64,000 bases of DNA from Candidatus Krumholzibacteriota bacterium (GTDB lineage: Bacteria > Krumholzibacteriota > Krumholzibacteriia > Krumholzibacteriales > Krumholzibacteriaceae): positions 1 through 64,000 of the forward strand of contig JAFGCX010000016.1 in NCBI GenBank assembly GCA_016932415.1, read 5' to 3'. Below are positions 1 to 64,000 of the stretch, piece after piece (within the stretch, counting starts at the first letter, position 1; every line of letters begins with the position of its first letter). Below the pieces are notes generated by a model that saw only the letters and a list, made by a program, of their open reading frames with translations, was not told the origin of the DNA and made no database searches. Made by a program: the position numbers and the translations under genes.

Positions 1-947
1 GTCGCTGTCCCATGGAGGGCGTTGGGAGATGTATCCTCTATCCACGAGGGGTCCTCGCTGCCGGTGCCCCATCCGAGCTTGTATTCTGCCAGTATCGCTG
101 CCGAGTAGGGAAAGAGACTGACATTGGCATCTTCCCTGTAGACATCCTTGACGGACATGTCGCTTCCGGTGTTGTCCTTCATCAACGTGACGCTTGGATA
201 GAAATGGATCGATTCTGCAGGCCAGTCGTTGAAAAAGGTCCAGATATATACAGTCGCGAGAAAAGCGTCTCCGTTGGAATCGACTATTGTGCCTCCTTCG
301 GTCCTGCAGGTCACATTGAAGCGAACCGAGTTATCTTCTCTCGTCGACCATGTAAGCGCAGCGATATCGGACAGCATCGGGTTAATGACGACATTCTCTA
401 CGCGGTAGGTATATTCAGAGGTCATCCCGTTATTATAAAGGACCCCTTCGAAGGTATGCAGGTCGTTCAGATTGAAGACCCTGATCTTCATCTTAAGAGT
501 CGTGCCCATCGGTTTCACGTCGTACATCGGCGAGACCTTGACCATCTGCACTCTCGGATGAAGCTCGATCGTCAGGCTGAGTTCCCCATCCGGTTCGACG
601 TCGGCGACCGTTTCGCCTGAATAGATCACTTCTCCTCCATAGCCCAATGCTTCGAGCCTGAACCTCCGCTCAGGTCCGGCCGGGACAACGACCTCGCCGC
701 CAAGATACCCGTTCAGGTAATAGAGCTGCTGCTCGATCGGTTCGGCGATTCCCGGACCGGTCACTGTCACAAGGAAGGTCGCGGCGACAGTCCCGTCGAG
801 ATTGCTTCCCGCGAGATCGATCCTGAGGGCGATCTCCTGCGCGGGCGCGCTACTGGTGATCTTTTCAGAACAGGACGAAAAGGCCAGGGCGGCGACAAGG
901 AGCAGGAGCACCGGAATATAACGGGGTTTATAAACTCTTGTCTTCAT
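1..947 (-). CDS. Putative lipoprotein with LamG-like domain start (3' end beyond window)
   Basis: Read by eye from the minus strand: ATG at 947, open without a stop to base 1 (about 315 codons), so the C-terminus lies outside. The N-terminus is a lipoprotein signal (hydrophobic LLLLVAALAF followed by SSC, Cys about residue 20). The next 250 residues show no family I recognise. The last visible residues (AEYKLGWGTGSEDPSW, then DTSPNALHGTA) look like the first strand of a concanavalin/LamG jelly roll. An AGGAG-type ribosome binding site sits just upstream, and the stop of the previous gene in the operon is 12 bp away. It is the fifth gene of the kinase/CsgG operon, so a cell-surface binding role is inferred. 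Confidence 0.75.
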   Translation of the reverse strand, partial: MKTRVYKPRYIPVLLLLVAALAFSSCSEKITSSAPAQEIALRIDLAGSNLDGTVAATFLVTVTGPGIAEPIEQQLYYLNGYLGGEVVVPAGPERRFRLEALGYGGEVIYSGETVADVEPDGELSLTIELHPRVQMVKVSPMYDVKPMGTTLKMKIRVFNLNDLHTFEGVLYNNGMTSEYTYRVENVVINPMLSDIAALTWSTREDNSVRFNVTCRTEGGTIVDSNGDAFLATVYIWTFFNDWPAESIHFYPSVTLMKDNTGSDMSVKDVYREDANVSLFPYSAAILAEYKLGWGTGSEDPSWIEDTSPNALHGTA

Positions 948-959
948 CAACAACTCCTT

Positions 960-2081
960 TTAATACGCGAATCTGATCCCGCCGGCGATCTGCAGGCCCC
1001 TTATATCGATATCATCGAGTTCGGTAGATCCCATATGGTATATCAGGCCCAAGTCGAGATTGAATCTTTCTGAAAGGTTCCTGTTGAAATCGACTCCGAA
1101 ATGATAGATCGACGATTTTCCCAGGTATTCCTCGCTCGTCATGATCTGTCTCATACCGGCGATCCCCGCCAAGCTGGTTCCTTTGCCGAGGTTGTAGGCG
1201 AGGCGCAGGAACGAATCGAATTCATCGCCGTATTTCTTCAGCTGGCTCTCTATGACTCCATCGCTGAGGCTGTAGCGTTTGTTTCTTCCGCGGATTATCA
1301 TTCTGACGCCGATCGTGCCTGTGTATTTTTCGAACGGACGGACAGCCATCAACCTTGCGTTGAACTGGGGAGCCTGTTTGTAGATATCCTCATCGTCGAG
1401 CTGGTCCGTCGTGAAAAGAGAAAATCCAGCGTCCGCCGAGTATGTGATCTTTCCTATCCTTGTATTCGCCGTGCCGGCTAAGGTGAAGGCGTCTCCCGGA
1501 TCATAATCGCCGCTCCCCGAGTAAGGCTGGTAAGTCCCGCAATAGTCGTATATCGCTGATACTCCGTATTTGAAGCTACCGATCTCCTTCGCTCCGCCGG
1601 CCTGAAGGTTGAAGCCGAGCCCTTCTCCGTACCTTCTCATCGGGAGGGAGAGGAAATCATACGACAGGAACTCTATGATCGCCCTCTCATCGACCGGGTC
1701 GAGCTTGCGTTTTCCCGTGGGAAGGTTCACTCCCGCTGAAAGAAGGACCTGGTCTTTTACGAACGAGTGGGAGAGCTGGATCCTCAGGTCCCCGAGACCT
1801 GAGATATCTGCTTCTTCGCTTCCCATGTCGAGGTTATTCGACCCGGAAGCCAGATAATACCTCGCTTCGAAGTTGTCCCTGAGGGGCAGGAAGCCCGAGA
1901 AGGCGAATGTATATTGCGAAATGACTGTCTTCTCGCCACCGGGAACATCCAGCGACCAGTTGTTGTAGTGGAATTTAAGGATAGACGATGCTGGTTGCTG
2001 GTATACTATCTGGCTCTCGGCGCCGGTAGCAAGGAGAGCCACTATGACAGCTGCCGTTATAAATATATTTTTAGTCTGCAT
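960..2081 (-). CDS. Putative outer membrane beta-barrel protein
   Basis: 373 residues with an N-terminal signal peptide (about 1-24). The body consists of alternating short amphipathic strands rich in Tyr, Gly and Asp, and it ends in Tyr, as many outer membrane barrels do. A central stretch (SFVKDQVLLSAGVNLPTGKR) recalls the conserved turn of the phenol-degradation MetA-like/transporter barrel families. The ATG overlaps the end of the upstream CsgG-like lipoprotein gene by 11 bp, which argues for translational coupling. Barrel assignment is inference from composition; substrate and pore function are unknown. Confidence 0.6.
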   Translation of the reverse strand: MQTKNIFITAAVIVALLATGAESQIVYQQPASSILKFHYNNWSLDVPGGEKTVISQYTFAFSGFLPLRDNFEARYYLASGSNNLDMGSEEADISGLGDLRIQLSHSFVKDQVLLSAGVNLPTGKRKLDPVDERAIIEFLSYDFLSLPMRRYGEGLGFNLQAGGAKEIGSFKYGVSAIYDYCGTYQPYSGSGDYDPGDAFTLAGTANTRIGKITYSADAGFSLFTTDQLDDEDIYKQAPQFNARLMAVRPFEKYTGTIGVRMIIRGRNKRYSLSDGVIESQLKKYGDEFDSFLRLAYNLGKGTSLAGIAGMRQIMTSEEYLGKSSIYHFGVDFNRNLSERFNLDLGLIYHMGSTELDDIDIRGLQIAGGIRFAY

Positions 2082-3408
2082 CCAGATTCCCCCAGATCAT
2101 TATTGTACCGAATCCTTTTCCGACCGGACCTCCTCCAGGTGGTTCGATGGCGTATGAACCGTACAGCCAGTACAGATCGGTATTCATGATAAATTGGTTA
2201 TTGGCGAGATTCGCCGCCTGGACGCTGCCCAGTCCGCCTTCTTCAGAACCTTTTTGCATCGAGGAAGTCACTTTTCTCTCGAAATCGGAGCCTCCTCTGC
2301 CAGGCTTACCCTTGTCATTATAATCTGACGTGCTCGTCATCTTAGCCGCCATGCCGGAGGCCGCTGAAAACCCCGGATCCTGGGTGCTGGCTTCTCTGAA
2401 CGATCTGGCCGCGTCGCCGTACATCCCGCGCCGTTCGTAGAACAATCCCTTGCTGTACGACATGAAGGCGAGGAACGATTCGGTAGGCACTTCCTCGATC
2501 GCGTCGCGTTCTTTTTTGCTTATCTGCACTCCGAGAGTGTCGAGAAGAGAAAAAACGAATTCTTTCTGCACGTCGAAAAACCGGCCGAGTTCTCCCTGCA
2601 TCGGTTTCGTGCCGCTCAGGGAACTCTCTTCGGTATCGACTATCCTGCTGTCGATCCTGAACCCCTCTTTTCCGGTACTAGTTACGCTTCCCACCACTAC
2701 GTTACGGCTTCCGAGGAGTTTTCCGATCCTCGGGGCGTTGACGGGATCGGCGAACCCTGATTCACCGAGTTCCAGCTCGTCGAGGATGACGTTTATCTTC
2801 AGCCTCTCAAGGACCTTGAGGTCCCCGACTTTCGCCAGGTCCATGGCGGTGAATTCGGCCAGTCCCAGCGCAAGCGGCTCGATTTCGCGGGGAAGGTTCG
2901 AACCGTCGAAATTTATTACGGCGATCGTGTTTCGAGGAGTGGCGACGACAGAGAGGGAATCTTCGTCCCTTACCGCCATCCGGGCTTCATTGATAAGTTT
3001 TTTGTCTATAAGGACGCCGAGCCGTCCTTCGATCATATCTTTCGTCTCTCCGTCTCCGTAAAGGTTGATTGCGGCGCCGTAGACCCGGATCGCCTTGTCG
3101 ATCTCGCCGGTCTGTTCGAAGATGAGGCCGAGATAGAAATTCGAAAGGGCGTTGGGCCTGATCCTGTTCGACGAGGCGAAAGCCTCTTCCGCTTTGGACA
3201 GGACACCCTGGTTGTAGTACGCTATGCCGATCTCTCTCCAGGCCATGAAATCATCAGGTGCCTCACCGACTGCCTCGTACAGGATCGAGAGAGCTGTGTC
3301 ATAATCGCCACCGTCTGACGCTCTCTTCCCCTGAGTGTAGAGGCTCTGGGCGCACCCAGCCGAGAGAAGGGCCGCGATCAGCAGTATTATCGGAATATAT
3401 CTGCTCAT
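2071..3408 (-). CDS. TPR lipoprotein with CsgG/FlgO-like domain
   Basis: 445 residues. The signal peptide ends in a clear lipobox (LLSAGC, Cys19), so it is probably anchored in the outer membrane. Residues about 20-140 form tetratricopeptide-like helices. About 160-290 resemble the CsgG/FlgO/GNA1162-type fold: a core beginning TIAVINFDGSNL, then VLERLKINVILDELELGESG and IGKLLGSRNVVVGSVTS. A second TPR pair lies near 310-350. Known CsgG proteins form outer membrane secretion pores, but many homologues are short non-pore lipoproteins. The domain is shared with the next gene upstream (3436-4485), so two CsgG-like proteins are made from one operon. Confidence 0.75.
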   Translation of the reverse strand: MSRYIPIILLIAALLSAGCAQSLYTQGKRASDGGDYDTALSILYEAVGEAPDDFMAWREIGIAYYNQGVLSKAEEAFASSNRIRPNALSNFYLGLIFEQTGEIDKAIRVYGAAINLYGDGETKDMIEGRLGVLIDKKLINEARMAVRDEDSLSVVATPRNTIAVINFDGSNLPREIEPLALGLAEFTAMDLAKVGDLKVLERLKINVILDELELGESGFADPVNAPRIGKLLGSRNVVVGSVTSTGKEGFRIDSRIVDTEESSLSGTKPMQGELGRFFDVQKEFVFSLLDTLGVQISKKERDAIEEVPTESFLAFMSYSKGLFYERRGMYGDAARSFREASTQDPGFSAASGMAAKMTSTSDYNDKGKPGRGGSDFERKVTSSMQKGSEEGGLGSVQAANLANNQFIMNTDLYWLYGSYAIEPPGGGPVGKGFGTIMIWGNLDAD

Positions 3409-3435
3409 TACACTCTCCTTGTCATCCGGGGCGGA

Positions 3436-4485
3436 TCAGCCGATCAAAGGTTTGTAGATCTCCATCTTTTTCTTTGCCTCGGTGAAACTGTTATCCTTTT
3501 CGTAAGCCATCTTGAAATGTTCATAAGCCTTTTTATAATCATATTCATCCATGTATTTAAGGCCGAGCGAGTAGAGCCGCGCCGCGCTCATGTCTTCGGT
3601 CGCCGATTCGCTTATCGCGGCGGCTGTCTCCTCGGTCAGCATGATATCGAGCTGTCCGGCGATCTTCTGCACCAGTTCCTTCTCCATCTTGACGAAATTC
3701 GGTTCACCCTCGCTGTCGGCCGTGCAGATTATTTCCGACGTCTCCACATCGACGACGCGTACTACCATCCGCGCGCTCTTCTTGTCGATCTGGGAGATCG
3801 AGCCGAAGATCATCATCCGGGCGCCGAGCATCTTTCCTATCTTCACCGCTGATGCCTGGTCTATCTTACCTTCCTCGACGAGCTTGAGCTCCTGGAGGAG
3901 GTATTCGAGCTTGTCTCTTTCGACGACTTTGATATCGGTCAGTTTCGAAAAGTCGTATTCGAAGAAATCAGCTAGGCCCCTGCTCAGCTCGCCAAGTTCT
4001 TCCTTGTATTTCCCTATCGAGAAATTATCGAATTCCATCACCGCTATCGTCTTTACCTTCGGTCCCGAATCGTCCGGGCAGGTGAGAAGGTCTTTTTCGC
4101 TGCAGAGCTTGTACCACTGGTCCCTGAGCTCTGTCGGCCAGAGTTCGCGGGGCAGGTTTATCAGGCAGTGGCCGATCCCGGAGATCGTCTTGAGGTATTC
4201 GTATGACTTTAACTTGTATTTGTACCCCTTCGCGTAGGTGATGATGCTTTTTACCTCGTAGATCGCTATCGAGTCGTTAGCAGTAAGTCCCGTCTGAGTC
4301 AGGAGCTCGTCGGTGATCTTGAGCCCCGCGTCGAACTCGCCGTCGAGGTAGAGGTCTACCGCCTTGGCGAGCTCTCCTGAAAGCTCGATCCCGGTCGCCG
4401 GCGTAGCGGAATACGAATGCGAGAAAAAGAGCGAAAGGACAGATACAACCACAATTGATACAGAGATAAGATGCCTGCGGCTCAT
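3436..4485 (-). CDS. Exported CsgG/FlgO-like protein with TPR
   Basis: 349 residues with an N-terminal signal peptide or anchor (hydrophobic 7-22, no lipobox Cys). Residues about 145-275 carry the CsgG/FlgO-type core: KTIAVMEFDNFSIGKY, ADFFEYDFSKLTDIKVVERD, and IGKMLGARMMIFGSISQ. A TPR-like helix pair closes the protein at about 300-349. It sits 27 bp upstream of the TPR-CsgG lipoprotein gene and 54 bp downstream of the kinase gene. The two CsgG-like proteins share the same domain core but differ in anchoring, suggesting a hetero-assembly in the periplasm or outer membrane; that is inference. Confidence 0.7.
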   Translation of the reverse strand: MSRRHLISVSIVVVSVLSLFFSHSYSATPATGIELSGELAKAVDLYLDGEFDAGLKITDELLTQTGLTANDSIAIYEVKSIITYAKGYKYKLKSYEYLKTISGIGHCLINLPRELWPTELRDQWYKLCSEKDLLTCPDDSGPKVKTIAVMEFDNFSIGKYKEELGELSRGLADFFEYDFSKLTDIKVVERDKLEYLLQELKLVEEGKIDQASAVKIGKMLGARMMIFGSISQIDKKSARMVVRVVDVETSEIICTADSEGEPNFVKMEKELVQKIAGQLDIMLTEETAAAISESATEDMSAARLYSLGLKYMDEYDYKKAYEHFKMAYEKDNSFTEAKKKMEIYKPLIG

Positions 4486-4511
4486 CTGGTTACCCCCTGG
4501 TTTCAGGTTTT

Positions 4512-4522
4512 GGTGTTACACC
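4512..4522. promoter_or_regulatory. Palindrome GGTGTTACACC between kinase and CsgG-like genes
   Basis: GGTGT and ACACC are separated by a single T, which makes a DNA-level dyad rather than an RNA hairpin. It lies in the 54 bp gap between the kinase and the first CsgG-like gene. No regulator is identified; an operator is only a possibility. Confidence 0.2.
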
Positions 4523-4539
4523 TCGATTTTAAACCATTT

Positions 4540-6030
4540 TTATTGTCCAGACCATCTTTTATTTATCTTTTTCGTCTGGTCGCGGGTGATGATGACGGTC
4601 TCGGTGTGCTGCTGTTCGACGCCGTCTATCACCTTTACCATCTTGATGATATGGCGGCCTGGTGAGAGTGAGAAGGTAAAGGGTGTCTGTTCTTTCTGTT
4701 TGATTCCGTCTATGTATATGTCGGCATACCCCGGTCTTGAAAGGACCTTGAGAAATCCCGTCGCGGGATCTGCCGCCGGCCTGCTGACAGGTGGCGGCGA
4801 GGTTGTTGAGGGGTCGCTGCCGGTGCCGGAAGATTCGTCTTTTTGATCATCTTTGATCCCACTGCTCCCGTCAGAGGCAGAGTTTGACTTGCCCGCAGGG
4901 TTGTCTTTCCCGGTCGAACCGCCGTCGCCGGCTGCTCCGTCCAGGTCATCATCGATATCCGCGGCGACTTCCACGCTGTCCTGGGCACCCTGGCCGGAAG
5001 CAAAGAAGGGAATCCCGGTGATATTTCCGGCGGGAGTGAATTTAAGGACGAGGAAAGCGACAGCTATGACGGCGACGATACCGGCCATGGCGGGGAGCAG
5101 TTTTGATCTTCCCCCCGTTCCGCCCGTCCGGGCTTTTCTTTTCGGGGCTTTTTTGGTTCCAGAGGGGCCGGCCTTGCCTCCCTTTTTCCCAGCTTTCTGC
5201 GATGACGGACTGTCGGCGTATCGTTCGTATACCATCTCGAGCTGAGCCTTCATCTCCGCTATCGAGTCGTACCTTTTATCTATATCGCACTGGATCGATT
5301 TTACGATGATGTTGTCGAGTTCCCTGTTGATCTCGCTGTTGAGTTTTGATGGAGCTTCGGGAGTAGTGAAAAGCTTCGAGTCCCTGAGCACAAATTCGTT
5401 GTCTCCCTTGTGGGGGAGGTCTCCGGTGAGCATCCGGTAGAGCATCGTTCCGACCGCGTAGATGTCGCACTTCGAGTAGTCGAGGTCCTCGCCCCCTTCG
5501 AACTGCTCGGGAGCCATATATTCCGGCGTACCGGCAGCCGTTCCGATTATGGTAAGGTTCGGGTCGGTCTTTCCCTTGGCGATCCCGAAGTCGATGATCT
5601 TGACCTGGCCGTTCTTGGCGAACATGATATTGCTCGGTTTTATGTCGCGGTGATATATCCCCTGGACGTGGGCCGGCTCTAGCGCCGACATTATATCTAT
5701 GATTATTTTCAGCGCTTCGCCCGTGGGCAGGCTCGTCTTCTCCTTGAGTATCTGGTCGAGTGAGGGGCCTTCGATATACTCCATCGCGATGACGAACTCA
5801 TCGCCATGATTGAAGAAGTGCCTTATCTTGCAGACGTTGGGATTCTTGTCGAGGAGGGCGAGCTTGTCAGCTTCCTGCTTGAACCGCTCGGCAAGCCGGG
5901 AGTCCGAGAGGACCTTCAGGACGACCTTGAGGTTCGGGACGTCCTTGTGCACGGCGAGATATACCTTCGCCATTGCCCCCGCGCCGATGAAATCGAGTAC
6001 TTTGTAGTCGCCGAACTGTTTGTCCTGCAT
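4540..6030 (-). CDS. Membrane Ser/Thr protein kinase with PEGA domain
   Basis: 496 residues. Hanks-type kinase domain at about 8-270: glycine loop GAGAMAKV (16-23), probable ATP Lys39, catalytic HRDIKPSN (127-134), DFG (147-149), APE (173-175). A basic, low-complexity linker (about 278-310) leads to one membrane segment (311-329), an acidic Gly/Ser-rich stretch, and a C-terminal PEGA-type domain (about 420-496, with ADIYIDGIKQKEQTPF). The topology is therefore a cytoplasmic kinase with an exported sensor. It heads the operon with two CsgG-like proteins and a barrel protein, so it probably senses or controls that envelope system. The catalytic residues are intact. Confidence 0.93.
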   Translation of the reverse strand: MQDKQFGDYKVLDFIGAGAMAKVYLAVHKDVPNLKVVLKVLSDSRLAERFKQEADKLALLDKNPNVCKIRHFFNHGDEFVIAMEYIEGPSLDQILKEKTSLPTGEALKIIIDIMSALEPAHVQGIYHRDIKPSNIMFAKNGQVKIIDFGIAKGKTDPNLTIIGTAAGTPEYMAPEQFEGGEDLDYSKCDIYAVGTMLYRMLTGDLPHKGDNEFVLRDSKLFTTPEAPSKLNSEINRELDNIIVKSIQCDIDKRYDSIAEMKAQLEMVYERYADSPSSQKAGKKGGKAGPSGTKKAPKRKARTGGTGGRSKLLPAMAGIVAVIAVAFLVLKFTPAGNITGIPFFASGQGAQDSVEVAADIDDDLDGAAGDGGSTGKDNPAGKSNSASDGSSGIKDDQKDESSGTGSDPSTTSPPPVSRPAADPATGFLKVLSRPGYADIYIDGIKQKEQTPFTFSLSPGRHIIKMVKVIDGVEQQHTETVIITRDQTKKINKRWSGQ

Positions 6031-6146
6031 CGTCTGAAATCACCGCCGGTTAAGCCATACGCGAAAACCTGTTGAGAACGCCCTGCCGCGCGTCCTTTTC
6101 GTGTTTGCGTCGATATCCGGGGTATCCCCGTATTTCCATGCGCAAA

Positions 6147-6175
6147 AAGGTACTGGAAGAGCGTGATTTAGTCAA
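6147..6175 (-). promoter_or_regulatory. Candidate promoter for kinase/CsgG operon
   Basis: On the minus strand TTGACT (6175-6170) lies 17 bp from TACCTT (6152-6147), about 115 nt upstream of the kinase start. The -35 box is good and the -10 box weak. The rest of the 358 bp divergent gap (6031-6388) holds a small CGGGG/CCCCG inverted repeat at 6118-6130 and nothing else I can assign. Confidence 0.3.
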
Positions 6176-6388
6176 CCGGTAAAGTGGTTGGAGGGTGGTC
6201 GCGAAATGACGATCAGGAAGAAGGCTGACGGAGCGAAAGTTATGGGCTCAAGATGTACCCTGCATGCATTTTCCGCTAAGTTCGGTTTTATCCTTTCCCA
6301 TGTATGAATTCTAGTGACTGATCCCGCCCCGTTTTGTAGACTCTTTTACGGACAGGATTGACACCTCTTATCATCGCTGGAGACCTGA

Positions 6389-7897
6389 TTGCGCAGAAGA
6401 TTCTATGGCCTTAGAGTAGTACTGGGGAGCCTTGGATCGCTTCTGATCGTCCTTGCCGGGTTTCTTGTCCTCCCCCTGCTGATGGTCGTTTTCGGTGCTG
6501 GGCATGCCAGCGATCTGAAGCTGATTTATGCTTTCGCCTTGCCGATCATATTGTCGGCCGGCGCCGGGGTCCTGCTCCACTGGTCATTCAGGACCGATAC
6601 GATAAACAACACTCACGCGATGCTGATCTGTTCGGTCGGGTGGCTGGTCTTCTCCGCCGTCGGAGCTATTCCCTATGTCATCGCCATCGGAAGCAGTTTC
6701 ATCGACGGATTCTTCGAGGCTATGAGCGGATTTACCACGACAGGGATCACGATGTACACCGGTCTCGACGAGATGCCGCGATGCGTCATCTTCTGGAGGG
6801 CGTTGACGCAGTGGATCGGGGGGCTGGGGATACTGACCTTCTTTCTGGCGATACGGTCTAGAGGAGCGGGATCTCACTGGCTGTTCGGCGCTGAGAGCCA
6901 CAAGATCGATCTGGGCCGCCCCGTGCCGGGTCTCGCGAACACGCTGGCCATCCTCTGGTTCATATATTCAGGATTCACCGCGGCGACCCTTCTGGGGTTG
7001 TGGGCCACGGGGATGTCTTTTTTCGACAGCGTCTGCCACAGCTTCACAGCCCTTTCTACCGGTGGATTCTCTCCCCACGATGCCAGCATCGAATACTATC
7101 AGCTGGCCGGGTTCAGGCATTATATACTGATCGAATATATACTGATCATTGGAATGATCCTCGGCGGTACCAATTTTCTCATCCATTACCGCGTTCTCAA
7201 GGGCCGTCCGAAGGCGCTTTATGACAATATGGAGATGAGGTACTGGTGGGGTTTCATCGGGATATTCATCATTATCATATTTATGGAGAAGTATATCGAT
7301 GCCGGTGCGCAGGCGCGCGCTGGATTGACGGCGTTGGAGGAATCTTTCAGGGCGACAGCTTTCCAGGTCGTCTCGGTGATCACGACGACCGGTTTCGGGA
7401 CGCGCGACATAGGATCCTCGGTGTTCGGATCTGTCGCGAGGCAGCTCTTTCTCGTCATGATGGTCATAGGCGGATGCGTCGGATCGACAGGTGGGGGGAT
7501 CAAGGTCCTGAGGATCGGGATCCTCGTCCAGATCATCCGCAGGGAAGTGTTCCGGTTGCGCACGCCGCACCTTGCCGTATCCGCCGTTGTCGTTGACGGC
7601 AAGCGGGTCGAGACGGACGAGATCTCCCGCGTAAGCGGACTCTTTTTTACATGGATCGTCTTTCTTGTTATCGGAGGGCTCTGCACGGCGCTGCTTTCAC
7701 GTTACGACGCGATCCAGTCCTGTTCCGGGATGTTCAGCGCCCTGGGTAATATTGGCCCCTGCTATATCCCCTACCAGGAGATGGGGCAGCTGAACCCTTT
7801 GATAAAGATAGTATATATAATCGGAATGCTGGCCGGCCGGTTGGAGATTCTGCCGGTCCTGCTTCTTTTCAGCGGTAAGGCCTGGAGGATGGGCTGA
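6389..7897 (+). CDS. trkH: TrkH-family potassium uptake channel subunit
   Basis: 502 residues, polytopic membrane protein of normal TrkH length. The four pore-loop filter motifs of the superfamily are visible: TTTGIT (in SGFTTTGITMY), STGGFS, TTTGFGT and GNIGPC. It would form the K+-translocating dimer gated by the cytoplasmic TrkA protein encoded 20 bp downstream. The start is TTG at 6389, preceded by GGAG at 6379-6382. No later start precedes the first membrane helix, so the TTG is accepted. An isolated TTGACA at 6358 is too close to the start to serve it as a -35 box. Confidence 0.95.
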   Translation: MRRRFYGLRVVLGSLGSLLIVLAGFLVLPLLMVVFGAGHASDLKLIYAFALPIILSAGAGVLLHWSFRTDTINNTHAMLICSVGWLVFSAVGAIPYVIAIGSSFIDGFFEAMSGFTTTGITMYTGLDEMPRCVIFWRALTQWIGGLGILTFFLAIRSRGAGSHWLFGAESHKIDLGRPVPGLANTLAILWFIYSGFTAATLLGLWATGMSFFDSVCHSFTALSTGGFSPHDASIEYYQLAGFRHYILIEYILIIGMILGGTNFLIHYRVLKGRPKALYDNMEMRYWWGFIGIFIIIIFMEKYIDAGAQARAGLTALEESFRATAFQVVSVITTTGFGTRDIGSSVFGSVARQLFLVMMVIGGCVGSTGGGIKVLRIGILVQIIRREVFRLRTPHLAVSAVVVDGKRVETDEISRVSGLFFTWIVFLVIGGLCTALLSRYDAIQSCSGMFSALGNIGPCYIPYQEMGQLNPLIKIVYIIGMLAGRLEILPVLLLFSGKAWRMG

Positions 7898-7917
7898 TTT
7901 AACAAAAGGAAGGTAAG

Positions 7918-8592
7918 ATGTATATCATTATTGCCGGCGCGGGGATCATAGGGCGCCAGCTTACGATCCCACTGGTGGAGAACAAGCATGATGTCATCGT
8001 CATCGATAAGGATGCCGCCGTCTGCCAGGGGGTCTTTGAGGAGACCGGCGCGGTGACAATCCATGGCGACGCCACGAACCTGAACGTCCTGAAGCAGGCT
8101 GGAGCCGGCAAGGCTGACGCGATCATATGCCTGATGCACTATTCAGCTGACAACATATCCTGCTCCCTTCTGGCAAAGAGCCTCGGGATACCGCATATAA
8201 TAGCCAGGCTTCGCGATCCCCAGTATGAACCGGCGTACAAGCTCGCCGGGGTCACGACTATCGTCAGGATGGCCGACCTGCTCGTCAATATGATCATGAT
8301 GGAGGTCGAGCGTCCGAAAGTGCGCAAGATCATCACGCTCGGGGGGGGAAAGGCCGACATCTACCAGGTGAGGGTTCCGTCGCATGCCAGGTGCGTTTCA
8401 ATGACGATAAGGGAAGTCACCGAGGATCGGAACTTCCCCGACGAGTGCGTCTTTGTGGGAATATTCCGCGAAGAATCCGAAGAGTTTTTCATTCCCAGGG
8501 GAAACCAGAGGCTCCATGAGAATGACAGCATATTCCTCAGCGCCAAGAGCCAGGATATCAAGCGGGCTACAGATTACCTTATCAAGGTCTGA
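7918..8592 (+). CDS. trkA: TrkA-type K+ channel gating subunit
   Basis: 224 residues, the size of the single-unit KtrA/TrkA type rather than the doubled E. coli TrkA. An N-terminal RCK/TrkA-N Rossmann domain has the nucleotide-binding motif GAGIIG (residues 7-12) and the acidic end of the second strand (VIVIDKD). A TrkA-C domain occupies roughly 140-224. It binds NAD(H) or ATP/ADP and gates the TrkH pore. An AAGGAAGG ribosome binding site precedes ATG 7918. It forms a two-gene operon with trkH that ends at the hairpin at 8657. Confidence 0.95.
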   Translation: MYIIIAGAGIIGRQLTIPLVENKHDVIVIDKDAAVCQGVFEETGAVTIHGDATNLNVLKQAGAGKADAIICLMHYSADNISCSLLAKSLGIPHIIARLRDPQYEPAYKLAGVTTIVRMADLLVNMIMMEVERPKVRKIITLGGGKADIYQVRVPSHARCVSMTIREVTEDRNFPDECVFVGIFREESEEFFIPRGNQRLHENDSIFLSAKSQDIKRATDYLIKV

Positions 8593-8656
8593 TAAAGTCA
8601 GTTGAGACTCTTTTTATTCTAAGCTGTTTCAGTACCGCCCGGTCTGCCGCCGCGCC

Positions 8657-8682
8657 CGGGGGAACATCTCCCGCCCTTTTTC
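8657..8682 (+). terminator. Rho-independent terminator after trkHA
   Basis: Stem of CGGGGG (8657-8662) with CTCCCG (8668-8673), including one G-U pair, a 5-nt loop, then CCC and a TTTTT run. It lies about 65 bp after the trkA stop. Confidence 0.55.
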
Positions 8683-8725
8683 CGTATTTCTGAAAAGAAC
8701 CCTTTCCGGGAACTTTTTTCGTGCG

Positions 8726-8742
8726 GACGTTTATAAAACGTC
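8726..8742. promoter_or_regulatory. Perfect 7-3-7 inverted repeat upstream of the moxR/bat operon
   Basis: GACGTTT-ATA-AAACGTC is a perfect 7-bp dyad in the 365 bp gap between trkA and moxR, about 75 bp upstream of the candidate -35 box. It looks like a dimeric transcription-factor site; which factor is unknown. Confidence 0.35.
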
Positions 8743-8816
8743 TGAATACGCCCGCAGGACCATCAGGCGAAAAGGCCTATCGGCTTTAACAGCCAGAGGT
8801 TTACGGATGTTTGACC

Positions 8817-8845
8817 TTGAAAATGACAGCATCTTCCGGTAGATT
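8817..8845 (+). promoter_or_regulatory. Candidate sigma-70 promoter for moxR/bat operon
   Basis: TTGAAA (8817-8822), 17 bp, TAGATT (8840-8845). Predicted leader is about 105 nt to the ATG at 8958. A promoter of the same form (TTGAGA-17-TAGATT) precedes the phosphatase gene at 58349. Confidence 0.4.
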
Positions 8846-8957
8846 TGGCACAGTCCGGCGCTGAGTGGAATGGAATGGCCGGGGCAGAAGCGATTTTAGC
8901 AGATAATAATTGATCAGTTTAGAGCATGGTTTGTTATCAGATGAGGAGCTGATGAAA

Positions 8958-9947
8958 ATGTCTATTGATGTCAAGAAGATAGGCGACAAGGTGGAGAAAG
9001 AGAGCGCCGTCCTCGAACAGGTGAGGGCTGAAGTCCGCAAGGTGATCATCGGGCAGGAGTACATGATCGAAAGGCTTCTGGTGGGGCTCCTGTGCAACAA
9101 CCACGTCCTTATAGAAGGCGTCCCGGGTCTGGCCAAGACCCTGGCCGTGACGACCCTGTCGAGGACGATAAACGCTTCTTTCCAGCGGATACAGTTCACT
9201 CCCGACCTGCTTCCCGCCGATTTGATAGGAACTCTCATATATAATCCCCGTTCGGGTGATTTCACCACGAAAAAGGGGCCGCTTTTTTCCAATATCATCC
9301 TTGCCGACGAGGTCAACAGGGCGCCGGCGAAGGTCCAGAGCGCCCTGCTCGAAGCGATGCAGGAACGGCAGGTGACGATAGGCGAGGAAAGCCATGCCCT
9401 CGGTGATCCCTTCATGGTCCTAGCCACGCAGAACCCGATCGAGCAGGAGGGGACATATCCGCTTCCAGAGGCGCAGATCGATCGTTTCATGCTCAAGCTT
9501 GTCGTCACCTATCCATCGAAGGAGGAGGAGAAGAAGATCCTTCAGAAGATGGCTTCGAGCCACCCCGATCTCGATGTCAATCCGGTTATCGAGGCGTCCG
9601 ACATTTTCCGGCTAAGAAGCCTCACCGACGAGATCTACATGGATGAGAAGGTCGAGGATTACATCATAGATATCGTCCAGGCGACGAGAGAACCGAAAGC
9701 GTACGGGCTCGACGTGGCCGACCTCATCCAGTACGGCGCTTCGCCGAGGGCGACGATATTCCTCGCCATGGCGTCGAGGGCTCATGCCCTTCTTCAGGGC
9801 CGAGGGTACGTTACACCGCAGGATGTGAAATCGATCGGGATGGATGTCCTCAGGCACAGGGTCATAATCACCTACGAGGCTGAGGCGGAAGAGAAAAGTT
9901 CGGAAGATGTAGTCACCTCGATTTTCAACAATGTCGCGGTACCCTGA
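8958..9947 (+). CDS. MoxR-family AAA+ ATPase
   Basis: 329 residues from ATG 8958, the usual MoxR length. Longer in-frame starts exist (TTG 8910, ATG 8952), but AGGAG at 8944-8948 is best spaced for 8958. Walker A GVPGLAKT (54-61), Walker B ILADEVNRAPAKVQSALLEA, and the sensor/arginine-finger segment around THNPIEQEG-like ATQNPIEQEG are present. MoxR ATPases act as chaperones for VWA/DUF58 partners in complex assembly. That fits the immediately downstream DUF58 and BatA/BatB VWA genes, and makes this the first gene of the aerotolerance operon. Confidence 0.93.
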   Translation: MSIDVKKIGDKVEKESAVLEQVRAEVRKVIIGQEYMIERLLVGLLCNNHVLIEGVPGLAKTLAVTTLSRTINASFQRIQFTPDLLPADLIGTLIYNPRSGDFTTKKGPLFSNIILADEVNRAPAKVQSALLEAMQERQVTIGEESHALGDPFMVLATQNPIEQEGTYPLPEAQIDRFMLKLVVTYPSKEEEKKILQKMASSHPDLDVNPVIEASDIFRLRSLTDEIYMDEKVEDYIIDIVQATREPKAYGLDVADLIQYGASPRATIFLAMASRAHALLQGRGYVTPQDVKSIGMDVLRHRVIITYEAEAEEKSSEDVVTSIFNNVAVP

Positions 9948-9974
9948 TCGGGCGTTGATCGGAGCAGTTGAAAA

Positions 9975-10850
9975 ATGATCCCGGCGGAGCTTACAAAAAA
10001 GATCAAGATCCTGCAGATCACCACGAGGAAAGTGATCAACGACGTGCTGGCCGGCGAATACGGGAGCGTATTTCGCGGGCGGGGGATGGAGTTCGACGAA
10101 GTGAGGGAGTACATGCCCGGTGACGAGATACGGACCATCGACTGGAACGTGACCGCCCGCACCGGGACTCCGTTCGTCAAAAGGTACGTTGAGGAAAGGG
10201 AACTCACAGTCATCTTCCTCGTCGATCTGTCAGCCTCCGGCACCTTCGGAAGCGTCGACAAGCTGAAGAACGAGGTCGCGGCCGAGTTCTGTTCGCTTCT
10301 CGCCTTCTCCGCCGTGAAGAACAACGACAAGGTCGGCCTGATAGTATTCACCGACCAGGTCGAGATGTTCATACCGCCGAAAAAAGGGACCCGGCACGTA
10401 CTCAGAGTGATCAGGGAACTGCTCGATTTCACTCCGCGCCAGGCGAAGACCGATATCGTGGGAGCCCTCGATTATCTAGGGAAAGTGACGACCAAACGCG
10501 CCGTGGTCTTTCTCGTCTCCGATTTCCAGGCGGAAGGGTTCGAGCGGTCGATGAGGGTGATCGGCAAAAGGCATGACCTCGTCGCCGTGACAGTCATCGA
10601 TCCGAGAGAGATAAAACTGCCCGATGTCGGGCTGGTCGAGCTGGAGGACGCCGAGACGGGGGAGATAGTCCTTGTCGATACTTCCAGTCTTGCCGTCAGG
10701 AAGAAATACGAAAGGCTCGGGCGGGAGCAATCGGAGCAGTTCAGGGATCTCTTCGCCTCGATGGGAGTCGACCAGATAGAGATACATACCGACAGGGATT
10801 ATATCCCCAATCTTGTCAAGTTTTTCAGATCAAGAGAAAGAAGGTACTGA
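9975..10850 (+). CDS. DUF58-domain protein (Bat operon)
   Basis: 291 residues, cytoplasmic. It carries the DUF58 signature: FRGRGMEFDEVREYMPGD, IDWNVTARTGTPFVKRY and EERELTVIFLVDLSASG, the last being a degenerate VWA-like metal site (DLSAS). Such proteins almost always follow moxR and are thought to be substrates or partners of the ATPase. There are 27 bp to moxR and only 5 bp to the next gene, so they are cotranscribed. Confidence 0.92.
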   Translation: MIPAELTKKIKILQITTRKVINDVLAGEYGSVFRGRGMEFDEVREYMPGDEIRTIDWNVTARTGTPFVKRYVEERELTVIFLVDLSASGTFGSVDKLKNEVAAEFCSLLAFSAVKNNDKVGLIVFTDQVEMFIPPKKGTRHVLRVIRELLDFTPRQAKTDIVGALDYLGKVTTKRAVVFLVSDFQAEGFERSMRVIGKRHDLVAVTVIDPREIKLPDVGLVELEDAETGEIVLVDTSSLAVRKKYERLGREQSEQFRDLFASMGVDQIEIHTDRDYIPNLVKFFRSRERRY

Positions 10851-10855
10851 ACGAA

Positions 10856-11908
10856 ATGCCTGATGATCTTAAACTGAGCCTCAACAGGGAAGGCCCAGGA
10901 CAGTCTTCCCCTTCAAGACTTGTGAACATGCTGCTTATCATCGTTGTTCTCCTTGTCGCGATCGATCTTGTGACCAATATCGGCGGATGGGGCAGGCGGG
11001 AAAATCGGCAGTCGGGCCTGACAGCGGCGCAGCTGGAAGAACACGCCATCAAGCTTGAGCGGCAGCAGCTCTATCGGGCAGCGGCGGAGGCGTGGAAGGA
11101 ATATCTTGTCACCACGGGAGAGGGCAGAGAAGAGGAAGCAAGGATCTGGTACAGGGTCGGCACTCTCTATCAGGAAGCAGGAGAGTTCGAAAGCGCCCTT
11201 GACGCCTATTACAGGAGCGAGGCGATAGCGAAGGTGAAAGAGATAGAACCGTCCATCTCTCTGAAGGTATCCGAATCTCTCGAAAAGCTCGGCCGGTTCG
11301 CCGCCCTGAGGGAAGAGTTAAGGAGCAGGACTTCCATAGACCCTGCCGCCGGCGACGGCGCCGAAGTGCTCGCCGAGATCGGGAGCTGGAAGATCACAAG
11401 GCCGGAGCTGGAGAAGATGATCGAGGCCGAGATCGACGCCCAGCTTGAGCAGGTAGCAGGCAGGCTTGGCCCCGAGCAGTTGAGAGAGCAGAAAGAAAAG
11501 CTCCTCGAAAGCGTTCTCAGGGAGGGAGAGACGCGCAAGTGGCTCGACAGGATCGTCGCCGAAGAACTCGTCTACAGGCTCGCCATGGAAGAAAAACTTT
11601 ACGAGAGCGACCAGTATCGCAGGATGATGCGGGACCTGGAGAAAAAACTGATAGTCCAGAAACGCCTCGAACAGGAATATGCAGGTAAAGTGACGGTCAC
11701 CGAGGAAGAACTCGGGGACTGGTACGGGAAGAACAAGGATAAATATTCAGAGGATGGCAAGGTAAAACCGTTCGACGAAGTGGCAGATCAGGTCCACGCG
11801 GCGGTGCGCCAGGAAAAAGAAATGCAGGCGCAGTCGGAGCTGATAAACAGGTTGATCGACAAGTACGATGTCGTGTTTCACTATTCACGATTTGAGAAGG
11901 GGAAATAG
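10856..11908 (+). CDS. Membrane-anchored TPR protein with SurA-like helices lacking a parvulin domain
   Basis: 350 residues. One N-terminal membrane anchor (about 23-42, LLIIVVLLVAIDLV) is followed by two or three TPR-like repeats (60-160). From about 175 there is a segment like the chaperone N-domain of SurA/PrsA: EIGSWKITRPELEKMIEAEI, later VTEEELGDWYGKNKDKYS and FDEVADQVHAAVRQEKEM. In true PPIases a parvulin domain lies between the last two motifs. Here they follow each other within about 25 residues, so the isomerase domain appears absent. It lies in the Bat operon, 5 bp after DUF58. Function is inferred as a periplasmic scaffold or chaperone; no catalytic site is visible. Confidence 0.7.
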   Translation: MPDDLKLSLNREGPGQSSPSRLVNMLLIIVVLLVAIDLVTNIGGWGRRENRQSGLTAAQLEEHAIKLERQQLYRAAAEAWKEYLVTTGEGREEEARIWYRVGTLYQEAGEFESALDAYYRSEAIAKVKEIEPSISLKVSESLEKLGRFAALREELRSRTSIDPAAGDGAEVLAEIGSWKITRPELEKMIEAEIDAQLEQVAGRLGPEQLREQKEKLLESVLREGETRKWLDRIVAEELVYRLAMEEKLYESDQYRRMMRDLEKKLIVQKRLEQEYAGKVTVTEEELGDWYGKNKDKYSEDGKVKPFDEVADQVHAAVRQEKEMQAQSELINRLIDKYDVVFHYSRFEKGK

Positions 11909-12000
11909 CAGGCTGGCTGGAGGTCCGTTGAGATACCGGCCTGGTCCCGATACGGGGAAACCCTGATATTGGAATCTGATCCGATCGCAGAGAAAAGACT

Positions 12001-13017
12001 ATGAACGCAAGATCCGGTAAATTTCTTTTTTTGCTCCTGTCGGCTGTGGTATTCGCTTCTCCGGCGGCCTTTTTTGCCTCATGCGGCGGTGGTGGAGAGG
12101 AAAAGACCGGCGGCGGCTGGGAGATCGATGAGAAGTATACGCGCGGCCCGGTTGATATGAGGATCGCCATTGATAAAAAAGAGCTGACGATCGCCGAGCA
12201 TCTTTCCCTGATGATCGAGACGAGCGCGCGTGAAGGGTATATCGTCGAACTGCCGAAATTCGGAGATAAACTCGACCAGTTCGGCATAGTCGACTATTCC
12301 TCGCCTTCGGCGAAGCTTCAGGAGGACGGGACGGTCGTAACGAGCAGGATATACGAACTCGAACCTTTTCTCTCGGGTAGTTACAGGATCCCGCCGATGG
12401 CGGTGACTTTCAGGCAGGAGCAAGATTCGCTCTTCCATACTCTCGAGTCGGACACGATTACGGTCGAAGTACTCTCTCTTCTTCCCGAAGACCAGGCGGG
12501 ACTTGAGCTGAAGGACATCGCTCCTCCCGTTTCGATACCGCATGATCGCCGCTGGCTGTATTACACCGGCGCCGCACTTGTCGCAGCTGTCGCCGCCGTC
12601 CTTCTTGCCATTCGCAGGCGCAGGAACAGAATAGAGGAGGCAAGGACGATCCCCGCTCACGAGAGAGCTTTTGACAGGCTCGAGAGGCTTCTTGCAGAGG
12701 GATTGATTGATCAGAAACGGTACGCTGAATTTACAGAGAGGGTGTCGGACATCCTCAGGCACTACATAGAAGACAGGTTCGGACTCAGGGCTCCCGAAAG
12801 GACGACGGAAGAATTCATTGACGAAGCGAGGCAGTGGCTTCCCGTCGAACCGGAGCAGAAAACTATACTTAAAGAGTTCATGATGCACTGCGACCTGGTG
12901 AAATTCGCAGCTCACGAACCGACTGCTGACGAAGTCAAAAAAAGTTTCGATACCTGCAGGGATTTCATCGATTCGACGAAAAAGGAAGAGGAGGTGAAAG
13001 AGGAAGCTGTGAAATAG
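12001..13017 (+). CDS. BatD-like lipoprotein with cytoplasmic tail
   Basis: 338 residues. Signal peptide with lipobox-like AFFASC (Cys about 28), then a Gly-rich linker. An Ig/BatD-like beta domain (about 48-165, DMRIAIDKKELTIAEHLSLM) is followed by a membrane segment (about 181-200) and an arginine-rich helical tail resembling the DUF4381-type region that follows BatD domains. A lipidated N-terminus and a later membrane helix in one chain is unusual; the Cys may simply be part of an anchor. It is 13 bp upstream of batA. Role inferred as a periplasmic partner of the VWA proteins. Confidence 0.7.
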   Translation: MNARSGKFLFLLLSAVVFASPAAFFASCGGGGEEKTGGGWEIDEKYTRGPVDMRIAIDKKELTIAEHLSLMIETSAREGYIVELPKFGDKLDQFGIVDYSSPSAKLQEDGTVVTSRIYELEPFLSGSYRIPPMAVTFRQEQDSLFHTLESDTITVEVLSLLPEDQAGLELKDIAPPVSIPHDRRWLYYTGAALVAAVAAVLLAIRRRRNRIEEARTIPAHERAFDRLERLLAEGLIDQKRYAEFTERVSDILRHYIEDRFGLRAPERTTEEFIDEARQWLPVEPEQKTILKEFMMHCDLVKFAAHEPTADEVKKSFDTCRDFIDSTKKEEEVKEEAVK

Positions 13018-13029
13018 ACTTCCGCCAGT

Positions 13030-14094
13030 ATGATAAGATTCGCCTCCCCATACGCTTTCTTCCTTCTGCTTCTGATACCGGCTGTCCTCTTTATCCTTCA
13101 GAGGAGGGATCGTGGAGGAAGCATAAAGTTCTCTTCTTTGACGAATGTCCGGCGCGCTGGAAGATCTGTCAGGCACAGGCTTGCCTGGCTTCCCCTGGCG
13201 GTCAGGATCGCCCTTTCGATCCTGGTAGTAATGGCGCTGGCCCGCCCACAGCTCGGAAGAGAAAAGGTTCGAGACGTCACGAAAGGGATCGCGATCGAGA
13301 TGGTAATAGACAAATCTGGCAGTATGGCAGCGGAAATGGAATACAGGAGCAGGAAGCTCAACCGTCTTGATGTCGTAAAGAAGGTCTTCGAGGAGTTTAT
13401 AACAGGAAACGGGGAAACGCTCGGGGGGCGGCCGAACGACCTGGTGGGAATGATAGCTTTCGCCAGGTATGCTGACACTATGGCTCCGCTGACTCTCGGG
13501 CATGGAGCTCTCCTCAGGTTTCTCGAGACGGTTCAGATAGTCAAACGCAGGAGCGAGGACGGCACGGCGATAGGCGACGCGGTGGCCCTTGCCGCGGCAA
13601 GGTTGAAGACCGCGGAGGAGGATATCGCCAGGTTCGCCTCCGAGACGGGGGAGAGGGAATATGAGATAAAAAGCAAGATCATCATACTCCTGACAGACGG
13701 ACAGAACAACTCGGGACTCAGGACTCCCGTGGAGGCGGCCAGACTCGCTGCTGACTGGGGGATCAAGATATATACGATAGGTGTTGGAGGTGACCAGGGA
13801 GTCAATACGATCAACACTCTATTCGGAAATTTCAAGGTGCCGACGGCGAACAGGGTCGATACAAGGCCGCTTGAAGCTATCGCGGAAATGACCGGCGGTG
13901 TCTTCAGGCTTGCCGAGAGCGACAAGTCATTGAGGGAGATATACGAGGAGATCGACAGGCTTGAAAAAAGCGAGATAGAATCAGTGAGGTATGTCGACTA
14001 CCGGGAACTTTTCGTCTCCTTCACGGTCGCTGCCCTGATCCTTCTCGTGTTCGAAGTCGTCATCTCCACCATGATATTCAGGAGGATTCCGTAG
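13030..14094 (+). CDS. batA: BatA, VWA-domain membrane protein
   Basis: 354 residues: two N-terminal membrane helices (about 8-22 and 55-75), a periplasmic VWA domain with an intact MIDAS (DKSGSM, with the later Thr and the LTDGQNN segment), and a C-terminal membrane helix (about 325-348). This matches the BatA layout of Bacteroides-type aerotolerance operons. BatA and BatB are thought to interact through metal-dependent VWA surfaces with BatC and BatD. The TPR/VWA cluster order here is batA, batB, batC, batD, batE. Confidence 0.92.
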   Translation: MIRFASPYAFFLLLLIPAVLFILQRRDRGGSIKFSSLTNVRRAGRSVRHRLAWLPLAVRIALSILVVMALARPQLGREKVRDVTKGIAIEMVIDKSGSMAAEMEYRSRKLNRLDVVKKVFEEFITGNGETLGGRPNDLVGMIAFARYADTMAPLTLGHGALLRFLETVQIVKRRSEDGTAIGDAVALAAARLKTAEEDIARFASETGEREYEIKSKIIILLTDGQNNSGLRTPVEAARLAADWGIKIYTIGVGGDQGVNTINTLFGNFKVPTANRVDTRPLEAIAEMTGGVFRLAESDKSLREIYEEIDRLEKSEIESVRYVDYRELFVSFTVAALILLVFEVVISTMIFRRIP

Positions 14095-14157
14095 GGCGAT
14101 ATAATACGATCAGGCCTCGCGTTGATCGATCAGGTCGAAAGGGCAGGATTTCTGGCG

Positions 14158-15168
14158 ATGCATTTCGGTAATATAAAGATACTTCTTCTTCTCTGGCTGG
14201 TCCCGGCACTCGGAGCGCTATATGCCTGGGCGGCGTACCGCAGGAGCAGGGCTCTGCGGATCTTTATAGAGGCGGGACTTCTTGAGCGCGTATCGATGTC
14301 GGTAAATCCGGCTGGAAGAAGGCTGAAAGCAGCTCTTATTCTTGCCGCGGCGGCTTTTGTCGTAGTCGCTCTGGCCAGGCCGGCCTGGAATCCTAAGCCA
14401 AGGACCGTCGAGAGACGGGGGCGCGATATAATATTCGTTCTCGATGTGTCGAAAAGCATGATCGCTGAAGACCTCGCGCCGAACAGGCTGGAACGCGCCA
14501 AATACGCCATCGCCGATATGATATCGAAACTGGAAGGTGACCGCGTCGGGCTCGTTGTCTTTGCCGGTACGGCGGCTCTTAAATGTCCCCTTACCCTCGA
14601 TTACGGATTTTTCAACCTGATGCTCGATGATGTAGATATAAACAGTATCGCGCGCGGTGGAACGATGATCGGAGACGCGATCCGGAAGGTCCTTGACGAG
14701 GGTTTCGATGACCAGGAGAAAAAATACAAGGATATGATCCTGATAACGGATGGTGAGGATCACGACTCCTTTCCAGTCGAAGCTGCCGAAGAGGCAGGGC
14801 GGCGCGGAATCAGGATGATCGCCATAGGTCTCGGCGACGAGACCCAGGGGCGGAGGATCCCGGTCACCGACGAACATGGAAACAAGTCTTTCATGACATA
14901 TAACGGGCAGGAGGTCTGGAGCAGACTCGATGCGGCCACACTTCGCAAGATGGCCAGCACGACCCCCGGTGGCAAGTATCTGAACGTCGCTACCGGCACG
15001 ATCGATCTTGGCGATGTCTACACCAAACTCATCGCAGGGGAAGAGAAAAGAGAGATAGAATCACTGACGATCAAGCTTTACGAGGAGAAGTTCCAGATAT
15101 TCCTGTCGATCGCTTTTATCCTGCTGATCTTTGAGATGCTTGTCTCCGAGAGAAGGAGGAAGGCATGA
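14158..15168 (+). CDS. batB: BatB, VWA-domain membrane protein
   Basis: 336 residues from ATG 14158 (an in-frame TTG at 14122 lacks a ribosome binding site and adds a non-hydrophobic leader; AGGA at 14145-14148 fits 14158). N-terminal membrane helices, VWA domain with MIDAS DVSKSM, the conserved LAPNRLERAKYAI segment and ITDGEDHDS, and a C-terminal helix. It is paralogous to batA. Its last four bases overlap the batC start (ATGA), so translation is coupled. Confidence 0.92.
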   Translation: MHFGNIKILLLLWLVPALGALYAWAAYRRSRALRIFIEAGLLERVSMSVNPAGRRLKAALILAAAAFVVVALARPAWNPKPRTVERRGRDIIFVLDVSKSMIAEDLAPNRLERAKYAIADMISKLEGDRVGLVVFAGTAALKCPLTLDYGFFNLMLDDVDINSIARGGTMIGDAIRKVLDEGFDDQEKKYKDMILITDGEDHDSFPVEAAEEAGRRGIRMIAIGLGDETQGRRIPVTDEHGNKSFMTYNGQEVWSRLDAATLRKMASTTPGGKYLNVATGTIDLGDVYTKLIAGEEKREIESLTIKLYEEKFQIFLSIAFILLIFEMLVSERRRKA

Positions 15169-16295
15169 ATATGAGATATTGCAAAACCGCCACTATTCCG
15201 GTGATTATCGCGTCCCTTGTCTTTTCCGGCTCAGCCTGGGCCGAATCAGGAGGAAGACTGGTGGCCAGGGGAAACAGGGAATTTGCCGGTAACAGGTACG
15301 AGAAAGCGGCGGAGTTCTACGAGAAAGCCTCCGTCAAACTGCCCGAGTCGGCCATTGTCGCCTTCAACCTCGGGGATGTCTTCTATCGTCAGGAGGATTA
15401 CGCCGGGGCAAGAAAGCATTTCGAGGACGCGGCGATGAAGACGAAAGACCTTCCTCTCGAAGCGAAAGCCTGGTACAACACGGGCAACTGCGCCTTCAGC
15501 GAGGGGTTGAGGCAATCGGACAGTGACATGGAGAAAGCCCTCGAATTCTACAGGGAAAGCGTCGGATTCTACGCGACTGCTCTCGAAAAAGACCCTGATC
15601 TGAAAGACGCCGCTCATAATATGGAGATAGTGAGGTTGTACATCAAGGACCTGCTCGACAGGATACAGAAGCAGAAGGAAGAGATGGAGCAGATGCAGGA
15701 GAAGATGAAAGAGGTCGTCGATTCGCTTCTTGCTTCTATCGAAAGGCAGGAGGGACTTCGGGACAGCACACTCGATCTCGACGATGACTCCCGCAGGGCC
15801 ATGGCGGACTGGAAGAGCCGGATAGAACAGGCTGGCGGTAAACAAAAAAGTATAGAGAGTTCGACATCGAATGTCGGTGATATGCTCGATGGACTTTTCC
15901 CTTCCGAGGTTCCCGAACCTGTTCAGCAGGCGTCTTCTCACCTCGATTCAGCGGTGGTCGATCAGAAAGGTTCCGCCTCGAAGCTTGAGGCGCGGGACGC
16001 CGGTGCTTCGGCAGCGGAGCAGGAACTTGCGCTCGATCAGATGAATAAAGCCCTTGAACTTCTCACTCAGGGTGATAATAAAGATAAACAGCAGGGACAG
16101 CAGGAGCAGAATAACGATCAGGCTCAGCAGGACCAGCAAGACCAGCAGGATCAGCAAAACCAGCAGGAGGACCAGAAGCAGCAGCAGGCGCGAAGCGAGA
16201 CGGCGAGGGGTATTCTTGATGAAGAGAAAGAAAACAGAAAGAAAAGGAAGCAACAGGCGGCTGGCGGTTATAAGAAGGTAGATAAGGACTGGTAG
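15165..16295 (+). CDS. batC: BatC-like TPR protein with Gln-rich C-terminus
   Basis: 376 residues. Signal peptide (about 1-26), three TPR-type repeats (30-150), a coiled coil (about 160-190, RIQKQKEEMEQMQEKMKEV), then a low-complexity region (about 305-345) of repeated DQQ/QQ units. The coding DNA there is a degenerate gaccagcag repeat, which could vary in length. The Gln-rich tract lies where the BatC family also has a charged, low-complexity tail. It would be periplasmic, binding BatA/BatB. Confidence 0.82.
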   Translation: MNMRYCKTATIPVIIASLVFSGSAWAESGGRLVARGNREFAGNRYEKAAEFYEKASVKLPESAIVAFNLGDVFYRQEDYAGARKHFEDAAMKTKDLPLEAKAWYNTGNCAFSEGLRQSDSDMEKALEFYRESVGFYATALEKDPDLKDAAHNMEIVRLYIKDLLDRIQKQKEEMEQMQEKMKEVVDSLLASIERQEGLRDSTLDLDDDSRRAMADWKSRIEQAGGKQKSIESSTSNVGDMLDGLFPSEVPEPVQQASSHLDSAVVDQKGSASKLEARDAGASAAEQELALDQMNKALELLTQGDNKDKQQGQQEQNNDQAQQDQQDQQDQQNQQEDQKQQQARSETARGILDEEKENRKKRKQQAAGGYKKVDKDW

Positions 16296-16309
16296 TCCGG
16301 GAGGCTTTT

Positions 16310-18181
16310 TTGAAAGATTCGACGGTAAGAGTGAATACTGCGGTGCTTGCATCCCTCTCGGCATTAATATTCCTGTCGGGGATCTGCCACGCCGAAGATA
16401 TACGCGTCGTGACGAATGTTGAATCGAGGGACGTCTATGTCGGCGAGTCTTTCCTCATGCAGGTATCGGTCGATGGGACGGATGAAGCGGTACTTCCGGA
16501 TTATTCTTCACTAAAGGGATTCACCGTCGAATATGTCGGCGGGTCGAACAACTCGAGCCAGTCTATATCGATAATCAATGGCAAGGTTCAGAGAACTGTC
16601 AAGAAGGGATTCGTATTCACCTACCGGTTGACTCCGAAAGTTGCCGGCAGGCTGGTCATACCTTCCCTTGATGTCCATGTCGCGGGAACCGTCTTCAAAA
16701 CGAACCCGGTCACGATCTCGGTGAAACGGCCGGAGGAAAGCGAAGATTTCAAGCTTCATATTAAACTTTCCAGAGACACATGCTATACAGGCGAACCGGT
16801 AGTCCTTACCGTCTCCTGGTATCTGAACAGGGACGTGGAAAGTTTCAGTTTTACCGCTCCGGTCCTGGAGAACGAGTCTTTCGATTTCGAGACTCCCGAA
16901 GTGAAGATAGATCCTTCGAAAAAATATTTCAGGGTGCCTCTTGGAAACGGCGAGGTGATTGCCGAAAAAGGCAGGGGGACGATCGATGGCGCGCAGTATG
17001 TCACGCTCACCTTCAATATCGCGCTGATACCGAACCAGCCGGGCATGTTCGTCATACCGGAATTTATTGTTGCCTGCGAATCAGGCACTGGGATACGCAG
17101 CAGGCGCGATTTCTTTGATGATTTCTTCTCCGACAGCTATAGCGGAAGCTGGAGGGGAAGCCTTAAAAAATATGTCGTCCCTTCAAACACACTCAGTCTC
17201 GACGTCAAGGCGCTTCCGGAAGAAGGAAGACCGGAAGGGTTTGCCGGGCATGTCGGGGAGATAAAGATAGAGGCGATCGCCGATCCGACCGAGGTGAACG
17301 TGGGAGACCCTATAACCCTTAAGATCATCCTTCAGGGACCTGATTATCTAGGCAGACTCCAGCTTCCCTCCCTCTCTTCCCAGAAGGGGATGAGTGATGA
17401 TTTCAAGATACCTGATGAAAGGGCCGATGGAAAGATCGAGGGAAAAAAGAAGATCTTTACCCAGACTCTCAGGGCAAGGTACGACAATGTGACGCAGATA
17501 CCGCCTGTGAGGATCGCCTATTTCGACACAAAAAAGGAAAAGTATCTGATCGCTGCTTCCGATCCGATACCGCTTGTGGTCAGAGAGACAAGAGTCGTGA
17601 CGGCGAGCGACGCGGAGGGGATCGAAGCGGGGGTCTCGGGTTCGCCGCTCGAACAGTGGAAGGAAGGGATAGCGTACAATTATGAAGGCCCGGACCTGAT
17701 CCTTTCGGAAGAAGCGGGGATCGAGACAGTGACAGGCGACGCGCGTATGATAACGATCATCCTTATTCCTCCGGTATTCTTTATCGCAGTCTGGTTGACG
17801 CGGTCAATGCTCAGACGGCGCGCCTCCGATCCGAAAGGATTGAAGGCAAAAGGCGCTTTAAAGATGTTTAACAGATCACTTTCCCAGATAAGACGGGAAA
17901 AGGAGCTTTCCGTGGAGTCGTTCAATGCCAGGGTGATGGAGAGCTATAAAGCTTTTCTCGGTGATAAACTTCGTATAAGCGGAGCGGCTCTTACAGCCGG
18001 AGAAGTAGACAGGATACTTGGTAAGCGCGGTATTGATCCCGATATAAGAAGATCGGTGAGAGAAGCGATGGAGAAGTGCGAGCACGGGGCGTACGGGGGG
18101 GGCGGATCGGACGCGATCAGCGGTCAGGAGCTTGCAGGGATGGTCGCGCGATCGGCCGCGGAGTTGGACAGGGTCCTGTGA
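16310..18181 (+). CDS. batD: BatD (oxygen tolerance) protein
   Basis: 623 residues starting at TTG 16310, which is backed by GGGAGG at 16299-16304. Signal peptide to about residue 27 (GICHAED). A long periplasmic region of immunoglobulin-like beta domains begins VVTNVESRDVYVGESFLMQV, a typical BatD opening; one membrane helix lies near 480-500 (IILIPPVFFIAVWL); a cytoplasmic helical tail follows. Length agrees with the family. In Bacteroides, loss of the Bat locus reduces aerotolerance, but the biochemical role is not known. Confidence 0.9.
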   Translation: MKDSTVRVNTAVLASLSALIFLSGICHAEDIRVVTNVESRDVYVGESFLMQVSVDGTDEAVLPDYSSLKGFTVEYVGGSNNSSQSISIINGKVQRTVKKGFVFTYRLTPKVAGRLVIPSLDVHVAGTVFKTNPVTISVKRPEESEDFKLHIKLSRDTCYTGEPVVLTVSWYLNRDVESFSFTAPVLENESFDFETPEVKIDPSKKYFRVPLGNGEVIAEKGRGTIDGAQYVTLTFNIALIPNQPGMFVIPEFIVACESGTGIRSRRDFFDDFFSDSYSGSWRGSLKKYVVPSNTLSLDVKALPEEGRPEGFAGHVGEIKIEAIADPTEVNVGDPITLKIILQGPDYLGRLQLPSLSSQKGMSDDFKIPDERADGKIEGKKKIFTQTLRARYDNVTQIPPVRIAYFDTKKEKYLIAASDPIPLVVRETRVVTASDAEGIEAGVSGSPLEQWKEGIAYNYEGPDLILSEEAGIETVTGDARMITIILIPPVFFIAVWLTRSMLRRRASDPKGLKAKGALKMFNRSLSQIRREKELSVESFNARVMESYKAFLGDKLRISGAALTAGEVDRILGKRGIDPDIRRSVREAMEKCEHGAYGGGGSDAISGQELAGMVARSAAELDRVL

Positions 18182-18286
18182 TATATATTTTTAATTATGC
18201 TGAGATCACGTGGCATCGGCGCGGGAAAGTCCCTGGATGGATGATGGAAATGATGGAAAGCGGTGAGTGAGCGGGAGCATCTTATT

Positions 18287-19177
18287 ATGACTGGAATATC
18301 TTTGAAATCACGCCCGAGACCGGCGATCGCTTTTATCCCGGGAACAGGCCTGATCGGTTATTTATTGCTGGTATTTATAATAGTTCTGTCGGCAAGCGGA
18401 TCAGCATATTCAGCCTCTGAAAGGCTGACGGCGGAAAAGATCGAAACTTACCTTGCCGATGGCGAAATGTCTTTCAGAAAGGGGATGGAACTCGATCTGA
18501 GCGATCCGGATGGGGCGAAAGATTACTATCACAAGGCGATTCTCAACTTCGAACTCATAATGAGAGAGGGTGAAGTACGGAACGGAAGACTTTTTTACAA
18601 TACCGGCAACGCCTGGTTCAGGCTTGGCGACCTGGGAAAAGCGATACTCTATTACAAGAGGGCGGGGTTATACCGCCCCAACGATGAGAACCTGCGCCAG
18701 AATCTCGAGTACGCGAGAAGCAGGCGCGTCAACAGGGTCGAGGCAACGGAAAGAGAGAAGGTCTTCAAGACTCTTTTTTTCCTTCATTACGACATCTCGT
18801 CAAGAGCGAGACTTACGATATTTCTGGTATCGTTCGCCCTGATATGGTTGTCAGCGACATTAAGACTTTTTCTCAGGAGAAGCTGGGTCAGGACAATGAT
18901 CGTCGCCTTCTCTATCATAAGCATCGTTTTTCTTGTCTCCCTCGGCGTGGAGAAGATAGGCCGGAGCAGAAGGCCCGCGGGGGTGATAATCTCATCTGAA
19001 GTGACAGCCCGGAAGGGTGACGCGGAGACGTATCAGAAGAGTTTCACGGAGCCTCTGTATTCAGGAACGGAATTCAGGTTGCTGGAAAAAAGGACCGACT
19101 GGTGGTATATAGAACTTGAGGATGGCGTAAGATGCTGGATCCCTTCAGGCGCCGGCGAGATGGTGATATACTGGTGA
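18287..19177 (+). CDS. batE: BatE-like TPR and SH3 membrane protein
   Basis: About 296 residues from ATG 18287 (GGGAG 9 bp upstream); GTG 18263 is an alternative in-frame start. Signal/anchor helix, then a pair of TPRs with the BatE hallmark FYNTGNAWFRLGDLGKAILY and YRPNDENLRQNLEYAR, two membrane helices, and an SH3-like C-terminal domain (TARKGDAETYQKSFTEPLYS to the end). This is the last gene of the Bat operon. Confidence 0.87.
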   Translation: MTGISLKSRPRPAIAFIPGTGLIGYLLLVFIIVLSASGSAYSASERLTAEKIETYLADGEMSFRKGMELDLSDPDGAKDYYHKAILNFELIMREGEVRNGRLFYNTGNAWFRLGDLGKAILYYKRAGLYRPNDENLRQNLEYARSRRVNRVEATEREKVFKTLFFLHYDISSRARLTIFLVSFALIWLSATLRLFLRRSWVRTMIVAFSIISIVFLVSLGVEKIGRSRRPAGVIISSEVTARKGDAETYQKSFTEPLYSGTEFRLLEKRTDWWYIELEDGVRCWIPSGAGEMVIYW

Positions 19178-19246
19178 TCCGGGATCTCGCGCCTTTTTGA
19201 TCGAGCTTGAGCGAGTGGGGTTTAAAAAAGGAAAGGACCTGTGCTG

Positions 19247-20653
19247 ATGAAGAGTTATAGAGGACTTGCCTTTGCAGTGATTATGATCGCTATGGCAACT
19301 TTTCTCTGTGGCCCGGCCATGGCCGGGGAAGGGAAGGGACTTGGAAAGGGAGATATCAGGGAGATCCGGTCTTCCTTCAGGGTCGATTCACAGGCGAGGG
19401 CGTTGATGAATGCCATCTCGAATAACGATCTCAAGAAACTGACACTCAACAGGGAATTTTACAACAGGCAGGATGACATTTTCAGTGACAAGGTCGAAGC
19501 GAAAGGGATAACCAATCAGAAGAGCAGCGGCCGTTGCTGGATGTTCGCCGGATTCAACGTGATGCGCCCGGCGGTAATGGAAAGATTCAAACTGGACAGT
19601 TTTGAATTCTCCGAAAACTATCTCTTCTTCTGGGACAAGCTTGAAAAAGCCAATATGTTTCTGGAATCCGTCATCGAAACGGCTGACAGGGATATCGACG
19701 ACAGGACCCTGCAGGCTCTTTTGAACAACCCTGTCCCTGACGGGGGATGGTGGAGTTACCATGTCGACCTGATCGAAAAATACGGGGTCGTCCCCCAGTG
19801 CGTAAGCAGGGAAACGAGTCATACCAGCGATACGGGAAGAATGAACAGGGTGCTTAACAGGATGGCGAGGGCTGACGCGGCCGAACTGAGAAAGATGGTC
19901 TCCAGTGGAGTAGGGAGCGACCAGATCGGGTCGCGCAAGATGGAGATGATGAAAGATTTTTATCGCGTCCTCGTCCTTCACATGGGTGAACCGCCAGAGG
20001 AATTCGTATGGAAGGTCAAAAACAAGGATGATGAGATAATAGATAAAAAATTCACTCCGGTCTCTTTTTACAAGGAAGCGGTCGGAATCGATCTCGGTGA
20101 TTATGTTACGATCATAGATTACCCGGCGTATGGATACGACAGGTATTACGAGATCGATTATTGCAGAGGCATCTACGACAGGCCGAATATGAGGTTTATA
20201 AACCTCGATATTGAAGAACTTAAAAAATACTCGATCCGTGGGATTCAGGAAGGGGAACCGGTCTGGTTCGCGGCGGATATCGGCAAGGAGAACGATGTCG
20301 ATGAAGGAGTGCTTGCCGTCGATGTCTATGATTACAATACGTTGCTCGGGATCGACCATGACCTGACCAAGGCGGAACTGGTGCAGTACAGGGGAGGAGC
20401 GCCGAACCACGCGATGGTATTTGTCGGAGTCGACCTTGAAGACAACAGGCCGGTCAAATGGCGCGTTGAGAATTCATGGGGGACCGACAGGGGGGACGGA
20501 GGATACTGGACGATGTATGACGACTGGTTCGGTAAATACGTCTTCAACGTGATCGTACACAAGAAACATCTGCCGAAAAGCGTTCTCAAGCTCCTCGATA
20601 CCGAACCCGAGATGATACCGGCGTGGGATCCCATGCGAGCTGCGTTTGAATGA
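19247..20653 (+). CDS. Exported C1-family peptidase (aminopeptidase C/bleomycin hydrolase type)
   Basis: 468 residues from ATG 19247 (AGGA at 19234-19237; GTG 19241 is too close to it). Papain-fold protease of the PepC/bleomycin hydrolase group: nucleophile Cys near 97 in QKSSGRCWMFAG, His near 388 in GGAPNHAMVFVG, Asn near 409 in WRVENSWGTD. Unlike cytosolic PepC, it has a convincing signal peptide (LAFAVIMIAMATFLCGPAMA), so it acts in the periplasm or outside. It may continue the Bat transcript (about 70 bp gap). Confidence 0.88.
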   Translation: MKSYRGLAFAVIMIAMATFLCGPAMAGEGKGLGKGDIREIRSSFRVDSQARALMNAISNNDLKKLTLNREFYNRQDDIFSDKVEAKGITNQKSSGRCWMFAGFNVMRPAVMERFKLDSFEFSENYLFFWDKLEKANMFLESVIETADRDIDDRTLQALLNNPVPDGGWWSYHVDLIEKYGVVPQCVSRETSHTSDTGRMNRVLNRMARADAAELRKMVSSGVGSDQIGSRKMEMMKDFYRVLVLHMGEPPEEFVWKVKNKDDEIIDKKFTPVSFYKEAVGIDLGDYVTIIDYPAYGYDRYYEIDYCRGIYDRPNMRFINLDIEELKKYSIRGIQEGEPVWFAADIGKENDVDEGVLAVDVYDYNTLLGIDHDLTKAELVQYRGGAPNHAMVFVGVDLEDNRPVKWRVENSWGTDRGDGGYWTMYDDWFGKYVFNVIVHKKHLPKSVLKLLDTEPEMIPAWDPMRAAFE

Positions 20654-20679
20654 CAGATCTTTGATCGGGAGGTCTCAAG

Positions 20680-21540
20680 GTGAAGCTCGGAGTTAAATGG
20701 GTCTTTTTCGCGATCGCGTGTCTTATGTTTCCCCCGGACCTGATATCGAGCCCTTTGAGTGGTGGCGGACAGGTAATCGTGAGCGGAGAGGAGGATGGCG
20801 CCGTGAATAAAGGGGAAGATATAACTATCAGGGTCATATACAACAATATCGTTGAAGATCCCGGCCTGGAAGGCGAATGGGGATTCGGTTGCGTGATAGA
20901 GGGTATGGAGAAGACGATATTGTTCGATACGGGAGGAGATGGAGAGGTTCTTCTGAAGAATATGAAGAAGATGGGGATAGATCCGGAAGCGATCGATATC
21001 GTAGTCATCTCGCACGAACACTGGGATCATATTGGTGGCCTCGAGAAATTTATTGCCGAGAACGATCAGGTCCTCGTATTTGCGCCGTCCTCTTTTTCCG
21101 AAAATTACACGAAGTTGATCAAGAAAAAGCATGTCAGGAACATCGCGGTAAAGGGGCCGATGGAAATATGCCGTAACGTTTATACGAGCGGGGAACAGGG
21201 GGATGAGATAGTAGAACAGGCTCTCTTTCTGAAGACGGCTGGCGGGATTGTCGTGATAACCGGCTGTGCTCACCCTGGTATAGTCATGTTTGCCGAGATG
21301 GCGGTGGGAATCTCCGGGGAAGCGCCGCTCCTGGTGATGGGGGGATTTCACCTGAGAGGAATCAGCGACAAAGACCTCAATGATATAACGGGCAGGTTCA
21401 GGGAGATCGGCGTGGCAAATATCGGGGCCAGCCACTGTACGGGCGATGAAGCGATCGCCGGTTTAAAAAAGGGATATGGCGACAGGTTTATTCCGACCGG
21501 CGCGGGGGCGGTGATAAAGGTCAGCGAGCTGAAGAGGTGA
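20680..21540 (+). CDS. Exported metallo-beta-lactamase-fold hydrolase
   Basis: 286 residues from GTG 20680, preceded by GGGAGG with 7 bp spacing. A hydrophobic N-terminus suggests export. Metal motif HEHWDH within SHEHWDHIGGL, a third ligand in GCAHPG, and a later ASHCTGDEA. This pattern matches the MJ0936/PqsE-distant branch annotated as dihydropterin ribofuranosylaminobenzene phosphate synthase-like MBL proteins, whose true substrates are mostly unknown. Fold assignment is firm; reaction is not. Confidence 0.82.
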   Translation: MKLGVKWVFFAIACLMFPPDLISSPLSGGGQVIVSGEEDGAVNKGEDITIRVIYNNIVEDPGLEGEWGFGCVIEGMEKTILFDTGGDGEVLLKNMKKMGIDPEAIDIVVISHEHWDHIGGLEKFIAENDQVLVFAPSSFSENYTKLIKKKHVRNIAVKGPMEICRNVYTSGEQGDEIVEQALFLKTAGGIVVITGCAHPGIVMFAEMAVGISGEAPLLVMGGFHLRGISDKDLNDITGRFREIGVANIGASHCTGDEAIAGLKKGYGDRFIPTGAGAVIKVSELKR

Positions 21541-21661
21541 CTGATATCGGACGTCCATTCTGCATAGGCCAGCCGGCGGGGCAGTTGGTAATGCACGCGC
21601 ATATCCACCTGATTCCGAGGTACCGTGGAAAAAGTTTTTCAAGAAGGGAAACGACGGGGCG

Positions 21662-22903
21662 ATGAATATCTACGAAAGAAAGACAGAATCATTCCTTATC
21701 CTGACATGTGTTGTCCTGCTGCTGTTTGCCTCTCTTGAGCTTGGCGCGGCTGGCCTGGGACAAGGCGGAAAAGCGGAGCGCAGGTTGTTCAGACTTCATT
21801 ACGAGAATACAAGCGGTGAAAACGGTGTTTCGACGTATGGATATGACGCTGCCGGGAATATTGACTATGGAGTCTGGGAACTCCTCGATGGAAGCAGGTT
21901 TTCCATTAATTACTATACATGCAACAGTAATGGAGACGTGGAGAAGAAATACCGCGAGTTTTCGGAAGGCCGGACATCGCTGACAGAATACAATTATGAC
22001 GGCGCGGGTAATCTCGTGAGCGAAGTCTTCGAAAGGTCCGACAGTGTCTCGGGCGTGACTTATTATGAATATGATAAAGCAGGCAGGCGCGTAAAAGCCG
22101 ACTGCAGGGGCCTGAACGGATGGTTCCACGGATTATTATATTATACGATCGATGAGTCAGGGCAGACGACCGGGGCTGATATACTCCGGGAAGGAAAAAA
22201 GATCGGTTCGATAATATATGAATATGACGAACATGGCGATCTCGCCATGGAAGAGTGGGATTTTGACGGGACATGGAAGCAGACATTTATCTATGAATAT
22301 GGTACGTATCGAAACGATGACTCGACGCGGTATACTAGTGCCAATCCATTTTTATCCCGGTCGGGCGGGCATCGTCTTTCTGGAGAGAAGTATGATTACT
22401 CCGGCGAGATCGGAGGACCTTCATTTTTCGAATATGACGATAAAGGGAAACTGGTGAGAAAGATATTCAAACGTTCCGATGGTTTTTCGACCGAGACCTT
22501 CTATATCCATGACAGCGAGGGGCGGCTGACGAGATCTTTCAGGAAATATTCCAATGGTCTGTCGGCGAATTTCGCCTATGAGTATGATGGTGACAGGAAG
22601 CTTCTGAAAAGAAGTTTTCATAGATCTGATGGCAGATCGGGAAGCGAATCATACCATTACGACAAGGAAGGTGTCCTCGTTTCGGCTGAGTATATCAATT
22701 TCGATCTCTGGCTTACCGGGGAAATAGAATTCTCCCATCGAGAAGACGGGAGGCTTGAGACCGGCCTTTTCAAGGGAAAGGACGGGATGGGCGCCGATAT
22801 ATCTTTTTCCTGGGATGAAAATGGAAATCTCGAACAGATCGACTGGCTTCTTTCCAGTGGAAAGAACCAGAGTTATACCTTCGAGTACGAGAAGATCAGG
22901 TAG
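21662..22903 (+). CDS. Secreted YD-repeat protein
   Basis: 413 residues with an N-terminal signal peptide or anchor (about 12-30). About ten imperfect YD repeats of 20-25 residues, for example YNYDGAGNLV, YEYDEHGDLAMEEW and YEYDGDRKLLKRS, fill the rest of the chain. No RHS core cleavage motif or toxin domain is present, so it is not a full RHS polymorphic toxin. It is probably a small beta-stranded surface or periplasmic protein. The 120 bp gap before it has no clear promoter. Confidence 0.75.
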   Translation: MNIYERKTESFLILTCVVLLLFASLELGAAGLGQGGKAERRLFRLHYENTSGENGVSTYGYDAAGNIDYGVWELLDGSRFSINYYTCNSNGDVEKKYREFSEGRTSLTEYNYDGAGNLVSEVFERSDSVSGVTYYEYDKAGRRVKADCRGLNGWFHGLLYYTIDESGQTTGADILREGKKIGSIIYEYDEHGDLAMEEWDFDGTWKQTFIYEYGTYRNDDSTRYTSANPFLSRSGGHRLSGEKYDYSGEIGGPSFFEYDDKGKLVRKIFKRSDGFSTETFYIHDSEGRLTRSFRKYSNGLSANFAYEYDGDRKLLKRSFHRSDGRSGSESYHYDKEGVLVSAEYINFDLWLTGEIEFSHREDGRLETGLFKGKDGMGADISFSWDENGNLEQIDWLLSSGKNQSYTFEYEKIR

Positions 22904-22985
22904 TCGTTCGGCGATAACGAAAATCACTGAATAACAGTAGCAAAGATACCGAAACAGTGTTATTTTGTCGTAACGTCTGATTCTC

Positions 22986-23014
22986 CTGTCAATTATGAAC
23001 TTTTCATTGATAAT
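22986..23014 (+). promoter_or_regulatory. Candidate promoter for the glycan cluster
   Basis: CTGTCA (22986-22991), 17 bp, GATAAT (23009-23014) in an AT-rich 176 bp gap. The leader to the exporter ATG at 23080 would be about 60 nt. Confidence 0.4.
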
Positions 23015-23079
23015 TCAATAAAGTAGGATGAGAAATCAGATAGTGGGATGTTGAGCTTTATCAAAGGTGTCAATTACTG

Positions 23080-25011
23080 ATGGGCGACGTAAGGAAACTT
23101 TTGCGAATAATGACGAGATACTGGAAGCTGATGACGGGCGGCTTTCTGACTATGTCGATCTTCGCTCTTCTCAGCGGACTTACGATAACGATGTTCGTTC
23201 CTCTCTTCGATTTTGTCTTCGGGCCGAAGCACAAGGAATCTCTTATTACAAGTTCCGGCGAGTTTCTCGATAAAATGTTCTCAGTGTTCGGCAGGTTCTT
23301 TGCCACATTCTCGTTATCAGGATTGTTCTCCAGCGAGAGCTACAAGGGGCTTCTCGGTGATATCGACAGTGTTCTTTCCATGACCGATCCCAGTCTTCTT
23401 CTGCTGATGATCGGCGTGGCGATGATCACTCTGATGATCCTGAAGAATTCGATATATTTCCTTAACAGGGTAATCTTTGTGACTCTTCGTGGGAAAGTGA
23501 TAAGGCGCCTCAGGAATATCATTTTCAGGAAGTTTCTCGAACTTCCGATGGTTTTTTTCATGGACAAACCTCTCGGTGATATCCAGGTCCGTATCACGGC
23601 AGATGTAAATATCGTAAGCGACCTGTTCATCCGTTCGGTATTCGGATCGCTGAGGGATTTCGCGCTGGTCATCATCTACGTTCTGATAGCTCTTTTCATC
23701 AACGCGAAGCTGTTTCTTTATACTGTCGTGATCGTTCCGGTCTTCAGCCTTATGATCTCATATGTTGGAAACAAGATAAGAAAATATTCGAAACGGATCC
23801 AGAATACCTACGCGATCCTTTTCTCGAGGATCGCGGAGGTGATAAGTGGAATCAAGATCGTAAAATCTTACGCGAGGGAAGAATACGAGAACGAGAAATT
23901 CAGGAAAGAAAACGACAAATTTTACAGAGCATGGTTCAAGGCGCAGATGTACAGCGCTTTCAATATTCCGCTGTCCGAGATCAATGGTACGATTGTCGGG
24001 ATCATAGTGCTGATAATCGGTGGAAACATGGTCCTCAGTGATCCTGGCAATTTCACGCTCGGTTCATTCACCGCTTTTCTCTTCGCGATCTTTTCGCTGC
24101 TCCAGCCGTTAAAGAGTCTTACAACGGCTTATACCGAAGTAAGAAAAGCGATGGTATCTCTAACCCGGATATTCGAAATCCTCAATCTTCCTCCCGAGTT
24201 GAAAGATGATTCGGATTCCGTGGAAAAGAAATCATTCGAAGATTCGATCAGAATAGAGCACCTCGGTTTTTCTTATGATAAGGGACGCAAGATCCTGGAT
24301 GATATCAATCTTGAGATCAAAAAGGGCCAGACGGTAGCTCTGGTCGGAAGCAGTGGGGCGGGCAAGACGACTCTGATAAACCTTATCGAACGGTTTTTCG
24401 ATCCCCAGGAGGGAAGGATCACGATCGACGGAGTCGATCTGAAAAATATAAGATCCAACGACCTGCATGATCTGTTTGGCACAGTCACCCAGGAGTCGAT
24501 CCTTTTCAATGATACCGTGGCGAACAATATCGCTTATGGCACAAATCGCGATATTACGATCGAGGATATAAAAAAGGCCGCTGAAATAGGATACGCCGAT
24601 GACTTCATTAAGGATATGCCGATCGGTTATAATACGATGATCAATCCCAAAGCGTCGAATCTTTCAGGAGGTCAGAGACAAAGGCTATGCATATCGCGGG
24701 CGATCGTAGGCGATCCGCCGATCCTGATCTTTGACGAGGCGACAAGTTCACTAGACACGGAATCTGAACATAAGGTGCAGAAAGCGATCGAGATGGCGAC
24801 AAAAGACAGGACTGTCATCGTGATCGCTCACAGGTTGTCCACGATCATGAATTCAGACAGGATTATAGTAATGGATGAAGGAAAGATCGTCGGGTCCGGA
24901 ACTCACGACGAACTCATGTCGAACAATGATAAATACAGGACCCTTTATGAATGTGACTTCAAAGACCCGGCCGGCGTCGATCAGATCAGGGCAGGCGATC
25001 AGGATCGTTGA
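23080..25011 (+). CDS. MsbA-type ABC exporter (lipid/glycan flippase)
   Basis: 643 residues, a half-transporter. An N-terminal six-helix ABC exporter domain (about 1-350, with a long loop after helix 1) precedes the nucleotide-binding domain: Walker A GSSGAGKTT (about 422-430), signature LSGGQRQR (about 528), Walker B ILIFDEATSSLD and H-loop VIAHRLSTI. It belongs to the MsbA/heterogeneous lipid-A and glycolipid exporter class. Its place at the head of a glycosyltransferase cluster supports export of a lipid-linked glycan or lipid A core; specificity cannot be read from sequence. Confidence 0.92.
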   Translation: MGDVRKLLRIMTRYWKLMTGGFLTMSIFALLSGLTITMFVPLFDFVFGPKHKESLITSSGEFLDKMFSVFGRFFATFSLSGLFSSESYKGLLGDIDSVLSMTDPSLLLLMIGVAMITLMILKNSIYFLNRVIFVTLRGKVIRRLRNIIFRKFLELPMVFFMDKPLGDIQVRITADVNIVSDLFIRSVFGSLRDFALVIIYVLIALFINAKLFLYTVVIVPVFSLMISYVGNKIRKYSKRIQNTYAILFSRIAEVISGIKIVKSYAREEYENEKFRKENDKFYRAWFKAQMYSAFNIPLSEINGTIVGIIVLIIGGNMVLSDPGNFTLGSFTAFLFAIFSLLQPLKSLTTAYTEVRKAMVSLTRIFEILNLPPELKDDSDSVEKKSFEDSIRIEHLGFSYDKGRKILDDINLEIKKGQTVALVGSSGAGKTTLINLIERFFDPQEGRITIDGVDLKNIRSNDLHDLFGTVTQESILFNDTVANNIAYGTNRDITIEDIKKAAEIGYADDFIKDMPIGYNTMINPKASNLSGGQRQRLCISRAIVGDPPILIFDEATSSLDTESEHKVQKAIEMATKDRTVIVIAHRLSTIMNSDRIIVMDEGKIVGSGTHDELMSNNDKYRTLYECDFKDPAGVDQIRAGDQDR

Positions 25012-25066
25012 TTACTGAATCGTATCCGAGACGATCGATCAGCCGCGGGCCTGATGGAGAGCCCGG

Positions 25067-26035
25067 ATGAGGATCAGCGGATTTTCAATGGTCAGAAACG
25101 GGGAAAAGCTATATTACCCCGTCGCCGGGATGGTGCGTTCGATCCTGCCGATCGTCGATGAATTCGTCATCGCGATCGGCGAGGGGGACCCGGATGATAA
25201 TACGCGAGAGTCGGTCGAATCGATCGGCGACCCGAAGATCAGGATAATCGACACGCAATGGGACCTGGAAAAATATCCAAGGGGGATGGAGAACGCCCAC
25301 CAGACTGATATCGCTAAAGAAGCCTGCACGGGCGACTGGCTTTTTTATCTTCAGGCCGATGAAGTGATACACGAGAAATACCTGCGATCGATCAGAGACG
25401 CGTGCGAAAGATATCTCGACGACAGAGATGTCGAGGGACTGCTCTTTAATTATCTGCATTTCTGGGGGGATTACGATCATTACCATGCCGGTCACGGGTG
25501 GTATCCGCGCGAGATCCGCATAATAAGAAACGATCCCGATATCCACTCATGGGAATCTGCCCAGTCTTTCAGGAGGATCCCGGGATTTGACGGATTGAAT
25601 TACAGGCAGAAGGAAGGGACGATGAAGCTGAAAGTCGCCCTTATAGATGCCTGGGTATATCACTATGGCTGGGTCAGGCCGCCTCACCTGATGCTTACGA
25701 AAAAGAAGGCTCTTGATACCGTTCATAAGGGAGGGAGCAGAGTCGACGAGATGTACCAGAATATGCCGGACGATTTTGATTTCGGGCCGCTGGACAGGCT
25801 CGCCAGATTCGAAGGGACTCACCCGGCAGTGCTCAAAGATATGATCGAAAAAATGGATTGGAAGGACAAACTGCAATATTCAGGGAATCCCGACCCCTCC
25901 AGGGAATTGCACAAACACGAGAGATTCAAATATCGCCTGTTGTCTTTTATCGAAAAATATCTTGCCGGGGGCAGGCATATTGGAGAATTCAGAAACTACA
26001 GGATCATAAGAAAACAGCGAACACGAGGATACTGA
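25067..26035 (+). CDS. Family 2 glycosyltransferase
   Basis: 322 residues, no membrane segment. GT-A fold features: an N-terminal strand MRISGFSMVRNGEKLYYP, acidic GDPDDNTRE, and a metal-binding-like QADEV in place of DXD, followed by the acceptor-side segments HFWGDYDHYH and PREIRIIRNDP. It resembles the TPR-free GT2 proteins common in surface-glycan clusters. Donor and acceptor are unknown. A good GGAGAG ribosome binding site precedes the ATG. Confidence 0.83.
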   Translation: MRISGFSMVRNGEKLYYPVAGMVRSILPIVDEFVIAIGEGDPDDNTRESVESIGDPKIRIIDTQWDLEKYPRGMENAHQTDIAKEACTGDWLFYLQADEVIHEKYLRSIRDACERYLDDRDVEGLLFNYLHFWGDYDHYHAGHGWYPREIRIIRNDPDIHSWESAQSFRRIPGFDGLNYRQKEGTMKLKVALIDAWVYHYGWVRPPHLMLTKKKALDTVHKGGSRVDEMYQNMPDDFDFGPLDRLARFEGTHPAVLKDMIEKMDWKDKLQYSGNPDPSRELHKHERFKYRLLSFIEKYLAGGRHIGEFRNYRIIRKQRTRGY

Positions 26036-26070
26036 GAAGGCGGCATTGACGCCTGGGGAGTGAATTCAGA

Positions 26071-27009
26071 ATGAAACGGATCGCACTTGTCAGGGACGAG
26101 AACGGCTATCATGAGAAGTATAAGCCGATCCTCGAAGAGTACGGATATCTGGTCGAAGTCGTCGATATCTGGCGCGCCGACGGGATGGATTATCTGCTCG
26201 GCGAAAAATGGGACGGATTCATATGGTGGGCAAAACATACTCCGAGAATAAGGAATCTTGCCAGGAAGCTGCTCTACTATTTCGAACATGTGGAGAAGAT
26301 AAAGACCTATCCATCCTTCCGTGATTACTGGCACTACGATGATAAGGTCGCTCAACATATTCTGTTCAGGAAATTTGAAGTTCCTGTTCCTGAGACGGTT
26401 GTTTTCAACAGGGAAGAGGACGCGATGAGGTACGCGGAAGTGGCGGAATTGCCCGTTATCTGCAAAGCAGCTTCAGGAGCGGGTTCATCAAACGTCCGGC
26501 TGATCGCCAAAAAGAAAGACCTGGCCCGGCATGTCAGAAAGGTATTCAGGGAGGGAGTGAAGACGCGGTTCAAGGAGGATATGCAGAAGGATTATATATA
26601 TCTTCAGAAATTCATCCCCGGCAATACGGGCGATTACAGGCTCGTCATGTATGGGCCACGGCTCGCTGTGGGGTTTTTTCGAAAAAACAGTGAGAAAAAC
26701 TCGTTCGCTTCAGGAAGCGGAATATATGAAGGATCGAAAGTGACCCGGGAAATGGTTGAATTCGTCGACCTGATACACGCGAGAATGGGAAATACGATAA
26801 TGTCGTACGACCTTCTCGAAGATGGTGAGGCTTTCGTCGTAACGGAGATGAGTATCATCTATGGCATTCTGAAGAACAAATTCTATGAACAGGCCGACTG
26901 GTATTCGAAGAAAGACGGAAGCTGGGAAAGAACCGAACCTAGATCCAGGCATCGCAGCACGATCGACGCCCTGTTGACAGGTTGGGGATGGCCTTTCGAC
27001 GGGGAATAG
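26071..27009 (+). CDS. ATP-grasp family ligase (glycan cluster)
   Basis: 312 residues. RimK-like ATP-grasp layout: N-terminal pre-ATP-grasp strand region (MKRIALVRDENGYH), Lys and flexible loop in PVICKAASGAGSSNVRL (about 130-150), hinge YIYLQKFIPGNTGDYRL, and the C-terminal metal-binding strand around VVTEMSIIYG. These enzymes join a carboxylate to an amine or thiol. A second ATP-grasp gene lies in the same cluster (33325-34383). An amide-linked decoration on the glycan or a linked peptide is inferred, not shown. It sits between GT2 and the GT4-GT2 fusion. Confidence 0.78.
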   Translation: MKRIALVRDENGYHEKYKPILEEYGYLVEVVDIWRADGMDYLLGEKWDGFIWWAKHTPRIRNLARKLLYYFEHVEKIKTYPSFRDYWHYDDKVAQHILFRKFEVPVPETVVFNREEDAMRYAEVAELPVICKAASGAGSSNVRLIAKKKDLARHVRKVFREGVKTRFKEDMQKDYIYLQKFIPGNTGDYRLVMYGPRLAVGFFRKNSEKNSFASGSGIYEGSKVTREMVEFVDLIHARMGNTIMSYDLLEDGEAFVVTEMSIIYGILKNKFYEQADWYSKKDGSWERTEPRSRHRSTIDALLTGWGWPFDGE

Positions 27010-27013
27010 TACC

Positions 27014-29140
27014 TTGAGAATCGGATTAGTTACGCCGGAATATGTCACCGAAAAGAGATCGTTCGATGGAGGACTGGCCAACTACCTCTACCGTCTTTCA
27101 CTTTCTCTCGTAAAGCTCGGTCATCAGCCGGTCGTATTCACCCTGTCGGATCAAAGTGGCGTTATTATATCTGACGATATAGAGGTTCACCGTGTCGAAG
27201 CTGGAAAGATCAGCGCCGCTTGCCGGATCAGAGGGCTGATGTCGCTCGGAAGAGAGAGGCAGGCGCTAAAGCTGATGCACCAGAGCAGGCTTCTGAACGA
27301 TGAAGTATCCCGCGCCAACGGCGAAAAAAAGATCGATATCGTCCAGTACGCGAGCTACAGGTCGGTCGGATATCACAGGGTCGCCGCGGTGCCTGGCGTG
27401 ATAAGGATCTCCAGTTATCAGAAGTTGTGGGATAGAGCTTATCACGGTGAAAATATAAGGGCGAAGCATCTTTCGGCGCAGAGGCTCGAGGAGAAGACGC
27501 TTGAAAGCGCTTTCCATATCTTCGGTCCGGGAAGATTTCTCGCAAGAGAGATCGAGAAGGATATCGGGACAAGAGTAAGGGTCATCGAGACTCCATTTAT
27601 CCTCGAATGCCACGAATATGACGCGAGCGTTGCTGACGCGATCAGTGGAGAGTATCTTCTTTTCTTCGGATCGATCGGAGTTCTCAAGGGTGCCGCGGTG
27701 ATTGCGGTTATATTGGAACAGCTGCTCGGAAATTATCCTCATCTGCGTTTCGTCTTCGCAGGAAAGGATATGGGGATAGACGGCCGGTCCGCAGAGGAGC
27801 ATCTCCGAAAGATGGGGGGGAGGTACAGCGACAGGATCGTATTTACAGGGATCCTGAAACATCCACAGCTTTACCCGGTGATAAGTGGCGCGGCAGCCGT
27901 GGTGCTTCCTTCCCTGATAGACAATTTCCCCAACTCGTGTCTTGAAGCGATGGCTCACGGAAAGATCGTCATAGGGACGCGGGAGTCTGGCTTCGAGCAG
28001 TTGATCGAAGACGGTGTGAACGGTTATCTCTGCCGGCGCGGAGACAGCAGCGACCTTTTTGACACGATCGATGAGGTACTCCGGCTCCCCGAAGAAAAGA
28101 AAATAACGATAGGAAAAGCGGCCCGTATCTCAGTGGAGCGCCTTCATCCCGACAGGACAGTCACGGGGCTTGTCGAATACTACCGTGAGGTCATAGCCGA
28201 CTTTGAGGGATATCGAGATGGCAGAGATCTAAACAGGGTGGCATGTGAAGCTTTCAACCGGGCCAGGCGTCTTTTCCATAAGGGGAGATTCTCTGAAGCG
28301 GTCAAAACGATGACATCCTACAGGGGAAGCATCGATTATAACCTGTTCAATATCGAGGACAACAGAAAGAGAAACGATAGATCCAGGATCGTGCCCTCAA
28401 TCTCTGTCATTGTAGTCGCCTATGATACGAACAGGCTGCTGATCGAATGCCTTGATTCTCTCTCGAAGCAGGATTCAGATGATTATGAAGTGATAGTCGT
28501 GGATAACGGATTCAATGAGACAGTCAGGGACAGGCTTCGCGAGATGGATATCCTCTATATCGAGACTCCGCAGAATCTCTACCTGTCCGAGGGGAGAAAT
28601 ATCGGGGCAAAGTTTGCCAGGGGAAAGATAATAACCTTCCTTGATGATGACGCTCTCGTCGCTGAGGATTATATCGGATCTGTAAAGAAAGCGTTTGAGT
28701 CGTATGATATCTGCGGTTTCAGGGGAAGGGTGCTTGAGAAGAAAGGTAAGATGAGTAATATAGCTCTGAGGCACTACGATCTTGGTGAGACTCCGATTCC
28801 GTCGATCATAAATGCCGAGGGGAACTCGGCGTTTATAAAGGAGATCTACGAAGAATACGGCGGCATGGAACCGCTCCTTTTCGGGCATGAGGGATGGGAG
28901 TTCTCCTACAGGGTATCGCGCGACAGGGGTGAGAACTCTTTCATATACTGGCCGAAGACGGTCATATACCATGACTATGCCGATTCTGATTCAAAGCTCA
29001 GCAGCAAGAGCGGAAGGCACAGCCTGATGAATGAATTTATTAAAAATATCCATCCCGAAGCCGTGGAGTACAGGAAAAGGATGAAACGATTTATTACAGG
29101 AGATAAAAGCCGGGCTGAACGTTTGATCAAGAGGAAATAG
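27014..29140 (+). CDS. GT4-GT2 fusion glycosyltransferase
   Basis: 708 residues from TTG 27014, 4 bp after the ATP-grasp stop. N-terminal GT4 (1 to about 400): GGLANYLYRLSLSLVKLGH, LFFGSIGVLKGA, and the nucleotide-sugar motif NSCLEAMAHGKIVIGTRESG. A linker of about 60 residues is followed by a GT2 domain (about 460-680) with SISVIVVAYDTNRLL, DYEVIVVDNG and the metal site LDDDA. Two sugar-transfer activities in one chain suggest consecutive linkages. Both catalytic cores look intact. Confidence 0.87.
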   Translation: MRIGLVTPEYVTEKRSFDGGLANYLYRLSLSLVKLGHQPVVFTLSDQSGVIISDDIEVHRVEAGKISAACRIRGLMSLGRERQALKLMHQSRLLNDEVSRANGEKKIDIVQYASYRSVGYHRVAAVPGVIRISSYQKLWDRAYHGENIRAKHLSAQRLEEKTLESAFHIFGPGRFLAREIEKDIGTRVRVIETPFILECHEYDASVADAISGEYLLFFGSIGVLKGAAVIAVILEQLLGNYPHLRFVFAGKDMGIDGRSAEEHLRKMGGRYSDRIVFTGILKHPQLYPVISGAAAVVLPSLIDNFPNSCLEAMAHGKIVIGTRESGFEQLIEDGVNGYLCRRGDSSDLFDTIDEVLRLPEEKKITIGKAARISVERLHPDRTVTGLVEYYREVIADFEGYRDGRDLNRVACEAFNRARRLFHKGRFSEAVKTMTSYRGSIDYNLFNIEDNRKRNDRSRIVPSISVIVVAYDTNRLLIECLDSLSKQDSDDYEVIVVDNGFNETVRDRLREMDILYIETPQNLYLSEGRNIGAKFARGKIITFLDDDALVAEDYIGSVKKAFESYDICGFRGRVLEKKGKMSNIALRHYDLGETPIPSIINAEGNSAFIKEIYEEYGGMEPLLFGHEGWEFSYRVSRDRGENSFIYWPKTVIYHDYADSDSKLSSKSGRHSLMNEFIKNIHPEAVEYRKRMKRFITGDKSRAERLIKRK

Positions 29141-29141
29141 G

Positions 29142-30308
29142 ATGAGGATAGCATACGTGCATACCGGGCTCTGGCCCTCAAAGACACCCAGCATGACATT
29201 TGCCACTTATAATGCTATCGGTTTGGCTGAAAACATCGATGAAGTCGTCTTCTACATAAAGAAAAATTCATCACGGTCGTCTGATCATGTCCTGCGCGAT
29301 GAATTCGGTCTGGACAAGCCTGATAATCTCATTATCAGGCAGATGAGAAAGCCGTTTTTCAGATCGAATCATCTCTATTACCGGCGCGTCGCCCGGGAAA
29401 TTACAGGAAGTCGCGGCGTAAAGCGCTTCGATGCCGTCATCACGAGAAGCCTGACCTTTCTTCCGTATATGGTCAGGATGGCAGAGTCGTCTGGGATCCC
29501 GGTATATTTCGAGACGCATGATTTTTTTTCAAATCTGGAGATTCGGGATGATCTGGGCAAAAAGAAAAAAACGAAGCAGCAGAGGATCGAAAGAGAGTAC
29601 ATACCCCGTATTACCGGCCTGATCTGTCTGCAGGAGTCCCAGAAGGAGCTTTATCGCAGAATATACCCTGGCGTGAATATGATCGTGGCAAGGACAGGCA
29701 TTCACATGGCCGTCAGGACCGGGGGAAAGAGAAAGTATATTACATATATAGGGTCGCTCGATCCGCTGAAGGGTGTTGACCTTTTCCTGGAAGCTCTCGG
29801 CAGGACATCAAGCCGTCCTGATGCTTTGATCATTGGAGGGAAGAGCCAGAAAGAGATAACCCGGCTTGAGGCAGCCTCGCAGAGGTTTTATCCTTCGGGG
29901 AGCGTAAAGATTACCGGATGGGTAAGCAAGGAATCAATCGGTAGATATCTTGCCGAGACAGCCGTGGGCGTGCTTCCGCTGAGGGACACTTTTTTTAACC
30001 GATTCGTGTCTTCACCGTTGAAGTTGTTCGATTATTACAGTTATGGCATCCCGGTCATTGCTTCCGATCTTCCCGCCACGAGGGAACTGATCGAGGAGGA
30101 CAGGACAGGATGTTTTTTCCGGGCCGGCGATCCGGGAGACCTGGCCGTTACGATCGACAGCATGATCGGGGACAGCAGCCTGCTTGAACGGATGCGCGGT
30201 GATATATATACAGTCTGCGAAAAATATCTCTGGAGCCGCCGGGGAAAGCAGATCGCCGATCTGGTAGAAAGTGACATTGAGCAGAACAGACGTGGTCGGT
30301 CCGGATAA
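29142..30308 (+). CDS. Family 4 glycosyltransferase
   Basis: 388 residues, start 2 bp after the previous stop with AGGAAATAGG as the overlapping ribosome binding site. GT-B fold: N-terminal MRIAYVHTGLWP, a central YIGSLDPLKGVDLFLEAL, and the C-terminal donor site SPLKLFDYYSYGIPVIASDLP with the conserved Glu in RELIEE. Cytoplasmic. Donor unknown. Confidence 0.85.
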   Translation: MRIAYVHTGLWPSKTPSMTFATYNAIGLAENIDEVVFYIKKNSSRSSDHVLRDEFGLDKPDNLIIRQMRKPFFRSNHLYYRRVAREITGSRGVKRFDAVITRSLTFLPYMVRMAESSGIPVYFETHDFFSNLEIRDDLGKKKKTKQQRIEREYIPRITGLICLQESQKELYRRIYPGVNMIVARTGIHMAVRTGGKRKYITYIGSLDPLKGVDLFLEALGRTSSRPDALIIGGKSQKEITRLEAASQRFYPSGSVKITGWVSKESIGRYLAETAVGVLPLRDTFFNRFVSSPLKLFDYYSYGIPVIASDLPATRELIEEDRTGCFFRAGDPGDLAVTIDSMIGDSSLLERMRGDIYTVCEKYLWSRRGKQIADLVESDIEQNRRGRSG

Positions 30309-30366
30309 GAGACGGAAAAATATTTTGAGAGGATGCCCGGAGGCCTCGTAAAAGGGCGGGAAAAAG

Positions 30367-31131
30367 ATGACAAAGATCTCAGCATGCATGATTGTCAAGG
30401 ATGAGGAAGATAATATTGAAAGGTGTCTTCAGTCGCTGTCGTGGGCGGACGAGATCGTCGTCGTCGATTCCGGATCGGTTGACGCGACTGTTGAGATCTG
30501 CGAGAGGTATGGATGCAGGATCATCAGGACCGAATGGCTCGGGTTCGGAAGAACAAAAAGATTCGCCGTCGAGTCAGCTCTCAACGACTGGGTGCTTTCG
30601 ATAGATGCCGATGAAGTCGTGACCGAAGGCTTAATGGAAAGGATAACTGCCAGTGTAGAGTCGGGCCGCTTTCACGCTTACAGGATAAAAAGGAATTCGT
30701 TCTATCTCGGCAGGATGATAAGGTACTGCGGTTGGAGAAAAGATTATCCCGTGAGGCTGTTCGACAGAAGGTACGGCAATTTCAATGAGAGCGAGGTCCA
30801 TGAAAAAGTGGTGATCGATGGAGAAAAGGGAAGAATCGACGATCCACTTCTGCATTACACCTATCCCGACATCGCATCTCACATAGACAGGATAAACAGG
30901 TATTCTACGCTGGGAGCACAGGCCGCTTTCAGGAAAGGCAAGCGTTCCAGCCTGACCGGGTCGATAGTCAGGGGGTTCCTCAAATTTATTAAGATGTATT
31001 TTACGCAGCTCGGAATCCTTGACGGTCTTAGCGGTCTCATCCTTTCGCTAAATTCAGGGTATGGAGTCTTTTTGAAATATTTCAAGCTTCGCGAGCTTGA
31101 TAAGAATAACGGTCGGCCTGGTAAAGGGTGA
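30367..31131 (+). CDS. Family 2 glycosyltransferase, LPS-core WaaE/KdtX-like
   Basis: 254 residues. Near-canonical WaaE/KdtX pattern: ISACMIVKDEEDNIERCLQS, WADEIVVVDSGSVD, WLGFGRTKRFAVE, and metal site SIDADEVV, then LYFLGRMIRY-like YLGRMIRYCGW. A C-terminal hydrophobic segment follows. This subfamily adds glucose or a related sugar to the LPS inner core. With the GT9 gene at 32322, it argues that the cluster builds an LPS core or similar glycolipid. Confidence 0.85.
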   Translation: MTKISACMIVKDEEDNIERCLQSLSWADEIVVVDSGSVDATVEICERYGCRIIRTEWLGFGRTKRFAVESALNDWVLSIDADEVVTEGLMERITASVESGRFHAYRIKRNSFYLGRMIRYCGWRKDYPVRLFDRRYGNFNESEVHEKVVIDGEKGRIDDPLLHYTYPDIASHIDRINRYSTLGAQAAFRKGKRSSLTGSIVRGFLKFIKMYFTQLGILDGLSGLILSLNSGYGVFLKYFKLRELDKNNGRPGKG

Positions 31132-31149
31132 TCAGGAAAGAATCGGGGA

Positions 31150-32262
31150 ATGAACGGCAGTAAACTCAGGGTTTTGCATATCGACACAGAAAAAACGTGG
31201 CGGGGAGGCCAGCAGCAGGCGGTCTACCTTTTTGAGGCGATGCTGAAAGACGGCTATGATACGGTATTCGCGTGCAGAACAGGTTCTGCTCTCCATGATT
31301 ATCTGAAAGAAAGAGGTCTTCCCCATTTTACCGTTGGAATGCTCGGAGAAGCAGATCTGGTTTCGGCCTGGAAGATAGCTTCATTCTGCAGGAGGCATCC
31401 GATAAATATCATCCATCTTCATTCAGCCCACTCGCATTCGATCGGGATCTCCGTCAGGTTGTTTTACTCGCCGGTGAAGGTCGTTGCTGTGAGGCGGGTC
31501 GATTTCAGAATAGGCGGAAATCCGTTCAGCAGTTTCAAATACAAGACCAGGCTGGTGGACAGGGTCGTCTGTATTTCCAGCGAGATCAGGAGAGTGCTTA
31601 TAGAATGCGGAGTAGACGAAAAAAAACTCCACGTGATAAGAAGCGGGATCGATATCGATAAATTTAAAAGCATTGAGAGGGAAACACAGCTTTTAAGGGA
31701 ATATCATATTCCTGAAGACCATATAATCGTCGGAACCGTCGCCGCTCTTGCGGGACACAAGGACTATCCGAACCTGCTGAGAGCGGCAAAGCTTGTGCTT
31801 GATTCACGTAGAAACGTCACCTTTATCGCGGTAGGAGACGGCCCCCGCAGGAAAGAGATCAAAAGACTGCATGAAGAACTCGGGCTTGGAGACAGGTTCA
31901 TATTCGCTGGATATCAGAACGAGATCGGAAGATTCATGAAGTTGTTCGACATCTTCGTCCTTGCCTCGAGAAGAGAAGGGCTTGGAACATCGATCCTCGA
32001 CGCGCAAAGCCTCGGCATCCCGGTGGTGGCCACAAGGGCTGGAGGGATCCCGGAGATCGTCGAGCATGACAATACCGGATTACTTGTGCCTCCCCGGGAT
32101 CACAGGCTGCTGGCCAGGGGGATACTCGTGCTGCTAGGCGACGAGAGCAAGAGAAGAAGATTCGGTTTGAACGCCAGGAGGGCGGTCAGGGAGTTTGATA
32201 TCGGAAAAACGGTAGAGAAGAATATCAGTCTGTACAGGGAACTGATGGATGATTGGGAATAA
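31150..32262 (+). CDS. Family 4 glycosyltransferase
   Basis: 370 residues. GT-B enzyme: N-terminal LRVLHIDTEKTWRGGQQQA (a common opening in core-glycan GT4s), HLHSAHSHSIG, GTVAALAGHKDYPNLLRAA, FVLASRREGLGTSILDAQS and GGIPEIVEHDNTGLLVP. It follows the WaaE-like gene by 18 bp. Sugar donor and acceptor unknown. Confidence 0.87.
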   Translation: MNGSKLRVLHIDTEKTWRGGQQQAVYLFEAMLKDGYDTVFACRTGSALHDYLKERGLPHFTVGMLGEADLVSAWKIASFCRRHPINIIHLHSAHSHSIGISVRLFYSPVKVVAVRRVDFRIGGNPFSSFKYKTRLVDRVVCISSEIRRVLIECGVDEKKLHVIRSGIDIDKFKSIERETQLLREYHIPEDHIIVGTVAALAGHKDYPNLLRAAKLVLDSRRNVTFIAVGDGPRRKEIKRLHEELGLGDRFIFAGYQNEIGRFMKLFDIFVLASRREGLGTSILDAQSLGIPVVATRAGGIPEIVEHDNTGLLVPPRDHRLLARGILVLLGDESKRRRFGLNARRAVREFDIGKTVEKNISLYRELMDDWE

Positions 32263-32321
32263 GCTTGGGAGATGGTAAAGAAAGTCGTTTATGGCAGTAT
32301 GGATGCTGGCGGTGAAAGAGA

Positions 32322-33332
32322 TTGAGCTATAAAAGGGTAGTTGTCATTCAGACGGCGTTTCTAGGGGATCTTGTTATGACTACGCCTCTCTTCAGGGAAT
32401 TGAAAAAGGCATTCCCCGGAGTCGAGGTCGATCTGGTGACAATACCCGAGACGGCCGGAATGATAGCGAACAATCCCAATATCGACACGATCCATCTTTT
32501 TAATAAACGAAAGGTAAGCAGAAAATTCTTCAGTTTCTGGCATATTGTGAGCGCATTGAGAAAACGAAGATATGATGCCGCTTATTCGATGACCACATCA
32601 ATGACATCTTCAATGATAATGCTGCTGGCAGGCATCCCTGAAAGGATCGGATCGCAGCGGATGAGATTTCTTACCAGGAGGGTCAGGTTTAAAAAAGGAT
32701 CTCATATCAGGACAAGAGCTGTCGACCTGTTGACCGAGAGCTCCGAATATCTTTCGGATAATTCCGCGACCGAGCTTTTTCCCGGTGAAGAAGATACTGA
32801 AAAAGCGAAAATATTGCTGTCGAAGAGCAGGGCGAGGTTCAATATCGGCTTTGCTCCCGGATCAGTTCGCGAGACGAAAAAGTGGCCTGGGGAATATTTC
32901 TCCATCCTGCTGGATCTTCTCGCTGAAGATGATGTCTTCGTTTTCTTTATTGGAAGCGACGATGACCGCACTCTCTGCGAGCGGATCATCGGGAAAAGCT
33001 CAAACGGCAATTGCGTGAATCTCGCGGGAGAACTGGGGCTTCTCCTTTCGGCGGCGGTGATCGATCGTCTTGACCTGATGATATCTAACGACAGCGCGCC
33101 GCTTCACATGTCGAATGCCGTCGATACTCCTGTCCTGGCTTTCTTCGGTCCTACAGTAAGGGAATATGGATGTTATCCGTACAGGGATAAAGACAGGATG
33201 ATGGAGGTAGCCCTGGATTGCCGCCCCTGCGGCACTCATGGGGGTAAAGCGTGTCCCCTGGATCATCATGACTGTATGAGGATGATCAGGCCTGAAGCTG
33301 TATACAGAGAGATCATGGAGTATTATGAGTGA
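32322..33332 (+). CDS. Family 9 glycosyltransferase (heptosyltransferase, WaaF-like)
   Basis: 336 residues from TTG 32322. GT9 features: VVVIQTAFLGDLVMTTPLFR, INIGFAPGSVRETKKWPGEY-like region, LAGELGLLLSAAVIDRLDLM, SNDSAPLHMSNAVDTPVLAF and the C-terminal cysteine-rich CRPCGTHGGKACPLDHHDC typical of heptosyltransferase II. It probably adds ADP-heptose to the lipid A-Kdo or heptose core. The last 8 bp overlap the following ATP-grasp gene. Confidence 0.87.
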   Translation: MSYKRVVVIQTAFLGDLVMTTPLFRELKKAFPGVEVDLVTIPETAGMIANNPNIDTIHLFNKRKVSRKFFSFWHIVSALRKRRYDAAYSMTTSMTSSMIMLLAGIPERIGSQRMRFLTRRVRFKKGSHIRTRAVDLLTESSEYLSDNSATELFPGEEDTEKAKILLSKSRARFNIGFAPGSVRETKKWPGEYFSILLDLLAEDDVFVFFIGSDDDRTLCERIIGKSSNGNCVNLAGELGLLLSAAVIDRLDLMISNDSAPLHMSNAVDTPVLAFFGPTVREYGCYPYRDKDRMMEVALDCRPCGTHGGKACPLDHHDCMRMIRPEAVYREIMEYYE

Positions 33333-34383
33333 GATGAATCGGAACAGGAATATTCTTGTAATAACGGGAAAGAATGGCTTCTTCGGCCAGACAAGGAAAC
33401 CGTGGGTATCCATAGATACGGGACTTTTTGTCCGGTCTCTTGCAGAGGCCGGATTCGAAACCGAGGTTATGACCTTCGATGAAGCGTGTTTTAAAAGAGA
33501 GAATATAAAAAACAGGGTCATAATATATACGTTCAGCCAGAAATCAGACTACCGGCAGTATCTTGGCGACATTGTGACCCATCTTTCAGAAAATAACCGG
33601 GTCATTCCTTCGATCGATCTGTTGCGATGTCATGAGAACAAGGGATACCAGGAGCTTCTCAAATCAAAGCTGGGTATCAAGACGATCAGGACTTTTTATG
33701 CCTGTGATCCGTCCTCGATAGAGAATTGTAGTTATGGATTCCCGGTCGTTCTCAAGGCCGTTTCAGGCTCGAACGGAAACCAGGTCTATCTTGCCCAAGA
33801 CAGCGAACATCTGATGCGGTTGATAAGAAAACATTTTATTAATATCGGCCTTCCGGTAAAGATAGATCTGTTAAGGCGGAAGTATCTGCGAAAGGAAAAA
33901 ACCTATCTTCATTATCCAGATTATTCAAACAGGACCGATCTGATTCAGTACACGGAATACATGACTCAATACAGGCCTTTTATTTTGCAGGAATTCATTC
34001 CCGGGCTCGAATATGACTATCGGGTGCTTGTTATGGATGATAGGTCCTATGTGATGAAAAGGCACATAAAAAAGAACGATTTCAGAGCAAGCGGGACAAA
34101 GCTGCATGATTTCGATTTCACGCCGGCCGACGACCTGCTTGAATTCGCACGGTCTATATTCGACAGGTTCGATACGCCCTTGCTCTCTCTGGATATCTGT
34201 GAGAAGGACGGCAAATATTACTTTTTTGAATTCCAGGCTCTTCATTTCGGAATGAATGTCGTCATTAAGTCGAAGGGATTCTACTCAAGGGCATCGAGTG
34301 GATGGAAATTCAATCGATCCACGGAAAGTTTCGAGGTTGTACTCGCTGGAGCGTATACGGGCTATCTGGATAAAAGAAGGTGA
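33325..34383 (+). CDS. Second ATP-grasp family ligase (glycan cluster)
   Basis: 352 residues, overlapping the GT9 stop by 8 bp. RimK-like ATP-grasp: FPVVLKAVSGSNGNQVYLA (Lys and glycine-rich loop), hinge FILQEFIPGLEYDYRVLVMD, and FFEFQALHFG where the usual ExN metal motif reads E-F-Q. It is related in layout to 26071-27009 but not a near-copy. It probably forms an amide or peptide-like bond on a cluster product; substrate unknown. The next gene is convergent, so this is the last gene of the plus-strand cluster. Confidence 0.75.
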   Translation: MSEMNRNRNILVITGKNGFFGQTRKPWVSIDTGLFVRSLAEAGFETEVMTFDEACFKRENIKNRVIIYTFSQKSDYRQYLGDIVTHLSENNRVIPSIDLLRCHENKGYQELLKSKLGIKTIRTFYACDPSSIENCSYGFPVVLKAVSGSNGNQVYLAQDSEHLMRLIRKHFINIGLPVKIDLLRRKYLRKEKTYLHYPDYSNRTDLIQYTEYMTQYRPFILQEFIPGLEYDYRVLVMDDRSYVMKRHIKKNDFRASGTKLHDFDFTPADDLLEFARSIFDRFDTPLLSLDICEKDGKYYFFEFQALHFGMNVVIKSKGFYSRASSGWKFNRSTESFEVVLAGAYTGYLDKRR

Positions 34384-34448
34384 CATAACCATGAGTGCCG
34401 GTGTACCCCCTGAAACAGGACCATATTGTCATTTCGCGGGAAAATCTA

Positions 34449-35594
34449 TCAGGCGCGAATACCTCGGTCTTTCAGCAGGTTCCTTATCAATCCGGTCGCT
34501 TTTTTCCCGTGTTTCCCCGTGTCATTCCCGAAAAATATACTGACCGCGCGGCGCCGTGCCTCTTTTCTTTGATCTTCCCGGACGAAAACCGATTCCAGCT
34601 CTCCGGCGAGTTGATCAAAATCGTCAACCTGCTCTGATATCCGGTTTATCATATCTGTCACTTCAGGATCTGTCCGTTCGCGGACCGGTCTGCTGAAAGA
34701 TATGATCGGGCGGTCGAGGAGACAATATTCAGCGATGATCGAACTTGTGTCCGAAACGAGGATATCCGAGGCTAGCATACAGGGATAGAGGGATCCGCTT
34801 CCTATTAATCTGACACCCTTTGTATCCCTGATCTTTTCGATGATCTTTCTGCCGGTGAAGGGATGGACCGTTGCCAGTATATTAAATTCTCCCGCAAGTT
34901 CATCAAGCCGGTCATACCATAGATCGATTGCCGACATACCCGACCCGTTCCAGGTCGCCGAGAAAAGGACCGTCTTCTTCCGCGGATCGATTGAAAGCTT
35001 CTTTCTGATACTTCCGAGCGAGTCGCGGCTGGACAGATCGATGAGCGAGTCGAGTTTGGGGAATCCCCCGTTCGCAGCTTTCGTTATTCCACATTCCCTG
35101 GCCTTTTCAACCTCGTGATCGGATGTCATGAGAAAGAGATCGAAAGCGTCGTACCTTGAAGAATCTATCATCTTTTTGAAATGATACGGTCCGTGTCTTA
35201 ACCCGATCCTGACCATCTTTTTGCAGGGGAACCTGTGCAGAGCGTGTCTTGCCATAATGACCGCGTCGGGGAAAGAGGGCCAGACCCTCGCTCTGATGCC
35301 TTCCCGGGCAAGTTGGGCGGCGACCTTTCTGTCTCGAGCTATGAATGTCGCTTCTCCGATATCTATGTTTCTGAATATCTCGTAATCGATAATATTATCG
35401 CAATAGAACGCTATCCGGTCTTTTTGGCGAAAAAACCTGATCACCTGCCAGACGAACGTAAAGGGATATTGAAGAAGATAATATGAGAGAATCATGATCT
35501 GGCCATATCCCTTTTTCAGGTCTGACAAAGATATATGCTCTCCGCCCTGGCGCGGCGAAAAAGAACATTCAGCGCCCTTAAGCATATATAACAA
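34449..35594 (-). CDS. CDP-glycerol glycerophosphotransferase-like protein
   Basis: 381 residues if started at TTG 35594; ATG 35585 (residue 4) or the ATG before ILSYYLLQY are alternatives. Recognisable by GLRHGPYHFKKM (the family's HG-K segment), ITKAANGGFPKLDSLI, VLFSATWNGSGM, LATVHPFTG and the donor-site ASDILVSDTSSIIAEYCLLDRPIISF-like region (seen in full). In Gram-positives this family makes teichoic acid; in diderms members transfer phosphoglycerol or other groups to surface glycans. It faces the main cluster, 66 bp from the ATP-grasp stop. Confidence 0.72.
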   Translation of the reverse strand: MLYMLKGAECSFSPRQGGEHISLSDLKKGYGQIMILSYYLLQYPFTFVWQVIRFFRQKDRIAFYCDNIIDYEIFRNIDIGEATFIARDRKVAAQLAREGIRARVWPSFPDAVIMARHALHRFPCKKMVRIGLRHGPYHFKKMIDSSRYDAFDLFLMTSDHEVEKARECGITKAANGGFPKLDSLIDLSSRDSLGSIRKKLSIDPRKKTVLFSATWNGSGMSAIDLWYDRLDELAGEFNILATVHPFTGRKIIEKIRDTKGVRLIGSGSLYPCMLASDILVSDTSSIIAEYCLLDRPIISFSRPVRERTDPEVTDMINRISEQVDDFDQLAGELESVFVREDQRKEARRRAVSIFFGNDTGKHGKKATGLIRNLLKDRGIRA

Positions 35595-35708
35595 TAATCC
35601 CTTCCGGATTATATGGTCAGCGGCGGGAGAGAGACAAGAAAATAACCATGGTGCTGCAGGAAGATGCGGAAAGAAATCTGTTCCGGTAATATTTTGACTT
35701 CTACGCCG

Positions 35709-35737
35709 TTGACAACCGGAGGGTCAGAAGATATACT
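35709..35737 (+). promoter_or_regulatory. Strong sigma-70 promoter for the V/A-ATPase operon
   Basis: TTGACA (35709-35714), exactly 17 bp, TATACT (35732-35737). Predicted start near 35744 and a leader of about 47 nt before the first gene. This is the best promoter match upstream of an operon in the window. Confidence 0.65.
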
Positions 35738-35790
35738 GCGCTATTATTCCTTACCGCTTTCAAGGGGCAGTTTCCGCGTCAGGAGTGGTT

Positions 35791-36111
35791 TTGAAAGAGA
35801 TCGTAAAGAAGATAATGGAGACGGAGAATGAAGTCCGCGGAAAGGTCGAAGAGGCTCATTCAGAGGCTCAGAAGATCGTCAGGACGGCAGAGAGCGGCAG
35901 CCGGGACATCATCGAGACGAGACGGCAGAACGCGATAAGAGAAGGCCAGGCCCTGATAGAAAGATTGACGGCCGAAGCGGAACAGGAACGCAGCCAGCAG
36001 ATCAGTAAGGTGAAGGGCGGCAGCACGGAGGTGCTTAAAAAGCGCAGCGGGGAAATCGAAAAAGCTGTCAGCCAGATAATTGAAATGGTAGCCGGCAAAG
36101 AACAAAAGTAA
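35791..36111 (+). CDS. V/A-type ATPase peripheral-stalk subunit G/H-like
   Basis: 106 residues from TTG 35791, which AGGAG at 35781-35785 fits; the longer GTG at 35785 overlaps that site. The protein is one long coiled coil of Glu, Lys and Arg with almost no hydrophobic clusters, as for the small stalk subunit that pairs with subunit E. Being first in the V-ATPase operon supports the call. Subunit letter is uncertain (G or H). Confidence 0.7.
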   Translation: MKEIVKKIMETENEVRGKVEEAHSEAQKIVRTAESGSRDIIETRRQNAIREGQALIERLTAEAEQERSQQISKVKGGSTEVLKKRSGEIEKAVSQIIEMVAGKEQK

Positions 36112-36261
36112 AAATACTGCCTGGTCGCGCCGTGCCGTCAATAAACAGTTGTTTTCCTTCCGCGCGGATATCGATGCCGACAGGAGGAGAAGACGATAGG
36201 GCCCTGATGGTGGCACGATGGTATAAACCGACAGTACAGTGAAATAACAGAGGACCCCGGG

Positions 36262-37323
36262 ATGATATTCGGACCGGTCAGCAAATATTCTCTTGTCAAC
36301 GCCAAGGTCAGAGCGCGGTTAAGCACGCTTCTTGATCCCGAGCAGATAAACCGGCTTGCTGAATCCCGCGATCTGGCGGAATTCTATACAGCGTTGAATG
36401 GAACGATTTACGAGGAGATATTTTCCAGGCCTGAGATCGCCTTTGACCCGAGAGTAGGAGAGAAACTCCTTCTTGAAAGGGAAGTCGAGTGGCACTCCGA
36501 ACTCCTCAAGGATCTTCGAGGTCCGGAAAGAGACCTCGTCTCTCATTTTCTCGAAAAATATGAGATCGAGAACCTCAAGATTGCGTTGAGGATACGTGAA
36601 GGGAAACGGGGGGGCGAAGACATGAAATACCTTGTGCGCCAGACCCTGCCCCATTCTCTTCCATACCAGGCTATTTCCGAAGCTGCGACGATCGAGGATG
36701 CCCTTTCCTATATTTCCAGGACCCCCTTTTTCAAAGCTGTCAACTCGGTGATCGATGACTACAGGGAAAGAGGTACTCTTTTCCCCGTGGAAATAAACCT
36801 TGAGATCGACTATTACCAGCGGCTTAAGGAAAAGATCGAAAAACTCTCAAAAAAAGACAGGGAGATCTCTCGAAAACTCGTTGGACTGGAAATAGACCAG
36901 AAGAACCTCGGATGGCTGATCAGGTTGAAATTCTACTACGATGTGCCTGTAGGTGAATTGCTCGATTACAATATCCCGGGCGGTTTCAGGATGACAAAGG
37001 ACCGGATGAAACAGGCATTCAAGGCCGAATCGATTCAGGAGGTCCTCGCGGCAGCTCTGGATAAATCGCTGAGCAACCTGTCGGAGATACTCGTCAAGGG
37101 ACAGAATCTGAGCAAGCTTTATCTTCTAGAGATCATACTCTGGAATATCCTTATATCCCGGGCGAAGAAAACGCTGGGTGGATTTCCCTTTACAATAGGT
37201 ACTGTTCTGTCTTACCTGATACTGAAACGTACGGAGATCCGCAATATTATCACTATTATGAACGGCAAGATCTACAAAATGGATCGAGGAGAGATAGAAA
37301 GTCATCTGAGAGTCTCATTCTGA
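36262..37323 (+). CDS. ntpC: V/A-type ATPase subunit C (AC39-like)
   Basis: 353 residues, all helical, matching NtpC/AtpC of V/A-ATPases: IFGPVSKYSLVNAKVRA at the start, GLEIDQKNLGWLIRLKFYYD in the middle and the C-terminal LILKRTEIRNIITIMNGKIY. It caps the rotor ring and couples the central shaft to it. The 150 bp before it holds no gene, only a GGAGGAGAAG-like purine stretch. Confidence 0.9.
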   Translation: MIFGPVSKYSLVNAKVRARLSTLLDPEQINRLAESRDLAEFYTALNGTIYEEIFSRPEIAFDPRVGEKLLLEREVEWHSELLKDLRGPERDLVSHFLEKYEIENLKIALRIREGKRGGEDMKYLVRQTLPHSLPYQAISEAATIEDALSYISRTPFFKAVNSVIDDYRERGTLFPVEINLEIDYYQRLKEKIEKLSKKDREISRKLVGLEIDQKNLGWLIRLKFYYDVPVGELLDYNIPGGFRMTKDRMKQAFKAESIQEVLAAALDKSLSNLSEILVKGQNLSKLYLLEIILWNILISRAKKTLGGFPFTIGTVLSYLILKRTEIRNIITIMNGKIYKMDRGEIESHLRVSF

Positions 37324-37333
37324 GGGTGGTCAT

Positions 37334-39352
37334 ATGTTCACTCCCGAAAAAATGCACCAGATCAATGTCATGGTATTTGAGACGGAAGTCGATGAGGTAG
37401 CGAAATCGATCGTGCGCCTCGGGATCCTCCATCTGGTTCAGCTTGATGACGCTCAGCCATGGGTGGAACAGCTCGGAACGTTCAACGCCGGCAAGATGAA
37501 TGAAAAACTGGGCCGTCTCGATCAGAGAGTCACGTCGTTGATGAAAGACCTTGGGATCCGGGAATTGCCTCTGGAAGAACGCGACAGCAACCTTCTTGAA
37601 ATATCTGTCAATGATCTCGACGAGATGGAACGTGAGATGTCCTCTCTTGAGGCGAGAGTCCAGGAACTGGTGCTGCGCAGGAAAGAGATGGAAGTGCATT
37701 ATGAAAGGATGCAGGGGATCTTCAACGAGATTTCTCCACTTGCCGAGGTCGGGCTTCCACACCAGAGCACTCCGTATACTTTTCTTGAGATCAGGTATGG
37801 ACAGGTCAAGAGCGAGAACCTCGAATATATCAACGAAAAGATCCAGCACCTCGCGGCAGTAGTGCTTCCGCTGGCGCACAGGGAAGGATACGAGATCATC
37901 CTGCTGATAGGCTTGAAGACGGACAGACTCAAAATCAAAAAGATACTGCGGGAAGCGACCTTCGAGGAGATCGAGATGCCGGATGAGGGCCGCGATGATG
38001 GTGAAGGGGCGATTGTAATAGAGGGGCTTGAAGAAAAAATAGCCGGAATAAAGGAACAGATCAATCGACTTGACGCGGAGTTGCTCGAGATCAGGGGAAA
38101 ACACTCAGGGGCCGTAACGGACTATCACAGATCTATACGGGTCGCAGAACTTCTTGTCACGGTAAAGAATTATCTCAAGAAAACCAAGAAGACATATATC
38201 TTCTCGGGCTGGGTCCCGAGCGATCGAAAGCGCGACGTCGAACGTGAGATAATGAGATCGGCTCGGGGCAGGGCTATTATCGAGATCATCCCTCCCGAAC
38301 AGATCACGGGAACCGAAAGTGGCAAGGTCAATGTCCCGGTGATGCTGAAGCACCCGGGTTTTTTCCGTCCTTTTGAGATGCTGGTTTCCAGTTACGGCCT
38401 GCCCGAGTACACTTTCATTGATCCGACATTCTTTGTGGCGATAAGCTTTCTTCTGATGTTCGGGATGATGTTCGGTGACGTGGGACACGGCGCGGTCCTC
38501 GCCTGGGTAGGATGGATGCTGGGATTCAGGAAAAGCAGGCGCAATAGTACGGAAGGACCCGTACTCGTAGGGAAAATGGCTTTTTACTGTGGTCTTTCGT
38601 CCATAGTGTTCGGGGTTCTCTACGGATCGATCTTCGGCCTTGAAGACCTGTTTCACGGGCTGTGGATGAAACCGATGCATAACGTGCTTTATTTCTTCAA
38701 AGTGGCGATCTATTTCGGAATAGCCCTGATATCGACAGGAATTCTTCTCAACGTGATCAACGCGATTCGCACAAAGGATTTCAAGGCGACATTCTTCGAT
38801 CAGGCGGGGCTGGTCAGCGCCGTCATATACTGGTGCGGGATCGGCGCCGTCTCGATATTTCTCTCAAACAAGCCGATTCCCGTGAAACTGATATTGTTCG
38901 GTATCGGGCTCCCAATCCTCCTGATCTTTCTCAGGGAACCTCTCCTGGCGCTGATAGGAAGGCGCAGGATCAGATTCGAAAAAGGTCTTATGACCTATAT
39001 CATGGAGACTGTAATCGAGATCATGGAGATAATAACCGGATATCTCGGTAATACTGTCTCGTTCATACGTGTAGCAGCGTTCGCCCTTGCCCATGTCGGA
39101 TTGTTCATTGCTGTCTTCAGCCTGGTCGATATGGTGAAGGGTGGAGTATCGGGCGCGATATATTCGACCCTTATACTCGTTCTTGGCAACGCTGTCATTA
39201 TAGCCCTGGAGGGCATGGTGGTAACGATTCAGGCCATCCGTCTGGAGTACTACGAATTCTTCGGCAAGTTCTTCATGGGTGGAGGAGTAGCTTATAAACC
39301 GATAGGCCTGGGAGGCAGTCCCGGCCGGAAAGAACGAAAGGAGACAGGGTAA
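37334..39352 (+). CDS. ntpI: V/A-type ATPase subunit I (membrane a-subunit)
   Basis: 672 residues. The N-terminal half is cytoplasmic and coiled coil, like the stalk-binding head of subunit I. The C-terminal half (about 360-650) has about eight membrane helices, with FGMMFGDVGHGAVLAWVG, ITGYLGNTVSFIRVAAFALA (containing the essential translocation Arg) and AIRLEYYEFFGKFF. It carries the ion half-channels. Ten bp after ntpC. Confidence 0.93.
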   Translation: MFTPEKMHQINVMVFETEVDEVAKSIVRLGILHLVQLDDAQPWVEQLGTFNAGKMNEKLGRLDQRVTSLMKDLGIRELPLEERDSNLLEISVNDLDEMEREMSSLEARVQELVLRRKEMEVHYERMQGIFNEISPLAEVGLPHQSTPYTFLEIRYGQVKSENLEYINEKIQHLAAVVLPLAHREGYEIILLIGLKTDRLKIKKILREATFEEIEMPDEGRDDGEGAIVIEGLEEKIAGIKEQINRLDAELLEIRGKHSGAVTDYHRSIRVAELLVTVKNYLKKTKKTYIFSGWVPSDRKRDVEREIMRSARGRAIIEIIPPEQITGTESGKVNVPVMLKHPGFFRPFEMLVSSYGLPEYTFIDPTFFVAISFLLMFGMMFGDVGHGAVLAWVGWMLGFRKSRRNSTEGPVLVGKMAFYCGLSSIVFGVLYGSIFGLEDLFHGLWMKPMHNVLYFFKVAIYFGIALISTGILLNVINAIRTKDFKATFFDQAGLVSAVIYWCGIGAVSIFLSNKPIPVKLILFGIGLPILLIFLREPLLALIGRRRIRFEKGLMTYIMETVIEIMEIITGYLGNTVSFIRVAAFALAHVGLFIAVFSLVDMVKGGVSGAIYSTLILVLGNAVIIALEGMVVTIQAIRLEYYEFFGKFFMGGGVAYKPIGLGGSPGRKERKETG

Positions 39353-39757
39353 ATGTCACAGCAAGAGGAACGCAGGAAGAAGATGAGGAAATGGATTACT
39401 CTCTCTACTGCGGCGGTTTTTTCGACAGTGATCATAGTACTGCTGATCACTCTTATCAGCACCGCAGCGAATGTATACAGCCAGGGTCATGATCCCGCGG
39501 CGACCGCGGCAGTACAGAAAGATTTTACTCCCGAAAGAGCGAAGATCATGATGTGGGGATTCGCCGCCGCGGCGTTTTCCACGGCAATAGGGAGCGTAGG
39601 CGCTGGTGTAGCGGTAGCTTATGTGGGATCGGCAGCCCTCGGCGCGATCGGTGAAAAACCGGAGCTTGCCGCGAGAGCGTTGATCTATGTCGGCCTGGCT
39701 GAAGGAATCGCTATTTACGGGCTGATCATTTCGATCATGATACTTACCAAGATCTGA
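39353..39757 (+). CDS. ntpK: V/A-type ATPase subunit K (rotor ring proteolipid)
   Basis: 134 residues. An extra N-terminal hydrophobic helix (about 13-37) precedes a single rotor hairpin: helix about 64-92 (GFAAAAFSTAIGSVGAGVAV) and helix about 105-132 with the ion-carrying Glu117 in LAEGIAIYGLI. So it is a two-helix ring subunit with a leader, as in Thermus, not the four-helix E. hirae type. The first helix may be a cleaved signal. I see no clear Na+ ligand set, so protons are the likely ion (inference). It starts one base after the ntpI stop. Confidence 0.9.
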   Translation: MSQQEERRKKMRKWITLSTAAVFSTVIIVLLITLISTAANVYSQGHDPAATAAVQKDFTPERAKIMMWGFAAAAFSTAIGSVGAGVAVAYVGSAALGAIGEKPELAARALIYVGLAEGIAIYGLIISIMILTKI

Positions 39758-39799
39758 ACTGGGGGACCAGGAGCGGTTACCGGGGAGAGATAGAGACTG

Positions 39800-40105
39800 A
39801 TGAATTTCTACGTTATCGCAGACGAGAACACCATGACCGGATTCAGGCTCGTAGGGCTTGAAGGGGAAGTGGTCGAGACTGCTGAAGAGGCAAGGGAAGC
39901 CCTGGCCAAAGCATTTTCGTCCGAGGATATAGGGATTATCATAATCACCGAGAGGATCGCGGCCTCGATCCGCGATGAAATGGAAGAATTCATATTTGGT
40001 CACTCTTTCCCTCTTATCATCGAGATCCCTGACCGGAAAGGGGCGCTTGAGGGAAGGATATCGATCCGGGAGATGGTCAACGCGGCAGTAGGAGTAAAGG
40101 TCTGA
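39800..40105 (+). CDS. ntpF: V/A-type ATPase subunit F
   Basis: 101 residues with the usual subunit F start (MNFYVIADENTMTGFRLVGL, exactly 20 shown) and the conserved FIIITERIA-like GIIIITERIAASI and PLIIEIPDRKG. It is the small central-shaft partner of subunit D. Normal family length. Confidence 0.92.
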   Translation: MNFYVIADENTMTGFRLVGLEGEVVETAEEAREALAKAFSSEDIGIIIITERIAASIRDEMEEFIFGHSFPLIIEIPDRKGALEGRISIREMVNAAVGVKV

Positions 40106-40172
40106 GCTATGATTCGCGGGGAAGTTAAAGCCGGAGTGAAGGGTGATATAAAAGAAAAAGGGAGTGGAGTCA

Positions 40173-40832
40173 TTGGTTGATAACGAATCAGTCGAAAGGA
40201 TAGTCAGCCAGATATTCGAGGACGGTGAGAAAGAGATCGCTTCGATCATCGATAAGGCTCAGCGAACCGCATCCGAGATCACCGCCAAAGCCGAGAAAGC
40301 CGGCGAGGAGATCGCCGCCAGGATCCTCAAGGAATCCAAGGAGAAAGGCGACACGATCCACAGAAGGCTTCTCTCGAGCGTCAATATCGAGGTAAAAAGA
40401 ACAAAGCTTAAAGCCAGAGAGGAGATAGTCGCTGCCGTAAACAAAAAGGTGCGAGATGGTCTTGAGGGTGTCAGATCCGGCAGCGATTACCCGGGGCTTC
40501 TGGCCGTTATGATAATCGAGGCGATCACAGCCCTTGATGGGGGGAGATTCCAGGTCTACGTCGACCGCGCTGATATAGACCTGCTGAGGAAAGAAGTCTT
40601 TGATATCGTGAAGGAAAAGATCCGAAAGGAAGGCAGAGAGATCGAACTGCTTGAAGATATGGTCCTGGATAAAAGATCGATAGGAGGGGCGAGGGTAGGA
40701 GTGCCGGGAGGAAGGGTGATATACGACAACACTTTTGAAGCGCGCATGTACAGGATGCGTGATGAGATACGAAACATAATATTCGAAGAAGTCTTCGAAC
40801 CGGAAGGAAGCGAGGGTTCGAACAGTGCTTGA
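40173..40832 (+). CDS. ntpE: V/A-type ATPase subunit E (peripheral stalk)
   Basis: 219 residues from TTG 40173; GGGAG at 40160-40164 is well placed for it, whereas GTG 40164 overlaps that site. N-terminal half is coiled coil (EIASIIDKAQRTASEITAKA), C-terminal half a mixed alpha/beta domain with RVGVPGGRVIYDNTFEARM, which resembles the end of subunit E. It pairs with the small first-gene stalk protein. The last 8 bp overlap the start of ntpA. Confidence 0.87.
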   Translation: MVDNESVERIVSQIFEDGEKEIASIIDKAQRTASEITAKAEKAGEEIAARILKESKEKGDTIHRRLLSSVNIEVKRTKLKAREEIVAAVNKKVRDGLEGVRSGSDYPGLLAVMIIEAITALDGGRFQVYVDRADIDLLRKEVFDIVKEKIRKEGREIELLEDMVLDKRSIGGARVGVPGGRVIYDNTFEARMYRMRDEIRNIIFEEVFEPEGSEGSNSA

Positions 40833-42594
40833 GATCATTGGAAAAGTCGATAAGGTAATTGGACCGGTGGTCCACGCGAGAGAGATCGATAAGGCGAGGA
40901 TGCTCGATCTCGTCGAAGTGGGGGACGACCACCTGGTAGGCGAAATAGTCAAACTTGACAGGGACAGGGCCGTCATCCAGGTCTACGAGGATACGACGGG
41001 GCTCGCCCCGGGGACCAATATTTACAGCGCCGGTGTTCCCCTTTCAGTCGATCTTGGACCTGGCCTTATAGGGACGATATATGACGGGATACAGAGGCCG
41101 CTCGAGGTGATCCGTGATTCTTCTGACCAGTATATCCAGAAGGGGATCCACGTATCATCTCTCGACAGGGAGAAGAAGTGGCTGTTCAGTCCCGCCATAA
41201 CACCCGGGATCGATGTCTCCGGAGGAGAAGTCGTCGGGAAAGTCCAGGAAACGGTACTTATCGAGCACAGGGTGCTTGTTCCGCCGGGGCTTTCAGGAAA
41301 AGTGACGTGGGTGACGGAGGAAGGTGAATATACAATAGACGAGACTGTCGCGCGTATCGAAGATAAAGAAGGAAAATCTCTGGAGATCAAGCTGAGCCAG
41401 CGCTGGCCTGTCAGGAGAGGGCGCCCCGTCAGGGGAAGAATGCCCCTTACCATACCGCTTATAACCGGCCAGCGTGTGATAGACACTCTCTTCCCCGTTG
41501 CCAAGGGTGGAACTGTCGTAGTGCCTGGCGGATTCGGAACGGGCAAGACAATGATCCAGCATGCTCTTTCAAAGTGGAGCGATGCCGACCTCATAGTCTA
41601 TATAGGGTGTGGCGAGCGCGGCAATGAGATGACCGATGTCCTTATCGAATTCCCCAAGCTGATCGATCCTAGGACGAAGAGGCCGATCATGGAGAGGACG
41701 ATACTGATCGCCAATACATCGAATATGCCGGTCGCCGCGCGGGAAGCTTCGATATACACAGGTATTACGATGGCTGAATATTACAGGGACCAGGGATATC
41801 ACGTGGCGATCATGGCCGATTCGACTTCCCGGTGGGCCGAGGCGCTTAGAGAGCTGTCGGGGCGAATGGAGGAGATGCCCGCTGACGAAGGGTATCCCGC
41901 CTATCTCCCGACAAGGCTCGCTGAATTCTACGAAAGAGCGGGGATGGTCGAGACTCTTGGCGGAGCGCATGGATCGATCAGTATCATCGGTTCGGTCTCA
42001 CCTCCGGGAGGAGATTTTTCAGAACCGGTGACCCAGCACTCGAAACGTTTCGTACGTTGTACATGGGCACTCGATCGGCAACTGGCCAACGCAAGGCATT
42101 ATCCGGCTATCTCGTGGCTGGAAAGTTACAGCGAGTATGTGGAAGAGATAAGCGGCTGGTGGGATGAGAACTCGGGGGGGGAGTGGGCCGAACTGCGCCG
42201 CAAGATAATGGATCTGCTTCAGCAGGAAGGGAAACTGCAGCAGGTGGTGAAACTTGTCGGGCCCGATGTCCTGCCGGATACGCAGAGGATAGTCCTTGAG
42301 ACCTGTACGATGTTCAAGAACGCTTTCCTGCAACAGAACAGTTTTGACAAGATAGATATGTTCTGCGTTCCGGAGAAGCAGGTAAAGATGCTCCAGGTGA
42401 TCCTGGAATTCTACGACCTTGGAGTCGATAATATCAAAAAGGGAGCGACGATCCATCAACTCAAGAAAATGGAAGTCACCTCTGATATCATGAGAATGAA
42501 GTTTTCTGTCTCTAACGACGAGATCGAAAAAATCGACCGGATAAGGGACAAGCTGAACCGTTCGATGCAGCGTATAGGAGAGATGTTTGAATAG
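40825..42594 (+). CDS. ntpA: V/A-type ATPase catalytic subunit A
   Basis: 589 residues from GTG 40825. N-terminal barrel (GKVDKVIGPVV), the long bulge domain typical of A subunits (about 115-190), Walker A GGFGTGKT (235-242), GCGERGNEMTDVL, and catalytic and nucleotide segments DSTSRWAEALRE and SVSPPGGDFSEPVT. All hallmark residues are intact. It hydrolyses or makes ATP in the cytoplasmic V1/A1 head. Confidence 0.97.
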   Translation: MLEIIGKVDKVIGPVVHAREIDKARMLDLVEVGDDHLVGEIVKLDRDRAVIQVYEDTTGLAPGTNIYSAGVPLSVDLGPGLIGTIYDGIQRPLEVIRDSSDQYIQKGIHVSSLDREKKWLFSPAITPGIDVSGGEVVGKVQETVLIEHRVLVPPGLSGKVTWVTEEGEYTIDETVARIEDKEGKSLEIKLSQRWPVRRGRPVRGRMPLTIPLITGQRVIDTLFPVAKGGTVVVPGGFGTGKTMIQHALSKWSDADLIVYIGCGERGNEMTDVLIEFPKLIDPRTKRPIMERTILIANTSNMPVAAREASIYTGITMAEYYRDQGYHVAIMADSTSRWAEALRELSGRMEEMPADEGYPAYLPTRLAEFYERAGMVETLGGAHGSISIIGSVSPPGGDFSEPVTQHSKRFVRCTWALDRQLANARHYPAISWLESYSEYVEEISGWWDENSGGEWAELRRKIMDLLQQEGKLQQVVKLVGPDVLPDTQRIVLETCTMFKNAFLQQNSFDKIDMFCVPEKQVKMLQVILEFYDLGVDNIKKGATIHQLKKMEVTSDIMRMKFSVSNDEIEKIDRIRDKLNRSMQRIGEMFE

Positions 42595-42652
42595 GGAACC
42601 ATAGATTGACGCGTATAACTGAAATGTCTAAATGAAAAACGGTGAGGGTATG

Positions 42653-44041
42653 ATGGAGAAGAATCTGACGCAGGGAAGGGAATATGTCGGGATCAGCCAG
42701 GTCTCGGGGCCGCTCGTAGCTGTCAAAGGGATCCATAACGTAGGATATAACGAACTTGCCGAGATCGTTGATCCGACCGGAAAAGTAAGGCTCGGAATGA
42801 TCCTGGAAAGCAGCGAAGGCGCCGCGGTCATCCAGGTCTTCGAGGGGACTTCAGGCCTTTCGATCCCCGATACTAAAGTTAGGTTCAGGGGTGAGCCGCT
42901 GAGTTTCGGAGTAAGCAGTGAGATCCTCGGGAGGGTCTTTAACGGACTTGGCGAACCGGTCGACGGAGGACCGGCTCCCAGGGCTGAGATGAGGATGGAT
43001 GTCAACGGACTCCCGATAAATCCGACCGCGCGTGAATATCCCAGGAAATTCATTCAGACCGGTATATCGGCTATCGACGGGATGAACACGCTGGTCCGAG
43101 GACAGAAGCTTCCTATATTTTCCGGGACCGGACTTCCCCACAACAGGATCGTCGCCCAGATCACCCGCCAGGCGAAGATCATCGGCGAGGACACTTCATT
43201 CGCGGTAGTATTCGCCGCGATGGGTATCAAGCATGACGTCGCCCAGTATTTTATCAGGAACTTCGAGGAATCGGGAGTTCTCGAGAAGGTCGTTCTTTTC
43301 CTCAACCTGGCCGACGACCCTTCGGTCGAAAGGCTTGTTACTCCGAGGACCGCCCTTACCGCGGCGGAATATCTCGCGTTCACGATGAATATGCATGTTC
43401 TCGTGATACTTACCGATATGACGAATTACTGTGAATCATTGAGAGAGATATCGACGATCCGCGAGGAAATACCAAGCAGAAAAGGATATCCCGGTTATCT
43501 ATACAGCGATCTGTCGATAATATACGAACGGGCGGGGATGATCTCTGGAATAGAGGGTTCGATCACGCAGATGCCGATCCTTACGATGCCGAACGATGAT
43601 ATATCTCACCCGGTGCCGGATCTTTCCGGATATATCACCGAAGGACAGATAGTCCTGGAAAGGGAACTGGATCACAGGAATATATATCCGCCTATCGCCG
43701 GGCTGCCGTCTCTGTCCCGACTGATGAAGGATGGTATCGGCGAGGGGATGACCCGCGAGGATCACGCGCACGTGGCAAGCCAGCTTTTTGCCGCCTATTC
43801 GCATGTCAAGGATGTAAGGGCTCTTGCCGCGGTAATAGGCGCTGAAGAACTTACCCCACTTGACAAGGTGTACATGGATTTCGGCGACAGGTTCGAGAGG
43901 GAGTTCCTCAGCCAGGGAGAATATGAGGACAGGACCATAGAGGAGACCCTCGATACAGGGTGGAAAGTGATATCGTCGCTGCCCAAGGAAGAGCTATACA
44001 GGATATCCGAAGAAGAGCTGAATAAATATTACGGCAAATAA
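42653..44041 (+). CDS. ntpB: V/A-type ATPase regulatory subunit B
   Basis: 462 residues from ATG 42653, which GGTGAGG at 42641-42647 suits better than the upstream in-frame ATGs at 42632 and 42650. Subunit B landmarks: [18 protein letters not shown] (in place of a P-loop), [48 protein letters not shown] and [14 protein letters not shown]. It has no Walker A lysine, as expected for the non-catalytic subunit. Confidence 0.97.
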
Positions 44042-44104
44042 CCGGTTGATCGGCCACCGTGGCGGAATCAGCGCTTGCGATAGTGTTTGGATGACGGTGA
44101 TAAA

Positions 44105-44743
44105 ATGGCGCAGTATGAGATAGCCCCGACAAAAACGAATATGATGAAGATCCGCAGGGATCTTGGATTCGCGCTTGAAGGCTGGGAACTACTCGATCAG
44201 AAGAGAAAGATCCTTGTCGTTGAGCTGATGGGGCTTATCGACCGGGCGGTAGAAGCGCAGAAAGAAGTCGAATCGCGCATTGAAGAGGCATTCGAGGCTC
44301 TGGACCAGGCGATCCTCCGTATGGGGCGCAGAGAGGTCAACCTGATCGCGCTCGGCATGAACATTGAATCCGAGATCTCGATAGCGCAGAGAAGGGTCAT
44401 GGGTGTCTCGCTGCCCAGGGTCAAGGTGAGATTCGATGATAAATCACCTTATTTCGCCGCCGCTGAAAGCAGTATATGGATAGATGAAGCGATCCTGAAA
44501 TTCAGGGAGATCCTCAAACTGCTCGGCACCCTCGCCGAAGCGAGGATATCCCTGATGCGCCTGTCGCGCGAAGTCTCCAAGACGATCAGGCGAGTGAACG
44601 CTCTGGAAAAGATCTTTATTCCGGATCATCAGGAGACGTTGAAATATATTGAAATGGCACTCGAAGAATCTGAAAGAGAGGCCTTCTTTGTCCTTAAACT
44701 GGTGAAGGACAGGCTCTCCCGGAGAAAAGGTGAAGCCCTATGA
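44105..44743 (+). CDS. ntpD: V/A-type ATPase subunit D (central shaft)
   Basis: 212 residues from ATG 44105, where the typical start APTKTNMMKIRRDLGFALEG follows at once; the TTG at 44087 is upstream of the conserved region. Long antiparallel coiled coil (KTIRRVNALEKIFIPD in the C-terminal helix). It rotates inside the A3B3 head. The stop overlaps the next gene as ATGA. Confidence 0.95.
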   Translation: MAQYEIAPTKTNMMKIRRDLGFALEGWELLDQKRKILVVELMGLIDRAVEAQKEVESRIEEAFEALDQAILRMGRREVNLIALGMNIESEISIAQRRVMGVSLPRVKVRFDDKSPYFAAAESSIWIDEAILKFREILKLLGTLAEARISLMRLSREVSKTIRRVNALEKIFIPDHQETLKYIEMALEESEREAFFVLKLVKDRLSRRKGEAL

Positions 44744-45225
44744 ACGGACCGTTAAACAGGATGCTTTTGTATATTGACGGGAGCGAATCGTCAATAACTG
44801 CTGCGCAGATGGCTATCGCGATGGCTAAATCGTATGAGGCGTATCTGAAAGTGATATATGTGGTCAATGAAAATCTTCTGAACGAACTGCTCAAAGCGAA
44901 GATATTTGTCCAGGTCGAAAAGATGGATTATGAGCGGGATCTCGAAGAAGACGGCAAACGGTATCTTAATTACATCGTAAAACTTGCCGACAGGAAAGGA
45001 TTGAAGATCGAAACAGTACTGCGCAAGGGGCTGGTACATGAGGAAGTGGCCAGGGAAGTGGAAGAATATGGAGCGGATCTCCTGGTTCAGGGCGAACTTG
45101 GCGAAGTCCTCAGTCTCAGGGATTCATTTTATGAAGAAGGTGAGCGGATACTGAGAAAATCCAAGTGCTGCGTAATGATAGTCAGGGGAAGCGATAAGAT
45201 AGACAGGATCTACGAGCAGATATAG
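44740..45225 (+). CDS. Universal stress protein
   Basis: 161 residues, UspA-like alpha/beta fold: MLLYIDGSESSITAAQMAIA at the start and the C-terminal KCCVMIVRGSDK. The usual ATP-binding GxxG(9)GS/T loop is not obvious (VQGELGEVLSLRDSFYEEG), so it may not bind ATP. Its ATGA overlap with ntpD means it is translated with the V-ATPase, an unusual partner suggesting a role in regulating or reporting ATPase state (inference). Confidence 0.85.
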   Translation: MNGPLNRMLLYIDGSESSITAAQMAIAMAKSYEAYLKVIYVVNENLLNELLKAKIFVQVEKMDYERDLEEDGKRYLNYIVKLADRKGLKIETVLRKGLVHEEVAREVEEYGADLLVQGELGEVLSLRDSFYEEGERILRKSKCCVMIVRGSDKIDRIYEQI

Positions 45226-45343
45226 CGGGTCTGTGACGAGGCGTAAAGGGGTGAGGCAACGAGACCTTGCGCCGGGTCACCTTGTTGGTTATTATTCGTC
45301 GATATTCCAAGTATCGGGAAAGTCCCCGTGGGAGGCGTAAGAA

Positions 45344-45808
45344 ATGAGATTTGCAGATTATATCAAACCTGAATGTATCAATACCGATCTCGATGGAGAA
45401 GACAAGAGTGAGATCATCGAGGAACTTGTCGGGATAATGGGGGAATCGTACACTGATGCCGATACTGACAGGATATACGAGGCGGTAATGGCGAGAGAGA
45501 GGGATGGAAGCACTGGGCTGGAACTGGGTGTAGCCATACCACACGCGAAGTGTGACGCCGTTGGAGAACTCAGTATCGTAATAGGCGTTTCGAAGAAAGG
45601 CGTCGATTTTCAGTCTCTCGATGGCAATCCCGCCCATCTTTTTTTCATGCTGATAGCACCGACCTCCGAATCGGGTCCTCACGTGCAGGCGATTGCCAAG
45701 ATCGTAAAGATGATAAAGATCGACAGTTTCAGGAAGCGCCTTCTCAAAGCGACAAAAAGCGAAGAAGTCATCGATGCCATTCGCAAGGTCGAGGATGGGG
45801 ATGATTAG
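45344..45808 (+). CDS. PtsN-like PTS IIA domain protein
   Basis: 154 residues, fructose/nitrogen-type PTS EIIA domain. The phospho-accepting His is His67 in ELGVAIPHAKC. No EI, HPr or transport domains are nearby, so it is likely a regulatory EIIA(Ntr)-type protein. EIIA(Ntr) in enterobacteria regulates TrkA potassium uptake; both partners are in this window, but that link is speculative. It is 118 bp after the stress protein; the gap holds no clear element. Confidence 0.85.
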   Translation: MRFADYIKPECINTDLDGEDKSEIIEELVGIMGESYTDADTDRIYEAVMARERDGSTGLELGVAIPHAKCDAVGELSIVIGVSKKGVDFQSLDGNPAHLFFMLIAPTSESGPHVQAIAKIVKMIKIDSFRKRLLKATKSEEVIDAIRKVEDGDD

Positions 45809-45864
45809 GCGAACCCCTGCCGATCCGCTTTCTTTGAAGAATCCATCTTTTCAGGACTCTGCTT

Positions 45865-46611
45865 ATGATCCCCATTGGTGATTCGAGGCTTATAGGATAT
45901 TATGGATTTCCCCGCCGATGCCTTATAGCGGGAGTTAGGGAAGATCTTGGTCCCGACCTTGAACTGGTCGATCTTGATATCGATCACGGCGCCCCGGATT
46001 CGGGGCTTCTTCCCGTCACCACGTGCAGGATCATTTCGAATATAATGAATAACGCGATCCTTCTGAAAGACAGGCTGGAAGTCATAATCGCCGCCGTTGG
46101 AGAAGGTAAATGCGACAGAGGCAGGAATATCTCCTTTCTGCTGAAAGGCATGGGCCTGAGCGTGATCGAATCGAGATTCTGCGAGGAAGAGTGGGAGGAC
46201 AGGGAACTTGTCTTCTCGACAGGCATGGGAACTCTGGCCGGCAGGATCGACAGAATAATGGCTTCGGTTACAGACCCGTCCATTTCTTCAGACCAGCCGC
46301 CGAAATGCCTTCCGACCCATGGTTTCTGGGGTGTCCCGCCGAACGATTACAGGATACTCGATCTTTTTCCTCCGACGACTCATCTATATGGATGGATAAG
46401 ATGCGTCGAGGCAGGGAGACCCTCAGACATGGCACTGGAATCTTTCGTCGATAAGCAAGTGCCGACGGTCTTTTTCACGCAGAGTTTTTGCGCGAAACAG
46501 GATCTTGCCCACTATCTCGCGGAGAAATACGGGGGTATAGCGGTCGATTGCCACAGGGAAATCAACGATTCCATACTGGCCAAGGTAGAAGCCTTTATAG
46601 CGCTTTCCTGA
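45865..46611 (+). CDS. 2-hydroxyacyl-CoA dehydratase D-component-like protein
   Basis: 248 residues, soluble. N-terminal IGYYGFPRRCLIAGVRED, scattered conserved-looking cysteines (CRIISN, GKCDRGRN, RFCEEE, FCAKQD, DCHRE) and the motif PTHGFWGVPPND. The pattern recalls the Fe-S D component (HgdB/BcrB-like) that receives electrons from a BadF-type activase, and the next gene encodes exactly such an activase. It is shorter than the about 400-residue family, so it may be a reduced version or a different protein. No function is claimed beyond this weak resemblance. Confidence 0.45.
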   Translation: MIPIGDSRLIGYYGFPRRCLIAGVREDLGPDLELVDLDIDHGAPDSGLLPVTTCRIISNIMNNAILLKDRLEVIIAAVGEGKCDRGRNISFLLKGMGLSVIESRFCEEEWEDRELVFSTGMGTLAGRIDRIMASVTDPSISSDQPPKCLPTHGFWGVPPNDYRILDLFPPTTHLYGWIRCVEAGRPSDMALESFVDKQVPTVFFTQSFCAKQDLAHYLAEKYGGIAVDCHREINDSILAKVEAFIALS

Positions 46612-46645
46612 GATAACGGGTCATGGATATCCACATGGAGCTGAT

Positions 46646-47314
46646 ATGCTGTTAGGAGATTGCGGATCAACCTGGACAAAGATGCTCGATACGGGAACGG
46701 GCAGGTACGAGATTATTCAGACAAGGGAGATGGTCAGGCGAACGGATATCTTTTTCGACATTGCGACAGGACACAGCGCCAGAAAAAGATGCGACCTTTT
46801 CCGTAACGAGCTGATATCCCTGGCCCAGGGCGCTCTCTCGCTCGTTGAAACTGATGATTTCTCCATTATCGATGTCGGTGGCCGGGATGTCAAATTTGTC
46901 GAATTTGAAAAAAGAAAAGTAAAGAGACTCGACTGGAATCTTGCCTGTGGCTCCTCAACCGGGGCTACGATAGAACTTCTTGGCAGCTATTATGAAGTCG
47001 ATTTCACCGATCTTGATCCATCGGAACGATGGATAAATGTGACCTGCGGCGTCTTCGGCATGGAGAAGGTGCTCGAACATGTCTCGACAGGCACGGGCGC
47101 CGAGGAGGCTGTCGCCATGTTCCTGCATGGGATGGTCCGGAATGTTTACGATTTCGCGGGAAGACCCCCGGTGATATACCTTTCCGGAGGATTCTGCGAA
47201 AATAACTGTTTCTTGAAAACTTTCGACTCGTACTGTAATGTTATCCCGCTTGGACGGATGGTCCCTCTGGAGGGATTAAGATCGGAAGAGAGACTTTCCG
47301 GTAATAACGTCTGA
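46646..47314 (+). CDS. BadF/HgdC-type ATP-dependent activase-like protein
   Basis: 222 residues of the ASKHA actin-fold type: phosphate loop LLGDCGSTWTKM at the start, IIDVGGRDVKFVE in the middle, and YLSGGFCENNCFL at the end. The two cysteines corresponding to the 4Fe-4S ligands of HgdC-type activases are seen in LACGSSTGATIEL and VTCGVFGMEKVLE. Such homodimers use ATP to drive a low-potential electron onto a partner Fe-S enzyme. The preceding gene is the candidate partner. Confidence 0.75.
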   Translation: MLLGDCGSTWTKMLDTGTGRYEIIQTREMVRRTDIFFDIATGHSARKRCDLFRNELISLAQGALSLVETDDFSIIDVGGRDVKFVEFEKRKVKRLDWNLACGSSTGATIELLGSYYEVDFTDLDPSERWINVTCGVFGMEKVLEHVSTGTGAEEAVAMFLHGMVRNVYDFAGRPPVIYLSGGFCENNCFLKTFDSYCNVIPLGRMVPLEGLRSEERLSGNNV

Positions 47315-47333
47315 TGATCTGGAGGAAAAACGT

Positions 47334-49148
47334 ATGAGTCAGCGAAGACTGTCCACAGCCTTTTTAATCGCCGTACTGGTCTTTTCGATGTACTCGTGCA
47401 GAAAGACTCTCTATTCCTCTATCGATATTTCCGACACGGGGCCTGCCCCCGGGGCGGGGGTGGAGATCGACGCGAGGTTTCTTTCCGATCCTGAAGAGAT
47501 AGAAGATCTTTTCCATTCGTTTCTTCCTGATTCGGGAATCGTACCGATCCTTGTTGGCATAAGAAACAACGATACCGTTCCACTGCGGATACACAGTGCT
47601 AATTCGCTAGATCTGCGAAGCGAGTTCGAAGGGTTTTCTCTCCTCATAGGCGGAAAAGAGATCGCGCCTGTCCATCCGGCACAGGTGATAGCGATGGTAA
47701 AGGGGCTTCGGCGGCCTGCCGATTACCGTAAATATGGAGGGAAGGAGATAGCCACCGGAGCCGTGATTCTTCCGCTTGGAGCATTTTACGCGTGGAAAGG
47801 ATTCAAGGAATACAGGGAGTATCGTCCTCTTATCAAGGCTTCTCTTCTGCCGGCAGAACGTGGAGGGGTATTCAGGCCGTTGAGACTCGAACCGGGTGAG
47901 GAGGTCAATGGATATCTCTATTTTCCACTCTTACCATCTGAGGTACCTTATACTTCCGAAACAGTCCAGATCGTCAGATCGAGCAGAAAAAAAACGGAGT
48001 ATCTCCGCGACCTGGACATCTCGCTAGTTCATGATGTCAGGCTTAAGGTAAAAGTTTCGGCAGCCCGAATCGAAGATATTCCACGGTATCAGCAGATCGT
48101 CACGCGAGATACACTTGAATTATCCAGTGGTATATTCTGCCGCCGTGACAGGGAGATATTATCCGGTGTGCTACCAGGCAAATCCCGACGCGGGGTCTTT
48201 GGAATAAGGCCGGGTTCGGGAGGAACATCCCTTGTTTATTTTGATTATGGAGAAGGAGACTTCAAATCGCCCCATGATGGCGATTTTGTTGAAATAAAAA
48301 AATTCGGCGGTACAAGCGCCGATATAGCCGACGCCGAGGTCTTCGGTCAATACGCCGGTTGCGCAGTTGATTTCAAACGCCGCTCCAGGGTATTTATCCT
48401 CCGTAATGGCGAAGCAGGTGATAATCCTGAGATCGTCGCGGTGCGTGATTATGAGAGAAAAGCAAAGAGAATATTCCTTTATGAAGAGGGTTTTTTCGTT
48501 ATCACAGAAGATGCTTTCTGTTATTTCGAGGATTATACGGGGAAAAAGAGCTCGTACTGGAAACTCGCCAATGATTTTCAGGACGCGTATCTTCTTGACG
48601 ACGGTACTTTTCTTCTTCTCGGGAAAAAGGGAGCGGTTCTTATTTCGGGAAACGATACGGGAAGATCGAGATCCCGGGTAAGCGTTTCTTTAGCTAATGC
48701 AGACCGGAATATATGTGGGATTATCGATGAAGACGTGGTGTTCATTCAGAGAGGGAAGGGAGAATCAGGCGATACTCTCGTCATTTTCGACGCGTCCCGC
48801 CTCGAGGAGAAGGGAAGGATGCCGCTGGGAAGCCGCGCGGAGTCTTTTGGCATGGAAGGTGATCATATTCTGATGCAGCTTGAGGAAGGAACCGTGATCG
48901 ATCTTGAAAAGAAAAGCAACCCTGAGTTCATCATCAATCGAAGCGCATGGTCGGAATCGCGGTTCGTTTCGATGACGCTTGATGGCCGGTCTTTTGAAGC
49001 GATTACAGGGGAAGGTTTGATGCTTAGAGGGAGGATCGACCAAATGCTTCCACGGCCGGTATCTCCCGGTAATGATACATTTACCACGGTGGTCGGCACG
49101 ATATGCGCCGGGGAAGGTCCCGGATCGGTCAAGGGATCAACGCGATAA
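47334..49148 (+). CDS. Lipoprotein of unknown function
   Basis: 604 residues. The signal peptide has a lipobox-like SMYSC with Cys about 23. The N-terminal third has predicted beta structure with a short hydrophobic patch (about 140-155, GAVILPLGAFYAW). The C-terminal 350 residues are made of short Gly/Asp-rich strand segments that could form a beta-propeller-like fold (for example DTLVIFDASRLEEKGRMPLG). I do not recognise a family. Twenty bp after the activase gene. Confidence 0.7.
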   Translation: MSQRRLSTAFLIAVLVFSMYSCRKTLYSSIDISDTGPAPGAGVEIDARFLSDPEEIEDLFHSFLPDSGIVPILVGIRNNDTVPLRIHSANSLDLRSEFEGFSLLIGGKEIAPVHPAQVIAMVKGLRRPADYRKYGGKEIATGAVILPLGAFYAWKGFKEYREYRPLIKASLLPAERGGVFRPLRLEPGEEVNGYLYFPLLPSEVPYTSETVQIVRSSRKKTEYLRDLDISLVHDVRLKVKVSAARIEDIPRYQQIVTRDTLELSSGIFCRRDREILSGVLPGKSRRGVFGIRPGSGGTSLVYFDYGEGDFKSPHDGDFVEIKKFGGTSADIADAEVFGQYAGCAVDFKRRSRVFILRNGEAGDNPEIVAVRDYERKAKRIFLYEEGFFVITEDAFCYFEDYTGKKSSYWKLANDFQDAYLLDDGTFLLLGKKGAVLISGNDTGRSRSRVSVSLANADRNICGIIDEDVVFIQRGKGESGDTLVIFDASRLEEKGRMPLGSRAESFGMEGDHILMQLEEGTVIDLEKKSNPEFIINRSAWSESRFVSMTLDGRSFEAITGEGLMLRGRIDQMLPRPVSPGNDTFTTVVGTICAGEGPGSVKGSTR

Positions 49149-49181
49149 TTACCGGGGTCACCGCAAGGGTAAGGATACGGG

Positions 49182-49823
49182 ATGGAAATCAAAAAGAAGA
49201 AAGCTGATATCGAGGATCTTCTCGCTACGTATGCCGATCATATAGCTGGCAATTATCCTGATCCGGAAGTTTTCAGGAGTAATATCAACAGTCTTCTCGA
49301 AGCGAAGAAAAAACGGATGGAAGCTTCAGAATATGTCGTCTCACTGGAGAAGAACATCGTCTTTCTAACCGACCTGGCGGTAGAAGGGGAGGCTTTTCTC
49401 GAGATGCTTCTCTCCCAGGTAAATGATGAATCCCCCATCGACGTGAGTATCGAAAAATATCTTGAAGAGATGGAATCACAGGTAAGGGCAAGTACTCCGG
49501 GCAGGTACAGGGATATTTTCAAAGGTCCAGGGGCTGGGGAATTCGAAGAGCTTCTTCTCTCCAGAGAGGAAGATGAGGAAAAGTATCTTGAGAAACTGTC
49601 ATTCAACTATATCTACCTGACGACATTGAGGATGCTTCTTTTTGAGTTCTTTAATCTTCTCTCGGTTGTGAGAAAGGAATATTTCATAGACAGGGTCGAT
49701 TCAGCCGCTCCCCGCCATATCCTGAGCCATCTGGAAATGACGGCGAATTATTACCTGGGTAATATCGATGTAGCCGAGGTCTCCGGCGGGGATGAACAGA
49801 CTGGAAGTAACATCTTGAAATAA
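49182..49823 (+). CDS. Helical cytoplasmic protein of unknown function
   Basis: 213 residues, charged and almost wholly helical, with coiled-coil stretches (YVVSLEKNIVFLTDLAVEGE) and acidic EFEELLLSREEDEEKYLE. No signal peptide or membrane helix, and no family recognised. It follows the lipoprotein gene by 33 bp and may be its operon partner. Confidence 0.65.
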   Translation: MEIKKKKADIEDLLATYADHIAGNYPDPEVFRSNINSLLEAKKKRMEASEYVVSLEKNIVFLTDLAVEGEAFLEMLLSQVNDESPIDVSIEKYLEEMESQVRASTPGRYRDIFKGPGAGEFEELLLSREEDEEKYLEKLSFNYIYLTTLRMLLFEFFNLLSVVRKEYFIDRVDSAAPRHILSHLEMTANYYLGNIDVAEVSGGDEQTGSNILK

Positions 49824-49916
49824 TGACCCGAAAAGAGTAGATTCTCAATATCCGCTTACCGGCATCGATGTGGCCGGAGAAAAGGCAAATGGTTGAAATA
49901 CTGAAAGGGGTTCGGA

Positions 49917-50480
49917 ATGAATTCCGTAATGATGGTAACAGGTGAAAACGGTCTATCGTTGTCGACAGTCGATACGGTGAGGCGTCTCGCGAGAATTGCC
50001 GGTTTTGTGATATTTAGCGCTATCGCTGCTCAACTTGCCGTGAGATTACCGTATACTCCGGTTCCCGTCACGATGCAGACGCTCTTTGTCGTCCTTGCCG
50101 GAATAGTGCTTGGACCCCGTGATGGTTTTTACGCTATGATCTCGTATGTAGCCCTCGGAGTGGCAGGGGCGCCGGTCTTCGCCGGCTTCAGCTTTGGTCC
50201 GGCTATAATAGTCGGTCCTACGGGCGGATATCTTATGGCATTTCCGATTGCTGCTCTTGTCGCAGGGTCCCTTTCACGTTCGCTCGGAGGTGGAAGAGTG
50301 GCGGTCCTAGCCTCTGCGGCTGTCGGCACATCGCTGATATTGCTTGCCGGGACGCTTTACCTCTCGATCTTGACCGGCCTGTCTCTTTCCATGGCAGTAT
50401 CCCTGGGTATCACCCCTTTTCTGGCTGGAGCCTTTGTAAAAAGCTTATCCGCGATGGTAATCGCTGGCAGGAAGCGATAA
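49917..50480 (+). CDS. bioY: BioY-family biotin transporter (ECF S component)
   Basis: 187 residues, six hydrophobic segments. BioY hallmarks: PVPVTMQTLFVVLAGIVLG, PRDGFYAMISYVALGVAGA and GPTGGYLMAFPIAA. ATG 49917 is preceded by AAAGGGG. No ECF ATPase or T subunit lies nearby, so it may act alone or share a module from elsewhere. It was not possible to identify a biotin-operator in the 94 bp upstream gap, which has a CCGGC/GCCGG hairpin only. Confidence 0.92.
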   Translation: MNSVMMVTGENGLSLSTVDTVRRLARIAGFVIFSAIAAQLAVRLPYTPVPVTMQTLFVVLAGIVLGPRDGFYAMISYVALGVAGAPVFAGFSFGPAIIVGPTGGYLMAFPIAALVAGSLSRSLGGGRVAVLASAAVGTSLILLAGTLYLSILTGLSLSMAVSLGITPFLAGAFVKSLSAMVIAGRKR

Positions 50481-50584
50481 CGCCTCAGGTGGAGATCCGC
50501 AGGTGATGGCATTTTTACATGACCCTTTTGTATGATCTATCTGTAAGTTGGCTATTGAGTTACACTCCATCACCGATCAAATTG

Positions 50585-50613
50585 TTGAAAATCGCCTCTA
50601 CTTGTGTTATAAT
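50585..50613 (+). promoter_or_regulatory. Near-consensus extended -10 promoter opposite asnB
   Basis: TTGAAA (50585-50590), 17 bp, TATAAT (50608-50613) with the TGn extension (TGT directly before the -10 box). Predicted start about 50620, just before the asnB stop codon on the other strand. It faces away from bioY and into the asnB 3' end. Confidence 0.7.
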
Positions 50614-50619
50614 GGCCAT

Positions 50620-50738
50620 CGAGATTTACAGGTATCGCGAGGTCTGAGCCTGATGCGGTAACAACTCCGATTTAAAGTCCTCAGGGACCTTGAAGGGGGA
50701 AAGAGGGAGCGAATAGCCTGATTCGTTCCCTTTTTTTG
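50620..50738 (+). ncRNA. Candidate small RNA, antisense to the 3' end of asnB
   Basis: About 119 nt between the strong promoter at 50585-50613 and the textbook terminator at 50706-50738. It has no credible ORF (the only ATG, 50653, runs two codons). A hairpin is possible between AGGTC (50640-50644) with inner TGAG or CCTGA and TCAGG/GACCT (50681-50690). A purine-rich unpaired stretch (GAAGGGGGAAAGAGG) separates it from the terminator. The RNA overlaps the last about 113 bp of asnB on the opposite strand. It does not show the 4.5S, 6S or tmRNA hallmarks. Confidence 0.6.
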
Positions 50739-52656
50739 CCATGTCGGGCAGACCGCTCTTTTCCCACCAAAGGGCGAAGATCAATAATCCCCATATGAAC
50801 CTCGAATTATTCAATCGGCCCGATTCAAATCCCCGCACCGCTTTTTCGACCTTGGCAGGATCGAGGATGCCCAATTTTTCGATATTTCTTCTTCCGAGGC
50901 AGCTGCCGAGAAGATCGTTAAGTTCTTTCCTTAGCCATCTGCCGACTGGTACTCCGAAACCTGTTTTTGGCCGTTCAAGAAGATTTCTCGGGAGGTGCCT
51001 GTATGAGACGTCTTTAAGGATCGATTTAAGGACTCCGTGTTGACGCTTGAAGTCAATAGGTAGCGTTCCAGCGAACTCGACGAGCCTGTGATCGAGGAGC
51101 GGGACGCGGACTTCAAGGGAGACGGCCATACTCATCCTGTCGACCTTCGAGAGTACGTCATCAACCATATATGTCTTCATATCTATGAGCATCAGCCTGT
51201 CGAGAGGGTGAAGATGGGCGGCGCGCCTGGCGATCTCCTGAAAGAATGAAGCGTCATAGAGAGCCTTGTCGGGGGCGTGTCTGAATATGTCGACTTCTCC
51301 CTGTTTCCATCCACTCATCCTCGAAAAATAGATCTGCGCGTATTCATCGTATGTAAGATCTCCGGCGATTCGCGATAATCTGTCAGGCAGCAACGTCCTG
51401 GCGGCTGAAAAGATCCCTTTCCTCACAAGACGGGGCATGCCATCAAATCTCAGCAGTTTTGCCATTGTAGCATATCTTTGATATCCACAGAATATCTCGT
51501 CTCCCCCGTCCCCCGAGAGCGCGACCGTTATCCCGTTCTTTTTCGCCAGATCTGATACAAACCAGGTCGGAACGACTGATGGATCGCCTGATGGTTCGTC
51601 AAGGTTGTCGACCACGTTGAGGATCATTTCTCTCGTTTTTTCTGGATCGAGAATATGGCCGGTGTGATCTGTACCGAGATATTCCGCAACTTTTCTGGCG
51701 TAATGGCTTTCATCGAAATCATCGTCCTCGAATCCGATCGAAAATGTCCGCACTGGCCTGTCGGCGACCCGGCTCATATGCGATACAACAAGACTTGAGT
51801 CGATCCCTCCACTTAGGAAGGCGCCGATCGGCACATCACTCATCATCCTGCCGGTGACAGAGTCTTTTACCAGCCGATCGACTTCCGTCAGGGCGTCGGT
51901 GTAAGATCCGCTGAATTGGCGGCGAGTCTCATTTTTATCGTCCTCAAGGGCCGGTGTTTCCCAATACCGGTATTTTGAAAGGATGCCATTACTGAATGTG
52001 GCGAAATGTCCCGGAAGGAGTTTCTCTATACCCTTGAAGATCGATCGGGGGGAAGGGACGTAAGAGAGGGTGAAGTACATCTCCATCGATCTCTCGTCTA
52101 TTTCGGGAACGAACGCGGGGCAGGTCCGAATGGCTCCGAGCTCGCTGGCGAAGAGAAAGTCTCCCTTCTGAAGTCCCATGTATAATGGTTTGATCCCCAA
52201 CCTGTCTCTTGCCAGGAGCATCTGCCGCACTTCCGCGTCCCAGATAGCGATCGCGAACATCCCTTGAAGCCTCTCAAAAAGACCGGTCCCCCACTGCTCG
52301 TAGCCGTGGACAAGAACCTCGGTGTCAGTTCTCGATCTGAAACTGTGCTCGCGTTCAAGTTGCTTTCTCAGAGCGGCAAAGTTATAGATCTCTCCATTGA
52401 AGGCGATCCAGACCCTGCCATTCTCGTTACTCATCGGCTGATGACCGGCGCTGGAGAGGTCGATTATCGACAACCTTCTATGGCCAAGGCCGACATTACC
52501 GCGAGAGAGGCTTTCAAGACTTGCCGGCCTGTCTTTCATCGTAAGATAGCAACCACCGTCGTCAGGACCGCGGTGTTTTATCGCCTGGTTCATCTTCTCG
52601 AGTGTCTCGCGACCAAAGGTATTATTATTTATAACAAAGCCGCATATTCCACACAT
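50626..52656 (-). CDS. asnB: Asparagine synthetase B (glutamine-hydrolysing)
   Basis: 676 residues. The N-terminal glutaminase begins MCGICGFV with catalytic Cys2 exposed after Met removal. The synthetase domain has the PP-loop SGGIDSS and VALSGDGGDEIFCGYQRY. About 40 residues follow the usual end of the family (near FALWWEKSG), and their codons are the reverse complement of the candidate sRNA at 50620-50738. This extension is odd: it has little conserved character. The form is that of the asparagine synthetases found beside glycan genes, which can amidate sugar acids as well as aspartate. The 145 bp gap to bioY is convergent. Confidence 0.95.
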   Translation of the reverse strand: MCGICGFVINNNTFGRETLEKMNQAIKHRGPDDGGCYLTMKDRPASLESLSRGNVGLGHRRLSIIDLSSAGHQPMSNENGRVWIAFNGEIYNFAALRKQLEREHSFRSRTDTEVLVHGYEQWGTGLFERLQGMFAIAIWDAEVRQMLLARDRLGIKPLYMGLQKGDFLFASELGAIRTCPAFVPEIDERSMEMYFTLSYVPSPRSIFKGIEKLLPGHFATFSNGILSKYRYWETPALEDDKNETRRQFSGSYTDALTEVDRLVKDSVTGRMMSDVPIGAFLSGGIDSSLVVSHMSRVADRPVRTFSIGFEDDDFDESHYARKVAEYLGTDHTGHILDPEKTREMILNVVDNLDEPSGDPSVVPTWFVSDLAKKNGITVALSGDGGDEIFCGYQRYATMAKLLRFDGMPRLVRKGIFSAARTLLPDRLSRIAGDLTYDEYAQIYFSRMSGWKQGEVDIFRHAPDKALYDASFFQEIARRAAHLHPLDRLMLIDMKTYMVDDVLSKVDRMSMAVSLEVRVPLLDHRLVEFAGTLPIDFKRQHGVLKSILKDVSYRHLPRNLLERPKTGFGVPVGRWLRKELNDLLGSCLGRRNIEKLGILDPAKVEKAVRGFESGRLNNSRFIWGLLIFALWWEKSGLPDMAKKGNESGYSLPLSPFKVPEDFKSELLPHQAQTSRYL
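50706..50738 (+). terminator. Rho-independent terminator of the candidate sRNA
   Basis: Ten-pair stem GGGAGCGAAT (50706-50715) with ATTCGTTCCC (50722-50731), one G-U, a 6-nt loop, then seven T residues (50732-50738). It lies inside the asnB coding region on the other strand. Confidence 0.85.
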
Positions 52657-52765
52657 ATGGTTTTTCCGGTTTAATCGATGGTGTAATGATCGCTGGGGAT
52701 ATTATCGACAGAGTTCAAATTACACTTGACTCTTTTTCGGCAAGGAGATTTTCATTTCCGGGGGC

Positions 52766-52793
52766 TTGACAGAGTTGAAAAACCGACTAAGAT
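52766..52793 (+). promoter_or_regulatory. Promoter of second candidate sRNA
   Basis: TTGACA (52766-52771), 16 bp, TAAGAT (52788-52793). Predicted start about 52800. It lies in the 393 bp gap upstream of asnB and reads away from asnB, toward the 3' end of the minus-strand GT4 gene. Confidence 0.5.
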
Positions 52794-52799
52794 ATATAC

Positions 52800-52957
52800 A
52801 GGATGAAGGGGCACGCGGGGAGTCAAGTTGTTGTTGAATCCCGACATTCAGAAGCGGGAGAGATTAAGCCCTTGCTGCCCGATCATCATTCTTCCATATT
52901 TCTGAGACGCCACGGATTCTCATATCGGATGGGAACCCGTGGCGGTTTTATTATTTC
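52800..52957 (+). ncRNA. Candidate small structured RNA upstream of asnB
   Basis: About 155 nt bounded by the promoter at 52766 and the terminator hairpin at 52908. A 5' hairpin (GGGAGTCAA, 52818-52826, with TTGAATCCC, 52834-52842, one mismatch, 7-nt loop) is followed by possible long-range TCAGAA/TTCTGA pairing around 52849 and 52899. An ORF at 52803 reads through the terminator into the neighbour and has no ribosome binding site, so an RNA is preferred. Confidence 0.5.
52908..52956 (+). terminator. Long terminator hairpin with U-rich tail
   Basis: Stem CGCCACGG (52908-52915) with CCGTGGCG (52937-52944), one A-C mismatch, then TTCTCAT with ATGGGAA (one G-U) and a 5-nt loop: 15 pairs in total. 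It is followed by GTTTTATTATTT. No T-run is present on the minus side, so it works in the plus direction. Confidence 0.6.
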
Positions 52958-53049
52958 CCCGAAGATCTTTGAGCAGGATAACCCGGGTAAAGTGAGGGCC
53001 GTTCCCGTAAAATTAAAGAAGCGCGAAATATCATTGGAATGGATCGAAT

Positions 53050-54273
53050 TCAGCGTTCAGAAACGAGTTGGTCAAAGACCTCGAGCTCTTTTGACGTCCT
53101 CTCGTCCCAGGACATGAAATGATTTTTCGCGAAATCACTTGCCTGCCTGCCCAGTTTTGAAACCATCCCGGGATCGCCAAGCAGTGTCTCGATTTTCGCC
53201 GTCATTCCATCTAAATCACCGGCGCTTACCAGGAGTCCCGTCTCGCCATCCCTGACTACCTCGGATGTTCCGGCTATATCGAATGCTACTACGGGCAGGC
53301 CGCATAAAAGAGCTTCACACGGAGGCATCGACATATTTGTCAGTTCATTCGTTCCGACAAAGAAATCGCACGATTTCAGGAGCAGGGGTATCTCATTATA
53401 CTTGACAGCTCCGGTAAAATAGACTTTTTCGAAGATCCCGAGTTCTCTGCTCAGTTTTTTGAGACTTTCCAGGTCGGGGCCGTCACCACCGATGACGACT
53501 GCCGCTTCATCGAGGAGTCTGCTGTCGACGGCAGCCATCGCTTTAAGAAAAAGATCGACGCGCTTCGACCTTACAAGCCTTGAAAAGGTCACAGCAAGCC
53601 GCTTGCCCTCCGGAAGGTGGAGAGCTCTTCTCGTTTTGACCCGGTCGATCTCAAGTTCCGCCCACCGAAGATCCATGCCGTTTGGAAGGAATGTTATTTT
53701 TTCCGGATCGATCCCTTTTTCAACCAGCGCGTCCCTGCCCTGGGTGCCGTCATTGAGGACGATGTAATGATCTACTTTATGTCTCAGAGCCGAAATCTGT
53801 TCATGGTTATATCTCCTGTACTGTATCCATGGAAGATGATGATGGCGCAGGTACATGACACCGAAAAGTTTCACCGCAGTGGGAATCCCCGTTTTCATCC
53901 CGATTTTTTTCAGCGGACCGAGGGAATAGTACGAATAACCGAGGATCAGATCGGGATCGTACTCGCGGACCAGTCGGCGAAGCACCGGCATCAGCCTGCT
54001 CATGAAAAGCCCTGGCAGAACTATCCTCCTCAAAGGTCCAGGCAGGGGGTCGAGAGAGCGAAAGACATTGGGATAGGTATGATACCGAAGGCCCGGCCTC
54101 TGATATTGAGCGGTCTTCCCCCGAGGTTCGGGAATGAGGTACTCGATCTCTATTCCCCGGCTTGTAAGCTTCTCGATAAAATGAAGTTCGTCGGGGACTC
54201 CGCACCCTTCTCCAAGCGACCACATTTCGTCCCATATCGACAGGACCAGTATCTTTTCGAGTTTTTTTTTCAA
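53050..54273 (-). CDS. Family 4 glycosyltransferase
   Basis: 407 residues. GT-B fold: an N-terminal ILVLSIWDEMWSLGEGCG, then LILGYSYYSLGPLKKIG, ITFLPNGMDLRWAELEID, and the donor site TNMSMPPCEALLCGLPVVAF with AGTSEVVRDGETGLLV. It is the third of three minus-strand genes (LVIVD protein, DsbD, this one) and may share their transcript. Product unknown; it lies apart from the main glycan cluster. Confidence 0.85.
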   Translation of the reverse strand: MKKKLEKILVLSIWDEMWSLGEGCGVPDELHFIEKLTSRGIEIEYLIPEPRGKTAQYQRPGLRYHTYPNVFRSLDPLPGPLRRIVLPGLFMSRLMPVLRRLVREYDPDLILGYSYYSLGPLKKIGMKTGIPTAVKLFGVMYLRHHHLPWIQYRRYNHEQISALRHKVDHYIVLNDGTQGRDALVEKGIDPEKITFLPNGMDLRWAELEIDRVKTRRALHLPEGKRLAVTFSRLVRSKRVDLFLKAMAAVDSRLLDEAAVVIGGDGPDLESLKKLSRELGIFEKVYFTGAVKYNEIPLLLKSCDFFVGTNELTNMSMPPCEALLCGLPVVAFDIAGTSEVVRDGETGLLVSAGDLDGMTAKIETLLGDPGMVSKLGRQASDFAKNHFMSWDERTSKELEVFDQLVSER

Positions 54274-54334
54274 ACCGCTTGAGACCTTTCAAATCGCCTT
54301 TTTCGCGCTGCATATGAAAAAGGGTCCGGGTTTT

Positions 54335-56206
54335 TCACTCTTCCATCTTATCCTGCCCTCCGAGGGCGGCAGACATCTTCTCAAGCATGATACCCGGAGA
54401 CACGTATCCCGTTATACGCGATCCTTCAGGTTCCTTCCCCGTTTTGTCGTAGAAGATGATCGTCGGGACACCTTTTATCGAGAATTTTTTCTTGAAGGAA
54501 TCTTCTGTCTCTCCCGACTTTGTAAGGTCGACTTTAAGCGGAACGAAACTCTTTGATTTTTCCAGTACACCGGGGGCGTTGAATGTGTTGTGTTCAAGTT
54601 CGTGGCAGGGAATGCACCAGTCGGCTGAAAAATCGATCATCACCGGCATTCTTTTCGACAGGGCATCTTCAAAAAGTTCCATGGTGAAAGGTTGCCAGAC
54701 TATTCCCGGTCTGAGCGTTTCTTCCCTGAAAGGACCTCCGGGGATGGCCAACACTATGATCGCCGCCAGAAGCCATAAACTGCCCAGGATCCGTCTGATA
54801 GTGAGGAAACTTTTTCCCATTCCGGGCACGCGCGCTATCCATCCCAGGAATAAGCCAGCTATTGCTGCCAGTATAGCGTACAGAAGGTAGGTCATAGTGT
54901 TCCCCAGCAGAGTCCTTGCGAAATATACCGCCATGATCAACAGGATGAAGGCAAAGACCTTTTTGATCCAGATCATCCAATTCCCCGAAGCGGGAAGGCT
55001 TCCCGAAGCGGTGCCGAGAGCTATAAAAGGGATCCCCATGCCCCACGCAAGGGTGAAGAACATGAAGAATCCGAGGACGGGACGCCCCATCTCACCGACA
55101 TATGTCAACAGTCCAAGGACGAATGGACCTATGCAGGGTGCCGCTACTATTCCGACTGTGAGTCCCATGAAGAGTGCTCCCCAGTATCCCTGCCGGGCTG
55201 TTCCCGTCCTTCTCGTGAGAAACATCGGAAGCCTGAACTCCCAGAGTCCGAACATAGAAGTGGAAAGGCCTATAAGGACTGCCGCGATAAAAAGCACAAT
55301 CACCGGATTCTGAAGAGCAGAACCGAAGAGGCTTCCCGTCATCGCCGCTATCATTCCTAGGATACTGTACGTGATCGACATCCCGAACACATATATCAGA
55401 GCCAGAAGAAATGCCCTTGAGGCTTTTCCACCGGCCTGCCCGCCGAAGTAACTGATCGTGATCGGAATTAGAGGATAGATGCACGGGGTCAGGTTCAGAG
55501 CGAGGCCGCCGAGGAATATCAGTATGAAGGCGAGGAAAAGCCCCTTTTCGCTGAAAGTATTTGAGAAAGATCCGTTTTCCCCTCGATCTGATCCGGCAGC
55601 GACCGGATTCCCTTTGTCGTCGATGAAAGGAGGCGCGGAGAAGATCTCCGGATGAAGCGCTTCGGAAGTCTCGTTCATATTACCGACCCGGATCTTCGCG
55701 GGTACTATGATCGATGCCGGTTCAAGACAGGTTATATTGTTACATCCCTGGTATCTAAATACGATCGATATATCATATTCTCCCGGCTCTACATCCTTTC
55801 CGATTTTCACGGCAGTTCCGATGATTATCGTCCCGTGAAAAAGAGACATCTTTGAATCGCTGAATTCAAGCTTCTGAAGATCAGCTTCCGGATAAAATAT
55901 CCCTGCCGATTCGATTCCATCGGGGAGATTCATCTCGAGGACAGTCGGAATAAGAAACCTGTCCAGGGGCGAATCTGAATTTATATGCCATTGATCCCTG
56001 ATCGTAGCCCTGACGGCGATGTATGCCGTCGAGCCTGGATGAAAGAGGGAGATCGACGCCAGTGGTTCGGCGGTGACCAGATTGCCCGATTCAGTGAAGA
56101 ATCCCTGCGCGGAAGCGGGGCCGAAAGGCAGCAGGAAAGCAGCGGCCACTGCTGGAATTAATACAGCAAACTGTGTAATCCTGTTAAAACCTATGAATTT
56201 CACCAT
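54335..56206 (-). CDS. dsbD: Thiol:disulfide interchange protein DsbD
   Basis: 623 residues. N-terminal exported domain (signal, then DsbD-alpha with the paired cysteines in YQGCNNITCLEP), an eight-helix CcdA-like membrane domain with the two key cysteines in NLTPCIYPLIPITISYFGG and GIVAAPCIGPFVLGLL, and a C-terminal thioredoxin domain with active site DWCIPCHELEHN. It moves electrons from cytoplasmic thioredoxin to periplasmic proteins. All six cysteines are intact. The 61 bp to the GT4 gene suggests cotranscription. Confidence 0.94.
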   Translation of the reverse strand: MVKFIGFNRITQFAVLIPAVAAAFLLPFGPASAQGFFTESGNLVTAEPLASISLFHPGSTAYIAVRATIRDQWHINSDSPLDRFLIPTVLEMNLPDGIESAGIFYPEADLQKLEFSDSKMSLFHGTIIIGTAVKIGKDVEPGEYDISIVFRYQGCNNITCLEPASIIVPAKIRVGNMNETSEALHPEIFSAPPFIDDKGNPVAAGSDRGENGSFSNTFSEKGLFLAFILIFLGGLALNLTPCIYPLIPITISYFGGQAGGKASRAFLLALIYVFGMSITYSILGMIAAMTGSLFGSALQNPVIVLFIAAVLIGLSTSMFGLWEFRLPMFLTRRTGTARQGYWGALFMGLTVGIVAAPCIGPFVLGLLTYVGEMGRPVLGFFMFFTLAWGMGIPFIALGTASGSLPASGNWMIWIKKVFAFILLIMAVYFARTLLGNTMTYLLYAILAAIAGLFLGWIARVPGMGKSFLTIRRILGSLWLLAAIIVLAIPGGPFREETLRPGIVWQPFTMELFEDALSKRMPVMIDFSADWCIPCHELEHNTFNAPGVLEKSKSFVPLKVDLTKSGETEDSFKKKFSIKGVPTIIFYDKTGKEPEGSRITGYVSPGIMLEKMSAALGGQDKMEE

Positions 56207-56318
56207 TTTCTCCTTCTTTGCCCTGATTGCCGGAAAAGAACATATATAATATTCATGCTCGATCTGATTTATTAATCGTCTTCTATCACCCGGCTTGCGG
56301 GATTATAAAAGATCTGTC

Positions 56319-58211
56319 TTACCGCTCGATATACCGGAAAATATAAACGCCTCCGGCCCCGCTCGCCAGATAAACAAAATTCTCGTCGGCAAATACACCT
56401 CTCGCGTCATCAGCCGATCTGTGCCTGGCAACTATGAATGGGTTGCCTGGATCGGATATATCTATCGCGGTGATCCCTTTTTTCTGTGAAGCGACGAATA
56501 CCGTCCTGCCTCTGGCGTGGATCTCTCTGGCGATCGATCCGATGTCGACCGAACCGAGCATCCGCGGCTTTCTCCGGTCAGATATATCTGCTATATACAG
56601 TCCCTTACCCCCCTCGGCGAGATAGACCATATCGCCGTTCACGAAAAGGTCATCGTTCCATCCCGGCGTGTTGAACCCGGAGATATAGGTGACTGTTCCG
56701 CCATCGATCCTGTATGTATGGAATCCTTCAAATCCGTCGGAGATATAAATATAATCGGTATCGGCGAAGACGCCCCTGACTTCGGAGAATTTTTCGCGCC
56801 AGACAAGTTTCGGGCTTTCAGGTTCGCTGAAATCGACGATCTCCGCTCCTCCAAGCCCTCCGGCAAGTATTGCGAGAGATCCCTGCGTTACGACTGCAGA
56901 GAGGAAATATGGCGACGCATGGATCCCGACCTGAGCAGGAGCAGCCGGATTGGTGATGTCTATGATTTTCATCCCTTCGTTTCCGCTGGCAAGAATAAGC
57001 AGATCTCCTGCTAAAGCTACATCCCTCGACTGCGGACTCTCAAGGTGCCCTTTCCATTCGATCTGTCCTTCCGCGTCGACCTTGCCAGTTCGCAGGCCAT
57101 CCTGTCCGTTTGCCAGAAAGAGCCATCCATCCCTCGCTACAAGGTCGAAAGCGAACCCTCCGCTCGGGATCCTCGACACAGGATACATTACCTCCGCGTC
57201 GAGGCGGAACAGATATACTCCATCTTTCAGCCCGAAAATGGCGAGATCGCCGTCAGAGACTGCCAGGTCGTTTCCCGGAACGGTATGCGATATTTTTTTC
57301 CCTTTAAGGCGGGGCAGAAGATCCGGTTTCATTCCCGGCAGGTCGGGTCCATCGGAGATATCCGCGGTGAGCGGTTTTCCTTTCTTTATCTTTTCGCCAG
57401 AGATGCTAAAGGGAACCAGCCTTCCCTCTCCGGTCAGTACGATCCCTTCACGATCGCCGAATCCGATCGACAAGATCTTTTTTATCGGCATATCGGAGAT
57501 CTTTTCCGGAAACCGGCAATCGGTAATATCGTACCTTCTTGTCACCCCATCACTTCCCAGAATATAGAGAGTCGAGTCGTTTATATATCCCCTGCCGCTA
57601 CTCCATGGAGATTCGATTCTTATCGGATCGGGAGCCAGGGCGATCGGACGGTTATGATCGATATCGAAGAGGATCGTTTTTTCCTCGTAAAAGACGGCGA
57701 TGATATCACCGGCCGAATCGAGCGAGAGAGCTCCCTTATCGATCCCGAATCTGCCCGTAAGCCTGGGTTTTGACGGATCTGAGAGACTGAAAAGATATAA
57801 CTCTTCTCCCGAGACGGAGACTGTCAACCGGCCCGAATCTACGGTGATCCTCGAAGGTTGCTCTATTGCCGTTATGGCTGACTGGACGGGATTGGCCGGA
57901 TCGGTGAGATCTATCGTGACAAGCCCGGAATTCCAAACGGAGGCGTATGCGTATCTTTCATGGAGATCGAGATCCCTGATCTCGCCCCCAAGAGGCAGTA
58001 ACCTGTGATTCGATAGTGAATCGCGTGGTGATGCTATGGCAAGGGCAGCTCCTGAAGCCACTATCATCCCCCTGTCGAAGAAGATGACATCGGTAGTGTG
58101 AGCCTGGAGAAGAGTGCGTGAAAGAAGCTCGAATCTTCCTCCGGCGATCAGATCGCCGCTGGCGATTGAAAGAAACATGACAAGAAATATCGTCGACACT
58201 GCCCTTCGCAT
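56319..58211 (-). CDS. Exported LVIVD-repeat beta-propeller protein
   Basis: 630 residues with a signal peptide (about 1-23). Contains many LVIVD-type repeats: VTIDLTDPANPVQSA, MKIIDITNPAAPAQVG, AEIVDFSEPESPKLV, LYIADISDRRKPRML and ITAIDISDPGNPFIV. These form propeller blades in secreted proteins, and one or two blades precede the first clear repeat. Likely a surface or periplasmic binding protein; ligand unknown. The 112 bp gap to dsbD carries a CCCG/CGGG hairpin (56289-56301) but no T-run, so dsbD may be cotranscribed. Confidence 0.82.
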   Translation of the reverse strand: MRRAVSTIFLVMFLSIASGDLIAGGRFELLSRTLLQAHTTDVIFFDRGMIVASGAALAIASPRDSLSNHRLLPLGGEIRDLDLHERYAYASVWNSGLVTIDLTDPANPVQSAITAIEQPSRITVDSGRLTVSVSGEELYLFSLSDPSKPRLTGRFGIDKGALSLDSAGDIIAVFYEEKTILFDIDHNRPIALAPDPIRIESPWSSGRGYINDSTLYILGSDGVTRRYDITDCRFPEKISDMPIKKILSIGFGDREGIVLTGEGRLVPFSISGEKIKKGKPLTADISDGPDLPGMKPDLLPRLKGKKISHTVPGNDLAVSDGDLAIFGLKDGVYLFRLDAEVMYPVSRIPSGGFAFDLVARDGWLFLANGQDGLRTGKVDAEGQIEWKGHLESPQSRDVALAGDLLILASGNEGMKIIDITNPAAPAQVGIHASPYFLSAVVTQGSLAILAGGLGGAEIVDFSEPESPKLVWREKFSEVRGVFADTDYIYISDGFEGFHTYRIDGGTVTYISGFNTPGWNDDLFVNGDMVYLAEGGKGLYIADISDRRKPRMLGSVDIGSIAREIHARGRTVFVASQKKGITAIDISDPGNPFIVARHRSADDARGVFADENFVYLASGAGGVYIFRYIER

Positions 58212-58296
58212 TTTCTCTCCATTCGGGATATCGGCCGTATGCCATTACAATTTGTAGATTCAGATTAAATAAAAGTTCCCTCGATAGCAAGGTATC

Positions 58297-58325
58297 TTGA
58301 GAATTATTAACGATTCTGCTAGATT
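58297..58325 (+). promoter_or_regulatory. Candidate promoter for histidine phosphatase gene
   Basis: TTGAGA (58297-58302), 17 bp, TAGATT (58320-58325). Predicted start near 58332, leaving a very short leader with GGAGG at 58339-58343. Confidence 0.4.
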
Positions 58326-58348
58326 GAATACCTTCGATGGAGGTCGTG

Positions 58349-59002
58349 ATGAAAGATATGACAAGAAAGGTCCACCTCGTCAGGCATGGAGAATCGAAGT
58401 GGAACAGCGAGCGCAGGGTCCAGAAGAATACAGACGGAGTCCCGCTTAGCGACAGGGGGAGGCGTCAGGCGCAGCTTCTGGGGGCAAGGCTTGAGACTGT
58501 TCCCTTCGATCACGTTTTCTGCAGTGACGTTCAGAGAGCTGCCGAGACGGCGAGGATCGCCCTGGGAGAAAGCTATCCGATAGGATTTTCCAGTGAGCTC
58601 AGGGAGATCGCTTTAGGAGCCTGGGAGGGAAGGCTTGTCAGTGAGATAGAAGCAGAGACTCCCGGGATCATGGAGCGTTGGTTCAAGGCGCCTTCAACGG
58701 TGGAGATAGACGGGGCGGAGAAGTTTTTCGATTTTCATCGAAGAGTCGTCGATGAGGTCGAAAGAATAACCGGTTCGACCTCTGGAGATCTCCTTATAAT
58801 CTCCCACGGGGGAGTGATCTGCACGTGGCTTACCTATATTCTCGGTATGGATCAGGATGGCCTCTGGTCGTTTTCTCTTCCAAACGCGTCTATCAGCACA
58901 GTGATGCTTGAGTTCAGGCCGAGGCTGAGGCTCCTGGGCGACGCTAACCATCTCACCGACGGTTCACTCGGGTTTGACGGGATGCCTTCATCTGTCGGCT
59001 AG
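58349..59002 (+). CDS. Histidine phosphatase superfamily protein (phosphoglycerate mutase-like)
   Basis: 217 residues from ATG 58349, five bp after GGAGG; the ATG at 58337 would overlap that site. Catalytic RHG motif: HLVRHGESKWN, with second catalytic His in LLIISHGGVI. The usual set of Arg, His and Glu residues is present (LREIALGAWEGR). Could be a cofactor-dependent phosphoglycerate mutase or a phosphatase of the CobC/PhoE type; the sequence does not decide. Its last 15 bp overlap the radical SAM gene tail to tail. Confidence 0.87.
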   Translation: MKDMTRKVHLVRHGESKWNSERRVQKNTDGVPLSDRGRRQAQLLGARLETVPFDHVFCSDVQRAAETARIALGESYPIGFSSELREIALGAWEGRLVSEIEAETPGIMERWFKAPSTVEIDGAEKFFDFHRRVVDEVERITGSTSGDLLIISHGGVICTWLTYILGMDQDGLWSFSLPNASISTVMLEFRPRLRLLGDANHLTDGSLGFDGMPSSVG

Positions 59003-60052
59003 CTCAGCTTCAGAACCGGGACGCGGCGCGCTTATCCCCGCATCCTCCCAGACTTCCCGGTCTTCCATGCTGAGATCGACCCGCGCGGGGGAGAAGTATT
59101 TCCTGATGATATCATCGATCTCCCGGTAGATCCTTATCCTCTCCGGTCTGTACAATCTCATTTTTCCTTCGCCGTCCCTGAAATATTCTCCCTTGAACAG
59201 GTTTGAACGCGAATCTCTCTTTCTTACCTTTTCCCACAGGCCCGGTGGGAATCTCATCACTCCGATCTCGAATCTGTGGATCATCGCGTGATCGACGGAT
59301 CCGAAGATGATCCGGGCAAGCTTTTCGTATTCGTCTTTATCATAATACCATGGGATCACAGGATCGAACCTGATCGCGACCCTGATCCCGGCGGCAGAGG
59401 CGCGGGACATCGCTCCGATCCTTTCCTCTACTGAAGACGCGAGGTATTCCTCTCCCCTGATCGCGCCGGACGGAGCGATAGTCCAGGTAATAAGAAGATT
59501 TTCCGCGATGCCTGGATCACTTGCCATTCGATCGATTATGTGGCCGACGTTAGCGCTTTTTGTCCTTACTTCAAGGAGCGTGCCGGTCCCCCTGAAAAGA
59601 GGGAGTAACTCGAGAGTATGTCCGGTTATATGATCGATGGCGAGACTGTCGCTCATCTCCCCGGTGGTGAATCTTTGGACAGCCCTCGGCGAAAGGGCTT
59701 TCCGGATCTCTCTCTTCATCCTGTCGATATTCGTGAAGACTACGATCCTGCCGTGAGCGAGATACGATTGCAGGTAGCAGTAGGTACAGGCGAAGGGACA
59801 ATTGAGCGTTGTTATGATATATTTTTCGCCGCATGGAGGGGCACCGGGTGTGGAAGGAAAATCCTTTACGAATTCTCCCTCATGTCGGGTAAGGATCAGA
59901 GAATCGTCTTTCCCCGGTTTTTGAATAATCAGCGAAGGAATGTCATCAATGACTTCAACCGCGGCGGCGGGAAGATTGCCGATGATCCTTGCGGCCAAGC
60001 CATCTTGCCGTGATTTCCCGTCTAACAGGATCCGGTTAAAATTGATATCCAT
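58988..60052 (-). CDS. SPL-family radical SAM protein
   Basis: 354 residues from ATG 60052; a GTG at 60130 would add 26 residues that overlap the rhomboid gene. Radical SAM cysteine triplet in NCPFACTYCYL (C-x3-C-x2-C) with a following aromatic residue. The start DINFNRILLDGKSRQDGL and the later LTWTIAPSG-like TWTIAPSGAIRGEEYLASS resemble spore photoproduct lyase and its non-spore relatives. Known SPL repairs thymine lesions; many members outside sporeformers have no assigned role. Confidence 0.82.
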   Translation of the reverse strand: MDINFNRILLDGKSRQDGLAARIIGNLPAAAVEVIDDIPSLIIQKPGKDDSLILTRHEGEFVKDFPSTPGAPPCGEKYIITTLNCPFACTYCYLQSYLAHGRIVVFTNIDRMKREIRKALSPRAVQRFTTGEMSDSLAIDHITGHTLELLPLFRGTGTLLEVRTKSANVGHIIDRMASDPGIAENLLITWTIAPSGAIRGEEYLASSVEERIGAMSRASAAGIRVAIRFDPVIPWYYDKDEYEKLARIIFGSVDHAMIHRFEIGVMRFPPGLWEKVRKRDSRSNLFKGEYFRDGEGKMRLYRPERIRIYREIDDIIRKYFSPARVDLSMEDREVWEDAGISAPRPGSEAELADR

Positions 60053-60096
60053 CCCTCTACCGCGTCTTTCGCAAGCCTGTCTCTTCACCTGCCTGA

Positions 60097-60825
60097 TCAG
60101 TAATCTGTGAATCCGCCCTGCCTGAGCCACCGGACCTTATCTCCAGCCATGAGGAATATCAAAGCGATCCCTCCGAGAAATCCGCCTATATGAGCGAACC
60201 AGGCCACGCCTCCGCTGTGGCCGCCCAGCGACGCGAATCCGCTCAAAAGCTGGATTACGAACCAGAATATAATGATTACATAAGCGGGAACGACCATGAG
60301 CCTGATGAAGATAAAAAGGAACATCAGAGTAAGCACGCGAGCACGCGGATAAGTGATCAGATAAGCTCCGAGGATCCCGGCTATCGCGCCGCTCGCGCCG
60401 ATTGTAGGGATTAGAGAGGAAGGATCTGACGCTATATGCATCGCGTGAGCAGTCAATCCGCCAAGGAAATAAAAGAGGAGGAATTTCAACGGTCCGAGGA
60501 TATCTTCGATATTATTCCCGAATATCCACAGGTAAAGCATGTTACCACCAAGATGAACTATGCTTCCATGCAGAAACATCGATGTAAAAAGGGTCAGGAT
60601 TATAGGCCTGGGGCCTTCGGCGTGAAGATAGTACCCGATCGGTCCTGTCAGATCCTTCAGCCGCGTTATCTCGAATGGAGTCGCACCGAGAGAAGAGATC
60701 AGCGCCTGTCCCTGGTGTCCGAGGGATATCTGGTAAAAATAGGCTAAGATGTTGATGACGATGAGCGATACGGTGATCACCGGTCTGTTGCGAGTTGGGT
60801 TTATATCCTTGAGCGGTAGAAACAT
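60097..60825 (-). CDS. Rhomboid-family intramembrane protease
   Basis: 242 residues with about six membrane helices. Catalytic Ser in PTIGASGAIAGILGAYL, catalytic His in WFAHIGGFLGG. The loop and helix order, including HLGGNMLYLWIFGNN, match bacterial rhomboid GlpG/YggP type. Substrates unknown. It runs into the radical SAM gene with a 45 bp gap. Confidence 0.92.
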   Translation of the reverse strand: MFLPLKDINPTRNRPVITVSLIVINILAYFYQISLGHQGQALISSLGATPFEITRLKDLTGPIGYYLHAEGPRPIILTLFTSMFLHGSIVHLGGNMLYLWIFGNNIEDILGPLKFLLFYFLGGLTAHAMHIASDPSSLIPTIGASGAIAGILGAYLITYPRARVLTLMFLFIFIRLMVVPAYVIIIFWFVIQLLSGFASLGGHSGGVAWFAHIGGFLGGIALIFLMAGDKVRWLRQGGFTDY

Positions 60826-60896
60826 AAAGTAAATCTACATCCCCGTGCCTTTATTTCAAGAAAATATTTTCCCCGCGTCGATGAAATATTTAGTAA

Positions 60897-60925
60897 TTGT
60901 CAAATACAACGGCAGAGCGTATGGT
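60897..60925 (+). promoter_or_regulatory. Candidate promoter for LOG-family gene
   Basis: TTGTCA (60897-60902), 17 bp, TATGGT (60920-60925) in the divergent 200 bp gap between the rhomboid and LOG genes. Moderate match. Confidence 0.33.
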
Positions 60926-61025
60926 CTTTGAATGAAAAGTTGAAGTAAATGGAACCGGACCCGCTTGACGGGATAGTGGTGAGAAGGTCGCCCTGTACGC
61001 GCGTTTGACAGCAACGGAGGAGAAT

Positions 61026-61694
61026 ATGGATCCGAAAAAAAGATACCTGATCGACGATTTCAATATCCAGGAATCGTGGAGGCTTTTCAGGATACTGGCA
61101 GAGTTCGTCGAGGGCTTCGACAGTATGGTAGAGCTGGGACCGGCAGTCACTTTTTTCGGTTCGGCCAGGCTGAAGGAAGATGACAGATATTATATAATGG
61201 CCCGCGAACTTGCCCGGGATCTTGCCGGAGAGGATTTCGCGATCATTACCGGGGGTGGCCCGGGGATAATGGAAGCGGCTAACAGGGGGGCGCAGGAGGG
61301 GAGCGGTGAATCGGTCGGCCTCAACATCGACCTGCCGTTCGAGCAGGAACCTAACCCGTATATTGACAAGATGATCACCTTCCGGTATTTCTTCGTCCGA
61401 AAGGTGATGTTCATAAAATACGCAATGGCGTTCGTTATATTTCCAGGCGGTTTCGGAACGATGGATGAGCTTTTCGAGGCCCTGACCCTCATCCAGACTC
61501 ACAAGATAGCGCCTTTTCCTCTCTTCCTTATCGGCAGAGATTTCTGGGGGGGGCTGTTGGACTGGATCAAGAACAGGATGCTCGAAGACGGCATGATCTC
61601 CCCCGAGGACCTTGATATTATCCATGTCGTCGATTCGAAGGACGAGGTGATCAAGGAGATCAAGAGGATCCGTGATGTCGAGATGAGGACATAG
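61026..61694 (+). CDS. LOG-family nucleoside phosphate phosphoribohydrolase
   Basis: 222 residues from ATG 61026, five bp after GGAGG; the TTG at 61005 is unlikely. Signature PGGFGTMDE with the arginine-containing upstream loop, and TFFGSARLKEDDRYY at the start. Family members cleave the ribose-phosphate bond of AMP-type nucleotides; some make cytokinins. Convergent with menA, with an 8-bp hairpin GGTTTC/GAAACC (61711-61733) between them, lacking a T-run. Confidence 0.85.
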   Translation: MDPKKRYLIDDFNIQESWRLFRILAEFVEGFDSMVELGPAVTFFGSARLKEDDRYYIMARELARDLAGEDFAIITGGGPGIMEAANRGAQEGSGESVGLNIDLPFEQEPNPYIDKMITFRYFFVRKVMFIKYAMAFVIFPGGFGTMDELFEALTLIQTHKIAPFPLFLIGRDFWGGLLDWIKNRMLEDGMISPEDLDIIHVVDSKDEVIKEIKRIRDVEMRT

Positions 61695-61757
61695 GAACTC
61701 CTGGTTTCCGGGGGCTGCCGAAACCGCGATCTGATGCCTCGAACGGGCAGAATTCCG

Positions 61758-62666
61758 CTAACTTGCGAAGATATATGCTGCTATAAGAAGGATTCCCGTA
61801 GCGAGGTGACAGATTATCGTCGATCCGTTAGCCGGCGTAAGAGCCTTCGGAGAGTCGTAGTTCGCTGCCACTGTCACCACTGCCCTGATCGCGATAGGAA
61901 GAGCGAGAAGACTGATCAGGGTCAACGTGGGAGTCAGGCCGATCGCCGTTCCGAATATCACCGGCCCCGCCACACCGGTCAGAATGACCGCGGCAAAGAG
62001 CCATACCGCCTTTTTCCTTCCAAGCTTTACTACGAGAGTATTTTTTCCGGCAGAGCGGTCGGCATTCATATCCTGGAATTCATTGATGATGATTATCGCC
62101 GTCGTCAAGAGGCCGAGGGGAAGTGCCGCTATCACGGAATGAAACGTCAGTTCTCCTGTCTGAACGATATAGGCGCCTATACCGACAAGGGAATAACCGG
62201 CAAAGACTGCCGCTTCTCCAAGTCCGCGCGAGGCAAGCCTCACCGGTGGAGCTGTATAGAAGAATCCAAGGACTGTCCCGGTAATGCCGAGATAGATGAC
62301 AGCAGGACCCGTCCGCAGAAACAGAAATATCCCGGCGACCGATGCGGCGCAAAAAAATATTATCGCGATCGTCAGGACGGTCCGGGGAGAGATCGCTTCC
62401 TCCTGGATAAGCCTGCTTCCGCCGGTGAAGGGCCTGGCATACTCGACATTGGCTTCGTCCGCCCCGGAAAGGTGATCGTAGTAATCATTCGCGGTATTTG
62501 TCCCGAGGTGGAGAAATATTACTCCGGCAAGGGTGAGCAGGTAGAGCCCCGGATCCCATGACCCCGTGTCGTATCTCGAAACAGCCACGGCAAGCGTTAC
62601 GGGGAGTACACTGGCAGTCAGAAATTCCGCCCTCAGTTCCTTCAGGATCGTAGATACAGCGGCCAT
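61758..62666 (-). CDS. menA: Prenyltransferase of the UbiA/MenA family
   Basis: 302 residues from ATG 62666 (a weak GAGAG lies 7 bp before it); ATG 62708 is an alternative adding 14 residues. Nine hydrophobic segments. The first aspartate-rich motif is NTANDYYDHLSG, with GGSRLIQEEAISP after it, and the second is NEFQDMNADRSAGKNT. This is the MenA/1,4-dihydroxy-2-naphthoate-type of the UbiA family, so a role in menaquinone synthesis is likely, though no other men gene is in view. Confidence 0.8.
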   Translation of the reverse strand: MAAVSTILKELRAEFLTASVLPVTLAVAVSRYDTGSWDPGLYLLTLAGVIFLHLGTNTANDYYDHLSGADEANVEYARPFTGGSRLIQEEAISPRTVLTIAIIFFCAASVAGIFLFLRTGPAVIYLGITGTVLGFFYTAPPVRLASRGLGEAAVFAGYSLVGIGAYIVQTGELTFHSVIAALPLGLLTTAIIIINEFQDMNADRSAGKNTLVVKLGRKKAVWLFAAVILTGVAGPVIFGTAIGLTPTLTLISLLALPIAIRAVVTVAANYDSPKALTPANGSTIICHLATGILLIAAYIFAS

Positions 62667-62737
62667 TGCAGGTCTCTCTATTGAAGTAAAAGGGCCAGAT
62701 TGCAGCATCCGCCAAGTGGCGCGAAAAGATTTTCCAG

Positions 62738-62766
62738 AATATATTCCCCGGCAACGGTCTTGTAAA
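62738..62766 (-). promoter_or_regulatory. Candidate promoter for menA
   Basis: On the minus strand TTTACA (62766-62761), 17 bp, TATATT (62743-62738). Predicted start near 62731, upstream of both possible menA starts. Confidence 0.5.
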
Positions 62767-62877
62767 GGAGTAATCTTTATTTCAAAGGGTGAGGTAAGTG
62801 TTACCCTGACATGCTGGCAGTAACAGTGGATAGGTCGAGACTCTCAGGCATTTTTCCCAGAACTGGTAGCGGGCATG

Positions 62878-62910
62878 AAAAAAGCGGGGAACTTTTCAGC
62901 TCCCCGCTTT
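62878..62910 (-). terminator. Intrinsic terminator after the small membrane protein gene
   Basis: Stem AAAGCGGGGA (62881-62890) with TCCCCGCTTT (62901-62910), extended inward by two pairs past a mismatch, a 4-nt loop. On the minus strand it is followed by T residues (AAAAAA on plus at 62878-62883). On the plus side the tail is CCCCC, so the active direction is minus. Confidence 0.75.
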
Positions 62911-62928
62911 CCCCCTGCGTTCGGATCA

Positions 62929-63009
62929 CTACCAAACACTCTTGCCCCAGACACTCTTGCCAGCGATCATCAGGGCAACGATCAGCGCGATGTTTGAGAA
63001 GAATAACAT
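62929..63009 (-). CDS. Small hydrophobic protein with GKSVW tandem repeat
   Basis: 26 codons plus TAG, read by eye on the minus strand, ATG at 63009. A hydrophobic helix (MLFFSNIALIVALM) is followed by IAGKSVW and GKSVW: the pentapeptide GKSVW occurs twice in a row, encoded by two 15-bp direct repeats GGCAAGAGTGTYTGG. AAGGAG lies six bp before the start (63020-63015), and an intrinsic terminator follows the stop by about 20 bp. An extended -10 promoter is 132 bp upstream. Together these say a real monocistronic gene. A single-pass membrane peptide is likely; type I toxin or small regulator are possible, and a leader peptide (Trp codons before a terminator) cannot be excluded. No family recognised. 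Confidence 0.55.
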   Translation of the reverse strand: MLFFSNIALIVALMIAGKSVWGKSVW

Positions 63010-63140
63010 GTCAGCTCCTTTCTTTGTGATCCCAGATGATTCCGTTTATTTATCATCGTTACTTACAGTCTATTGTTATAGCAGGTGGTGTGCCATAATT
63101 ACCTGTTCTTCCCGATTATTACTCAAGCGGCCTAACTTGT

Positions 63141-63149
63141 ATTATAACA
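63141..63149 (-). promoter_or_regulatory. Extended -10 promoter element for the small protein gene
   Basis: On the minus strand TGTTATAAT (63149-63141) is a perfect TGn plus TATAAT. The -35 region is not consensus, as often with extended -10 promoters. Predicted start near 63134, leader about 125 nt. Confidence 0.5.
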
Positions 63150-63276
63150 ATAAGATAAGTTTTAAATTATTTTGAATCTATCTCTGGGGAGGGTGGTTGC
63201 ACCAGCAAAGAACGTCAACAAATATTTACATTATTCAAATAATAGCGTAACTGCAATAATAACAACAAAAGGATAT

Positions 63277-63321
63277 GTAAACAATATATTACCAAAGCGT
63301 AAATGATTATTTACTGTTTAC
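63277..63321. repeat. Nested inverted repeats of GTAAA-type
   Basis: GTAAACA (63277-63283) with TGTTTAC (63315-63321) enclose GTAAAT (63299-63304) with ATTTAC (63309-63314). They lie in the AT-rich stretch 63150-63330 upstream of the small protein gene and next to the flippase stop. Could be operators for an unknown factor. No gene of its own seen in this region. Confidence 0.35.
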
Positions 63322-63338
63322 TCTTTTCCGTCAGTTCA

Positions 63339-63372
63339 GCCCTGTTGTTGTCAGGGTCTTCTTTTTATTTTG
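63339..63372 (+). terminator. Possible plus-strand terminator near flippase stop
   Basis: GCCCTG (63339-63344) pairs with CAGGGT (63352-63357), 7-nt loop, then TCTTCTTTTTATTTT. It overlaps the last bases of the flippase gene. No plus-strand transcript into it is clear, so confidence is low. Confidence 0.3.
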
Positions 63373-64000
63373 TAAAGTATTGTAATAATTCCAGATATGA
63401 TTCTCATTATGGCTGAATCGCCATTTGCCGAAACCGATTTCAGCGATTTATCAAGGTCTTCTCTCCGAATAAGTCCTGTCAGGCTGGCTAGGAGGGTATA
63501 TATGACCGATCCCGGTATCAGCACGATCAGGACCCTGAAGTAACTTGCTGTACCGGTGAAAATCGATCCGATCAGAGGGAATACAAGCGCTATGACAAGG
63601 GGATGGATGATGTCACTTATACGCATTCTGATTCCGGCGACCGTGGCCATCATGCTCTGTAATATTATGCCCAGAACCAGGAAACTGGAAATAGTCGCTA
63701 TAGCGGCACCCTCTATGCCGTACCGTGGAATGAGTAAAAGGTTCATCACGATATTAAGGAGCGCCGCGATGATATATGCTGAAGCTGCTCTTCCGCCGCT
63801 TCCATAAGCGACGAGGGAAGCCCACGCCGTGCGGCAGAGTATGTCGATGAAACCTATGAATACGAGGATTCTCAGGACCGGGGCTGATGGGGCGTATCCC
63901 GGAAGGACGATTCTGTAGATGTCGGCAGCCAGCGTGTAGATGATCGCCGTCATCGGTACCAGAGCCATCAATCCCAATCTGTTCGTATTCCATACCTGTT
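63351..64000 (-). CDS. Polysaccharide flippase (Wzx/MATE-like), 5' end beyond window
   Basis: 216 codons visible, running off the right edge; the frame stays open to base 64000 (QVWNTNRLGLMALVPM), so the TTG at 63977 is not the start. Six or so membrane segments with typical C-terminal flippase motifs: LPGYAPSAPVLRIL, SGGRAASAYIIAALLNIVMN, and LLIPRYGIEGAAIATI, as in polysaccharide biosynthesis C-terminal domains. It exports lipid-linked sugar repeats. Confidence 0.87.
   Translation of the reverse strand, partial: QVWNTNRLGLMALVPMTAIIYTLAADIYRIVLPGYAPSAPVLRILVFIGFIDILCRTAWASLVAYGSGGRAASAYIIAALLNIVMNLLLIPRYGIEGAAIATISSFLVLGIILQSMMATVAGIRMRISDIIHPLVIALVFPLIGSIFTGTASYFRVLIVLIPGSVIYTLLASLTGLIRREDLDKSLKSVSANGDSAIMRIISGIITILYKIKRRP

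Follow-up and report, generated by a model that had tools for sequence, protein, structure and literature searches.

The window considered here, by which we mean the whole 64-kb stretch of DNA analysed, comes from a Candidatus Krumholzibacteriota bacterium and contains a locus at which a protein-coding gene on the minus strand lies between two predicted RNAs on the plus strand. The gene bioY (49917-50480, plus strand), encoding a biotin transporter subunit (Pfam PF02632), is followed after about 100 nt by a sigma-70-type promoter (50585-50613, plus strand), and between this promoter and an intrinsic terminator (50705-50737, plus strand) lies a predicted small RNA of about 118 nt (50620-50737, plus strand), also recovered with a covariance model, which we call RNA1. 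On the opposite strand runs an asnB-family amidotransferase gene (50626-52656, minus strand), in whose product residues 258-631 match the Pfam Asn_synthase domain, and beyond it lies RNA2 (52766-52951 with its promoter, plus strand). A reading of this DNA made from the letters alone (the sequence-only reading below) had proposed RNA1 as an antisense RNA overlapping about 113 bp of the end of asnB; the overlap is real, but with the asnB stop at 50626 it measures about 112 bp.

The promoter that had been proposed was confirmed both by direct reading and by a scan: it consists of TTGAAA (50585-50590), a 17-nt spacer ending in a TGT extension (50605-50607), and TATAAT (50608-50613), matching the consensus at 11 of 12 positions. 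The terminator comprises a stem of ten pairs, one of them G-U (50705-50714/50721-50730), a loop of 6, and seven T at 50731-50737; the stem and T tract had been described correctly, although placed one position too far downstream (50706-50738). A window-wide terminator scan omits this stem, probably because its greedy stem extends into the T tract, and the stem was read directly instead. Only at RNA1 does the 64-kb window pair a promoter scoring 10/12 or better with a strong terminator no more than 250 nt downstream, and 60 dinucleotide shuffles contained no such pair. Promoters of at least 11/12 number four in the window against a shuffle mean of 0.35. RNA1 is thus furnished with a promoter and terminator of its own beyond chance, as expected of an independent small-RNA gene, and we found no conserved ORF between the two signals, in agreement with the sequence-only reading.

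The predicted transcript folds more stably than its shuffles, both here (z = -3.3) and in a second species described below (z = -3.0). This fold contradicts one earlier proposal, namely that the purine-rich stretch GAAGGGGGAAAGAGG is unpaired and free to bind targets: in the predicted ensemble every one of its bases has a pairing probability of about 0.56 or more. The bases are mostly paired because AAAGAGGG prolongs the terminator stem by pairing with the T run; the stretch as a whole makes up a lengthened base of the terminator together with a portion of the helix before it. Little unpaired sequence is available as a seed in the conserved part of RNA1.

Among 39 related genomes searched, a significant DNA match to RNA1 was found only in JAFGBF010000005.1 (Candidatus Krumholzibacteriota; G001), the sole other member of the genus compared and about 90% complete. 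There RNA1 occupies the same place, just 3' of bioY, and retains TTGAAA-17-TATGAT with TGT, the core TTTAAAGTCCTNAGGGACCTTNAAGGGGGAA, and the terminator; the promoter spacer has diverged in sequence, with the hexamers, the 17-nt length, and TGT unchanged in layout. The conserved core (50668-50703, plus strand) consists of a hairpin, GUCC (50677-50680)-UCAG-GGAC (50685-50688), and a G-rich strand after it. Between the two species the 3' half of RNA1 is 86% identical and the 5' half 60% identical with gaps. Third codon positions of bioY are only 35% identical, so that neutral sites have diverged almost completely; given the 86% identity maintained in the 3' half despite this divergence, selection appears to act on the promoter, core, and terminator of RNA1. 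The terminator stem also carries one two-sided compensatory change relative to G001, a thin covariation signal that comes from two sequences only.

Covariance modelling in relatives had been suggested as a check by the sequence-only reading. A model built from the two sequences recovers RNA1 in 2 of 80 genomes of the phylum, both of this genus, and in none of the other 78; conservation of the RNA and its signals is therefore seen, in two genomes only, and RNA1 is restricted to the genus. Even so, hexamers, spacing, TGn extension, terminator, and core were kept while neutral sites diverged, and on these grounds the status of RNA1 as an independent small-RNA gene, put forward at the outset as a candidate, is well supported by the comparison of sequences.

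The same features bear on the main rival explanation, in which RNA1 is principally part of the bioY transcript, serving as its 3' untranslated end and terminator, with the internal promoter yielding a by-product or a small RNA of the 3'-UTR type. RNA1 lies directly 3' of bioY in both species, and no terminator between the bioY stop and RNA1 was listed by the window scan. A bare bioY terminator would nevertheless have no need of the core upstream of it, which is kept as well, nor would it account for the retention of both hexamers, the 17-nt spacing, and TGT around a diverged spacer. We regard this explanation as unlikely, while the strongest of the competitors. As no bioY terminator is listed before RNA1, it is compatible with a stand-alone small RNA rather than exclusive of it, and read-through from bioY could be another source of RNA1.

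RNA1 could be assigned to no Rfam family. No Rfam 15 family, 6S included, matched above its curated cut-off in the window, where only sub-threshold matches were seen; the Rfam scan suggested with the sequence-only reading thus placed RNA1 in no family. Assignment as 6S RNA was ruled out, the 6S RNA of this genome lying elsewhere (C20), and relaxed thresholds returned weak matches only, the best of which, Termite-leu, fell on opposite strands in the two species. Searching the GTDB genome collection for the exact core pattern returned G001 and, by chance, a single contig from an alphaproteobacterial MAG, on which the rest of RNA1 is lacking. When 3 mismatches were allowed, the pattern was no more frequent than its reversed control, and the sole match inspected (in G007) lay inside a coding gene. 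A narrow literature search found no paper describing small or noncoding RNAs from this phylum.

The overlap of RNA1 with asnB is best understood from the far end of the asnB product. This protein has 676 residues, whereas its homologues, read to their stop, mostly have 625-647, and their alignments with it stop around residue 630-636. Matches to two protein models finish nearby, at residue 631 for the Asn_synthase domain and at residue 629 for TIGR03108. The few homologue matches that reach 645-653 are 31-41% identical, and two of them run through a stop. The codon of residue 636 lies at 50749-50751, immediately beyond the terminator of RNA1, and therefore the non-homologous C-terminal tail (residues 637-676; 50629-50748, minus strand), whose sequence includes MAKKGNESGYSLPL, is mainly the RNA1 gene read backwards. 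The gene asnB is also missing from this locus in four relatives (G001, G009, G012, and G015), and in three of these, G009, G012, and G015, all of the same family, the gene order is bioY, RNA2, glycosyltransferase. Nor did G001 contain a match to asnB anywhere at E<=1e-30, an absence that is not absolute in an assembly of about 90% completeness. As to the identity of the 'asnB' product, it scores best against TIGR03108 (XrtA/PEP-CTERM system amidotransferase), albeit below the cut-off of that model, and it clears the cut-off of the general model for asparagine synthase. Given the glycosyltransferase gene adjoining, it may serve exopolysaccharide metabolism rather than asparagine synthesis.

The simplest history that would account for this arrangement is an insertion of asnB between RNA1 and RNA2, beside a pre-existing RNA1, in this lineage, after which the reading frame would continue along the strand opposite RNA1 as far as the first stop. 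On this history asnB is the newcomer, and its antisense overlap with RNA1 a secondary by-product. A fuller version, in which the incoming amidotransferase gained a tail of 36-40 residues, the DNA came to serve as both small-RNA gene and protein code, and a trans-acting RNA became the antisense RNA of its new neighbour, we advance tentatively, as a possibility somewhat short of an even chance.

These observations weigh against the second rival explanation, in which RNA1 is a cis-antisense regulator of asnB that acts by pairing with the 3' end of its mRNA or through transcriptional collision. The two are perfectly complementary over about 112 bp here, and some interference is likely if both are transcribed. 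RNA1 is conserved, however, in G001, where no asnB match was found, and the overlapping tail has no counterpart in homologues, so that any antisense effect is at most recent and secondary; it may have arisen since the insertion. Joint retention of RNA1 and asnB in relatives, which would mark a functional cis-antisense pair, was not found. We therefore find no support for control of asnB as the reason why RNA1 exists, and consider this explanation improbable. The sequence-only reading had named as refutation a lack of conservation in relatives that keep asnB, a logic that the data reverse, RNA1 being conserved in a relative without it. Its own alternative, that the RNA acts in trans and merely overlaps asnB, is the better one.

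The second RNA of the locus has a wider distribution. RNA2, likewise bounded by a promoter and a terminator, lies about 2 kb downstream of RNA1 and is a diverged copy, a stand-alone relative of a cysE leader RNA. A model built from seven copies (R2, matching 52795-52951 here) detects RNA2 in 24 of the 25 genomes from the order, among them the full set of 20 from the family, while the other 55 genomes of the phylum gave no match. Promoter-like sequence of at least 10/12 stands just upstream of all 27 copies (L082-L108), and neither the window nor four other copies gave a match in Rfam. A cysE-like gene follows six of the copies at a distance of 39-119 nt (L106, L088, L089, L090, L100, and L107). 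One of the six is in this genome (L106:1501-1663; G000 C7:229996), where the gene after it scores above the TIGR01172 cut-off for cysE and is itself followed by a cysK-type gene. All six contain an upstream ORF of 15-17 codons that begins M(K/R) and has GH and then CC or CCC near its stop, and by analogy they look like candidate polycysteine leader-peptide attenuators of cysE. In the stand-alone copies beside a glycosyltransferase gene, the window copy included, this ORF is mostly broken (G004 keeps it, and the g8 genomes have it in a different form). Relative to the cysE copies, the one in the window (aligned over 52798-52951) and that of G001 (L085) share a one-base gap by which the cysteine codons lose their frame; even so, both retain the promoter and hairpin. 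The stand-alone RNA2 of this genus could be an attenuator turned free small RNA.

A similar origin might be imagined for RNA1, as a relic, or an orphan, left when an attenuator or riboswitch leader lost its gene. RNA1 has the same anatomy (promoter, structured leader, and terminator) and adjoins RNA2, whose relatives precede cysE, but no other copy of it stands upstream of any gene in 80 genomes, it has no conserved upstream ORF, and 86% identity is not expected of a relic. Leaders of either kind would be expected to have a downstream gene on the same strand. No such coding gene lies within reach of RNA1; next on the plus strand comes RNA2, which has a promoter of its own, and beyond it a convergent glycosyltransferase gene. 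We judge the relic explanation very unlikely. In neither species did pairing between RNA1 and RNA2 exceed the level seen with shuffles.

With regard to protein partners, Hfq was found in none of the 20 genomes of the family (f1), while control genomes gave matches, which speaks against an Hfq-dependent trans-acting RNA. CsrA was found in 5 of the same 20 genomes; it is encoded in this genome and was not detected in G001. That RNA1 is a decoy binding CsrA, as a few ANGGA-type motifs seen by eye in each species and the presence of CsrA here might hint, seems the least credible explanation of all, since G001 has RNA1 and no detectable CsrA, so that the protein is not present in every genome bearing the RNA, and since the GGA motifs fall in predicted helices rather than loops.

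We therefore favor, as the probable reading, that RNA1 is a small RNA which stands alone and works in trans, independently of Hfq, by means of its conserved 3' half, because there is no plus-strand coding gene within reach downstream and no conserved ORF, and because Hfq was not found in the 20 family genomes, nor CsrA in G001. The promoter after bioY would produce an RNA of about 118 nt ending at the intrinsic terminator. Its working part would be the conserved 3' half, made up of the GUCC-UYAG-GGAC hairpin, the G-rich strand, and the terminator hairpin, and it would most likely act without Hfq through RNA pairing or protein binding. In this genome alone, transcription opposed to that of asnB could add a secondary antisense effect on that gene.

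The locus contributes a small-RNA gene from a lineage that has been little studied and where Hfq was not found (20 family genomes). It also illustrates that an apparent antisense RNA can arise as the by-product of a gene insertion, and that a single genome would have suggested the wrong function. Of the two RNAs, the more useful find is probably RNA2, an order-wide RNA related to a cysE leader and without a match in Rfam.

Compared with known systems, RNA1 resembles intergenic bacterial small RNAs in its sigma-70-type promoter, length of about 100 nt, intrinsic terminator with seven T, lack of an ORF, and conservation concentrated in one part; it differs in the lack of Hfq in the family, its restriction to one genus, and the lack of an Rfam match. 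Like cis-antisense RNAs, it is complementary to the 3' end of asnB in this genome, but it is present without asnB in the sister species, the overlap stemming from the inferred insertion. For RNA2 the comparison is with cysteine leader-peptide attenuators, which have been proposed for actinobacterial cys operons (PMC1262725); for polycysteine attenuators of cys operons, see also Canestrari et al. 2020, cited in PMC13236596. The cysE-linked copies resemble such attenuators in their upstream ORF of 15-17 codons with tandem TGT near its stop, ahead of cysE, whereas RNA2 differs in having a strong intrinsic terminator and in belonging to another phylum, and the copy in the window stands alone with its frame shifted.
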